IMG/VR virus record: IMGVR_UViG_3300044623_000276
Span: 1 to 38,183 of that record
Source: a virus
Length of the DNA stretch: 38,183 nt
Direction: 5' to 3' (one strand)
Shown here: piece by piece, positions 1 through 38,183 of the stretch
Layout: each line of letters starts with the position of its first letter
How positions within the stretch are numbered: the first letter of the stretch is position 1
Translations under genes and position numbers: made by a program
The notes under the pieces: generated by a model
Databases searched by the model: none
What the model was told of the DNA's origin: nothing
What the model saw: only the letters and a program-made list of their open reading frames with translations

Positions 1-1107
1 TGCTCTAACCAATATATCATAGACTTGATTAGGCACCATGTAGTCAACCCCTGGCACGAAATCCCAATGATCGTTGTTAATCCCAGCCTCACAAACACGG
101 TTCACCCTAACTTTTACGAAACAAAGATACGGTTCAAACACAGGGTTATCTAAAACATGGCCGACAGGTAACACGTTCAACAGTTTGCGGCACGACTTAT
201 CCCAACTGTATTCAGCAACCCGACCAACACGATTCAACGCCACAGCCTTATAACTGTCAGAAGCCCCGCAGACCCCTCTGAGAGCCTCTACAAGCGCGTC
301 AACATCAGGTTCATCCCAACAGCCAGCAAAACTGTCAATCTCGTAACCAGAGCAGTTCTGAGATGTAACCGGAACAACCACGGAAGCAAGATCAGAGAAC
401 TGTGCCTGCCCAGAAGTCGGGGTAACAATCGTAGGGATCCCCATAGCCATAGCCTGCAACGGCATTAACCCAAACCCTTCGCCACGGCTCGCCGCAATAA
501 AACAATCCGCTTGATTAAACCAATCAAACTGTTCTTCTTTAGACATCCATCCCGTATGGATAATGATGTTTGACGGCCATTCTCTATCCGGTACAAACCG
601 TTTCATCGGAACCTTGATATGTAACTCTGCGTCAACCCCAGATAACTCGAACGCTTTGACAACGACATCCAACCCTTTGCGTAGCCACATCGAGCCACCG
701 GCATGAAACCTGAACCTGTTATTTGCTGGTCTAGGTGTCGGCTTCCAATAGTCAACGTTTACACCCAACGGCACAACAGAAACGTTAGGTGCATACTTTG
801 AGAACAGTTCACGGTTATGTTCACACGGCACAATAACCTGATCGTAGGTATCTAAATATCTGTAATACTTCTCAGGTAACTCTGTGGTTTCCCACATCGT
901 ATACAGCGCACGATGTTGCCCACGTAAAAACCCGTGAACCAAAGACGGGTTGTACATCAACACCGCAACAGAAGCCTGATCGTGCAACTCAACATCGGCA
1001 GGCAACCCCGACCTGAACCCTTCCAACATCGCACCATACCCGTACTTGGATGCTTCAGTACCGAACCAATACTGGTAGTTCACGATTCGACGCTCACAAA
1101 ATTCCAT
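1..1107 (-). CDS. Glycosyltransferase, GT4-like (C-terminus cut off)
   Basis: Open from ATG at 1107 to the left edge of the window with no stop (369 codons visible), so the C-terminus is missing. The product looks like a GT-B fold retaining glycosyltransferase of the GT4 type: it has a FHAGGSMWLRKGLD segment, typical of the start of the second domain, then SRGEGFGLMPLQAMAMG, the family's E-x7-E-like nucleotide-sugar signature, followed by PTIVTP. Such enzymes transfer a sugar from a nucleotide sugar. It overlaps the 3' end of the upstream GT2-like gene by 28 bp, so the pair is co-translated at the distal end of the structural operon. Acceptor unknown: virion protein, host envelope or DNA are all possible. 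Confidence 0.85.
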   Translation of the reverse strand, partial: MEFCERRIVNYQYWFGTEASKYGYGAMLEGFRSGLPADVELHDQASVAVLMYNPSLVHGFLRGQHRALYTMWETTELPEKYYRYLDTYDQVIVPCEHNRELFSKYAPNVSVVPLGVNVDYWKPTPRPANNRFRFHAGGSMWLRKGLDVVVKAFELSGVDAELHIKVPMKRFVPDREWPSNIIIHTGWMSKEEQFDWFNQADCFIAASRGEGFGLMPLQAMAMGIPTIVTPTSGQAQFSDLASVVVPVTSQNCSGYEIDSFAGCWDEPDVDALVEALRGVCGASDSYKAVALNRVGRVAEYSWDKSCRKLLNVLPVGHVLDNPVFEPYLCFVKVRVNRVCEAGINNDHWDFVPGVDYMVPNQVYDILVRA

Positions 1108-1790
1108 TTGTTTGCCTGCTTGAAACCTATCCAGTTTGCACCAACAGCCAGACTCCACGCCTGCAAATACTCATCCATCACAGTCTTGAAATACGAAAAC
1201 TCGTTGTCACGGTAGATAGCACCAATCGTCAAAGTAGGTGTCGGCATAACTTTGATTGTTTGCATAAACAAACCAGCCCAAGCCAAAGGATATCTTGTAT
1301 CCAATTTATCTAAACCCAAACTAACGTTCATGGCATCCCTACGCCACACCGTAGACGTAATCGTTGTCGAAGCAACAAGAATAGATTTATCATTAAGACT
1401 ATTCATATAGTCACACAGTTTTCCTGAGAACCCTGCGTTCACTTCACGACTGTTCGGAGTCCAATGCAGCACCCGATCAACACCATCCAACATCGGTAAC
1501 AAAGCATCAACCGTTCCAGGGAACATTGTGTCATCGTCACCGAACACCCAAACATATTTACCGGAACCTTGCGTCACCCCACGAAACACGTTCGGGTCGC
1601 CATCAATGTTCTTTAACCGTTTACTGTATTGAACCTGCGGATACTGTTTAACGAACTGTTCAGCGTAACCATCAGGGTCATTGTCGCTAACAATAAGTTC
1701 AACACCGTCAACAAGTTGCGGAACAATAGAAGCCAAACATGGTTCAATATCGGGCCGATTAAATGTCGGCACATAAATTGTTAAAAGCAT
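1080..1790 (-). CDS. Glycosyltransferase family 2-like protein
   Basis: This 236-residue protein begins with the GT-A fold nucleotide-binding strand (LTIYVPTFNRPD, residues 3-14), followed by ELIVSDNDP and a central VFGDDDTMFPG whose DDD corresponds to the DxD metal/nucleotide-sugar motif of family 2 inverting transferases. There is no membrane segment or signal, so it should act in the cytoplasm. The start ATG directly follows the TAA of the upstream gene and has no obvious Shine-Dalgarno, suggesting translational coupling. With the adjoining GT4-like gene it forms a two-enzyme glycosylation cassette. The acceptor cannot be read from the sequence. Confidence 0.85.
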   Translation of the reverse strand: MLLTIYVPTFNRPDIEPCLASIVPQLVDGVELIVSDNDPDGYAEQFVKQYPQVQYSKRLKNIDGDPNVFRGVTQGSGKYVWVFGDDDTMFPGTVDALLPMLDGVDRVLHWTPNSREVNAGFSGKLCDYMNSLNDKSILVASTTITSTVWRRDAMNVSLGLDKLDTRYPLAWAGLFMQTIKVMPTPTLTIGAIYRDNEFSYFKTVMDEYLQAWSLAVGANWIGFKQANKWNFVSVES

Positions 1791-2093
1791 TTAGCCAACA
1801 ACGTTGGTTTTGTCAGGCAAAATACCTGTAGCAACCTGCCAGTTCTCCTCAGCACGTTTCTCAACAATCGCAGCACCATCAATAGATTTAGGTTGCTGAC
1901 CATCCTGACGCAACCGGTGATAAGCGTCAAGGTCTTTATGTAGAACCCGTTCCTTCTCAATGATCCGTTTTGAACCAGGTTTGCGTGTAGGCATAGCCTC
2001 AGCCGAAACATTGAAATGTGCGATACGACAACCGAAACAACCTTCGACATCTAAACCTGGATGAGTTTCCCTATGCTTCAATGTACGCCCCAT
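1791..2093 (-). CDS. Small hypothetical protein with CxxC
   Basis: A 100-residue protein of unknown function. The N-terminal part is rich in His and Cys (HRETHPGLD, then GCFGC), which could form a small metal site, although only one CxxC pair is present. The C-terminal half is charged and helical in appearance. It overlaps the upstream gene by 23 bp and ends one base before the GT2-like gene. I do not recognise the family. The position between putative fibre-type genes and glycosyltransferases is suggestive but not diagnostic. Confidence 0.7.
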   Translation of the reverse strand: MGRTLKHRETHPGLDVEGCFGCRIAHFNVSAEAMPTRKPGSKRIIEKERVLHKDLDAYHRLRQDGQQPKSIDGAAIVEKRAEENWQVATGILPDKTNVVG

Positions 2094-2358
2094 ATCCTGC
2101 TGCCGTCAACGAAGCAACCTCAGTAGCCGTAACTTGAATGTCGTGACCACCATAATATGTTTTAGCGACAGTATCCATATCGCCAGGCTGTCTCTCAACA
2201 TAGTTTCCGTCAGTCAACAAAAACACGTTGATACCACGCGCACTTGGCGCAACATGCCGAGCCAACCGTTGAGCCAACTTTTCTTCTGATGACAACTCGT
2301 TTTCATCAACGGGCAACACCGCAACCACGTTCTCTGTAGGTGTCCTAAAAATAGCCAT
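2071..2358 (-). CDS. Virion-associated protein sharing a C-terminal domain with its neighbour
   Basis: A 95-residue protein of unknown function. Residues from about 43 onward (INVFLLTDGNYVERQ ... YYGGHD ... VASLTAAGYGAYI) align by eye along their whole length with the last ~50 residues of the upstream repeat protein (LNLYKLTNGEYTTVE ... WHGGRD ... YAELVADGFGANI). The start ATG overlaps the upstream stop (TGATG). The shared domain probably plays the same binding or folding role in both proteins, and tandem placement suggests duplication. Location after the capsid genes suggests a structural role, which is inference. Confidence 0.8.
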   Translation of the reverse strand: MAIFRTPTENVVAVLPVDENELSSEEKLAQRLARHVAPSARGINVFLLTDGNYVERQPGDMDTVAKTYYGGHDIQVTATEVASLTAAGYGAYIEA

Positions 2359-3323
2359 CAGGTTATATTCGCTCCGAATCCGTCTGCAACAAGTTCAGCG
2401 TATTCCACATCAGTCAAAAAATGATCCCTGCCACCATGCCACAATTTTTTAACCTGCCCTTGATCTCGTTGTTCCACAGTAGTGTACTCGCCGTTAGTTA
2501 ACTTGTAAAGGTTTAGACCACGAGTATAAGTTTTGTAGTACGAACCTAAACGGTTCTCAACATCGAACATACCGAACGCGCCACCACCGTACGTGTCTGT
2601 GTACGGCACACGGAAAATGTGTGACTTATCCCAATCCGCCGTACCAGTACCAACACCTGAACCTGTCGCTGTACGCCTGTTAATTCTTGCACCAACACAA
2701 GTTTGTGTACCTAAACCCGAACCTGTGGCTGTACGCAAAGACACCAACAACCAAACACCGGTACCAGCACCCACACCCGAGCCTGTCGCTGTACGGACAC
2801 TAACAACAATTTCAACAGCAGTACCCGAACCGACACCCGAACCCGTTGCTGTACGGACAGGAATAAGCGCACCAACACCCGTCGCCGAACCTGCACCTGA
2901 ACCTGTGGCGGTACGTGGCGCAATATGCAAACCTGTGGAATCCATAGTTCCAACACCCGAACCTGTCGCAGTACGAACAACAACAAGAACCCCTACCGCA
3001 GTAGCACTACCAACACCACTACCCGTTCCTTGACGTTGACGCAAAACATTCGCAACAGAAGAAGCAGTACCCAACCCCGAAGCCGTAGCAGTAACAGTAA
3101 GAACCGCACGAACACCAAGATAAAAACGGCCACCGTTCCTAAACGGGAAACTGAAATCGGTTAACTGCCCCAACCGTATCTGAGCAGAACCAGAAGCAAC
3201 CCCAGAAGTACCACCACCAGAACCCGTAGCAGTACGACTAACAACACGAAAATAAGTGCCACGATAAAACGGGCGTGTATCAGAAAACGGTTCTGCGAAA
3301 CCTGTAACTGCTGCCTGCGCCAT
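2358..3323 (-). CDS. Repeat-rich virion protein (RTATGSG repeats), fibre- or adhesin-like
   Basis: A 321-residue protein dominated by a 20-residue repeat beginning RTATGSG and continuing with a small-residue stretch and a short hydrophobic strand (for example VGALIPV, IVVSV). Six copies are in perfect 20-residue register and at least two flanking copies are degenerate. The alternation suggests a beta-rich elongated stalk. The N-terminus (FRVVSRTATGSGG, FPFRNGGRFYLGVRAV) is already repeat-like, and the last ~50 residues form the domain shared with the downstream 95-aa protein. No signal peptide or membrane segment is seen. A tail or head fibre is the likeliest role, inferred from position and architecture. 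Confidence 0.8.
   Translation of the reverse strand: MAQAAVTGFAEPFSDTRPFYRGTYFRVVSRTATGSGGGTSGVASGSAQIRLGQLTDFSFPFRNGGRFYLGVRAVLTVTATASGLGTASSVANVLRQRQGTGSGVGSATAVGVLVVVRTATGSGVGTMDSTGLHIAPRTATGSGAGSATGVGALIPVRTATGSGVGSGTAVEIVVSVRTATGSGVGAGTGVWLLVSLRTATGSGLGTQTCVGARINRRTATGSGVGTGTADWDKSHIFRVPYTDTYGGGAFGMFDVENRLGSYYKTYTRGLNLYKLTNGEYTTVEQRDQGQVKKLWHGGRDHFLTDVEYAELVADGFGANIT
2656..3035 (-). repeat. In-frame 60-bp tandem repeat array
   Basis: A near-identical 20-base core, cctgaacctgtcgctgtacg on the plus strand with a few substitutions, recurs exactly every 60 bp at 2656, 2716, 2776, 2836, 2896 and 2956. A degenerate copy lies at 3016 and a more distant one near 3220. The core encodes RTATGSG plus flanking residues of the repeat protein on the minus strand. 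The bases between cores diverge, so selection appears to act on the coded heptapeptide and spacing. Confidence 0.9.
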
Positions 3324-3341
3324 AGGGTTTACCCCCTACGA

Positions 3342-3710
3342 CTAATCGAGAGACAGCGTAAGCGTGGTGATCTGAAAAGTATCCCCAGCAGTAACAGCAG
3401 CAGACGTTGACAAAGCACCAGTCCACAAAGCATTACCCGCAGTCGAAGCATCCCACAAAGACCAATGCGTAATCGTTTCAGTTGCCGCAACGTTAGTCCA
3501 TTCCAAAGTTCCTGAAGTAGCAATAGAACCCGACGAAGCCGCAGCCCAAGAAGCCTCTTTGCGTGTTGTTTCTGTAGCAGCATTAGATGTTGCAGCCTCA
3601 CCAGGATCACCAGTATGTAGCTTCACATACACGTTTGTAGGAATAGTCCAAGCAGTTTTACCTGTGGTATGTTCCAAAATTTTGTTTTCAGCATAATTAG
3701 AAATCGACAT
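3342..3710 (-). CDS. Small virion/tail-associated protein
   Basis: A 122-residue protein starting MSISNYAENKILEHTTG, then YVKLHTGDPGEA. This pattern is frequent in small phage structural proteins of otherwise unknown function encoded near capsid or tail genes (recognition from memory). The rest is Thr/Ala/Ser-rich with predicted beta strands. It follows the capsid gene across a 107-bp gap that contains a strong hairpin, so it may be expressed at a lower level than capsid. No enzymatic motif is seen. Confidence 0.8.
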   Translation of the reverse strand: MSISNYAENKILEHTTGKTAWTIPTNVYVKLHTGDPGEAATSNAATETTRKEASWAAASSGSIATSGTLEWTNVAATETITHWSLWDASTAGNALWTGALSTSAAVTAGDTFQITTLTLSLD

Positions 3711-3747
3711 AAGAACCTCTCACACGGACACTATACACCATACGAAA

Positions 3748-3784
3748 GTAGGGCCAGGACAGAAGGGGAACTGCCTGGCCCTAC
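3748..3784 (-). terminator. Hairpin after the capsid gene (terminator or processing site)
   Basis: On the minus strand, GTAGGGCCAGG pairs perfectly with CCTGGCCCTAC (11 bp), with a further CAG/CTG pairing inside. Only three T's follow in the minus-strand direction, so it is a weak intrinsic terminator at best. It could instead be an mRNA-stabilising 3' end for the abundant capsid message. It sits about 35 bp past the capsid stop in the only sizeable gap of this operon. Confidence 0.6.
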
Positions 3785-3817
3785 ATTCATTTATTAACTT
3801 ACTTCAACTAGATGGGT

Positions 3818-4768
3818 TTATGCGCCACCAAGTGAAGACGATGTGTTGAGAACACGGATAGCTGCCTGACGGAAAATTCCGTAGCCACCCAACCAGTACC
3901 AACCGACCGGATTGAAACGCATCAACGAATCCACTACTGGACCACGCACAACCTTCGGATATGCTCCGTTGCCGTCTGTGATCGAGTGTGCCTTCGCCAA
4001 TGATTGACGACCCATGATGATTGTCTGATAGAGGTCAACTGTTGAAGCCGATCCACCAGTCAAATCCAATGGTGCGCGAGGAGTTTCAATGAAACGAATT
4101 GACTCAAATGCGCCAATTTCGCCATTGTAAATTCCTGCTGTATCCACATAGTTATGCGGGTCACGCCAAGACGCTGCACCGGTTTCGCGGCGAAGATCGT
4201 ACGAAACGTCTGGGTGAATGAAACCCATGTACATTCCGTTGAATGACTGTGCCTTTGAACCACGCAACTGTGCTGTAGCGATACGAACATCGTTCGCTTC
4301 AATGATGTCTTCTGCTTGAACTGTGGCGTTCGATGTTGGGGTTGATGCACCGCCACCACCGTAAATCACGTTCGTTGCAGCCTTCAAAACGTTAGCGACA
4401 ACAGTATCGATTGACGATCCTGCGTTGTAACCGATCAAGTTGGCTGCAACAGCATCAACGTCAAGGAACGAAGTTCCACGAAGTTTTGCTGTCGTGTTAA
4501 TTGTGTTGCCGTACTCTGCAAGAGTAACTTCAACTTGACTGTCCGCCATTGTTGTCGGAGTCAAATCGGTTGTTTCTGCGAGTGTTGAAGTTGCGTCAGC
4601 GAGTTCCGAAAAAATCGTGAACTTAACTGATGAACCAGGCATTGATTGTGCAACAGGTTGAACGTCTGCTGCAGCGTCAAAAAGCATTTCTGCGCGAAGC
4701 GCGAAATATGCGATTTGATCAAACGCTGTCTGATCGACTGATAGTGAACTTGCTTGTGTAATTGCCAT
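3818..4768 (-). CDS. Major capsid protein (N4-gp56/HK97-fold type)
   Basis: A 316-residue protein that forms the capsid shell. The features resemble N4-gp56-type HK97-fold capsid proteins: an N-terminal helix followed by VKFTIFSELADATSTLAE, a TDLTPTTM segment, VTLAEYGNTINTTAKLRGTS, a helix AANLIGYNAGSSIDTVVANVL, then a Gly/Thr-rich loop and VDLYQTIIMGRQSLAKAHS. No cysteines were seen. It directly follows a coiled-coil scaffold candidate and is followed by a hairpin, the expected context. The ATG at 4768 is preferred over an upstream TTG at 4792 because MAITQ is a normal capsid N-terminus; the ribosome site is not decisive. Confidence 0.88.
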   Translation of the reverse strand: MAITQASSLSVDQTAFDQIAYFALRAEMLFDAAADVQPVAQSMPGSSVKFTIFSELADATSTLAETTDLTPTTMADSQVEVTLAEYGNTINTTAKLRGTSFLDVDAVAANLIGYNAGSSIDTVVANVLKAATNVIYGGGGASTPTSNATVQAEDIIEANDVRIATAQLRGSKAQSFNGMYMGFIHPDVSYDLRRETGAASWRDPHNYVDTAGIYNGEIGAFESIRFIETPRAPLDLTGGSASTVDLYQTIIMGRQSLAKAHSITDGNGAYPKVVRGPVVDSLMRFNPVGWYWLGGYGIFRQAAIRVLNTSSSLGGA

Positions 4769-4807
4769 GACCTTTGAGGTCTTTCTCCCCAAAGACTTGC
4801 TTTGAGG

Positions 4808-5263
4808 CTAGATGTTTTGTGATGCCTGACTTGCTTGAGTCAATACCTGCATAACTTCGTCTTGAGATTTGGCGTTACGGATTTTGGTATTCCAATCCAC
4901 TTCAGGTTCGCTATTATCACCGAAACTTTTTGCCTTTGACACCCTGTTCCAAGCATTTTGTTCTGCCTGAACTTCCGGTTTCACTTGCGTAGCACCAATG
5001 AGATTCACTTCCTGGGCGGCTTGTCGGATCGCTTCTGCTGTCATTTCGCCTTCGTAACCTTTAACAAAGTAGCGTGAAGAAGGTGCGTTAATATCAACGC
5101 CTGCTTCCACAAACGCCAACTTGCGTTGGGCTTCTGTTGCTGCTGACAGTTTGGCTTCCAGTTCTTTGTTCTTAGCTTCAAGATTTCGAAGCTGTGCGCG
5201 TACTGGATTCCGTTCAACCTGGTCCTTAGCGTCTTCTTCAAACTCGTAGTTTGCATCTGACAT
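4808..5263 (-). CDS. Capsid scaffolding protein (putative)
   Basis: A 151-residue, highly charged protein immediately upstream of the capsid gene. Residues 8-50 form a predicted coiled coil (RNLEAKNKELEAKLSAATEA), followed by FVEAGVDINAPSSRYF, a sequence style common in phage scaffolds of podoviruses. The C-terminus is Gln/Ser-rich and helical. A good ribosome site (AGAAGGAG) precedes the ATG, and a near-consensus promoter lies about 115 bp upstream. Scaffolds assemble inside procapsids and then leave. The assignment rests on size, coiled coil and position. Confidence 0.75.
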   Translation of the reverse strand: MSDANYEFEEDAKDQVERNPVRAQLRNLEAKNKELEAKLSAATEAQRKLAFVEAGVDINAPSSRYFVKGYEGEMTAEAIRQAAQEVNLIGATQVKPEVQAEQNAWNRVSKAKSFGDNSEPEVDWNTKIRNAKSQDEVMQVLTQASQASQNI

Positions 5264-5379
5264 GACCCACTCCTTCTGCCCACACTTTGACCAGAGGAGT
5301 CAAAATGGCTGCAATCTCACCCGTGTGTTACACGTCGAAATCGGGGGGTCCGACGGTTATCCCTAATGGGATAGATGTG

Positions 5380-5408
5380 AGTATATGACCACTAAGGGTG
5401 GTTGTCAA
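5380..5408 (-). promoter_or_regulatory. Near-consensus sigma70-type promoter with operator-like palindrome
   Basis: Minus strand: TTGACA (5408-5403), a 17-bp spacer, then TATACT (5385-5380), all in the 154-bp gap before scaffold and capsid. The spacer contains the inverted repeat ACCAC-CCTTA-GTGGT (5402-5388). This is the best promoter on the minus strand that I found, and it would give scaffold/capsid mRNA a leader of more than 100 bases. The palindrome between -35 and -10 is where a repressor or activator would bind, but no regulator is identified. Confidence 0.75.
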
Positions 5409-5417
5409 GTATACGAA

Positions 5418-6545
5418 TTATTCGGCTACACCAAGACCGGTTTGTACGGTACCTGATGTTTGGCCAGTAGTTTTAGTAAACCCGCCGCCACCCTGGAACG
5501 CCGCTTTGCGGGTTCCTCTGCGTTCAGCGAGTTGACGTTGCGCTTCAACATCGTAGCCAAGTGCGGCACCAACCTTTTGTTGCTGGGTCAAAGCCTGTTC
5601 GCCCATCATTTCGGTGTACAAACCTTCTTGCAAACCTAAAGCCGTGAACCCTGCTTGGGCTTCTTGTGCTGTAATCCCACGTGCCGCGATCTCCTCAGCG
5701 GTAGCGAACTGCAACTGGATGTTGCCTTGCTCTTTGGCTCGTGCCGCAATCTTCGCAGCCTCAGCCTGACGGGTCAAAATCGGTGCAGCCTTAGTCGGGT
5801 CCAAAAAGTAGGCCGCCAACCCTGCTTCGCTGACACCGTACAGTTCTTGCATCTGCCGTTTAACTTCAGGGTCAGCATCCTGTACAGCTCTGAAACCTTC
5901 TTGTACACGTGTCTGTAGTTCTTGTGGCGATACGTCGCCTTCAAGTAGTGCAGTAAAATCTTCTGTCTGATCGTAGAAACCTGGCGGTAAACCGTTCGAT
6001 TGCAGGAGTTGACGGTAACTGTTTTCTAGTTGCAAATAGGATGACGGATCTAGTTCGGCTAAACCTTTTTTAGCTCGTGCGGCGTTCGCAGCAAACCGTT
6101 TCTTGTATGCATCTTGTTCACGAATAGCAAAAACAAGTGCGTCAGGGTTATTGATATCTACTTCTTGTCGCGCATAAACACCGTACAAATAGTCTGAAAG
6201 ATCGCCTAATCCATAGGTCGCCAATACAGATTTGATGGTGTTCTTTGCGTCTTGTGACGGTGTAAACCGTCTTGAGTCACGGTCAAGCGCAGCAGATTCA
6301 CGATTAAGCCTAGCAATACGTTCAGCAGACTCACGATCCAAACGGGCAATACGTTCAGCTTCGCTTTCTGTCACCGTTTCTTCTTGTTGTTGCCGTAGTG
6401 CAGGTTGGGTTACTCGTTCTGCGCCAGGAATGTTTAACGCTGTTTCAACCGCTGCCAACTGTGCAGGGTCAACAGCCGCCAACTGTTCCGGTGTAAGCGG
6501 TTCAATACCAAGATCAGGGAAAGTAAAACTACCGATATCAGACAT
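5418..6545 (-). CDS. Putative internal virion (ejection) protein 1
   Basis: A 375-residue cysteine-free protein. The N-terminal part contains a charged helical repeat (residues about 60-90, with RIARLDRES and RIARLNRES in tandem) likely to form a coiled coil. A mixed alpha region follows (YLYGVYARQEVDINN, LLQSNGLPPGFY), and the tail is Gly/Thr/Gln-rich. It overlaps the upstream gene by one base and is the last of four large consecutive genes between portal and scaffold, where podoviruses encode proteins ejected into the host to extend the tail. No enzymatic motif is recognised. Confidence 0.75.
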   Translation of the reverse strand: MSDIGSFTFPDLGIEPLTPEQLAAVDPAQLAAVETALNIPGAERVTQPALRQQQEETVTESEAERIARLDRESAERIARLNRESAALDRDSRRFTPSQDAKNTIKSVLATYGLGDLSDYLYGVYARQEVDINNPDALVFAIREQDAYKKRFAANAARAKKGLAELDPSSYLQLENSYRQLLQSNGLPPGFYDQTEDFTALLEGDVSPQELQTRVQEGFRAVQDADPEVKRQMQELYGVSEAGLAAYFLDPTKAAPILTRQAEAAKIAARAKEQGNIQLQFATAEEIAARGITAQEAQAGFTALGLQEGLYTEMMGEQALTQQQKVGAALGYDVEAQRQLAERRGTRKAAFQGGGGFTKTTGQTSGTVQTGLGVAE

Positions 6546-8035
6546 TATTGAACCTTTCCGAACGCACGAGCAATAGCCAACCCGATACTCGTAGCATCCT
6601 GATTAGCTTGCTTAGTAAACGAATACTTATACTTATCGTTAGTACGCAACTCAGTCTCCCACTCAGACATCGACAACACACGAGGCTGCCCATCCTTACG
6701 ATAATTCAAAGCATCACTAAAATCTGTAGCAAAATTGATCGTGTTCGGGTCCAACTCCAAAAGTTTCGCAGCCTTCTCCTTATACGAAGCAGACAAATCC
6801 TCTAACGTCAAACCTGCATCAATCTGTTCCGACAAATGCCCATACGTTGCTTTCGCAGCAAGACGAGCTTTACGAATCAAATCATCACGAGAAACAGCCA
6901 CACCATCAGCGTTCGGCGTACCAGCCAAAACCTGTTCAACCTGCGAATCAGCAAAATCAAAAAAGTATTGTTTACCAATATCTTTCAAAGCCAAATACGG
7001 TGTAGAAGCACGAACCTCGTTGACTGCTAGATCGTTAACATATTTGCCGTCGACTTTGTTGAACAGTTCAGCGTAAGCCTGCTGTTTCAGGTTGTCGCCC
7101 TCATACCCAAACTGGATAGCCTTCGTCAAAAACTTCGCCAAATTACCTGAACCCCAAGTAAAGTTACCGATAGCAGTTGACAACTCTCGACCCTTTTTAC
7201 TACTTTCAAGCCCACGGTAAAACGAAGTACCAATGTATCTTCGATCAAATTCTTCATCAGTCATTATCTGTTTACCGGTTTTTGGGTCAATCGCTTTAGA
7301 GAACAAAGTAAACACATCCGCATATTTAGTGCGGTCAAGATCGGTAAACATCCAACTGTATTGCGGATAGTTCTCTTTAAATAACGGCTCCCACGATTTA
7401 TCCTCGGCACCAAGCGCAGCAGTTTTATCAGTCTTTACTGCCTGTCGAGCAACCTTACGGTTCTCCGGTGTATCAGGCAAATTAAGTTCAACAAGTTTCG
7501 CATCAACTGCTCTTTTTAAAACCTTTGCCCCATCTGTGCCGCCCCCCGTTGACGCAGTTGGTAAGGTTTCCGTTTTGGTTGGCTCAACTATTTGTTGCCC
7601 AGATTTTTTGGCTTCCGCATTTGCCGCTTTCAAACGGGCATCCTCGGCACGAGTATTAAGAACCAAGTTGCGGGAAATTAAAGCCTTATCAGTTTGGCTT
7701 GTTAAACGAGTAAGACTTTCATTTGCAAATTGCAAATTGCTTTGTGCTTTGCGTATTTCTTCTACTGAAACTTTAGTAACATATTCTTCAGGCTTACTAA
7801 AAACGTTTAATTTTAATTCAAGTTCATCTTGTAGTCTTTTAACAGCTTGTTGTGCTTCTTCAATTTTTGCAGTTTTTTCTTTACCTGCCGTAACTTCTGG
7901 TTTTTGTTTTTCTTTAAGTTCACCAAGTAGCGTTTTGGCATCTTCTAAATTGTAAGTCACACCTTCGTAAACAAACCTTTGACCGCCACTATCAACAAAT
8001 TCTTGAAGTTTTTTAATATCGTCTGCAATAGCCAT
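6545..8035 (-). CDS. Putative internal virion (ejection) protein 2
   Basis: A 496-residue cysteine-free protein. The first ~150 residues are long charged helices (IEEAQQAVKRLQDELELKL), then comes a Thr/Gly-rich hinge (TLPTASTGGGTDG), then an alpha-helical body rich in aromatic residues (WEPLFKENYPQYSWMF). It is coupled by one-base overlaps to both neighbours. It belongs to the four-gene virion block and is too short and too helical to be a tail fibre. No catalytic motif is visible. Confidence 0.72.
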   Translation of the reverse strand: MAIADDIKKLQEFVDSGGQRFVYEGVTYNLEDAKTLLGELKEKQKPEVTAGKEKTAKIEEAQQAVKRLQDELELKLNVFSKPEEYVTKVSVEEIRKAQSNLQFANESLTRLTSQTDKALISRNLVLNTRAEDARLKAANAEAKKSGQQIVEPTKTETLPTASTGGGTDGAKVLKRAVDAKLVELNLPDTPENRKVARQAVKTDKTAALGAEDKSWEPLFKENYPQYSWMFTDLDRTKYADVFTLFSKAIDPKTGKQIMTDEEFDRRYIGTSFYRGLESSKKGRELSTAIGNFTWGSGNLAKFLTKAIQFGYEGDNLKQQAYAELFNKVDGKYVNDLAVNEVRASTPYLALKDIGKQYFFDFADSQVEQVLAGTPNADGVAVSRDDLIRKARLAAKATYGHLSEQIDAGLTLEDLSASYKEKAAKLLELDPNTINFATDFSDALNYRKDGQPRVLSMSEWETELRTNDKYKYSFTKQANQDATSIGLAIARAFGKVQ

Positions 8036-8751
8036 TACGCCCCCAAAGCCTTAATACGGGCATCCATTATTGCAGCCAAATTGCCGGCAGCAAAACTCTG
8101 TGCCTCAGGTTGAAACTGTTGAAGAATCTTCTGCTCGGCAAACACCGAAGGATCAGTCGCCGCCTCATACACACCACCAGCAGCCTGACGTTGGCCCTCA
8201 GCAATTTCCATTTGCCTAAACCCGCCAGCAATCCTGTTCGCAGTCATCTCATCAATCTCATAGCCCAACAGTTCCCTTGATGATCTTCGAACCAAAGTTT
8301 TCACATCATCCGGTGAAGTGACACGAATAGACGGGGCCTTCTTCGCATAACTACTGTTCGGTACACGTTGCATAAACTCGTTGTAAGCCTGAAAATATGG
8401 TTTGCCTGCAAGGTTGGCGTAAGTTAAAAGATCACCGAAAGCTGCATAGTCTTTATCTTCAAAACCTGTACCTGGGTCATAACCAGAAATTTTGGTTGCT
8501 AAACCTGTAAGTATTTTTTTGCGTTCTGTTTCATTAAGGTTGTTTAGAAGTACCCGTGGGTCGTTTCGTATGTCGTAAAAACGTGAAGTAATCTTGCCCG
8601 TTTTAGGGTCTTTTTGCAAATACGGAAGTTGTCCTGTCGGGGAAACATAGTCAGCAGGCAACCCTGTAGTAAACGAAACAGATACACCACCGCCAGGAAT
8701 AGCACCAAGTACCCCTTCTGCGGGGTTAACTGGTTTAGTATCTTCAGCCAT
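8035..8751 (-). CDS. Putative virion protein of the ejection cassette
   Basis: A 238-residue, cysteine-free, soluble alpha-helical protein with a glycine-rich start (GAIPGGGVSVSFTTG) and a segment LNETERKKILTGLATKISGYDPGTG. No signal, membrane span or known domain is evident. Overlaps of one base on both sides place it in the same translationally coupled cassette as the 1,568-aa and 496-aa proteins, so a structural or chaperone role in the internal core is the simplest reading. Confidence 0.68.
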   Translation of the reverse strand: MAEDTKPVNPAEGVLGAIPGGGVSVSFTTGLPADYVSPTGQLPYLQKDPKTGKITSRFYDIRNDPRVLLNNLNETERKKILTGLATKISGYDPGTGFEDKDYAAFGDLLTYANLAGKPYFQAYNEFMQRVPNSSYAKKAPSIRVTSPDDVKTLVRRSSRELLGYEIDEMTANRIAGGFRQMEIAEGQRQAAGGVYEAATDPSVFAEQKILQQFQPEAQSFAAGNLAAIMDARIKALGA

Positions 8752-11700
8752 TATTCATCAACCTCTTGTAAAAGTAACCGGTCATACATTCTAGCGAAAT
8801 TAGGATATTGTTCTTTCAAAGTAACAGCATACTCTCTTAGATATCCACGCAAATCTGCGGCGTTCTTGCTACGGTCAATGCCACTCAAACCACGGTTAGT
8901 AGCCTCAACCAATACGGCTTCACGGGTTTGCAAATACTGTCGAGCCGCTTCAGCGATGTCATTGTCGGCAAGACTTGGATCGTTAACAGCCCTAGTCAGT
9001 TCATCGATTTGGGTTTTTAATTTGTTCGGGTCAAATGTGCCGGTAGTGAAACCTGGGTACATTTCACCCAAATACTCACGGAAATCACGCAAATACTGTT
9101 TCTGTTCAGCGTTCGGATACGGGCCAACCAAATCTTGTACTTGACGGTATTGGCTGTACGCCGCATATTTTTGTGCTGCTTCCAAAGTTTCTTGTGGGGT
9201 GAGCCGTTCACGTTGGCCTTTTTCTAACTGGCGACTGTAAACCTGCCAGTCAAGATCGGTGCCACCCTCGACAAAGAACCCTGCCACCCCAGAGTATTTG
9301 CGGAACAATGCTGGATTGGCGCGTTCAAAGTCACCGAACTGTTTGCTTGCTTGCAAACCACCATAAACGGCTTTAGTTTTGCCCGACAAATATACGAACA
9401 CGTCTTCGCCGTAAGTGTCCAAGAATCGTGGGATTGCGCTGTCATAATCTTCTAGTTGCAGTTTGCGCAACTCCATTGACAAAAGGTTTACCGCAACATC
9501 TCCTTGTTTGGTTTCCACAGTAAATTTGTTTGTTGGTCGAGAAGGCCCTAAAAACTGTCCAATGCCCCGCAAAACAGTTAAGAACCTTGCTTTGTTGATG
9601 GTGTCCTCGTACAGTTGGTCGCGCCCATCGTCGGTTGTTAAATCGTATTTGGTTGTTGTCGCTAACGCTTGATATGTTTCCATGAAAGTGTTACCGAATG
9701 TGTCAGCTGATTCAGGCGAAGAAAAGAAACCTTGTTCAACTTTTTTGAACCATGCAGGCATAGCCGTGTTTAACAATGCTTGGAATGTGCCGCCTTCGCC
9801 TTTTACATCTATTTCGCCGTAAGGCAAAATAATTGATTTAATGAAATCTGTTTGAGGAATATCTTTCAATAGTGCTGAAGCACTAATTTGTGCTACTGGC
9901 CCTAAACCTGGTTTAACATCCAAACCCATTAACACACCTTTAACCGGTGCTTGCAAAGTTGATTTAACACCTGGGCCGCCACCGATAATGCTGGTTGCTA
10001 GATGGGTGAACCCTTGCGAAAACGGGTAATCAAATGACCATTCACCTGTTTGTGGGTCGGTGTAAAAGAACCCGCGCCCGTCGCCATCAGGGTCGGCTTC
10101 TTGTCCTCGATCAACAATGAGTTGTGTTTTGCGCAAAGCGTTAAGGTTTGGTAATGGTATGCCACCTGTTTCTACCGTGTAAATACGGCTGATGCGTCGA
10201 AAGAACTCTGCTTGTGCTTGACCGAACGGAATAACGATACGGGCAACATCAATGAGGTTGTTTCGTTCAGATGAGTCGTACAACATTTTGGACAAATCAT
10301 CCAATGCTGCACCTTTAGCAAATTCGTCAACATCATCTAAAGACAATGTGCTTTTAAGTCGTGACGGGTTTGCTTGTAAATCAAGCAACTTTTGCCACCT
10401 GTCACCCACAACTGGTCGTGATGGTCTAAACAATCTTGAAACCATGTCACCGAAATCTGCACTATCACCAACATAATCGGATGGGCTGATTCCAGCATCA
10501 GCGGCTTTGCGGGTAACATTCGCAATCAAAGTATCAAGATCAGCCGGTGAAAGCGATGTAGCTAGTTCGTCAACAGCCCAAGAGTAATAACGTTGCTTAA
10601 ACGCTGGTGCGCGTTCAATGTACGCTGTCGGTTTGCGAGACATGAACCCAAAAAATCTGTCCATTGTGTTATCCCAGTTTTCTTTGAAACCACGTTTGCC
10701 GAGATCGGCAGATACACGGACTTCGTGTGCCATAACTTGTGCGATGTTTGGATCGTTGTAAATATCTGTTCGAGCCAACAAGTTTTGTAATTCTTTTGTT
10801 GATTCGCCATCTTTGAAAGCAAACGGTCTAACAATGTTTTCGTCGTTTGCGTCAACACGAACCGTGATTATACGACTGTTTTTTCTTGAAGGGTTAACAG
10901 GTATTTCTTGTACGGTTCCACGGAAAGAAGAATCCCAACCGAACGTTCTAGCACTAATTGTTTGTGGTGGTAACAAACCAGTTGAAACAGCGATACGCAA
11001 ACTGTCATGGCCGCCGACGTTCACGTTAAAACGTGCGCGATAATTGTCTAGCAATAAACGCAAATTGTGGTCGTCATTTAAGTCAATCGATACTTTGCCG
11101 GACCAACCGCCACGCCCATTATTCGCATCACGATCCCAAACACTTCTACCATTAACGTGATAGTCCTGTTGGTCACGAAACCATTTTTGGCCATCAGGAT
11201 CGGTTCGGATATAGTTAATTAGTTGGTCGTCGGTGTCGCCCAAAGCAAGCCTGCGCACCAAAGGATCAGCGTTTAATAAACCAATTTGATCGCCGTGTGC
11301 TTCAACAACTTTAGATTCAGGGGCTTCATACCGTTTAACATCTTCAAAAGTGCCTGACCTTCTAGACATTTTGGTTGGATAAGACGGATCACTATAGTGA
11401 CCTGTTACAGCAACGCCTGTTGCTTTTCGGTAATCTTCCATACCTTTGATGGCTTCATCAAAAAGTTCACCCCGAATATCCCCGATACCTTTACGCCCAA
11501 TTTTGCTACCAAGCGAACGATGCGCTGACCATTGTAAATGTTGAAGCGGATGACGCAAAATACTGGTAACAGGTTTTTGTGACAAAGCCAAACTGATCTG
11601 TCCTTCAGCAAGGTTACGAACCGTATAGCCACCTGTAGCCAAAATAATTTTCTTAAAAAAATCTTCTTGAAAACCAACTACTGCCGCAAAAGGCAAACGC

Positions 11701-13457
11701 AATTTGCCTGCTTCAGCCAACCGAGCAACGTTACCGTCAACATATTCGCCTTTAGGATTTTTGCGCCAAATCTTGTTATAGCGACCAGTCAAAGCCCGTA
11801 CCTGTCGAACATCAGGCATCTCCATAGAAAGATTTGCTAATTCTGACACAAGTGTTGGGCCACCAAAAACAGCGTTGGCTATTTGCCCGTTTTGTTGAGC
11901 GACACCCATAAACATATTTCCATCATCAAGTTGACCATCAACACTTGCCCCATATTTTCGAGATTTTTCAACATAACCTCTAAACGAATTTCTTACAGCA
12001 CTAGCAACATCAGGGTCAACACCATTATCTATCCATGATTGAACAATTAAATCATTAAACTCATCGTAAATTGCTTTGCGAGCCGTAGGTGTAGCACTAG
12101 GCCCAGCCATCGCATTAAGCGCACGATCCAAAAAACGAACACGAACATTTTGATCGGTTAACGAAACTTTCATCCAACGATCAATGTCGTTTATTGTGCG
12201 CCCAACATCACGAGGGTTTTCTGAACCAAAATCAATGACTGTGCCTTGTGGCCGCAACTCAAAAGCGCGAGCGGTTAAACGCCCTGCTTTGTTTCCAAAT
12301 TTAGTACTTTCAAACGAACCAACTAAATTATCTATAACTTTTACACGTCGAGCATTTGATAAACCAATTAACTTCGTTCCAGGCATCACAGTACGAGTAA
12401 CACCCAATTTAGGTTTACCTAAAATGTCAACTAAAACTTCTTCTACTTCAGCTGTAGAAACAGCGTTGCGTAACCGTTGAACCGTGTCAGGGTAAACTTT
12501 GTCGCCAATAAGTTTGCGCACAGCATCAGCGGTGTCGGCTTCTACAAGTCTGTTAATAAGACGCAAACCTTTATCTGATCCTAAAAATTTGTTTGCTGTA
12601 GCAGCATCTACTGTTTGACCTACAAGACCCGCCGCTACACGTGCGGCCCGTAATTCTTCACTAGTCATTTCAGACGTTTTAATGACGGTGCCTTTGCCAC
12701 GTATGATGTCCAAACCTCTGTCAATCCCTTTTAGAACATCGCCAGCTTCTCCCGCTTCAGCCGCAACTTTTACAAGACCAGCAGCTTGTTTGAAACCAGG
12801 GGCAACAGGTACGGCAATCGTTAAAGCCCCATCAACAAAACCTGACATCAAGTTGTATGCGCGAGAACCCTCGGTTAAAACTGTGCCAGCCAAACCACGG
12901 CCAACAGTCCAAGCATGACCACCAGTAGTTGTACCTCGATAATTTTGGACTCGTTTAGTTTGAAACTGTTTTGCTTCACCACCTAAAAAGAAACCATCAC
13001 CGGCTTGCTCATCGTTTTTGATAAGACTGCCAAGATCGGTTGAAATAAACCATCCATCAATGCCGTCAGGGTTGTCAGAAAATACTTGTGCTGCTGCACC
13101 TTGCAAAGTTTGGATAGGCAAATCCAAAGCCGCAAACGTGTATCGAGTAGTTGTTTTAAGTTTGTCGTAAATGTTTCTTTGAAACCAACTTTTTTTAGGT
13201 TTTAACGCATCTGGTTGTTGATTAAGTTTTAGTGCCGTTGCGCCAGCAATATCTTTAAGTTGTTCGTCAGGCAAACCTGCTTGCGCTGATGACAAAACAG
13301 CACCCGCTGGTAGTTGCGGGTTGTTGCGATAGATTTCGCCTACACGTGTAGCAAGTTGCGGTGTTGCTTGGGTAGCAAAAGTGTTTAACCGGTTTTGTTC
13401 TTCAACAAGTTGCTTGTAAAGAATCTCTTGTTCTTTTAACGATAACGGCGTGGGCAT
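8751..13457 (-). CDS. Giant internal virion protein (T7 gp16-like role)
   Basis: A 1,568-residue protein, about 12% of the window, in which I see no cysteine. It is largely alpha-helical, with several hydrophobic stretches (for example the VDGALTIAVPVAPGF area and GFTHLATSIIGGG). No transglycosylase or protease motif could be confirmed by eye. Length, position between portal and scaffold, and cysteine-free composition fit the very large podovirus ejection proteins that leave the capsid through the portal and form a trans-envelope conduit. It starts four codons upstream of KEQEILYKQLVEEQN and overlaps the upstream gene by one base. An embedded enzyme domain cannot be excluded. Confidence 0.8.
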   Translation of the reverse strand: MPTPLSLKEQEILYKQLVEEQNRLNTFATQATPQLATRVGEIYRNNPQLPAGAVLSSAQAGLPDEQLKDIAGATALKLNQQPDALKPKKSWFQRNIYDKLKTTTRYTFAALDLPIQTLQGAAAQVFSDNPDGIDGWFISTDLGSLIKNDEQAGDGFFLGGEAKQFQTKRVQNYRGTTTGGHAWTVGRGLAGTVLTEGSRAYNLMSGFVDGALTIAVPVAPGFKQAAGLVKVAAEAGEAGDVLKGIDRGLDIIRGKGTVIKTSEMTSEELRAARVAAGLVGQTVDAATANKFLGSDKGLRLINRLVEADTADAVRKLIGDKVYPDTVQRLRNAVSTAEVEEVLVDILGKPKLGVTRTVMPGTKLIGLSNARRVKVIDNLVGSFESTKFGNKAGRLTARAFELRPQGTVIDFGSENPRDVGRTINDIDRWMKVSLTDQNVRVRFLDRALNAMAGPSATPTARKAIYDEFNDLIVQSWIDNGVDPDVASAVRNSFRGYVEKSRKYGASVDGQLDDGNMFMGVAQQNGQIANAVFGGPTLVSELANLSMEMPDVRQVRALTGRYNKIWRKNPKGEYVDGNVARLAEAGKLRLPFAAVVGFQEDFFKKIILATGGYTVRNLAEGQISLALSQKPVTSILRHPLQHLQWSAHRSLGSKIGRKGIGDIRGELFDEAIKGMEDYRKATGVAVTGHYSDPSYPTKMSRRSGTFEDVKRYEAPESKVVEAHGDQIGLLNADPLVRRLALGDTDDQLINYIRTDPDGQKWFRDQQDYHVNGRSVWDRDANNGRGGWSGKVSIDLNDDHNLRLLLDNYRARFNVNVGGHDSLRIAVSTGLLPPQTISARTFGWDSSFRGTVQEIPVNPSRKNSRIITVRVDANDENIVRPFAFKDGESTKELQNLLARTDIYNDPNIAQVMAHEVRVSADLGKRGFKENWDNTMDRFFGFMSRKPTAYIERAPAFKQRYYSWAVDELATSLSPADLDTLIANVTRKAADAGISPSDYVGDSADFGDMVSRLFRPSRPVVGDRWQKLLDLQANPSRLKSTLSLDDVDEFAKGAALDDLSKMLYDSSERNNLIDVARIVIPFGQAQAEFFRRISRIYTVETGGIPLPNLNALRKTQLIVDRGQEADPDGDGRGFFYTDPQTGEWSFDYPFSQGFTHLATSIIGGGPGVKSTLQAPVKGVLMGLDVKPGLGPVAQISASALLKDIPQTDFIKSIILPYGEIDVKGEGGTFQALLNTAMPAWFKKVEQGFFSSPESADTFGNTFMETYQALATTTKYDLTTDDGRDQLYEDTINKARFLTVLRGIGQFLGPSRPTNKFTVETKQGDVAVNLLSMELRKLQLEDYDSAIPRFLDTYGEDVFVYLSGKTKAVYGGLQASKQFGDFERANPALFRKYSGVAGFFVEGGTDLDWQVYSRQLEKGQRERLTPQETLEAAQKYAAYSQYRQVQDLVGPYPNAEQKQYLRDFREYLGEMYPGFTTGTFDPNKLKTQIDELTRAVNDPSLADNDIAEAARQYLQTREAVLVEATNRGLSGIDRSKNAADLRGYLREYAVTLKEQYPNFARMYDRLLLQEVDE

Positions 13458-13822
13458 TACTGCCCGCCGTCACGCAGCGCATTTATCAAATTTTGTAAAT
13501 CTGGATTCGGGTACATCGTGTTCAAATAAACAAGTTTGTTTAACACGTCGTCTGCTGGTTCAATTACTGGCATGATGCCTGCACCCATCGCATCAACTCC
13601 TGGCCCAAAGTTTGCGCCCGCTGTGATCGGTTCGTTAGGTCGTGCTGTTGGTGCTGTTAACGGTGTCAATGTTCCTGGTGCTGTTCGTGGTCGTTGTTGT
13701 ACAGGTGACGGAACTGTTGTCGGGGATTGCGCCATCGGTACGGCTTCTTGTGCGCGTTGTTGCGCTAAACGTTGACCGTACTGTTGGTTTGTTGCCGTAG
13801 AGATTGGGAGTTGTTCAGCCAT
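13457..13822 (-). CDS. Small Pro/Thr-rich protein downstream of portal
   Basis: A 121-residue protein with a low-complexity first two-thirds (Gln-rich, then Pro/Thr-rich: TTVPSPVQQRPRTAPGTLTP) and a short helical C-terminus (DDVLNKLVYLNTMYPNPDLQNLI). It lies immediately after the portal stop and is coupled to the giant virion gene. The disordered N-terminus with a helical end resembles small head-completion or scaffold-accessory proteins, but the family is not recognised. Confidence 0.7.
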   Translation of the reverse strand: MAEQLPISTATNQQYGQRLAQQRAQEAVPMAQSPTTVPSPVQQRPRTAPGTLTPLTAPTARPNEPITAGANFGPGVDAMGAGIMPVIEPADDVLNKLVYLNTMYPNPDLQNLINALRDGGQ

Positions 13823-15580
13823 TTATGCCCCTAGTTGTGCTAATAGTGCTTCCAATGGTGGTGCGCCCTGTGGTCCTTGTACTGGTGCTTCTGCGCCCAT
13901 GCCTGGCATTGCGAGTCCTGGCATTGTTTCTGGTGCGCCTTGTGGCATTGCTGCGGCCTGACGGTCACGTGCGCGTTGGTCTGTTCGTTTGACTGCTTCG
14001 TAAAGTGTTACGTCTTTTTCTAGTACGAGCGATGTCAGGTAGGCGAGGTCGTCTGGCTGGTATGGGCCTTGCGGGTTTACTGCCTGTTGTTGGATGGATG
14101 ACAGTAACGCCGATTCGACACCTTCGGCAACGATGCGGTCATGTTCTAGTTCTGGGTCTGTAATTAGTGGGTCGGCTTCTCGTGCCGATTCTTTTGACAT
14201 TAGCCCTGTGCCAAGTCGTTGACCTAATCCGATGATAAGACTGTTTACGTCTGAGCCTGCTGCCGAGTATGCGACATAGTGAAAGTCGGTTTCCCAAATT
14301 TTGTTCGCTACATAGCTTTCTTGTCCGACTGATGATCGTGACGGAATGAAAAACGTTTTTGTTACGTCACCCCAATAAGCTTTCTCAATTGCGATAGCAA
14401 CTTTATCTTCTTCAAACAATGATGCTTCAAATGTTGATTGTGCTTCTTGTACACGGTAGTCAACTGTTGCTGACAGTACGGAGTCTCCGCGTCGACCAGT
14501 ACGGATGTTTGATCCTGACTCGCCACCAAACTCTGCGGGGATAGCACCCTCTAGTCGTTCTTGTCGTTCAAGACGGTCTAACGCTGTATCGGTTTTGTAG
14601 CCTGGGTTGAGTTGCAACTGTTGAATGTCTCCACCTTTGACAACACCGAGTACACCATTTTTGCCGTCAGCTAACTGGAGTATCTCAGGGTTCTCACCGA
14701 CACGAGCAACAAGATATTCTTCAGGAAAAATACCGCGCTCAATAGCGATCTCTGTTAACGCTTGTAGGCGAGCGCGAGTGTAATACATTCCCATAACGCC
14801 ATCAAATTGTCCACGAGGTTTGTCAAGTGTGATTCTGTTCGCTACGACAGCTAACGGCATACCGGTGCGGTTCGGGATGTTTTCTAAACCTAAAGCGTTT
14901 AGTCCTGCGCGTTCAGCAATGTTAAGTGACGGGTTATCTTCTGCACCGAGAACAATTAACTGTAACGAGTCTGCGTCAACGTATTCAAGCATGGTGTATC
15001 GGCTGTCCGAATCAACTCTGCCCATGCGTAGTTTGTCTGATAGTTCTTGCCCGTAGTTGGCGAGAAGGTATGATGCTGAGGCACGGAAGGTGAATATGCA
15101 GTCGTCTGGCAGCATGTTGTCTGGGTCGTCTACTGGTGCAGCGAATGTGTCTAACGGGTTGCGTACAGTCCATGTTGGTGTGAGTGTGCGGAAGTTTGGT
15201 TTAAGAACTACAGCCGATTGTGAGTAGCCGAGTAGGTGTCGGGCGCGTCGACGTAGTTTCATTTGCATTTTGTTTTCATCCCAAATGGATAGCATTGCTT
15301 TGCGTCGTTGACGTGCAGAAGATTTTGCTCGTTCTGATCCTTCTTTGATTGGTGGGAAGTATGGTGTTGGCATGGTGCTGGATACACGCATGGACATTTG
15401 ATCTAAGCCTTGTACTAGTAGGTTTGCTACTGAGGCTTTAGCGTTTTTGTCTAATTCGTTTAGTGGTACGATTACGTCACCGTTTGCTAGTTCGCGTACG
15501 CGCCGCATCTGGTTGTGTACGGGTCCTGCCGCTGTACGCCTCTGATTGTAGAGTTCGACTATTTCTTCAACTGTACGCAC
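13823..15580 (-). CDS. Portal protein (head-tail connector)
   Basis: A 585-residue protein that should form the dodecameric DNA channel at the capsid vertex. Features expected for a T7-like portal are a helical N-terminus with VEEIVELYNQRR, LDQMSMRVSSTMPTPYFPP (wing region), a long charged helix (SARQRRKAMLSIWDENKMQ), a crown/stem with AIERGIFPEEYLVARVG, and a Gln/Pro/Gly-rich C-terminal tail. It follows TerL directly and precedes the ejection cassette. The start is GTG (15580), with GGAG a few bases upstream. The size matches podovirus portals (about 530-600 aa). Confidence 0.85.
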   Translation of the reverse strand: MRTVEEIVELYNQRRTAAGPVHNQMRRVRELANGDVIVPLNELDKNAKASVANLLVQGLDQMSMRVSSTMPTPYFPPIKEGSERAKSSARQRRKAMLSIWDENKMQMKLRRRARHLLGYSQSAVVLKPNFRTLTPTWTVRNPLDTFAAPVDDPDNMLPDDCIFTFRASASYLLANYGQELSDKLRMGRVDSDSRYTMLEYVDADSLQLIVLGAEDNPSLNIAERAGLNALGLENIPNRTGMPLAVVANRITLDKPRGQFDGVMGMYYTRARLQALTEIAIERGIFPEEYLVARVGENPEILQLADGKNGVLGVVKGGDIQQLQLNPGYKTDTALDRLERQERLEGAIPAEFGGESGSNIRTGRRGDSVLSATVDYRVQEAQSTFEASLFEEDKVAIAIEKAYWGDVTKTFFIPSRSSVGQESYVANKIWETDFHYVAYSAAGSDVNSLIIGLGQRLGTGLMSKESAREADPLITDPELEHDRIVAEGVESALLSSIQQQAVNPQGPYQPDDLAYLTSLVLEKDVTLYEAVKRTDQRARDRQAAAMPQGAPETMPGLAMPGMGAEAPVQGPQGAPPLEALLAQLGA

Positions 15581-15610
15581 ACATCTCCAATATAATCCAA
15601 AGTATCCGTT

Positions 15611-15619
15611 ATAGTATCA
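15611..15619 (-). promoter_or_regulatory. Possible extended -10 element before portal
   Basis: On the minus strand TGATACTAT overlaps the terminase stop codon and matches TGn plus a TACTAT -10 box, the same hexamer used by the plus-strand promoter at 21661. No -35 hexamer is recognisable at 16-18 bp. It could give extra portal transcription, but the evidence is a short match only. Confidence 0.3.
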
Positions 15620-17599
15620 CGCCACGAACCATGAAGGCCGCCACATGCGCGGCGGGGCTACAGACGGGCGTAACTGTGGAACATGTAACTCTGCGAACCA
15701 ATGCGCCATCACAAGGTCGGTACCGTTTTTTTTGTTTCGAGTCCAACTGCACATCTCCTCAACGAACGCCAACGTTTTCCAGTTCTCTCGCATAGACGGC
15801 AACCTGACCTGACCGGTACGCCACAACGGGGGCAGTAAAGCTTCAACACCCAAGTTTTCATCTAGTTTGTTTCGGCTCGTGGTGTGCGGTACGACGTTCA
15901 CTCCTTGTAACGACTGCCATTTGCGCACAAAGTCGTGTGCCAACAGGAAGCGTTGCGCAGCGTTCACTTCAACTATCCAATGAGAGATCGGATACCCCAT
16001 GTCAAAAGACCTGTTCTGCCATTCTTCCATAATCCCTGAATAGGTGCGGGTAGAAGTGTCGTAACCCAACAGTTCTTCGGCTGTAAGTTTGCAACGCTCA
16101 ACATCAACCAAGTACCTGAGGTTCGTTTCAGGCTGGTACAGCCACCATTGGATAGCCCAAAACATTGTTGGCGACGGATCAACGGAAGCAATCGAAATGA
16201 TCGGGGGCCGTAAATCTTGCGGAATGTACCCTGGTCTGCGTTCCTGGTCGATGCACCCTGGGTACACCACACCGTCAGGCCCCATGCCACCGGTAGCCCA
16301 CACCCGTTCAATCAGATATGTGCCTTGCGCCAAGTCTTGTTGCTGATAGACGACATCAAATTTTTGTGGGGTACTGTATCGGATGTACGATAAATCTTTC
16401 CACGACAAACGGTACGGGTCCAACAGAGGTCCGTCAGGCCATGCTGGGGCGTTCACCCGTCTAGATTCTTTACCGGTGTCCAGCTCGTCGTAGTATGCCT
16501 TGTAGACAAGATGATGATATTTGGATTTTTTTTCAGGCTCGACACTAGTGGTTTGGTCGGTGACATCGGAACCGTCGTAGTTGTCCTCGAAATCTTCGTA
16601 AGTGATTTTAGAGAGACAATGTGCGTACAGATCACCGGAACCCAAACGTTGCCCTATCACGGCCAGCAAGCCACCTGGGTCGCATCGTGCTTCGGCCATC
16701 GTATCCCACCGTTCCAACAGTTTGTCTCGCGCAACTGATTCCTTAGAGTTCTCCGAGGATGCAACGTCGTCAAACAAACATAGGTCGGCGCGATGTCCGA
16801 TGAACTCTGAGTCAATACCGTACGCCGAAACTGTCGGCTCTTTGTTATCCAACCCGCCCAACGATTCTTGTTCAACCACAAATTCTTCTGCCCGCCACAA
16901 AGCACCAGACGACTGCGGCTTAAACCTGCCGTAGTCAATAGATAGACAGGCTTCAGCGTTCAAAGCCAACCCTTTCTCTACCAAAATAGCGTCAGGTTCT
17001 AACGGGAAAGGGCGTTCAAGGGTTTCACGGATACGACGCGAATACTGTTTCGCCAACGTCTGTGTAACCGAACCGATCAACACACGAATCTTGCGGTTAC
17101 GAACAATCATCCACACCGCAACATCATGAAACAACGTCGACTTGCCTGCACCTGGCGGCACGTTCAAACAAACAAACTCTTTCTCCGGTGACTCCAACCA
17201 TGCCACAATCTTGTACGCAGCATCAACCTGCCACGGCGAAGGCACACGACCCAGATAGCGTCTACGAAAATAGTCGAAATCAACTAAAGCTTGTTGCGCC
17301 TCGGGACATAACCGGTCATGCGGAATAACCGGTGGCAGATCGGCAACATCCATAACCTGTTTCCATTGATCGGCTTGCACACCGCCTTCCTGTTTACGTA
17401 CTTTTCCTTTGTCGATACGTGCCAACTCAAGGTCGGCTTGTGCTACACGCCGTTTAGCATCCCATTTTTGTGCCGTGTTGTAATGCACCGCAGCAATTTT
17501 CGCCGCTTCCTTGATAGACATCCCTGACGCTCGTGCCTGCCAGTAGCGTGCCACATCTTGTGGCGGTACTTGTCGCCGCCCCGAACGGCCAGCAACCAT
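15617..17599 (-). CDS. terL: Terminase large subunit with N-terminal HTH
   Basis: A 660-residue DNA-packaging motor. The N-terminus (about residues 16-48, RYWQARASGMSIKEAAKIAA) is a helix-turn-helix of the kind normally found in small terminases. The ATPase follows: adenine-binding SPWQVDAAYK (121-130), Walker A PPGAGKST (148-155), Walker B LCLFDD (273-278) and a coupling segment AVIGQRLGSGD (313-323). The RNase H-like nuclease has acidic residues at D474 (SVDPSP), E544 (IVEVN) and D628 (TDLVMAHW). It pairs with the portal immediately downstream. No separate small terminase was identified next to it, so the HTH may supply DNA recognition. Confidence 0.93.
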   Translation of the reverse strand: MVAGRSGRRQVPPQDVARYWQARASGMSIKEAAKIAAVHYNTAQKWDAKRRVAQADLELARIDKGKVRKQEGGVQADQWKQVMDVADLPPVIPHDRLCPEAQQALVDFDYFRRRYLGRVPSPWQVDAAYKIVAWLESPEKEFVCLNVPPGAGKSTLFHDVAVWMIVRNRKIRVLIGSVTQTLAKQYSRRIRETLERPFPLEPDAILVEKGLALNAEACLSIDYGRFKPQSSGALWRAEEFVVEQESLGGLDNKEPTVSAYGIDSEFIGHRADLCLFDDVASSENSKESVARDKLLERWDTMAEARCDPGGLLAVIGQRLGSGDLYAHCLSKITYEDFEDNYDGSDVTDQTTSVEPEKKSKYHHLVYKAYYDELDTGKESRRVNAPAWPDGPLLDPYRLSWKDLSYIRYSTPQKFDVVYQQQDLAQGTYLIERVWATGGMGPDGVVYPGCIDQERRPGYIPQDLRPPIISIASVDPSPTMFWAIQWWLYQPETNLRYLVDVERCKLTAEELLGYDTSTRTYSGIMEEWQNRSFDMGYPISHWIVEVNAAQRFLLAHDFVRKWQSLQGVNVVPHTTSRNKLDENLGVEALLPPLWRTGQVRLPSMRENWKTLAFVEEMCSWTRNKKNGTDLVMAHWFAELHVPQLRPSVAPPRMWRPSWFVA

Positions 17600-18264
17600 T
17601 ATTTTTTTCTTACGCCGTAAACGCCGCCCAGTAAAGCGGCACCTTTCAAAACTTTTTTTGCTTTGTTAACATCTTTAACAATGTTTACTCCGCCCGCTGA
17701 CGCGCCACGCGCAGATTGTGTAGCAATACGCGCAGCGTTAGCTTCCAAACCAGTTAAACGTGCTTCTGTTTGTGCTACTGAAGCAAATTTTGTAGAAGCC
17801 AAAGTAGGCCCAAAAACGGTGTTCGCTTGATATATTCTTCCGCCTTCACTAATTTTCTCTAAACCTTTTGTCGCAGCACTAAACGCACCTTGAGCAGCAC
17901 CCCTAACCGCAGGTACCGCATAACGACCCAACAATTTATTTGTTACTTTTGCTGCCGCAATAACAGGAACCGACCCTGCTCTCGCAGGCAAAGATGTAGC
18001 AATAAGAGCAGCACTAACTACTGCACCAGTATTTGTTTTAGTTAAACCTAAAGAAGTACCTAACGGTGTTGACCCGCCACGAAAAACCCCTTTATCAGCA
18101 CCCCGCAAATCAACGTTAGTAGTTTTAACCGCATTAGACGGAACCGGATACGACTTACCTGGCGCACCAAAGGATTCAACAGGTCCCGATGTTTTACCAG
18201 CAATAAACAACTTTGAATAATCAACAGGTTTTTTATCATTTGATTTAGGTTTGCGTGAAGCCAT
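17599..18264 (-). CDS. Ala/Gly-rich hypothetical protein upstream of terminase
   Basis: A 221-residue protein of unknown function. A basic N-terminus (MASRKPKSNDKK) leads to an Ala/Gly/Val-rich centre with hydrophobic stretches (VVSAALIATSLP, AVPAVRGAAQGAF) and a basic C-terminus (LLGGVYGVRKK). The second ATG (18264) is chosen over 18309 because the extra 15 residues look non-coding. A TATCAT hexamer lies six bases upstream of this ATG, so a leaderless transcript is conceivable. It may be a virion or membrane-interacting protein. No match to small terminases is evident. Confidence 0.65.
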   Translation of the reverse strand: MASRKPKSNDKKPVDYSKLFIAGKTSGPVESFGAPGKSYPVPSNAVKTTNVDLRGADKGVFRGGSTPLGTSLGLTKTNTGAVVSAALIATSLPARAGSVPVIAAAKVTNKLLGRYAVPAVRGAAQGAFSAATKGLEKISEGGRIYQANTVFGPTLASTKFASVAQTEARLTGLEANAARIATQSARGASAGGVNIVKDVNKAKKVLKGAALLGGVYGVRKK

Positions 18265-18287
18265 AACAACATGATACACTAACAGAC

Positions 18288-18610
18288 GTTGGCGGGTACC
18301 GTTGAGCATCCCTACCGTGGTTGAAGGAAAGTTCCGGACTCCCTACCCGCCAACATTATTTTCTTCGAACAATAGACAAAACATAAAACTGTCTGCTACG
18401 ATCACAACCGCAACTCACGGCCGTACACCCCTTGCAAGGTGCGGGGCATCAACACCTGGGAACAGGGGTAGATCTCTATGTCATGTAGAGAAGCAGCGTG
18501 AACAACGTACAAGTTCAAACATGGTGTCGGCTAAAACAATGGCTAACGGCTACCAACTCTCACAAAGAGTGAACAGTGGGGGGAAGCACCTGTCGCACAT
18601 ACGTTTGACC
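18288..18610. ncRNA. Candidate structured RNA region (no gene)
   Basis: No convincing reading frame. The segment starts with a perfect 11-bp inverted repeat, GTTGGCGGGTA (18288-18298) with TACCCGCCAAC (18344-18354). Further perfect stems are AGACA/TGTCT (18374-18394), CCTG-GGAA-CAGG with a GNRA-type loop (18455-18466), TCTCTA/TAGAGA (18473-18491) and ACTCT/AGAGT (18556-18570). GGCTA occurs three times at 18530-18552. Inside the first loop, GGAAAGTTCCGGACTCC resembles conserved region I of bacterial RNase P RNA, but no other RNase P signature was found. The strand is undetermined. On the minus strand the first stem would be in the leader of the terminase operon. Confidence 0.45.
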
Positions 18611-19201
18611 TAGCGCACTCGCATACGCTCGCTTGCTCGCAGCGATGACCAGCACCCTTTGTCGACATGCCTCTTTTTTTGCCGTTTTTTTCTCAGCCAA
18701 AACGTTCCCGCCCACCACCCAAAGTGAACACAAAACCACACACACAGACACACCCTTATACGTATCTATGGGCCCCCGCGCCTCGGCAGACCCCCGATCA
18801 CCCGCCCCCCGTGTGCGTCGCGTCGCGTTCGCAACCCGCACCAATAGCGCGCCCATAAAGCCCATTATGTAAAGTTAGGGAGCACCTACCCCCCACTAGT
18901 GGCAAGTTCGGCACGTCATCGGGGCATCGTCGGCAGTTGCGACACGTTCGCGGGCGTTAGTTCGTAAGTTCGGGGCAACTGCGCCTAGTTGTGTGGTTGG
19001 GTTGTGTTGGTTGTGCCCGGGGTTTGGTGGCCGTTGGGGTTGTGCCCGGGGTTTGGTTTTCGGGGGGGGGTTGTGTCGGGTTGGGTGGTTTGCGGGGCTT
19101 ATATCGCTTTAGGGCGGGGCTGTTTTGGGGGAGTGCTGCTAAATAGGTTGTTTTGGGCTTGTGTGTGTTGGGTTTGGGTTTTTCGATTTTGCGGGGGTGG
19201 T
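18611..19201. other. Gene-free switch region with strong G+T skew
   Basis: This 590-bp stretch separates the minus-strand late operon from the plus-strand block. I see no believable gene: the frames that stay open give low-complexity or Arg/Pro-only peptides. It holds two runs of seven T's (18674-18680, 18685-18691), a CA-rich stretch, a C-rich stretch near 18770-18820, the palindrome CCACTAGTGG (18893-18902) and an 8-bp inverted repeat (GCAGTTGC 18933-18940 with GCAACTGC 18975-18982). From about 18985 to 19215 the plus strand is almost devoid of A and rich in G and T, including a run of nine or more G's. A replication origin or transcription-switch region is possible. Confidence 0.5.
19009..19057 (+). 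repeat. 20-bp direct repeat in G+T-rich tract
   Basis: The 20-mer ggttgtgcccggggtttggt occurs at 19009-19028 and again at 19038-19057, a 29-bp offset, inside the strongly G+T-skewed gene-free segment. Repeated G-runs (GGGG, GGTTGGG, then at least nine G's) could form quadruplex structures on the plus strand. Iterated sites next to a strand switch are typical of origins or regulator-binding arrays; no binding protein is known here. Confidence 0.7.
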
Positions 19202-19230
19202 TTCGGTTGGGGTGGTGGTTGTGTTACTAT
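19202..19230 (+). promoter_or_regulatory. Possible promoter of the plus-strand block
   Basis: TTCGGT (19202-19207), a 17-bp spacer and TACTAT (19225-19230). The -10 equals that of the strong promoter at 21661, but the -35 is poor. Twelve bases downstream is the inverted repeat GCCAC-TAG-GTGGC (19242-19254), an operator-like site overlapping the presumed transcript start. It lies 50 bp before the first plus-strand gene. Confidence 0.5.
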
Positions 19231-19279
19231 TTAGACATGTCGCCACTAGGTGGCATGCGCCGTCGGGAGTCGGCTAACC

Positions 19280-19570
19280 ATGATGATAAATAATGATGAG
19301 AGTTCAGGGCGTGAAGTTCGCGCCGTGTTAAATAGTTTGCGGGTCAATAGCGATCAGTTTGATCGGTTGTCTAGTTTTGCGCGGGGCTATTTGGCACACG
19401 CGGAGAACGACGAGAATTTTTCGGATCAGTCGTATTGTTTCGATGGTTACGAGATTGCGTTCACTGTGTCTGAGAATGGTTGGGTTTCCGTGTCGGCTTA
19501 TCCGTCTAGTTATGAGATGGGCACCGATTGGGCTAACGGTTTCAAGTTGTTTAGTGTGCGGGGGGCGTGA
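19280..19570 (+). CDS. Early-block hypothetical protein
   Basis: A 96-residue acidic, soluble protein of unknown function, rich in Ser, Asn and aromatic residues (FDGYEIAFTVSENGWVSVSAYPSS suggests beta strands). The ATG at 19280 is chosen over an upstream GTG at 19250 because GGGAG ends 10 bases before it. That GGGAG lies in the loop of a GCCG/CGGC stem (19260-19275), the loosest member of the Shine-Dalgarno hairpin family seen before three other genes. It is first in a run of four overlapping genes. Confidence 0.75.
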   Translation: MMINNDESSGREVRAVLNSLRVNSDQFDRLSSFARGYLAHAENDENFSDQSYCFDGYEIAFTVSENGWVSVSAYPSSYEMGTDWANGFKLFSVRGA

Positions 19571-19764
19571 TGACTAATGAGATCACGACGCTAGGCGACG
19601 CGGTAGAGATCGATACCCAACGGGTGCGAATTGTTTTCGTTATCCCGTCTAATTTCGATGCGGAAAGTTTCATTGATGAATTAGTAGCGTGTTATTCGGA
19701 GATGAACCCGCACGACGCGCGGCTAGTTAGTTATGAATGGGCGCGGGGGGTAAATAATGTCTAA
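19570..19764 (+). CDS. Small hypothetical protein with TLGDA N-terminus
   Basis: A 64-residue protein of unknown function. The ATG shares one base with the upstream stop (TGATG), so translation is coupled. It begins MTNEITTLGDAVEI, nearly the same as the next protein (MSNEILTLGDALNY), while the remainder (VFVIPSNFDAESFIDELVACY) is unrelated. No membrane segment is seen. Confidence 0.72.
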   Translation: MTNEITTLGDAVEIDTQRVRIVFVIPSNFDAESFIDELVACYSEMNPHDARLVSYEWARGVNNV

Positions 19765-19978
19765 TGAGATCCTGACGTTAGGCGATGCGCTTAATTATTT
19801 TGGGATCATCGGCGGGCTAGTTGCGTCGATGGTGGCGAGTGTCTACGTGTTGGCGCGTGTTGGTGAGAGTTGGGCGCGTCGCCGTTGCCAATATCGGCAC
19901 CCCGCGAGTGTTGGGCGTAGGGCGCGGATAGTTGCGCAACGTCGCGCACAATTAGACGGGCGGGGGGTGATTAAATGA
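19757..19978 (+). CDS. Small membrane protein with TLGDA N-terminus
   Basis: A 73-residue protein. After MSNEILTLGDAL comes one predicted membrane helix (YFGIIGGLVASMVASVYVLA, about residues 14-33), then a very basic cytoplasmic tail (RRRCQYRHPASVGRRAR). By the positive-inside rule the tail should be cytoplasmic. Function is unknown; it could act at the host membrane early in infection. It overlaps the neighbours by 8 and 4 bp. Confidence 0.72.
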   Translation: MSNEILTLGDALNYFGIIGGLVASMVASVYVLARVGESWARRRCQYRHPASVGRRARIVAQRRAQLDGRGVIK

Positions 19979-20196
19979 ACGTGAACGATTTAGCGATGGT
20001 ATCTAGTCAGAATGCCGACGTGCTTATCCGTGCGGAGTTAGCGGAATGTCAGAACGGCGACGGGCTAGACGGGTTGGCACTTGATCTAGTTAAGGCTATG
20101 ACAAGCGCGAACGGTGAACTATTTACCGACGGCGAATGTCTAGACATGATCGGGCGCATCGTCGATATTTGGCGGGCAACTGATCTAGACGCGTAG
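19975..20196 (+). CDS. Small acidic hypothetical protein
   Basis: A 73-residue acidic protein of unknown function, predicted helical throughout (VLIRAELAECQNGDGLDGLALDLVKAM). Its ATGA overlap with the membrane-protein stop indicates coupling. It is last in the first plus-strand run and is followed by the structured intergenic element at 20203-20266. Negatively charged small early proteins can mimic DNA, but nothing here shows that. Confidence 0.7.
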   Translation: MNVNDLAMVSSQNADVLIRAELAECQNGDGLDGLALDLVKAMTSANGELFTDGECLDMIGRIVDIWRATDLDA

Positions 20197-20202
20197 CGGA
20201 TC

Positions 20203-20266
20203 GCCTAGCCCGTTAGGGGTAGCCCGTCATAGGGCAACTAGGCACTAGCGGGGCAATTCCGCCCCG
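20203..20266 (+). ncRNA. Three-way-junction-like intergenic element A
   Basis: Outer stem GCCTAG (20203-20208) pairs with CTAGGC (20238-20243) and encloses two hairpins, CCC-GTTA-GGG (20209-20218) and GCCC-GTCATA-GGGC (20222-20235). It is followed by a third hairpin CGGGGC-AATTCC-GCCCCG (20249-20266). There is no T-run, so simple intrinsic termination is unlikely. It lies between the stop of one gene and the Shine-Dalgarno hairpin of the next. Confidence 0.55.
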
Positions 20267-20273
20267 TGAATAA

Positions 20274-20289
20274 ATAGATGGGAGTCTAT
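20274..20289 (+). promoter_or_regulatory. Shine-Dalgarno hairpin, copy 1
   Basis: ATAGA-TGGGAG-TCTAT is a perfect 5-bp stem with the ribosome-binding GGGAG displayed in a six-base loop. The initiating ATG is taken as 20294, nine bases past GGGAG; the ATG at 20288 overlaps the stem. The same 16 bases recur before the gene at 20970, and a differently paired version precedes the gene at 21711. Confidence 0.7.
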
Positions 20290-20293
20290 GACT

Positions 20294-20857
20294 ATGAGTA
20301 AGTATAAATGGGCGTTAGATTACGCCGACAAGTTAGACGAGTTAGACGCGACACGGGAGACACTTAGCGCGGAGTTATCGGCGCGGGCTAGTGGCGATCT
20401 ATTCGCGCGTTGGGGTGCGGGAGTTGCGGGGCGGGGCGTGTTGCGCAACTCCGACAAGTTGTCTATTGAGTTGTGCTACCCGACGGCGGAGTTTTCTAGC
20501 CACTCATCGGGCGCATATTGTCGGGGTATCCATTATGTCATCGTTCATCGCAACGGGGCGACGCATCGGGCGACGTTGCGAGTCAATGGCGACGTGCGGG
20601 CGGTTGGTGGCGAGTTGTCTTATTTCGTCGATGATGACGGGGCGGAGCGGGTGCCGTCGTGTTTCATTACGGATACGACACTCCCCGACGGTGCCCGCAA
20701 GATCATTAACGACGTTGCCGCCGATGAGTGGCGCAAGTTGGCGGTTAGCCCCGTTGAGTTGTGGCGGGAGTGTTTAACGTCGGCGATCCGTCGCGAGTTG
20801 TTCGCGGATAGTGCGCCCCGTGCGCGCGGGTTGGTGCGGGAGTTCGGGGGGTACTGA
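20294..20857 (+). CDS. Early-block hypothetical protein (187 aa)
   Basis: A protein of unknown function. An N-terminal helix (YADKLDELDATRETLSAELSAR) precedes a beta-rich middle (LSIELCYPTAEFSS, IHYVIVHRNGATHRATLRVNG) and a C-terminal helical part ending in basic residues. No signal or membrane segment. Start at 20294 (MSKYKWALDY) rather than 20288 by spacing from the hairpin Shine-Dalgarno. It is flanked on both sides by structured intergenic elements, so it is probably controlled individually at RNA level. Confidence 0.75.
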   Translation: MSKYKWALDYADKLDELDATRETLSAELSARASGDLFARWGAGVAGRGVLRNSDKLSIELCYPTAEFSSHSSGAYCRGIHYVIVHRNGATHRATLRVNGDVRAVGGELSYFVDDDGAERVPSCFITDTTLPDGARKIINDVAADEWRKLAVSPVELWRECLTSAIRRELFADSAPRARGLVREFGGY

Positions 20858-20868
20858 TCGACACGGTA

Positions 20869-20916
20869 GCCCTAGCCCCGCAACGGCGGGCGACACGTTC
20901 ACGACGTGTCTAGGGC
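20869..20916 (+). ncRNA. Three-way-junction-like intergenic element B
   Basis: Outer stem GCCCTA (20869-20874) pairs with TAGGGC (20911-20916) and encloses two perfect hairpins, CCCGC-AACG-GCGGG (20877-20890) and GACACGT-TCACG-ACGTGTC (20892-20910). The architecture matches element A at 20203, although the inner stems differ completely in sequence. It lies 12 bp after one stop codon and 35 bp before the next Shine-Dalgarno hairpin. Confidence 0.6.
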
Positions 20917-20950
20917 GCAAGGCTTAAACGCCGATTAACAACACAACTAA

Positions 20951-20966
20951 ATAGATGGGAGTCTAT
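20951..20966 (+). promoter_or_regulatory. Shine-Dalgarno hairpin, copy 2
   Basis: ATAGA-TGGGAG-TCTAT, identical over all 16 bases to the hairpin at 20274, again with GGGAG in the loop. The first ATG (20955) lies inside the stem-loop and would place the Shine-Dalgarno downstream of the start. The usable ATG is at 20970, eight bases past GGGAG. Confidence 0.7.
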
Positions 20967-20969
20967 GAG

Positions 20970-21590
20970 ATGATAGATAAAGACACGGCGACATCGACGA
21001 CGACGGCGACACTAGGCGACTTAGTGCGCATCGTTGGGGCGATGTCTCAACACGTAAGCACCGACGCGGCGCGGCAAGGGTTATGCGCCATCGTCATCGG
21101 GGCGGGGCAGATAACGGCGACGGATAGCTACACGGCGGCGATCTTTACGCCGACGGCGACGATCACGGCGGGCGATACCGTAATGATTAACGGGCGGGAG
21201 CTACTGACGGCGATAACTAATGCGCATAAAGCATTAAAGCGCGACGGCACCCCGACGATAGAACTAGTTAGCGACGGGCGACGTTGGGTTATGACGGCGA
21301 CGGGTGCTACGGCGACAACGACGGCGGGCGGCGATGTCATCGACGCGCACTATCCGAACGTTAACGCGGTATTTAACCAACCCGCCGACGAGTTTCACGG
21401 GTGGCTACCTACGGGCGTGAACGGCGACTATCTCGCACGGATCACGACGGCGCACGGCAAGCTAATCGGCAAGGCCGACATGCCGCTAGTGATAAAGAAT
21501 TGGCAAGGCAACGTTAAGCCGATCCAATTTGAGACAACTACCGAACTAGGCACACTCCGGCAATTACTTATGCCGGTGCGCCTAAAATAA
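20970..21590 (+). CDS. Sliding-clamp-like protein (short DnaN/beta-clamp relative)
   Basis: A 206-residue protein with beta-clamp hallmarks: AIVIGAGQITATDSYTAAIF matches the 'ATDSYRLA' strand of bacterial clamps, followed by VMINGRELLTAITNAHKAL, a mid-protein HYPNVNAVF ('FPDY'-like position) and the C-terminus LRQLLMPVRLK, which matches the conserved clamp ending with MPVRL. Bacterial beta clamps are about 370 aa with three domains. This one has room for about two, so it would need a trimer to form a ring. It should tether a polymerase to DNA. No polymerase is in the window. Start at 20970 by ribosome-site spacing. Confidence 0.72.
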   Translation: MIDKDTATSTTTATLGDLVRIVGAMSQHVSTDAARQGLCAIVIGAGQITATDSYTAAIFTPTATITAGDTVMINGRELLTAITNAHKALKRDGTPTIELVSDGRRWVMTATGATATTTAGGDVIDAHYPNVNAVFNQPADEFHGWLPTGVNGDYLARITTAHGKLIGKADMPLVIKNWQGNVKPIQFETTTELGTLRQLLMPVRLK

Positions 21591-21601
21591 CCCCCCATCG
21601 G

Positions 21602-21637
21602 TAGCCCGTCGTCGTCGATACCGGCGGCGGCGGGCTA
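21602..21637 (+). terminator. 16-bp hairpin between clamp-like gene and next promoter
   Basis: TAGCCCGTCGTCGTCG pairs over 16 bp with CGGCGGCGGCGGGCTA (three G-T pairs at regular three-base intervals), closing a four-base loop ATAC. It ends one base before the TTGACA box of the following promoter. There is no T-run, so it may terminate weakly, insulate the new promoter or act as an RNA-stability element. Like elements A and B, it begins in a GGTAGCCC context. Confidence 0.65.
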
Positions 21638-21666
21638 TTGACATTACACGACGAACACGATACTAT
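21638..21666 (+). promoter_or_regulatory. Near-consensus sigma70-type promoter
   Basis: TTGACA (21638-21643), a 17-bp spacer, TACTAT (21661-21666). The transcript would begin about 35 bases before the ATG at 21711 and drive the chain of nine overlapping or adjacent small genes to 23580. This is the strongest plus-strand promoter I found. The -10 hexamer matches the weaker candidate at 19225. Confidence 0.8.
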
Positions 21667-21692
21667 TAACTTACCTCTACAAGATAGAGCTA

Positions 21693-21708
21693 CTGAATGG
21701 GAGTTCAG
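21693..21708 (+). promoter_or_regulatory. Shine-Dalgarno hairpin, copy 3 (covarying stem)
   Basis: CTGAA-TGGGAG-TTCAG: the loop is identical to the hairpins at 20274 and 20951, but the stem sequence is different and still pairs perfectly over 5 bp. GGGAG ends seven bases before the ATG at 21711. Compensatory change of the stem with a constant loop supports a functional RNA structure. Confidence 0.72.
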
Positions 21709-21710
21709 AT

Positions 21711-21971
21711 ATGAATACTAAACGATTATATTGGGTGGCCGATTGCGGCCATGAATGGTTAGCGGTGCCACAATTTATGGCGCGACAAGTTAGCGGCATA
21801 TCGTCGTTCTCTTATATCTCACCGACGGGCACTACCGCGTACCTTGAGGGTGATTGCGATGCGGCGTTATTCTTCGCACACTATGAGCTAGACGGTAAAG
21901 AATTAGGTGAGACTAAACTTTACGAACGTCAGGCACCGTGCCGCAACTATCCGTCATATCAGGGGGCGTAA
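21711..21971 (+). CDS. Small phage protein of unknown function
   Basis: An 86-residue protein, first gene behind the strong promoter. It shows LYWVADCGHEWLAVPQ, ISSFSYISPTGTTAYLEGDCDAALF and LYERQAPCRNYPSY, a layout I associate with small early actinophage proteins without assigned function. Three cysteines are present but no clear metal motif. Its stop TAA overlaps the next ATG by one base. Confidence 0.75.
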   Translation: MNTKRLYWVADCGHEWLAVPQFMARQVSGISSFSYISPTGTTAYLEGDCDAALFFAHYELDGKELGETKLYERQAPCRNYPSYQGA

Positions 21972-22123
21972 TGATTATCGTTCGCAACCGCGACGGGAGC
22001 TACCTAATATCCGATGTCATCGACGGCTACCGTGTAGCCCGCCGATATGCCGGCCACACTAAACGCTACGCGCAACAATTATTTAGGCAAGAGATTAAAC
22101 AACTAAATAAGGCGGGCAACTAA
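21971..22123 (+). CDS. Micro-protein, 50 aa
   Basis: MIIVRNRDGSYLISDVIDGYRV starts a short beta-rich half followed by a basic helix (RYAQQLFRQEIKQLNKAG). The ATG at 21971 overlaps the upstream TAA and is preferred over an upstream frame start at 21938 that would lie within the previous gene. Unknown function; the TAATG junctions on both sides support a real gene. Confidence 0.7.
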   Translation: MIIVRNRDGSYLISDVIDGYRVARRYAGHTKRYAQQLFRQEIKQLNKAGN

Positions 22124-22281
22124 TGAGATCACTTGCGGAGATCCGGCAACGCGACGCGGTGCTACACGCGCTCGACGCCATAACTATCGGCATATTGGGC
22201 AACGAATGGAATGTCGTATCCCATATGGCGGTTAAGACAATGCTATTAAACCTAATCAACGACAAGGGAGACAACCGATGA
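22123..22281 (+). CDS. Micro-protein, 52 aa
   Basis: It begins MRSLAEIRQRDAVLHALDAI and is predicted all-helical (TMLLNLINDKGDNR at the end). Its ATG overlaps the upstream TAA and its TGA overlaps the next ATG (ATGA), so it fits the coupled chain exactly. No family is recognised. The chain continuity and the GGGAG placed for the next gene inside its 3' end are the main support. Confidence 0.68.
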   Translation: MRSLAEIRQRDAVLHALDAITIGILGNEWNVVSHMAVKTMLLNLINDKGDNR

Positions 22282-22517
22282 AAGTTAAATATCTAATCGA
22301 ACAACTAAAAGAATACGATCCCGACGACGATATTATCGTCGCTTATTGGGATCGCGACCACGTTGCGATGAACCTTAATCGCGACATTAACGACGGCCAA
22401 TGGGCAGAGATCGCCGCCGCTACGACAAAAGCACTAGATAATCTCGATTGGTGGGGCGATATCCGTTGGGTAGCTATTGAGACATTAGACGCGGAGACAA
22501 CTAATGACAACGCTTAG
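22278..22517 (+). CDS. Small acidic phage protein, 79 aa
   Basis: It starts MKVKYLIEQLKEYDPDDDIIVAYWDRD, a pattern I recognise from small conserved phage proteins that lack an assigned function. It is acidic with a C-terminal helix. GGGAG lies 10 bases before the ATG. It overlaps the previous gene by 4 bp and the next by 14 bp. Confidence 0.78.
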   Translation: MKVKYLIEQLKEYDPDDDIIVAYWDRDHVAMNLNRDINDGQWAEIAAATTKALDNLDWWGDIRWVAIETLDAETTNDNA

Positions 22518-22809
22518 ACACGTGAACGAATACCTTGCGGCCATACCGCAAGACACAATGAACGACTACTACCCGCCGGCACTATGGATCGACACGGATA
22601 CCGGCACGTATGGCGACGCTAAACGGCTAGTAATCATCGACGTATCCGAATGGAGCGACGACGAGATCGGGGTATGGGAGACAATGACCGACAGTGAACG
22701 TAATGGCTACGGCCTTGCGTATGCGGAATGGTCTCATAGCTACGGCACAACCCCTGATCTTGCGCAAGCATTAACGCCGTCAGAATATATGCGGGAGATA
22801 GGCCGATGA
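22504..22809 (+). CDS. Hypothetical acidic protein, 101 aa
   Basis: Unknown function. The sequence is rich in Asp, Tyr and Trp (PPALWIDTDTG, VIIDVSEWSDDEI), net acidic, with no membrane segment. It overlaps the genes on either side (14 and 4 bp). It may be a small binding or inhibitor protein, but there is no direct indication. Confidence 0.72.
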   Translation: MTTLRHVNEYLAAIPQDTMNDYYPPALWIDTDTGTYGDAKRLVIIDVSEWSDDEIGVWETMTDSERNGYGLAYAEWSHSYGTTPDLAQALTPSEYMREIGR

Positions 22810-22952
22810 CAAACGACACTAAATACACGGTATGGGTAGGCGGCGGCGAGATGACCGACTACTACGTGGATCATTACACGGCGACGATTATTGCCGAACA
22901 ATGGATTAAACAAGGCTACGACGACGTAAAAATAGAACGGATCAACCAATGA
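22806..22952 (+). CDS. Micro-protein, 48 aa (TVWVGGGE type)
   Basis: The product begins MTNDTKYTVWVGGGEMTDYY and ends GYDDVKIERINQ. The combination 'YTVWVGG-E' with a terminal 'GYDDV-IE' is familiar from short phage proteins of unknown role. ATGA overlaps at both ends place it in the coupled chain. Confidence 0.72.
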   Translation: MTNDTKYTVWVGGGEMTDYYVDHYTATIIAEQWIKQGYDDVKIERINQ

Positions 22953-23113
22953 TTACCGAAACAGAGTTCGAATATACAGCTCAAAATTTAGTCAAATTAT
23001 CTAAAGATAAATGGGGCGACAACGCGACGGAGTATTTAGCGGGTGCTTTAGAGAGTGTTATTACTTACAACCAAATGAAAGCTTTAATAAACAATCTTAA
23101 GAGTGAACAATGA
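22949..23113 (+). CDS. Micro-protein, 54 aa
   Basis: An all-helical short protein starting MITETEFEYTAQNLVKLSKD. It is visibly more A+T-rich than its neighbours (runs such as aatttagtcaaattatc), so it may have a different origin from the rest of the block. ATGA overlaps both adjacent genes. No function assignable. Confidence 0.66.
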   Translation: MITETEFEYTAQNLVKLSKDKWGDNATEYLAGALESVITYNQMKALINNLKSEQ

Positions 23114-23277
23114 TCCGCACGAACACTACCGACGCGTTCACAACGACGTGCCTGATCCTATTTGTGATCGCATTGTTTACCGGCAACGACAGCACCGGCC
23201 TTGATTGGCTTATCCGCGCAATATGCGTCTATCCGTTCACGCATTTAGCGTGGCGGGCATACCGCCGCACCCGCTAA
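23110..23277 (+). CDS. Small membrane protein, 55 aa
   Basis: It has a short polar N-terminus, one clear membrane helix (CLILFVIALFTG, about residues 14-25), a second moderately hydrophobic segment (WLIRAICVYPFTHLAW) and a basic end RAYRRTR. It is coupled to the upstream gene by an ATGA overlap. It could be a holin-like or superinfection-related membrane protein, but the early-type context argues against lysis. Confidence 0.66.
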   Translation: MIRTNTTDAFTTTCLILFVIALFTGNDSTGLDWLIRAICVYPFTHLAWRAYRRTR

Positions 23278-23334
23278 GTCAGGCACGTTATTAGACGGCA
23301 ACTCATATCGCGTTTCTACCGTTCACCCCGACAC

Positions 23335-23580
23335 GTGTGGGTCGCGCAACGCCACGACGGGCGTTATTGGGCGGGAGAATACAAGTGGCACGGCACAACG
23401 TTCGTGCGCGAACTACACGCCGCATACGGTTGGGGTAGTCGATCAGCTTGCGAGTGTGCGATCCGATCCACGGAATGGAATACGGCAAATTTTACGGTGG
23501 ATACGGTGCTACCGGTGCGCGTCAACTACGGCGATCTAACCGCCGATAAGCCCCCGCCACAACGCAACAAGTTCGCCTAA
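23335..23580 (+). CDS. Last gene of plus-strand block, unknown
   Basis: An 81-residue protein with Trp/Tyr-rich beta segments (WVAQRHDGRYWAGEYKWHG). The start is uncertain: GTG at 23335 is the first usable codon, with no clear Shine-Dalgarno. The same frame is open all the way back to the stop of the previous gene at 23277, so a longer form or a readthrough fusion is conceivable. Its last 45 bp overlap a short minus-strand gene running the other way. Confidence 0.55.
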   Translation: MWVAQRHDGRYWAGEYKWHGTTFVRELHAAYGWGSRSACECAIRSTEWNTANFTVDTVLPVRVNYGDLTADKPPPQRNKFA

Positions 23581-23667
23581 CTCAATGTCGGTATAGCCGG
23601 CAAGTGGCGTATCGTTGTCGGCTAAAGGGTCGGTGATGTCATCGAACAACGACGGTTGCCAACTCAT
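23536..23667 (-). CDS. Micro-protein, 43 aa, end of minus-strand operon
   Basis: It starts MSWQPSLFDDITDPLADND and ends ELVALWRGLIGG, an amphipathic helix. Its ATG overlaps the stop of the upstream minus-strand gene as ATGA, which is the main reason to call it. The 3' end runs 45 bp into the convergent plus-strand gene. Unknown function. Confidence 0.6.
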   Translation of the reverse strand: MSWQPSLFDDITDPLADNDTPLAGYTDIELGELVALWRGLIGG

Positions 23668-23972
23668 ACGGCCTGCCATACCCTGATCGGTCTAGCATGG
23701 CACTCAGGCCTGCTCGATGGCCGATACCGGTTCGTTGGTGCGATTAACCCTAAACGTTTTACGGCGACCACTACCGCGCCGATGGCGCGTGGTTCGTGCG
23801 GCGTGGCGATACTCCGGCGTTCAAGTTCGCACCAAATGTCATCGGTAGTAAAGTCAAAACTGGTTGCCGCTACATCTCGAACGATGTTTACGGCGTGTTG
23901 CCACCAGTCGGGGTCGGCGTTCACGGCGACATCTACCAAAGCTTGATCGCGTAGCTGGGTGCCGGTGTTCAT
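23664..23972 (-). CDS. Conserved actinophage-type hypothetical, winged-helix-like
   Basis: A 102-residue protein starting MNTGTQLRDQALVDV. The pattern FTTDDIWCELERR ... EPRAIGAVVVAVKRLGLI ... RYRPSSRPECHARPIRVW is familiar from small proteins of actinobacterial phages and prophages and looks like a small winged helix. The true start is 23972; a longer frame reaching 24191 runs through the neighbouring gene and is Arg-rich nonsense. ATGA overlaps tie it to both neighbours. A DNA-binding role is possible but unproven. Confidence 0.75.
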   Translation of the reverse strand: MNTGTQLRDQALVDVAVNADPDWWQHAVNIVRDVAATSFDFTTDDIWCELERRSIATPHEPRAIGAVVVAVKRLGLIAPTNRYRPSSRPECHARPIRVWQAV

Positions 23973-24205
23973 TGTTCCCACCCCAGGTTGTTTGCCCGCC
24001 ATGTTGACGGTGAATGGTTTGCTTCGACTGCTTGTTTCATTTCTGGGTCTTCGTAGAGTCTGATGATGTGGATGCAGGGGTCTGATCCGTCGAATAGTTC
24101 TTCGTCTTCGAAGATTGTTGTTGGTAGTGCGTCGTGTATTTCGCAGATTGGTGGGCCGCACCATCCTTGTTTGTATCCGTGTTGTAGCCATTCGTCGAAG
24201 GTCAT
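23969..24205 (-). CDS. Small acidic phage protein, 78 aa
   Basis: It begins MTFDEWLQHGYKQGWCGPP and contains CEIHDALPTT and a DPCIHIIRL segment. This 'FDEWLQHG ... C..HD..P' arrangement recurs in short actinophage proteins of unknown function. Three cysteines and two histidines could bind a metal. Overlaps: ATGA with the upstream gene, ATGA with the downstream one. Confidence 0.78.
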   Translation of the reverse strand: MTFDEWLQHGYKQGWCGPPICEIHDALPTTIFEDEELFDGSDPCIHIIRLYEDPEMKQAVEANHSPSTWRANNLGWEQ

Positions 24206-24339
24206 TTGGTTTTGCCTTTAATAGTCATGGTTTGTGTCTGGTGATTGTTTGCGCATGTCGGTGGTTCAGACAGTTTGATGTAAGTGGTGACGGTGTTGCC
24301 GCATGTTGGGCAGAGCCATTCGTGTTTGATCCCCTTCAT
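24202..24339 (-). CDS. Zinc-ribbon-like micro-protein, 45 aa
   Basis: It starts MKGIKHEWLCPTCGN and has a third cysteine further on (PPTCANNHQ) with nearby histidines, so a small zinc site of the C-x2-C ... C/H kind is plausible. The stop overlaps the next ATG as ATGA. Such micro-proteins may serve as nucleic-acid or protein-binding modules. Confidence 0.68.
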   Translation of the reverse strand: MKGIKHEWLCPTCGNTVTTYIKLSEPPTCANNHQTQTMTIKGKTK

Positions 24340-24345
24340 TGCAAG

Positions 24346-24609
24346 TTAGAACGGTTCTTCGTCGGCCAGGTTCACCGGTGCTGGTGCTGGTTTTGGTGCC
24401 GGTTTTGTTTTGCTGACGTTCACGGTGCCTGCTGGTGTGAGTGACCATAGTTCTGCGTCATCAAACTTGGCGACACGTTTGCCGAGGATCACAGTCTTTG
24501 TGTCACCGGCTTTCGTTGTGACTTCGACTTCCATGTTTGGTTCGCCTGCGAACTCTTTGATGCGCACACCCCATGTGTCGTCTTTAAGTTTGTAGAATGA
24601 TGCTGACAT
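24346..24609 (-). CDS. Small basic protein, putative nucleic-acid binding
   Basis: An 87-residue protein opening MSASFYKLKDDTWGVRIKEF and continuing with beta strands (VEVTTKAGDTKTVILGKRV), then a Pro/Ala/Lys linker and the acidic tail NLADEEPF. A beta-barrel-like core followed by a linker and acidic-aromatic tip is the layout of single-strand DNA-binding proteins, but the core is short, so this is only a suggestion. A Shine-Dalgarno-like AAAGGCGG lies upstream. Confidence 0.72.
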   Translation of the reverse strand: MSASFYKLKDDTWGVRIKEFAGEPNMEVEVTTKAGDTKTVILGKRVAKFDDAELWSLTPAGTVNVSKTKPAPKPAPAPVNLADEEPF

Positions 24610-24656
24610 AAATGTTCCGCCTTTAAGATAGTTTTTTAGTGGGTTAATTATTTGGA

Positions 24657-24872
24657 TCAGAGTTCGATACCCTGGGCCATTGCTACTCTCATTCGTTCAA
24701 CCATTTGCATATAGATGGCGAGCTGTCGTTGAGATTCTGTTAACGCTGCTTCGAGTATTCGTGCTTCCGTTTTTAGATCATCGCGTTCTTCTCGTACACG
24801 ATCTAAACTGTTTTGCAAATCGTTGCATCGGGCATCCCACATCGCTAACTCTGCTGCCAATGTATCGGTCAT
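24657..24872 (-). CDS. Coiled-coil micro-protein, 71 aa
   Basis: Almost the whole protein is one predicted coiled coil (NSLDRVREERDDLKTEARILEAAL). The stop lies 47 bp before the next gene; the start overlaps the WhiB-like gene as ATGA. A small dimerisation or adaptor protein is likely. Being coupled to whiB it may modulate that regulator, which is inference. Confidence 0.7.
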   Translation of the reverse strand: MTDTLAAELAMWDARCNDLQNSLDRVREERDDLKTEARILEAALTESQRQLAIYMQMVERMRVAMAQGIEL

Positions 24873-25153
24873 AACCCCATCCTAGCCTTATATTTGCGGC
24901 TGTGTAAAGTTCTGCGACGATCCGACGATGACTTGCCACCCCAAACTCCGTACATGATTTCGTTGTCGAGCGCAAACTTTAAGCATCGTTCCCGCACCGG
25001 ACAGTTTGAGCAGAACTTTTTTGCTGCGCCGACAAGATGGCTTTCACCGATCTCAGGGAACCACGATATGCCGTCATTGGTGTGGCATTTGGCGTTCTCC
25101 ATCCAGTCGGTGTTCTTGTCCATCAGTTTGTATGAAGTAAGTATTTCTCCCAT
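24869..25153 (-). CDS. whiB: WhiB-family iron-sulfur transcription regulator
   Basis: A 94-residue protein with all WhiB hallmarks: cysteines at 23, 48, 51 and 57 (the last three in FCSNCPVRERC, spacing C-x2-C-x5-C) for a 4Fe-4S cluster, the turn GVWGG (69-73), and a basic C-terminal tail (RRRTLHSRKYKAR) for DNA contact. WhiB-like proteins bind sigma-A and act as redox-sensitive regulators, and phage copies can interfere with host whiB. Start at 25153, four bases after the upstream stop, is chosen over starts up to 25261 that would lie inside the transglycosylase gene. Confidence 0.93.
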   Translation of the reverse strand: MGEILTSYKLMDKNTDWMENAKCHTNDGISWFPEIGESHLVGAAKKFCSNCPVRERCLKFALDNEIMYGVWGGKSSSDRRRTLHSRKYKARMGL

Positions 25154-25157
25154 AGCT

Positions 25158-25673
25158 TCACTTTCCCCAGGGTGTGAACCCGTTTCCGTTGGTTTTTTGG
25201 GCGTAGTCATAGATTGCTTTGGCTGATCTAAGGTTTGTTTGCGGATCGAATAAGTCTTCACAATACTGGATTAAACCTAATGTTTGCAAGTATCCGGCAG
25301 GATAGTAGCGGGTTGGTTTGCACCATGACCTGTCGTTGATTTGGGTTAGGCCAAGATCGGTTGACCCGTCGGCGTTTAGGGTGGTGTTGTGCGCTTTTTT
25401 CAGGCATCGTGATTCGCGGTGGATGATCTGGTCTAGGGTGCGGAGTTGGTCGGGTTGCCAGCCTGCTGTCAGGGCTACATCCCACCATTGGGGGCATAGG
25501 GCTTTGGGTTTGGTGTTGGCGGCAGGGTCACGCCAGACGCGCTGTATTGCGTTCTGTGCGACGATAACCGTCGGTGCTGTGTCCACCACAGGGGGTGTTT
25601 CGGCGAGGCTTGTGACACCCCCAACTGTGAAACTTACCGTGAGTACGGCAAATAGCCGTGATAGTGCATCCAT
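25158..25673 (-). CDS. Secreted lytic transglycosylase (SLT-like)
   Basis: A 171-residue protein with an N-terminal signal-like segment (MDALSRLFAVLTVSFTVGG, cleavage possibly near SLA-ET). The lysozyme-like fold signature is present: catalytic Glu87 in IIHRESRC, then GSTDLGLTQIN (about 103-113), the usual G-x-GLxQIN-type block, and later TNLRSAKAIYDYA. It should cleave the glycan strands of peptidoglycan after export. It sits among regulatory and recombination genes rather than next to the M15 peptidase, so it may serve a separate role from the main endolysin. Good ribosome site AAAGGGAG. Confidence 0.85.
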   Translation of the reverse strand: MDALSRLFAVLTVSFTVGGVTSLAETPPVVDTAPTVIVAQNAIQRVWRDPAANTKPKALCPQWWDVALTAGWQPDQLRTLDQIIHRESRCLKKAHNTTLNADGSTDLGLTQINDRSWCKPTRYYPAGYLQTLGLIQYCEDLFDPQTNLRSAKAIYDYAQKTNGNGFTPWGK

Positions 25674-25711
25674 TTTGTTCTCCCTTTACCTTAGTTGATT
25701 CGGTTTAACCC

Positions 25712-26167
25712 TTACCGTATAAGGGCTATCAGTTCTGCGAACTCGTTGAGTGTCATCAACACTATCCCATCAGAGTTACCTTCAGGCATAGCGATCATTG
25801 CGAACGGTCTGATATCTCCCAACGCTTTCGAAGCATCCGATTGCTGTTTCGCTGACCGAAACCTTGTCTCGATAGGGCCAACTTGCGCACCGGCTTTAAC
25901 TTCAACGCGAAATAGACCGCCCCAATGTTCCTCATGCCGAGAACCTGCGTTACCTGTCGCAGATAATCCCAGCTTGCGTCGGGCATGTCGGGCTTTAGCA
26001 TCACCTTTAGTTCGATTCCTTTTCCCCCGAGCCGCAGGATCGTTACATCCACGGACCCGTCGCTTACCGTCACGAGATGGGCGACCGAGCAGCCCGAACT
26101 TCGGACATTCAGGTAGGTTGCATTTGTCTCGGTTGCCTTGACATTCACCTTTGCGTTCATCGGTCAT
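25712..26167 (-). CDS. Putative PD-(D/E)XK-type nuclease / resolvase-like
   Basis: A 151-residue protein with an N-terminal cysteine cluster (C9, C16, C21, C41) that may bind zinc, a basic middle (RGKRNRTKGDAKARHARRK), then SRHEEHWGG followed by FRVEVKAGAQVGP. The E89-x-K91 strand is the E-x-K part of a PD-(D/E)XK core. The combination is familiar from actinophage proteins tentatively called Holliday-junction resolvases or nucleases. It is coupled to the Rad52-like gene (ATGA overlap), supporting a role in recombination. The acidic partner residue is not certain. Confidence 0.6.
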   Translation of the reverse strand: MTDERKGECQGNRDKCNLPECPKFGLLGRPSRDGKRRVRGCNDPAARGKRNRTKGDAKARHARRKLGLSATGNAGSRHEEHWGGLFRVEVKAGAQVGPIETRFRSAKQQSDASKALGDIRPFAMIAMPEGNSDGIVLMTLNEFAELIALIR

Positions 26168-27030
26168 TGAGGGTCTAGGGTTTCGATAAGTTCCCAGACC
26201 TCACCCTTTGTCATCTCGTTCAAGTCATGTAAAGGATGCTTCACCGAACCGACAGCCAATTCCAGTTTGGATTCCGGTGTGTCAAAACCTTTAGCGAACA
26301 TCAATGCTTTAAGTTTGCCAACCTGTGCTGCTGTTGCCCTGGTGTTAAGGTCTTTCGGTTTAATGTTCGGTGAATGTACCGCTTCAACAGGGGTTGCGTT
26401 AAACAAGGCGACGACTGCTTCTTCGGCTTCCAAGTTTGATAACGGTATGTCTGTCGGCTTTGGTGCTGGTGCGTCTTTCATTTTCTTGAACGTGTCACGC
26501 AACTTAGCCATGTCTGTGTCTTTCAATCCGACAAGTAGTACGCCTGCTTCTTTAGCGACCAGGTTCGGATCTAGGTTCGCTTCTTTGCAAGCTGTTTTGA
26601 ATCGGTCAATGTTTTCTTGGCTGACAACACCGGCAGGTTTCGGTGCCGCAACAGGGTGTTCTTCCCATTCTGACTTGGACCAGAGTGATAGGCAGATACC
26701 GAAACGCATGGATGCGTTACGCAAGAAGTCGCCTACTAGTTCTTTGTCTAGGTCAGGTTTGTCTGAACGTACCGATCCGACACCCAACATTGTTTTGCCG
26801 AGGATAGTTAGGTGTCCCCACATGGTTGCCATGCCGTTTGTTTCGGTGATTGCTGGTCTGCCGTTCACGAACTCGACAGGGGACCAGTTCCACATTGGAT
26901 CAATGTCGATGAGGATTCGGTTGATTTCTGCGTGACCTACGAAGTCGAGCGTGATGCCGCCTCGCGGTAGTTTGCCTACGATTGACGGGTCAGGTACCCC
27001 GTATGCGCTGATGATTTCTTTTAGTTCCAT
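26164..27030 (-). CDS. Rad52-like single-strand annealing protein
   Basis: A 288-residue protein. The first ~125 residues show the Rad52/22-type phage annealing core: LDFVGHAEINRILIDIDPMWNWSPV, then GHLTILGKTMLGVGS and GDFLRNASMRFGICLSLWSK. The C-terminal half is a flexible Ala/Pro/Lys region ending in a small helical domain (TAAQVGKLKALMFAKG). It should anneal complementary single strands produced by the exonuclease encoded just upstream (2-bp gap). Together they form a Red-like recombination pair. Confidence 0.82.
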   Translation of the reverse strand: MELKEIISAYGVPDPSIVGKLPRGGITLDFVGHAEINRILIDIDPMWNWSPVEFVNGRPAITETNGMATMWGHLTILGKTMLGVGSVRSDKPDLDKELVGDFLRNASMRFGICLSLWSKSEWEEHPVAAPKPAGVVSQENIDRFKTACKEANLDPNLVAKEAGVLLVGLKDTDMAKLRDTFKKMKDAPAPKPTDIPLSNLEAEEAVVALFNATPVEAVHSPNIKPKDLNTRATAAQVGKLKALMFAKGFDTPESKLELAVGSVKHPLHDLNEMTKGEVWELIETLDPQ

Positions 27031-27032
27031 TG

Positions 27033-27992
27033 TTATTCTCCTTTGGTTGTCACACGGAATGTGCGAATGGTTGATGTTTTCTTATACTTCTCTACTAACG
27101 CAGGGTGTTCTTGTTCTAGTTTCTTTTGATCTAACGATGTGCGTGTCGAAGTTTTCCAAGTGCAAGCCAACTTGTTTCCCAACGTGGCGTACTCTGCTTC
27201 TCCCATGATCGCACAAATTTCTGCTTTCAATTTATCTTCGTGATCTTCCAGTTCTTTCATCTGTGTTTTAATCTTTTTCAGATACTCAAAATGTTCTTTA
27301 ATGTTTGCCGGTAAATCAACTGTCGTGTCTTGGCCTTGCGGATACTGGGTTGACATGTGACGGTACTCGTACTCTGCACCGTCAGGCAACATCCCTAAAT
27401 CAATCGCTGCCAAAAACTTTCGGCAAGCATCAATGTGTAACTGTTTCTCATCCGAAGAAACCTTCTGCACATGATGATGCAGGTCAAGGTCTGAGTCAAA
27501 GATTGCCCAATCAACACTAAACACGTTCGCACAGATCGCCTGCTGTACACCCTGCCAATACCAGTAGTCAGGCAGTTTGCCAGTCCAACGTTTCTTAGTG
27601 GTCTTAACCTCGATCACTTGGCGTGAGTCAGGTTCATCCATGCTCAACGCGTCGAGTGTTGCCATGAGTCGTACGCCGTCTTCTTCGTAGCAGTACAGCA
27701 CATCTGGTGTGTACAGAACTTTGTTCAGTTTGTCTGCCGCCCATTTGATGAGTGTCGGTTCAAGCCGGTTGCCTCTGTCCATAGCGGCGTTCGGTGCTTC
27801 AGGTTGCGGTGGTTGCGCAGCTAACAGTTCTGTTGCCAGGTCTGCCGCAGTTTTGAACGGGTGCGCCCCGTGAACGACAGCTGCTACTGATGCGGTGATT
27901 TGTGGTTCACCTAACCCGTTTTTCCATCGGGCTTTCAACCATTCGGTTGTGCCGTGTTCAGGTTTCGGTCTTGTGTACCAGTTCTTTTTCAT
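27033..27992 (-). CDS. YqaJ/lambda-exo-type recombination exonuclease
   Basis: A 319-residue protein. Catalytic residues of the lambda-exonuclease-like PD-(D/E)XK nucleases can be seen: E78 in GNRLEPTLIKW, D114 in LMATLDALS, E128 and K130 in QVIEVKTTKK, and Q147/Q150 in YWQGVQQAI. The C-terminal ~110 residues form a coiled coil plus a small basic domain (STIRTFRV). It degrades one strand of duplex DNA to expose single strands for the downstream annealing protein. Confidence 0.88.
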   Translation of the reverse strand: MKKNWYTRPKPEHGTTEWLKARWKNGLGEPQITASVAAVVHGAHPFKTAADLATELLAAQPPQPEAPNAAMDRGNRLEPTLIKWAADKLNKVLYTPDVLYCYEEDGVRLMATLDALSMDEPDSRQVIEVKTTKKRWTGKLPDYWYWQGVQQAICANVFSVDWAIFDSDLDLHHHVQKVSSDEKQLHIDACRKFLAAIDLGMLPDGAEYEYRHMSTQYPQGQDTTVDLPANIKEHFEYLKKIKTQMKELEDHEDKLKAEICAIMGEAEYATLGNKLACTWKTSTRTSLDQKKLEQEHPALVEKYKKTSTIRTFRVTTKGE

Positions 27993-28014
27993 AACTCCCC
28001 TTTGTTTGGTTTAC

Positions 28015-28317
28015 TTAAAGCATACGGGCAGGGTGTTGCAAAGTCAAATCAATTTTTGCTTGATCCAAAACTTTTACGTTCTGCACCATAGACACAGGGA
28101 TATGTGTGACCATCCCTATAGTTTTAAGGTTCGGTACCTCATCAGGCATATATGAACCGGTGATCGAAATGTACCCTGGCAGGCAGTCAGGCCACAGGAA
28201 ACCTACCGACACAACATGGCAGGCTTCAGGTTTGTAGGTTTCTATCTCAATCCAACCGTTATCGGAATCGTATGCGTCTATCCAATGAACTGACACAAGC
28301 GACCACGGGCAAGACAT
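28015..28317 (-). CDS. Conserved hypothetical protein, 100 aa
   Basis: It starts MSCPWSLVSVHWIDAYDSDNGWIEIETY and continues with strands such as HVVSVGFLWPDC and GYISITGS, and MVTHIPVSMVQNV. This 'W-DA---D-GW' opening recurs in small actinophage proteins. The compact beta-rich layout suggests a binding protein, function unknown. Its ATG overlaps the TAA of the upstream micro-protein. Confidence 0.75.
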   Translation of the reverse strand: MSCPWSLVSVHWIDAYDSDNGWIEIETYKPEACHVVSVGFLWPDCLPGYISITGSYMPDEVPNLKTIGMVTHIPVSMVQNVKVLDQAKIDLTLQHPARML

Positions 28318-28484
28318 TAGTTTTCCTTTGGGAGATATTCGTAACTGGCGTGAGACATGGACATGATGCGACCATCACGGCTTATCGCCACCCAAGTTGG
28401 GGCATCAGGATCGCAGAGACAAGAAGCCACTTTTGTCTCATCATGCTCGATGATTGCGTCACAATGTTGGCAGCAAAGTTTCAT
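28317..28484 (-). CDS. Zinc-ribbon-like micro-protein, 55 aa
   Basis: It begins MKLCCQHCDAIIEHDE and has CLCDPDAP further on, so two cysteine pairs (C-x2-C and C-x-C) could hold a zinc ion. The rest is short and polar. ATGA overlap with the metallophosphoesterase upstream, and TAATG with the gene downstream. It is the second cysteine-pair micro-protein of this operon, the other being at 24202. Confidence 0.7.
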   Translation of the reverse strand: MKLCCQHCDAIIEHDETKVASCLCDPDAPTWVAISRDGRIMSMSHASYEYLPKEN

Positions 28485-29467
28485 AGCCAGCACACATACT
28501 CTGAAGTGACACGACCTTTTATCGGATCAACGAAATGCAGGCGTTGGCTTGGCTTACCGACAGCAGCGATGAACGTGCGGGCATACTCGTTGTGCGACTC
28601 AGGTGAACCTGTTACGAACACACGGCCACCGTTCGCCATCGTGAGCGCGGTAGGTGTATGGAAATGCCCCATGTAACAGTCATGGAATGATTCTACGACA
28701 CCGGTAGACCATGCCGAAACCTTGCGCAGAATAGAGCCGAACGCCCCTATTTCGTCGCCGTGAACCAACAGCACATTGTAGTTGCCGATAGCAAAAATTT
28801 GGTACCAGTCATCAGACATCTGCCATTTGACGTGCTTGATGTCGGCACAGTTGTTTGACGCAATCTGGTAGGCGATGCGATCAATGTTGTCACCGGCAGG
28901 CATGTCGCCTTTGCGCCCAAGCCGACCATGATTACCGAACTCGCACACCACTTTGACTGACTCAAAGTTTGTGGCAAGGGTACGGATAGATGACTCGATG
29001 ATGCGCACGACAGCAAACATCTGTTCGTACAGGTGCGCACCGATCTCGAACTGTTGGCCTGGGAATATGCCTACGCCTTCCACCATGTCGCCACCCAACA
29101 TGACTACACATTCTTTGACAGGATGGTGGGCGCGTTGAATGTCGGTGAGTTGTATTACTTTGCGAATCATGTCAGCGATACGGGTTTCTAGTACAGAGAT
29201 GTCGTACGAGATGGTTTGTTTACCTGCCTGCCAGTCGGTCAAATGTACGAGGGCAACCTCAGGTTTGATTTTGCGTTTATCTTTCACCGGTGGGATAACT
29301 GTTGGGCGTGGTGTCGCCAACAAAGACAGACGTGCCGCTTCGAACACGGCTTCCACATAGTCTGCTGTCTTCAGTTTTGCTTTCGCTTCAGCTAACTGTG
29401 CTTTGCGTAAAGCGGTACGCAGGTCTATGATCTGCTGTTCGTAGTTCGCTTCGTCAGATATTTTCAT
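28481..29467 (-). CDS. Calcineurin-like metallophosphoesterase
   Basis: A 328-residue enzyme. Metal-site motifs of the family are in order: D78 in LTDWQAG (a D-x-H variant with Gln in place of His), G-G-D-x-V-E at 125-130, G-N-H-G-R at 178-182, H236 in LLVHGDE and G-H-F-H at 267-270. An N-terminal coiled coil (residues 8-45) precedes the core. The relation to SbcD/Mre11-type nucleases or to phage phosphatases is undecided. ATG 29467 is preferred over 29488 because GAAAG lies upstream and 29488 has no ribosome site. Confidence 0.85.
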   Translation of the reverse strand: MKISDEANYEQQIIDLRTALRKAQLAEAKAKLKTADYVEAVFEAARLSLLATPRPTVIPPVKDKRKIKPEVALVHLTDWQAGKQTISYDISVLETRIADMIRKVIQLTDIQRAHHPVKECVVMLGGDMVEGVGIFPGQQFEIGAHLYEQMFAVVRIIESSIRTLATNFESVKVVCEFGNHGRLGRKGDMPAGDNIDRIAYQIASNNCADIKHVKWQMSDDWYQIFAIGNYNVLLVHGDEIGAFGSILRKVSAWSTGVVESFHDCYMGHFHTPTALTMANGGRVFVTGSPESHNEYARTFIAAVGKPSQRLHFVDPIKGRVTSEYVCWL

Positions 29468-29681
29468 TGAACGTCTTTCGTAAAGCATTAAATGTGCTTA
29501 ACCCGATGACGTTGATGCCACGTTTAACCAACGCAGCATGAATAGCCCGACCACTAATTGACGAGTCTTTCATTGCTTTAACTAGATCCTTGAAATCTTC
29601 TTCACCTAAAGCTTTACGTAACTTGTACAGGCTGTCGTTCTCTATGTGCGCCGACTTCAACTCATCGTAGAAAGCACCCAC
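29454..29681 (-). CDS. Small HTH-like protein, 75 aa
   Basis: The C-terminal half reads as a helix-turn-helix for which the SISGRAIHAALVKRGINVIG segment is diagnostic: small terminases and phage regulators use 'SIS--AI---L--RGI-VS'. An acidic N-terminal helix (FYDELKSAHIENDSLYKL) precedes it. It overlaps the metallophosphoesterase start by 14 bp and the upstream gene by one base. It could bind DNA or act in packaging or regulation; distance from terL makes a TerS role uncertain. Confidence 0.7.
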   Translation of the reverse strand: MGAFYDELKSAHIENDSLYKLRKALGEEDFKDLVKAMKDSSISGRAIHAALVKRGINVIGLSTFNALRKTFNENI

Positions 29682-29974
29682 TATTCTGCCGCCATGTTTA
29701 AGCAGGCGAGATAGCCGAGCGCATCCACAAGACTGTCGTGATGAATGATGTCGTGTTCAAGGTTCGTGCGAAGGCGAGCCAGTTTGACTGACACCATAAA
29801 CAGGATTGCTTCAGATACTTCTAACTCGATGCCGGTGAGTGTATAAAAAATGTCTGACACTTTACGGTAGTCGTCAGCTGGATGACCGTAATCGTTTTGT
29901 CTAGCACCGTTAACAAGGGTGTGTGCTTCTAAAAGAACTTCACTTCCGGCTGTTGGCTTTGTTTTGTTTGTCAT
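29681..29974 (-). CDS. DUF6378-like protein, 97 aa
   Basis: It contains GARQNDYGHPADDYRKVSDI and later LFMVSVKLARLRTNLEHD and DSLVDALGYLACLN. This order is characteristic of a conserved phage family of unknown function (I recall it as DUF6378). An all-alpha fold with conserved His/Asp residues hints at a nucleotide pyrophosphohydrolase-like enzyme, but activity is not established. It overlaps the upstream micro-protein by 35 bp. Confidence 0.8.
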   Translation of the reverse strand: MTNKTKPTAGSEVLLEAHTLVNGARQNDYGHPADDYRKVSDIFYTLTGIELEVSEAILFMVSVKLARLRTNLEHDIIHHDSLVDALGYLACLNMAAE

Positions 29975-30113
29975 GTTTGGCCCCTTCGATAATGAGTTTG
30001 TCTAGTTTAGAAATAACATCCCACAGGTCGTCTTGTTCAGCGACCCCTGGATATACCTTACTTAGATACTTTCTTATCCGCCGTAACTCTAGTGTGGTCA
30101 ACTTTTCGCCCAT
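29940..30113 (-). CDS. Micro-protein, 57 aa
   Basis: A basic helical protein beginning MGEKLTTLELRRIRKYLSK and ending in a Lys/Asn-rich tail. A strong ribosome site AGAAGGA sits 7 bases before the ATG. It overlaps the membrane protein upstream by 56 bp and the DUF6378-like gene downstream by 35 bp, in different frames. Function unknown; the ribosome site makes it credible despite the overlaps. Confidence 0.68.
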   Translation of the reverse strand: MGEKLTTLELRRIRKYLSKVYPGVAEQDDLWDVISKLDKLIIEGAKHDKQNKANSRK

Positions 30114-30342
30114 TGTCAAGTCCTTCTTCTCCGTGTGACACTAGATGTTTTGTCAGTCGGCTGTCAACCTTATCTACTTTTGTTTCAACACGGCTCACAC
30201 TACGGTAAATATGTTGCAACATTCCTGTGACAACAGCATGATCTGACTTGTTTTCTTTGCGGAACACACTAATTATTGTGACGATCACTCCACCGACTGC
30301 TGTTACTACAGCCGAAAGAATTAACGCCCAACCGCCATCCAT
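30058..30342 (-). CDS. Holin-like membrane protein, 94 aa
   Basis: It starts MDGGWALILSAVVTAVGGV: one membrane helix of about 20 residues (ALILSAVVTAVGGVIVTIIS), then a basic and charged cytoplasmic tail with a heptad-like region (SVSRVETKVDKVDSRL). It lies two bases after the stop of the M15-type peptidase, the usual place for a holin. The ATG at 30342 is preferred to 30399, which lies inside the peptidase gene. Single-span holin or spanin-like role is inferred from context. Confidence 0.7.
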   Translation of the reverse strand: MDGGWALILSAVVTAVGGVIVTIISVFRKENKSDHAVVTGMLQHIYRSVSRVETKVDKVDSRLTKHLVSHGEEGLDNGRKVDHTRVTADKKVSK

Positions 30343-30343
30343 G

Positions 30344-30898
30344 TCATACGGCCTTGTGCGTATCAACCCATGCTTGTACAGCAGGGGTAGGGCTATCACC
30401 GGTGACTAGTCGCAAATGCCACGGTTCGCTCGGTACAACTTCCCAAGAAAATCCGAAGTCTTTGACGTTCGCTATCAACCATTTGATTCGTGCCGGTTCG
30501 CCAGCGGAATGAACATCAACAGCCAAACCGAGATTATGGTTCGACTTCCCAGGAGTGGCGAGCATCGCCATACCTTTTCGTAGATACCAAGTTTTACCTT
30601 CAAACGTTTTCGTTGACGCACCAGGAATCGGATCAAGCCGGTACCGTTGCAGAAACCCTGCCTTCTGTGACTCGTATGTGCGATACAGGTCGCCGGAACT
30701 AGTCGGTTTAAGAAGCACACCATCCAATGTGGCTTTCGTGACCATAGCGTTCCATGCGTCAGCGGCCCGCCAATGCAGTTTGCCGCCACCTTTGATTGGG
30801 CGTAACAAGTTCTCAGGTAGTTTCCCTGGCTCAACACCTTTCAGGTCGGCTGGCATAACGATAGGGACAATGTAATCCCACGCAACTTTTTTTGGCAT
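30344..30898 (-). CDS. Endolysin: M15/VanY-type (LAS) peptidase
   Basis: A 184-residue enzyme. Zinc ligands and motifs of the LAS peptidases are seen: S-x-H-x-x-G-x-A-x-D (SNHNLGLAVD, H121 and D128) and the late E-P-W-H (E158, H161). It should cut the peptide cross-bridges or stem peptides of peptidoglycan. No signal peptide, so it needs a holin, and one candidate follows directly. The start ATG overlaps the stop of the DUF6321-like gene (TGATG). Confidence 0.87.
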   Translation of the reverse strand: MPKKVAWDYIVPIVMPADLKGVEPGKLPENLLRPIKGGGKLHWRAADAWNAMVTKATLDGVLLKPTSSGDLYRTYESQKAGFLQRYRLDPIPGASTKTFEGKTWYLRKGMAMLATPGKSNHNLGLAVDVHSAGEPARIKWLIANVKDFGFSWEVVPSEPWHLRLVTGDSPTPAVQAWVDTHKAV

Positions 30899-31152
30899 CA
30901 GCAATCCCACTTTCGTAACGCCAACGCTTTACGTGTCGGTCTACCTTTAGAGTCTTTCATAGGGCCTGGCATACCACCCATTCTTGCACAGAACGATTTG
31001 CGTCGAGCCGCAGCTTTAGGTGATCGTTTCGCTTGTGCAGCAGACACAGGTGGTTTGAGGGTGCCACCTTTGTAAGAGGCTCGACCTTTAGCGTTCAACC
31101 CACCGGTGGGGTCTTTGCCTTCTTTGCGTTGCCATGCCGCAGTTTTAGGCAT
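30898..31152 (-). CDS. DUF6321-like small basic protein, 84 aa
   Basis: A strongly basic protein with GGLNAKGRASYKGGTLKPPV, then RRKSFCARMGGMPGPMK and GRPTRKALALRKWDC at the very end. This exact order is the hallmark of a conserved phage family I know as DUF6321, often located near lysis or structural genes in podoviruses. High Lys/Arg content suggests nucleic-acid contact or packaging into virions. Function not established. Confidence 0.85.
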   Translation of the reverse strand: MPKTAAWQRKEGKDPTGGLNAKGRASYKGGTLKPPVSAAQAKRSPKAAARRKSFCARMGGMPGPMKDSKGRPTRKALALRKWDC

Positions 31153-31310
31153 TACTTCTTTTTCTTAGCCGCGTTCATGTTGTCAACAAGGTTCGGGTAT
31201 GGGCGACCAGCTTTCTTCGCTGACGCTTTCGCTGAAGCCTTTTGATTTTTGCTGAGTGGTGTAGATTTTTTCTTTGGGTTTTTTGTTTCCCAAACTGGTT
31301 TCTTTTTCAT
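31152..31310 (-). CDS. Lys-rich micro-protein, 52 aa
   Basis: Very basic: MKKKPVWETKNPKKKSTPLS, an Ala/Lys helix (QKASAKASAKKAG), then RPYPNLVDN and a KKKK end. The helix-plus-RPYPNLVDN pattern is familiar from short phage proteins encoded near structural genes. Overlaps (TAATG) at both ends. Possibly a nucleic-acid-binding virion component. Confidence 0.75.
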   Translation of the reverse strand: MKKKPVWETKNPKKKSTPLSKNQKASAKASAKKAGRPYPNLVDNMNAAKKKK

Positions 31311-31555
31311 TACTTCTTTTTGGCTTTGGTGCCGAACGCTGCCGAGATTTCTTCTGATGTGAGTTCGCCGTCTACTGATGCGGCGGCAAGTTTCTGTACA
31401 ACACCGAACAAGGCTGTCAGGCCTGCGACACCAGCGGATTTAACTACGTCGACTCCGAGGATTGCGCCACCTGTGATGATAGGTAGGGCTGATGCGATGA
31501 ACAGCGATACGAGGCGTTGTGTGAGGTCTAAAGTTTTGGCAATCATGGAGTTCAT
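31310..31555 (-). CDS. Holin-like small membrane protein, 81 aa
   Basis: It starts MNSMIAKTLDLTQRL followed by a membrane helix (VSLFIASALPIITGGAILGV) and a second moderately hydrophobic helix (SAGVAGLTALFGVV), with the C-terminus SEEISAAFGTKAKKK. Two-span topology and location just before the endolysin suggest a holin. A ribosome site AAAAGGAC precedes ATG 31555. A longer frame from 31684 is rejected because it reads through the neighbouring micro-protein. Confidence 0.72.
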   Translation of the reverse strand: MNSMIAKTLDLTQRLVSLFIASALPIITGGAILGVDVVKSAGVAGLTALFGVVQKLAAASVDGELTSEEISAAFGTKAKKK

Positions 31556-31719
31556 TCTGGGTCCTTTTGTGTTAGGGATATCAACGAGTGTAGCACTATG
31601 CCGATACCTGTAAGGAGTAAAGCTTGGCGTAACGTAGGCCCTGACAAGGTGATTAGAACCATGCCGGTACCTACCCAGGTCCAAGTGTTATCCCTCACGT
31701 AGTTGATGATGTGTTTCAT
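31552..31719 (-). CDS. Small membrane protein, 55 aa
   Basis: MKHIINYVRDNTWTWVGTGM begins the product; two hydrophobic helices follow (VGTGMVLITLSG and ALLLTGIGIVLHSLISL). ATGA overlap with the two-span protein downstream, and TAATG with the PA14 gene upstream. With its neighbour it could form a holin/antiholin pair, inferred from context. Confidence 0.68.
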   Translation of the reverse strand: MKHIINYVRDNTWTWVGTGMVLITLSGPTLRQALLLTGIGIVLHSLISLTQKDPE

Positions 31720-33311
31720 TATCTTCTGATCCTAGTAGGTGGTATTGCTGCGATGAGCGCACCTACAGCGACTAGGGTTCGGCGTTCACCGACGGGGATG
31801 TTTGAGCCTGTCGGTACATAGTTTTCGAATTGTGAACTGAAGATGTCAATAGTTTTTTCGAACGCTTCTTTGATTTCTGTTGGGGCTTCTTGGATGGCTT
31901 CGGTGAAGGCTTCTAGTTGGGTGTCGGATAGTTCTTCTACGACGATTTGTTCAAAGAGTTCTTCAGCCTGAGTTTCGGTGATGGCGGCTAGGACTTCTGG
32001 GCTTGACGCTATTTCGGTGGCTTGGTCTGAGGTGATGTCTGCGGCTAGGACTTGGGTGATGGCTTCAACAATTTGTTCAGGTGCGGCTTCGGTGAGGGTT
32101 TCTAGGATTTGTTCTACTTGTTTGTCGGTGACGGGTTCATCTTCGATGACTTCTTCTAATACTTCTGCTACTTGTTCGTCGGTTACAAGTTCGGGTAGGG
32201 TGATGGGTGATGAATCCTGTGCTTCTAATAGTGTTGTTTCTGATATATATTCCGGCAGCTCTATTGTGTCTATTGGCTGTTCTGTTTCGTCAAGAACAGG
32301 CCCATCTTCGTAGTCGGGAAAAAATGTCTCAAGAATGGTTGTCTGAACAGGCACAACAGGTTCTTCTACAGGACCGTCAGGATCGGTTATAAATGTTTCC
32401 GGTTCGGTTGTGTCAGGTAAAATCACTTCGTCTGGTTCGGTTATAAATGTTTGTGGTGCTGTGGTTTCGGGTAAGACAACTATGGTTTCGGGTACGGTTA
32501 TGGTGGTTACGGGTTGAATCTCGATGGTGGGAATAGCAATCGTTGTCTGAGGGGGAGTGTATGGTGCAGAAGTTGTGGTCGTTGTTTGAATTGGGATGGT
32601 CGTCGTTGACGTTGTTGTTGTCGTTTGCGTGGTTGTTGTTGCAAGAGTTGTTGAAGTCGTTGTGGTCGTTTCTTGTGGAAGGGTTGTTGTAGATGAAGTC
32701 GTGGTTGTGGTTGAAGTTGTTGTTGTTGTTTGGGGCAACGTGCTTGTGGTTGTCGTGGTCGTGGTTGTTGTTGTGGTGGTTGGGCTACTACTAGTAGTGA
32801 ACGCGGAGTCGGGGATCATTTCCCAGCCTTGACCGTTGATGTTCCAGGCGAGCATTATGCAGGTGCCGCCGCCATTTTCGTACATCCATAGTTCTAAGGG
32901 TTGGCTGCCTGCGTCTAGTTGTAGTGGACCTGATTCGGTTGCTGAACATCCTTGGTCATACCAGTTACCGAACGTGTTGCCGTCGATAGTTATTTCTCCG
33001 CCGTCATCTGATGCCAGCCAGAACTCAATCGTGTTGTGTTCAGGGATGTCTATGTAGCCTGTCATGTGGACCATGAACAGGTCGCCTGTGCAATCCTCGT
33101 ATGGTTCGCCATCGTAGCTGCGGTTGATGTTGTTCTCTGTCTCTGTACCGCAGACAGGGTATTCGGTGGTGGATTGGGTTGGTGGTATTTCGTCGATTGT
33201 GTAGTAGGTGGTTGCTAACCCTGGTGTTGGTTCAGCGTTGGCGGTTTGTGAAAAAACTGTAAACAGGATTGCTGGTAGCGGTATCAGCCACCTAGTTGAA
33301 CGGCGACCCAT
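31719..33311 (-). CDS. Secreted PA14-domain protein with Thr-rich linker
   Basis: A 530-residue exported protein. Signal peptide: MGRRSTRWLIPLPAILFTVF, cleavage likely after TANA (26). Residues ~30-170 look like a PA14 carbohydrate-binding domain (MTGYIDIPEHNTIEFWLASD, DGGEITIDG, PLELWMYENGGGTCIMLAW), with four cysteines. Residues ~172-275 are a mucin-like poly-Thr linker. Later parts are Pro/Glu-rich and then helical with repeated EEL/AITE units. The C-terminus has a hydrophobic stretch LVAVGALIAAIPP and ends RIRR, resembling a wall- or membrane-anchoring tail, though a strict LPxTG is absent. Start at 33311, after GAAGAAG, is preferred to 33332. Confidence 0.78.
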   Translation of the reverse strand: MGRRSTRWLIPLPAILFTVFSQTANAEPTPGLATTYYTIDEIPPTQSTTEYPVCGTETENNINRSYDGEPYEDCTGDLFMVHMTGYIDIPEHNTIEFWLASDDGGEITIDGNTFGNWYDQGCSATESGPLQLDAGSQPLELWMYENGGGTCIMLAWNINGQGWEMIPDSAFTTSSSPTTTTTTTTTTTTSTLPQTTTTTSTTTTTSSTTTLPQETTTTTSTTLATTTTQTTTTTSTTTIPIQTTTTTSAPYTPPQTTIAIPTIEIQPVTTITVPETIVVLPETTAPQTFITEPDEVILPDTTEPETFITDPDGPVEEPVVPVQTTILETFFPDYEDGPVLDETEQPIDTIELPEYISETTLLEAQDSSPITLPELVTDEQVAEVLEEVIEDEPVTDKQVEQILETLTEAAPEQIVEAITQVLAADITSDQATEIASSPEVLAAITETQAEELFEQIVVEELSDTQLEAFTEAIQEAPTEIKEAFEKTIDIFSSQFENYVPTGSNIPVGERRTLVAVGALIAAIPPTRIRR

Positions 33312-33643
33312 TTGAGTTCTTCTTCGTTCCATTGATAACGATTAGTAAATGAAACATCGTTTGGCATCGATGTTGGTGGTTGCCACTCGTGATCGCTGTC
33401 AAGAGTCCACGATGCATACGGCTGCGCAACAATAAACACATCAGCATCAGCGTTATAGGTGTAACCGATACCTGCGTATTGTTTGCGAATGTTCCCGTTG
33501 TATGAAGTGCGTTTGCAAACTTGCCCACGCAAGTTCCCGTACCAAGTTTCAGGGTCAAGACCTTCAATAAGTTCTGTTTCGTCAATGCCAACTATTACTT
33601 CGGTTACAACATTGTTTGCGTCTAAGAATGCGTAGTGTGCCAT
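33284..33643 (-). CDS. Conserved small tail-fibre-region protein, 119 aa
   Basis: It begins MAHYAFLDANNVVTEVIVG and has CKRTSYNGNIRKQYAGIGYTYN, VAQPYASWTLD and a WQPPTSMP segment. This layout is common in aquatic phages among tail-fibre genes (recognition from memory) and lacks an enzymatic motif. The ATG shares one base with the upstream TAA. The 3' end overlaps the signal peptide of the PA14 gene by 28 bp. Confidence 0.8.
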   Translation of the reverse strand: MAHYAFLDANNVVTEVIVGIDETELIEGLDPETWYGNLRGQVCKRTSYNGNIRKQYAGIGYTYNADADVFIVAQPYASWTLDSDHEWQPPTSMPNDVSFTNRYQWNEEELKWVAVQLGG

Positions 33644-34485
33644 TATGCCCAACTTATATTGCCTGTGCCAGCGGTAATTGTTGTAACTTTGTTTGTGCCG
33701 TCTGTTGCTGTTGTGCCTGTTAAACCTGCGCCAATAGTGATTGTGCCTGCCGCAGTCGGGTATCGAAGGATGACAACACCGCTTCCGCCTGGCTGACCAA
33801 TAATTTTGTCTGCATCTTGTGAACTGCCACCGCCACCGCCACCGCCTGTATTTGCTGTGCCTGCTATAGCAACTGAAATACCTGCTCTTGAACCTTTTCC
33901 GCCGCCGCCGTCACCGCCTAAACCTTCGTTGTTATCAGCACCGCCACCACCGCCACCTGAATAAAAAACACTTGAACCAGTTATAGAATTTGCTGTACCG
34001 TCGCCGCCGTAACCAGTTGCATCTGTTCCGCCTGCCTCGCTTGCGCCGCCGCCACCGCCGCCTTGAAATGGACTACTCGGATTTCCATTTGAACCTGCAA
34101 AACCTTGTGCAGGCGAAGTGCTTGGAGTGTTACCTGCGCCACCAGTATTGGGCGAAGCTGGACCACCGCCACCACCTGAACCGCCAGCACCGCCAACAAC
34201 AGCAGGAACTTCGCCACCACCACGACCACCACCCGCCGAAGTGTAAGCATTAAAAACAGAATTATTTCCAGCAACATTTCTTGCACCGCCAGCACCAACC
34301 GTACAAGTGTAATTCGTAGATAATGCTAATGTTTCATTTGTAAAATAACGATAACCACCTGCACCGCCGCCGCCGCCGTTGTTTGCCGCCGCCGCGCCAC
34401 TACCACCGCCGCCACCGCCCGCAATAATTAAGGTATCAACAATCAAAGGTATTCCCGCTGCACCCACGTTTGCAAGAATTTGCAT
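33643..34485 (-). CDS. Glycine-rich tail adhesin
   Basis: A 280-residue protein. After a short start (MQILANVGAAG, VDTLIIAGGGGGGSG) most of the chain is poly-Gly blocks of 5-8 residues separated by short variable loops, the arrangement of polyglycine-sandwich receptor-binding domains in phage adhesins. The C-terminal part (GVVILRYPTAAGTITIG, then a Thr-rich strand) resembles fibre trimerisation regions. The variable loops between Gly blocks likely contact the host surface. It follows a fibre gene and precedes the PA14 gene. Confidence 0.8.
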   Translation of the reverse strand: MQILANVGAAGIPLIVDTLIIAGGGGGGSGAAAANNGGGGGAGGYRYFTNETLALSTNYTCTVGAGGARNVAGNNSVFNAYTSAGGGRGGGEVPAVVGGAGGSGGGGGPASPNTGGAGNTPSTSPAQGFAGSNGNPSSPFQGGGGGGASEAGGTDATGYGGDGTANSITGSSVFYSGGGGGGADNNEGLGGDGGGGKGSRAGISVAIAGTANTGGGGGGGSSQDADKIIGQPGGSGVVILRYPTAAGTITIGAGLTGTTATDGTNKVTTITAGTGNISWA

Positions 34486-34488
34486 GGC

Positions 34489-35346
34489 TTACGCTGACAA
34501 ATTGCCGACAAGCACCCACTCGTCAGAAGCAATTTTTATACAAGTCGCGGCAGCATACTGACCTTTAAGTTTTAATTTAGTTCCTTCAGAACGAATCGTC
34601 ACACCCGAACCAGCAGCAACAGTCACCTGACCTGCACCGAGTTGCAACAAGTTCACTTGGTCGCCAATTTCAAACGCAACCGAAGAATTAGGCGGAATAG
34701 TCGTCGTAATTGCAGAAGCGTTTGATTGTGTCACCAACTTGTGTGCATCAGTTAACACTAAAGTATAGGTCGTACCCGTCTGAGCGTTCAAAGTAAGATT
34801 ATCAAGTTCAGCAGAACCAACAACACGGTCAGCCAACTTTGCTTGCGTAACAGCATCATCTTGAATTTTTACGGTAGTTACAGCATCAGTAGCGATGTTC
34901 GCCGCAACAATAGTCGCCCACGAAGCATCCGTACCATCCGACTTCAACACCGTACCCGAAGCACCCAAAGCAACACGGGCAACCGTAGGACCAGCACCCA
35001 TCGTCAACAAATCACCACGAGTAGTCATCGTCGACGCAAACAAATTAGCCTCATCAGCATCATCAGCCGTGAACACCGGATAGATCGTCGCACCCGAAGC
35101 ATGAACCGCAGCAGTCGTATCATCCTGCGCACGAGTCAAAGTCAAAGTAGAACCAGAGATCGTCGCCGAACATTTCTCCTCAGACGAAGTACCTGGATCA
35201 ATCACCACATAAAACGGCACACCAGCAGACGAAGGCCAACCTGTAGCCGCCGTCAAAGTTACCGAAGTATCACCAACACCGAGAGCGTTCGTCGTCGTAG
35301 TAGCCGCCGCCGCACCTTTGTACTGTCGTCTAGTTACTGCTGCCAT
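34489..35346 (-). CDS. Tail fibre protein
   Basis: A 285-residue protein. The start MAAVTRRQYKGAAAATTTTN leads to a domain with VGDTSVTLTAATGWP and a TRGDLLTMGAGPTVARVALG segment followed by a GTVLKSDGTDASW motif, frequent in phage tail fibres. The C-terminal part has two beta-rich segments (TLVLTDAHKLVTQ, VTVAAGSGVTIRSEG). A rigid trimeric fibre is likely. It lies three bases upstream of the Gly-rich adhesin, which may be its tip. Confidence 0.82.
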   Translation of the reverse strand: MAAVTRRQYKGAAAATTTTNALGVGDTSVTLTAATGWPSSAGVPFYVVIDPGTSSEEKCSATISGSTLTLTRAQDDTTAAVHASGATIYPVFTADDADEANLFASTMTTRGDLLTMGAGPTVARVALGASGTVLKSDGTDASWATIVAANIATDAVTTVKIQDDAVTQAKLADRVVGSAELDNLTLNAQTGTTYTLVLTDAHKLVTQSNASAITTTIPPNSSVAFEIGDQVNLLQLGAGQVTVAAGSGVTIRSEGTKLKLKGQYAAATCIKIASDEWVLVGNLSA

Positions 35347-35365
35347 AAGTCTCCTGAAGTATACA

Positions 35366-37204
35366 CTACGCTACTGATCGCATAATAACAGTAGCGGTTC
35401 CTTCCCAATCCCAACGGTTATGAACATTCGAGTCATCCAAAACCTCAAACTGGACATTCTCAACAATCACCGAAAAAGTCTCCTCGTTCTCCTGATAGGT
35501 GACAATACGGGGGGTGTCCACCAAATCGCGTAAAAACCGCATCTCGTTATCAACATCCTGGAAATACTCTCTGCCACGAATACTCAACTTGTGGTGCATA
35601 ATGAGTGGCACCGAAAAAATCTGTGAACGCAACGGTGCAGCATAAGCACGACCCATCCACCTAGTTACCTCAGGGCTAACCGTGTTACTGGTAGCCGACC
35701 TACCCAAAGTAAGTTTCACCTCAGCCTCAAACACTCTGTCCTCTAAACCGTTAATCGTTTTCTCTTTACCGCCAACCAAACTGAACGCCTGAAAATCGTG
35801 GTACGAACCACCATCAGTTTTAATAGACAAAGTTACAGACCCGTTCAAAGGTCGGCAACGCAAATCCCATTTCGGCACAAACTTCGCATCCGGTACACCC
35901 CAACGATAAATACCTGACTCCAAATATCCTGACGCAACAAGATCGGTTGCATGTTCAACATAGATACCTGAACCCACCACCACGAACACAGGCCGACTAT
36001 TGATCGTGTTCACCGAACTGACAGCACCTTGCGCTGTCACCATCAGATCAGAAGCATAAGCAGGCTGGTTAGTTGAAATGAACACACCCAAATCTAAACG
36101 ACCCAACCCTGTCGAAGTGCCATCAAAGTTAGTCCAGTTAAACCAAACAAACCTGCCTTCACCACTAAACGAAGTAACCGACGAACCAATCTGAATAAGT
36201 GGACCTGACACAAGGTTCCCGTTAGTGTCCGACGTAGCCACACGGATACCTTTCGTAGTGCCAATCAAAACAAAATCTAAATACGAATCCAAACCCGTGA
36301 TGATCTCACCGGCAGGTAACTCCAACGCAACAATCGGAGTATCCAACGATGTTGCATCAGCTTTAATAGTTGTTCGATAAACAAGCGACTGATTACCTGC
36401 AAACCCACCCATATAGATTTGGTTCTGACCGCCAGCGAAACCAACCCAACGAAACCCTGTGTTTGCGTGACTGAACAACGGTGAACCTGCGCCACCCGAA
36501 GAAGTGAAGTTATAGACATCGTTATCTTCCGAAGCCATTAAACGGCCTTTAACGTAACGCAAATTAACGAACGTGTCAGTACCCGAAATGTACGAAACGA
36601 ACGCATCGGAACTAGTAGTGACCTTATGGATACCGTGACTTGCGAACGCAACAAACACATTGAAACCGTCAGTCGCCATACCGCCAACGTTCCCAGCAGG
36701 TTCACTAGTGCAGTTCGTAAACGTAGAAAGATTCGTTGTATATTTAACATCGCCACCAGTACCCACATACAGTCGTGTACCAACAGTCAAAGCCTGCAAC
36801 GTCGCCGCACTATCAGCCAACACCTGTGTCGTATCCTTTAATAAAGTTGCTTCACCTTTGCTCCAAACATCAACACCTTTCGAAGTGTTAAACCTGAACG
36901 CTTCAGCGTCAGCAGTATCACCATAAACTTGACCGGCACCATAATGCCAAGACGATTGCGAACGTCGCCACAAACCTTGCGGGTTGATCGCAGACTCACC
37001 AGGTTCAGCTGACTGGTCAACCGAGTCACGGACACGCGCATCGTACTGACGTTGAAACGAGTTCGCTTTCAAATCAATCAGATACGGTCTACCGTTGATA
37101 GCGACAGGAAAAATGTTAGGTACAAGAGTTGTCGCACCGGTACCCGTGTAAAACGCAGGCGCAGGACTATAAGCGGTAGTAAAATCTACAAGATAGGCAG
37201 CCAT
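35366..37204 (-). CDS. Tail nozzle / tubular protein B-like beta-propeller
   Basis: A 612-residue protein rich in beta strands with repeated blades such as LYVGTGGDVKYTTN, IYMGGFAGNQSLVYR and FVLIGTTKGIRVATSD. These repeats mark a seven-bladed propeller typical of T7 gp12-like nozzle proteins. The C-terminus ends with RWDWEGTATVIM. It should form the distal tail tube and receive fibres. It follows the adaptor gene by three bases, the conserved gp11-gp12 order. Confidence 0.8.
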   Translation of the reverse strand: MAAYLVDFTTAYSPAPAFYTGTGATTLVPNIFPVAINGRPYLIDLKANSFQRQYDARVRDSVDQSAEPGESAINPQGLWRRSQSSWHYGAGQVYGDTADAEAFRFNTSKGVDVWSKGEATLLKDTTQVLADSAATLQALTVGTRLYVGTGGDVKYTTNLSTFTNCTSEPAGNVGGMATDGFNVFVAFASHGIHKVTTSSDAFVSYISGTDTFVNLRYVKGRLMASEDNDVYNFTSSGGAGSPLFSHANTGFRWVGFAGGQNQIYMGGFAGNQSLVYRTTIKADATSLDTPIVALELPAGEIITGLDSYLDFVLIGTTKGIRVATSDTNGNLVSGPLIQIGSSVTSFSGEGRFVWFNWTNFDGTSTGLGRLDLGVFISTNQPAYASDLMVTAQGAVSSVNTINSRPVFVVVGSGIYVEHATDLVASGYLESGIYRWGVPDAKFVPKWDLRCRPLNGSVTLSIKTDGGSYHDFQAFSLVGGKEKTINGLEDRVFEAEVKLTLGRSATSNTVSPEVTRWMGRAYAAPLRSQIFSVPLIMHHKLSIRGREYFQDVDNEMRFLRDLVDTPRIVTYQENEETFSVIVENVQFEVLDDSNVHNRWDWEGTATVIMRSVA

Positions 37205-37207
37205 CGG

Positions 37208-38092
37208 CTACTTCCTAAAAACTAGTGGATACTGCTGTTTAAGTCGTGCCGCTTCAGCGATGATACGTTCACGACGCAACCTTTGAATGTTCGTCAACGA
37301 ATCCCGTGTAGAACCAGCAGGCACCTCATCCGATCTACGAGTGTCACCTTGCGATTCAATAAAGTTCCGTTTAATTTCACGCCCGTTCATCATCCGCAAC
37401 AAAACACCCATCTCCAAAATGTCCTCACAAGATTGCGGCACGAAACACGCCGACTGCAAATCCGATGACTCACTAGAAGCACGAGTGAACTCACGTTTCG
37501 TAACAACCCGCAAAGAACCAGCCATAACCGGTTCATCAAAAACGATAGCGAAACCTGACGCAAAATCTGCTGTCGGCAAATTACGTTGCAACCTGACCTT
37601 ACGGATCACCGGATAGTCGTCAGCCAAATAACGCAACCTGACATCAATCAGGTCGATAATTCCCGTAGCTGAAGTCAAATTGATTTGACGGTCAGACCCG
37701 TTATAAGTAATGTCTTGTGCCACGACACGGAACAGGCCGTTCATTGTGGAACTCAGATCATCAATGTCAGAGTTCAAAGAATCCAACATTTGTTGACGTG
37801 GGAATCTTGGGTTTACTGTGGCGAGAACACCATTGGTGTGTGCTACTGCGGTAGTGCCGTCGTAGCCTCGTTGAACAGTCAAAGTTTTGGTTGCTGTGGA
37901 AGACTCCCACACATACATCAACTCTGATTCAATCTCAATAACTGAACCTTCACGGAACCCACCCAGATCGTAGGACAGCACAATAGAAGTGTCTGCCGAA
38001 GTAACCGTTGTCGCTAACTTGTTTCGTTCTTCAACGGTTCCCGATAAAAGTTGGCGACTGGCTCTAGTTAGTACCGCACCAGCAGTTGACAT
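37208..38092 (-). CDS. Tail adaptor / tubular protein A-like (gp11)
   Basis: A 294-residue protein with an N-terminal beta-rich domain (TSADTSIVLSYDLGGFREGSV, ELMYVWESSTATKTLTVQRGYDGT), a helix (RQQMLDSLNSDIDDL) and a C-terminal helical hairpin containing CEDILEMGVLLRMMNGRE followed by RLRRERIIAEAARL. The arrangement and the adjacent nozzle gene fit a portal-proximal adaptor. The ring would connect portal and nozzle. Confidence 0.75.
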   Translation of the reverse strand: MSTAGAVLTRASRQLLSGTVEERNKLATTVTSADTSIVLSYDLGGFREGSVIEIESELMYVWESSTATKTLTVQRGYDGTTAVAHTNGVLATVNPRFPRQQMLDSLNSDIDDLSSTMNGLFRVVAQDITYNGSDRQINLTSATGIIDLIDVRLRYLADDYPVIRKVRLQRNLPTADFASGFAIVFDEPVMAGSLRVVTKREFTRASSESSDLQSACFVPQSCEDILEMGVLLRMMNGREIKRNFIESQGDTRRSDEVPAGSTRDSLTNIQRLRRERIIAEAARLKQQYPLVFRK

Positions 38093-38095
38093 TTG

Positions 38096-38183
38096 TTAGT
38101 AGTTTTTTGCTTTCTTCATCGGCATACCAGTTTTCTTGGCTGCCTTTTTAGCGTCAGCTTTACCCTTTTTTGTGTATGGAAAC
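38096..38183 (-). CDS. Small Lys-rich protein (5' end outside window)
   Basis: Only the last 28 residues are visible (FPYTKKGKADAKKAAKKTG, then MPMKKAKNY before TAA at 38096). It is very basic and resembles the Lys-rich micro-proteins at 31152 and 30898 in style. Joining the two ends of the window does not give it a start codon in frame, so the contig is not obviously circular at this point. Confidence 0.65.
   Translation of the reverse strand, partial: FPYTKKGKADAKKAAKKTGMPMKKAKNY

Follow-up and report, generated by a model that had tools for sequence, protein, structure and literature searches.

A covarying hairpin with the Shine-Dalgarno sequence in its loop, within a reused RNA leader of environmental actinophages: a candidate translational gate

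What does a phage gain by placing the ribosome-binding sequence of several small genes in the loop of a short RNA hairpin? The question is raised by the viral sequence IMGVR_UViG_3300044623_000276, which was analysed from positions 1 to 38,183 (38,183 bases; hereafter, the window). A WhiB gene is encoded in the window, and the virus is therefore probably an actinophage; a WhiB scan of bacterial genomes gave matches mostly in Streptomyces relatives. An earlier note on this DNA had described the hairpins and proposed that a phage-encoded protein binds their common loop. Here, we ask whether the hairpins are real, to what larger structure they belong and how they might act.

Hairpins at the gene starts of a plus-strand block

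Small, mostly acidic genes, called as open reading frames, form a plus-strand block at 19.2-23.6 kb, which is flanked by divergent terminase and structural genes and by a minus-strand block of recombination genes and WhiB. Up to 22 kb, all four starts that have an intergenic gap carry a hairpin, designated H2, with the Shine-Dalgarno (SD) sequence in its loop (Table 1). The genes between these starts share a few bases with their neighbours, and their translation is probably coupled. The sequence agrees with the earlier description of three plus-strand genes (20294, 20970 and 21711) preceded by a 5-bp stem closing TGGGAG, the stem being ATAGA/TCTAT twice and CTGAA/TTCAG once. At the fourth gene (19280), GGGAG is looped out by a GCCG/CGGC stem as described, with a U.U mismatch below the loop in addition. 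The ATG was said to lie 7-10 nt past GGGAG, and the distances are 10, 9, 8 and 7 nt for 19280, 20294, 20970 and 21711, respectively. The observation of GGGAG-loop hairpins is real and is confirmed.

Table 1. Leader elements and the genes behind them, by position in the window
Feature	Position	Strand	Sequence or product	Basis or remark
-10-like element, leader 1	19225-19230	+	TACTAT	Sequence; relatives have TTGACA about 17 nt upstream of a -10-like hexamer
H1, leader 1	19242-19254	+	GCCAC-TAG-GTGGC	Folds; hairpin at the same place with other stems in relatives
H2, leader 1	19259-19274	+	GCCG-U-C(GGGA)G-U-CGGC; SD GGGAG 19265-19269, ATG 19280	Sequence, relatives, folds
First block gene	19280-19570	+	96 aa, function not assigned	Behind H2
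3WJ, leader 2a	20203-20243	+	P1 GCCTAG/CTAGGC, P2 CCC-gtta-GGG, P3 GCCC-gtcata-GGGC	Descriptor, fold
H1, leader 2a	20248-20267	+	GCGGGGC-aattcc-GCCCCGT	Folds; also present in L031, L033 and L035
H2, leader 2a	20274-20289	+	ATAGA-U(GGGA)G-UCUAU; SD 20280-20284, ATG 20294	Sequence, covariation
187-aa protein gene	20294-20857	+	187 aa	Behind H2; L033 and L035 have a different gene after this leader
3WJ, leader 2b	20869-20918	+	P1 GCCCTA/TAGGGC, P2 CCCGC-aacg-GCGGG, P3 GACACGTT-cac-GACGTGTC	Covariance model R1, descriptor; upstream of the clamp-like gene
H1, leader 2b	20921-20932	+	GGC-ttaaac-GCC, weak 3-bp stem	One fold, tentative
H2, leader 2b	20951-20966	+	ATAGA-U(GGGA)G-UCUAU; SD 20957-20961, ATG 20970	Sequence, covariation
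Clamp-like protein gene	20970-21590	+	206 aa, weakly like phage DNA polymerase processivity factors	Behind H2
Sigma-70-like promoter, leader 3	21638-21666	+	TTGACA-17-TACTAT	Consensus match only
H1, leader 3	21675-21689	+	CTCTA-caaga-TAGAG	Folds; relatives have CCCTA/TAGGG
H2, leader 3	21693-21708	+	CUGAA-U(GGGA)G-UUCAG; SD 21699-21703, ATG 21711	Sequence, relatives, covariation
86-aa protein gene	21711-21971	+	86 aa, GHEWL...AYLEGDCDA family	Behind H2; relatives have other genes here

GGGAG occurs at 31 sites on the two strands of the window, and a stem of at least 4 pairs in the H2 geometry is found at five of them, namely the four H2 hairpins and one minus-strand site with no reported start codon. 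Other GGGAG sites in the block, including an SD-like one before 22278, have no stem, and TGGGAG occurs in the window about as often as expected (12 copies against 11.4). When flanks are drawn at random from the local composition, a stem of at least 4 pairs arises with a probability of 0.015 and one of at least 5 pairs with 0.005. Under this random-flank model, stems at four of four starts would arise by chance at about 6e-8, but two of the four hairpins are identical copies and the effective number behind this value is therefore lower.

The processivity-factor label of the 206-aa protein comes from PHROG 947 (E=9e-8); the protein also matches PHROG 3007 (E=5e-14), whose RusA-like resolvase label conflicts with it. 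INPHARED gave no matches when searched by DNA and by the clamp protein. Two further features were noted beside the leaders: a G/T-rich tract with a repeated 29-base unit, GGTTGTGCCCGGGGTTTGG, at 19000-19220 upstream of leader 1, and a long GC-rich hairpin (TAGCCCGTCGTCGTCG...CGGCGGCGGGCTA) at 21600-21637, downstream of the clamp-like gene and upstream of the leader 3 promoter, which is kept in clade A relatives.

Covariation and the larger leader in related phages

Protein searches of viral contigs found the close relatives of clade A and the more distant clade B, and a pattern scan for the CTAG form of the stem reached group X, whose terminase is 24-33% identical to that of the window. At orthologous or positionally equivalent starts, the H2 stems of clade A include ATAGT/ACTAT (the form of leader 2a in relatives), CTAGA/TCTAG, CTAG-A..A-CTAG, GCGCTA/TGGCGC, ACGCT/AGCGT and GCCTA/TAGGC; most orthologues of leader 2b read CTAG-A-C(GGGA)G-A-CTAG. 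Clade B closes the same loop with TGATCC/GGGTCA, CAACTC/GGGTTG and CGTCTC/GGGGCG. Across orthologous starts, the loop Y-GGGA-G is kept while the stem sequence changes, which bears out the earlier proposal that all stem positions may change as long as pairing is kept. In clades A and B and in part of group X, GGGAG is accompanied by complementary flanks, so that the refuting outcome named in the earlier note, a retained GGGAG whose flanks no longer pair, did not arise there.

The homologous upstream regions also carried the covariation test that had been suggested. Over 25 distinct 18-mers, the H2 covariation score is 1.09, against 0.296 +/- 0.043 for shuffled alignments (0/500; the shuffles ignore relatedness). 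Both-sided changes occur at five of the six pairs, with 70 such cells versus 25 expected. Paired cells amount to 94%, compared with 38-49% for slid versions; since the 18-mers were selected for having a stem, this percentage is partly selected, and the distinct paired types at orthologous starts are the stronger evidence.

These data bear on the possibility that H2 is functionless, having arisen by chance or by recent duplication of a short inverted repeat. Two window copies are identical over 21 bases, so one was probably copied from the other. Against this stand the covariation over 25 distinct hairpins, the blind recovery of leaders by covariance models (below) and the pattern scans, in which 35 stretches, mostly family members, came from the CTAG form, compared with a single known relative and three chance sites from the ATAG/CTAT form. 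The H2 covariation already refutes this explanation unless the alignment is mistaken, and we give it next to no credence. A DNA operator was likewise rejected, because pairing outlasts sequence change and the centre is not palindromic.

The loop reads better as a GGGA tetraloop closed by Y-G. Loops closed by U have a paired base beneath, whereas an A.A or U.U mismatch lies beneath seven of the eight C-closed loops and none of the 17 U-closed ones (Fisher p=1.7e-5, a statistic that ignores relatedness). This coupling between the loop base and the underlying pair suggests that the apex is kept weak, which is consistent with an SD that needs to stay exposed.

H2 closes a larger leader, of which the earlier note saw this final module alone. 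In group X, H2 is preceded by a three-way junction (3WJ), in which P1 encloses P2 and P3, and then by a hairpin, H1. Two layouts were found: promoter-H1-H2 at transcript 5' ends, and 3WJ-H1-H2 internally, with H1 weak or absent in some. The 3WJ copies sit between coding segments, several per genome. The covariation score of the 3WJ is 0.69 versus 0.159 for shuffles (0/500) in an alignment fitted to the model, and 0.49 versus 0.18 in an 11-sequence alignment, A7, that predates any model; P1, P2 and P3 covary alike. Covariance model R1, trained on group X alone, recovered leader 2b of the window (35.6 bits, E=4.9e-6), a group X-only model matched clade A contig L031 (E=1e-4), and the enlarged model R2 matched an untrained clade C locus (E=1.8e-6); all these E-values are rough. 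Leader 2a matched weakly (20203-20245, 12.4 bits, E=1.9), so its junction rests on fold and place. A descriptor search placed the 3WJ architecture in leaders 2a and 2b of clade A and leaders B1 and B2 of clade B; for leaders 1 and 3, which are linked to promoters, it gave scattered weak matches only. Rfam returned no match up to E=5 for the window block or up to E=1 for eight group X loci; the 3WJ leader is strongly covarying and previously uncatalogued. R2 found no match in 149 Actinomycetota genomes, where an empty result is uninformative.

The H1 form of leader 3 relatives recurs in 17 contigs. A promoter scan reported no promoter-like site at leader 1, whose -10-like element is weak in the window itself, and the total number of TTGACA-type promoter sites is not above shuffles. 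Reading the group X P2 loop, TTGAC, as a -35 box is disfavoured: the candidate -10s are poor, and a promoter would have no need of the covariation seen in the flanking stems. A T-loop or tRNA-like reading of P3 was also dropped, as the loops fit inconsistently. ARAGORN found no tRNA or tmRNA in the window, and R2 matched a FlowerPower tRNA weakly (E=0.046).

Two cultured Planktophila phages have been described (PMC10202952) whose names match the records of phages E7 and F5. These records (OX376640 and OX376641; L110 and L111) are filed as 'Caudovirales sp. ct2KA10' and are unannotated, and their descriptions give LanE43-AprE7 and LanE43-AprF5. The 3WJ (46 and 42 bits) and H1 are present in both phages, whereas H2 is absent and the SD, ACAGGAG, is open and surrounded by A-rich sequence. 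Since E7 and F5 carry the rest of the leader with an open SD, H2 is a lineage-specific addition, inessential to the leader. Further 3WJ copies without H2 were observed in L048 (4605-4650) and L110 (1751-1794 and 2161-2208), and the genes behind them have an open SD.

Sequence comparison further indicates that leaders persist through exchange of the genes that follow them. Behind leader 3, the window has the 86-aa gene, whereas relatives have genes from other families (205 aa, 127 aa and 51 aa), and leader 2a precedes either the 187-aa gene or a different 103/104-aa gene.

Opening costs and explanations for the hairpin

Energies were calculated from nearest-neighbour parameters, with ribosomes and co-transcriptional folding left out. 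Native flanks make GGGA easier to open than shuffled flanks by about 1.5 kcal/mol at 37 C to 2.2 kcal/mol at 20 C (at 37 C, p about 5e-11 for GGGA and 5e-6 for GGGAG); the SD is, in this sense, displayed. By contrast, the 18-nt SD-to-start region has a median opening cost of 6.4 kcal/mol at 37 C, or 9.1 kcal/mol at 20 C, versus 1.6 and 2.9 kcal/mol with A-rich flanks such as those of relatives without H2. The H2 hairpins are weak (-2.5 to -10.5 kcal/mol), and the predicted minimum free energy structure of several full leaders has H2 opened. For variants of the MS2 coat-gene hairpin, translation drops steeply as the energy goes from about -8 to -10.5 kcal/mol (42 C; PMC9894550).

Considering these opening costs together with the steep MS2 response in a similar energy range, we read H2 as a near-threshold element and favour, by a modest degree, the hypothesis that it is a cis-acting translational gate on phage mRNA. 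With the SD presented in the loop of a short hairpin just 5' of the start codon, the 30S subunit would see the SD yet would have to melt the stem for start-codon placement. The stability of H2 would lie close to the point where translation responds to small changes, and an exposed SD on a locked start would constitute a poised translational gate. Each leader would serve a group of overlapping, coupled small genes, such that a few gates would set the translation of most of the block. Comparison and computation provide the anatomy, the covariation, the reuse of leaders with different genes and the predicted opening costs; from these we infer that H2 folds in vivo and restrains initiation, and that a protein, host factor, temperature or ribosome supply may modulate it. 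Stem stability is, however, only loosely conserved between leaders, which counts against the gate, as a fine-tuned one would need it to be tightly conserved.

The same energies could be taken to mean that H2 is passive insulation that merely keeps the SD single-stranded amid strong structure, with no restraint or regulation. The easier opening of GGGA and GGGAG in native flanks fits this explanation, as does the seemingly conserved apical weakness (closure by U.G where a paired base lies beneath, and by C-G where a mismatch does). However, A-rich flanks as in E7 and F5 expose the SD better (GGGAG opens at 0.64 kcal/mol, against 1.86 in native flanks) and leave the start region nearly open, so that insulation alone needs no conserved hairpin. 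We consider it unlikely.

The position of the leaders also invites a role in mRNA stability, in which 3WJ, H1 and H2 would protect internal or 5' ends, or hide the SD from a GGAG-cutting endoribonuclease. Several 3WJ copies per genome lie between coding segments, the H1 of leaders 1 and 3 is near the predicted 5' end, and RNA structure shields GGAG from T4 RegB (PMC3014915). A stability element fits the 3WJ and H1 better than H2, though, and Pfam and PHROG scans showed no RegB-like nuclease. The RegB target context GGAGRAYARAA (PMC3014915) is not found at H2, where the 3' flank is the variable stem arm, and RegB is disfavoured as a direct explanation as these consensus features fail. Such a role seems improbable.

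In an operator reading, a phage or host protein would bind the GGGAG loop and repress several genes together, as CsrA/RsmE do on a loop GGA. One loop borne on differing stems, repeated within each genome at several genes, is what an operator would look like, YGGGAG has GGA at hexaloop positions 3-5 as in CsrA/RsmE sites, and CsrA scored over the cut-off in 59 of 296 sampled Actinomycetota genomes, making host CsrA a candidate. On the other hand, the first loop base is always Y (U or C in 25 of 25 distinct loops) instead of the A of CsrA ANGGA, the H1 loops of the window lack GGA, and CsrA is absent from the window. CsrA is disfavoured as a direct explanation by the failure of the consensus A at loop position 1. 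Among the scanned block proteins, no RNA-binding family of Pfam or PHROG was found. BLASTP at E<1e-4 across the H2-bearing lineages revealed no clearly common non-structural gene other than WhiB; the genes in common are structural, late-type and WhiB, although very short or diverged proteins could escape this search. Related phages, moreover, use GGGAG as their ordinary, open SD (Streptomyces phage FlowerPower has AAGGGGAGAGA), and conservation of the loop need not in itself imply recognition by a protein. Gene content offered no candidate for a phage-encoded regulator. Of the earlier proposal, what stands is that several gene starts bear hairpins whose stems have changed in a compensatory way, whereas the phage-encoded loop-binding repressor is so far without support, with neither a CsrA-like protein in the window nor a shared regulator candidate in the BLASTP comparison. 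A loop-binding repressor of either origin is, in our judgement, a rather weak contender.

Relation to known systems and biological meaning

By analogy, the anatomy of H2 resembles that of a start-site operator hairpin, in that a conserved hairpin overlaps the ribosome-binding site, and the CsrA-bound flaA leader of C. jejuni is the nearest known anatomy. Its hairpins SL1 and SL2 lie adjacent to each other, the second over the ribosome-binding site with a GGA hexaloop over the SD, and compensatory changes occur in their stems (PMC4894983). In contrast to flaA, the phage loop begins with Y and not A, the upstream hairpin of the window lacks GGA, a 3WJ precedes the pair and the phage encodes no CsrA. 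The MS2 coat-gene hairpin likewise includes a partial SD, GGAG, and the start region, and its stability sets translation (PMC9894550); however, it contains the start codon, which in H2 lies 3' of the stem, and H2 is repeated at several genes, in tailed DNA phages. In T4, structures at the starts of e, soc, 49, I-TevI, 25 and 38 and the gp43, gp32 and RegA operators also place phage RNA structure at starts, and such structures inhibit or promote initiation, sometimes as a protein target (PMC3014915). H2 has its SD in the loop, whereas a helix hides the SD or AUG of T4 e, soc, 49 and I-TevI; the loop of the gp43 operator is UAAC, and no three-way junction is described for the T4 structures (PMC3014915). 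FlowerPower has a strong hairpin, a smaller hairpin, a GGGAG SD and ATG in succession between small genes of its right arm, but there the SD is unstructured and the 3WJ has no significant match.

Other start-site motifs were observed in the relatives. In L059 (G012), at least five plus-strand genes (starts about 6665, 7428, 7611, 8276 and 8576) have CTTAAGAC directly before the ATG, and at some starts a full palindrome, GTCTTAAGAC, lies between SD and start, which makes a second kind of motif repeated at gene starts. For a recombination gene of clades B and C, the SD AAGGAG at the start lies in a TCGCT/GGCGA hairpin (minus strand; L055/L056 18853, L058 12438, L048 10046); the window orthologue (27030, minus strand) has an open SD.

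Taken together, we identified an uncatalogued, covarying RNA leader in environmental actinophages, a group whose gene control is little known, in which the SD-in-loop hairpin is a repeated module and not an isolated operator. The 3WJ is also present in two cultured phages, whose host can be grown, and that part of the leader is therefore testable. More speculatively, the 3WJ, H1 and H2 may form a multi-copy RNA regulon, one repeated switch answering a common ligand (a protein, a metabolite or the translation state), a model that we hold only tentatively. If true, this regulon would time the whole early-gene block, with the leaders as fixed control sockets for swapped genes. The folded leaders at early gene groups suggest a shared control point for viral proteins, and the presence of the same leaders before different genes suggests that the control is conserved and the cargo swapped, a point of relevance to the acquisition and regulation of accessory genes by phages.
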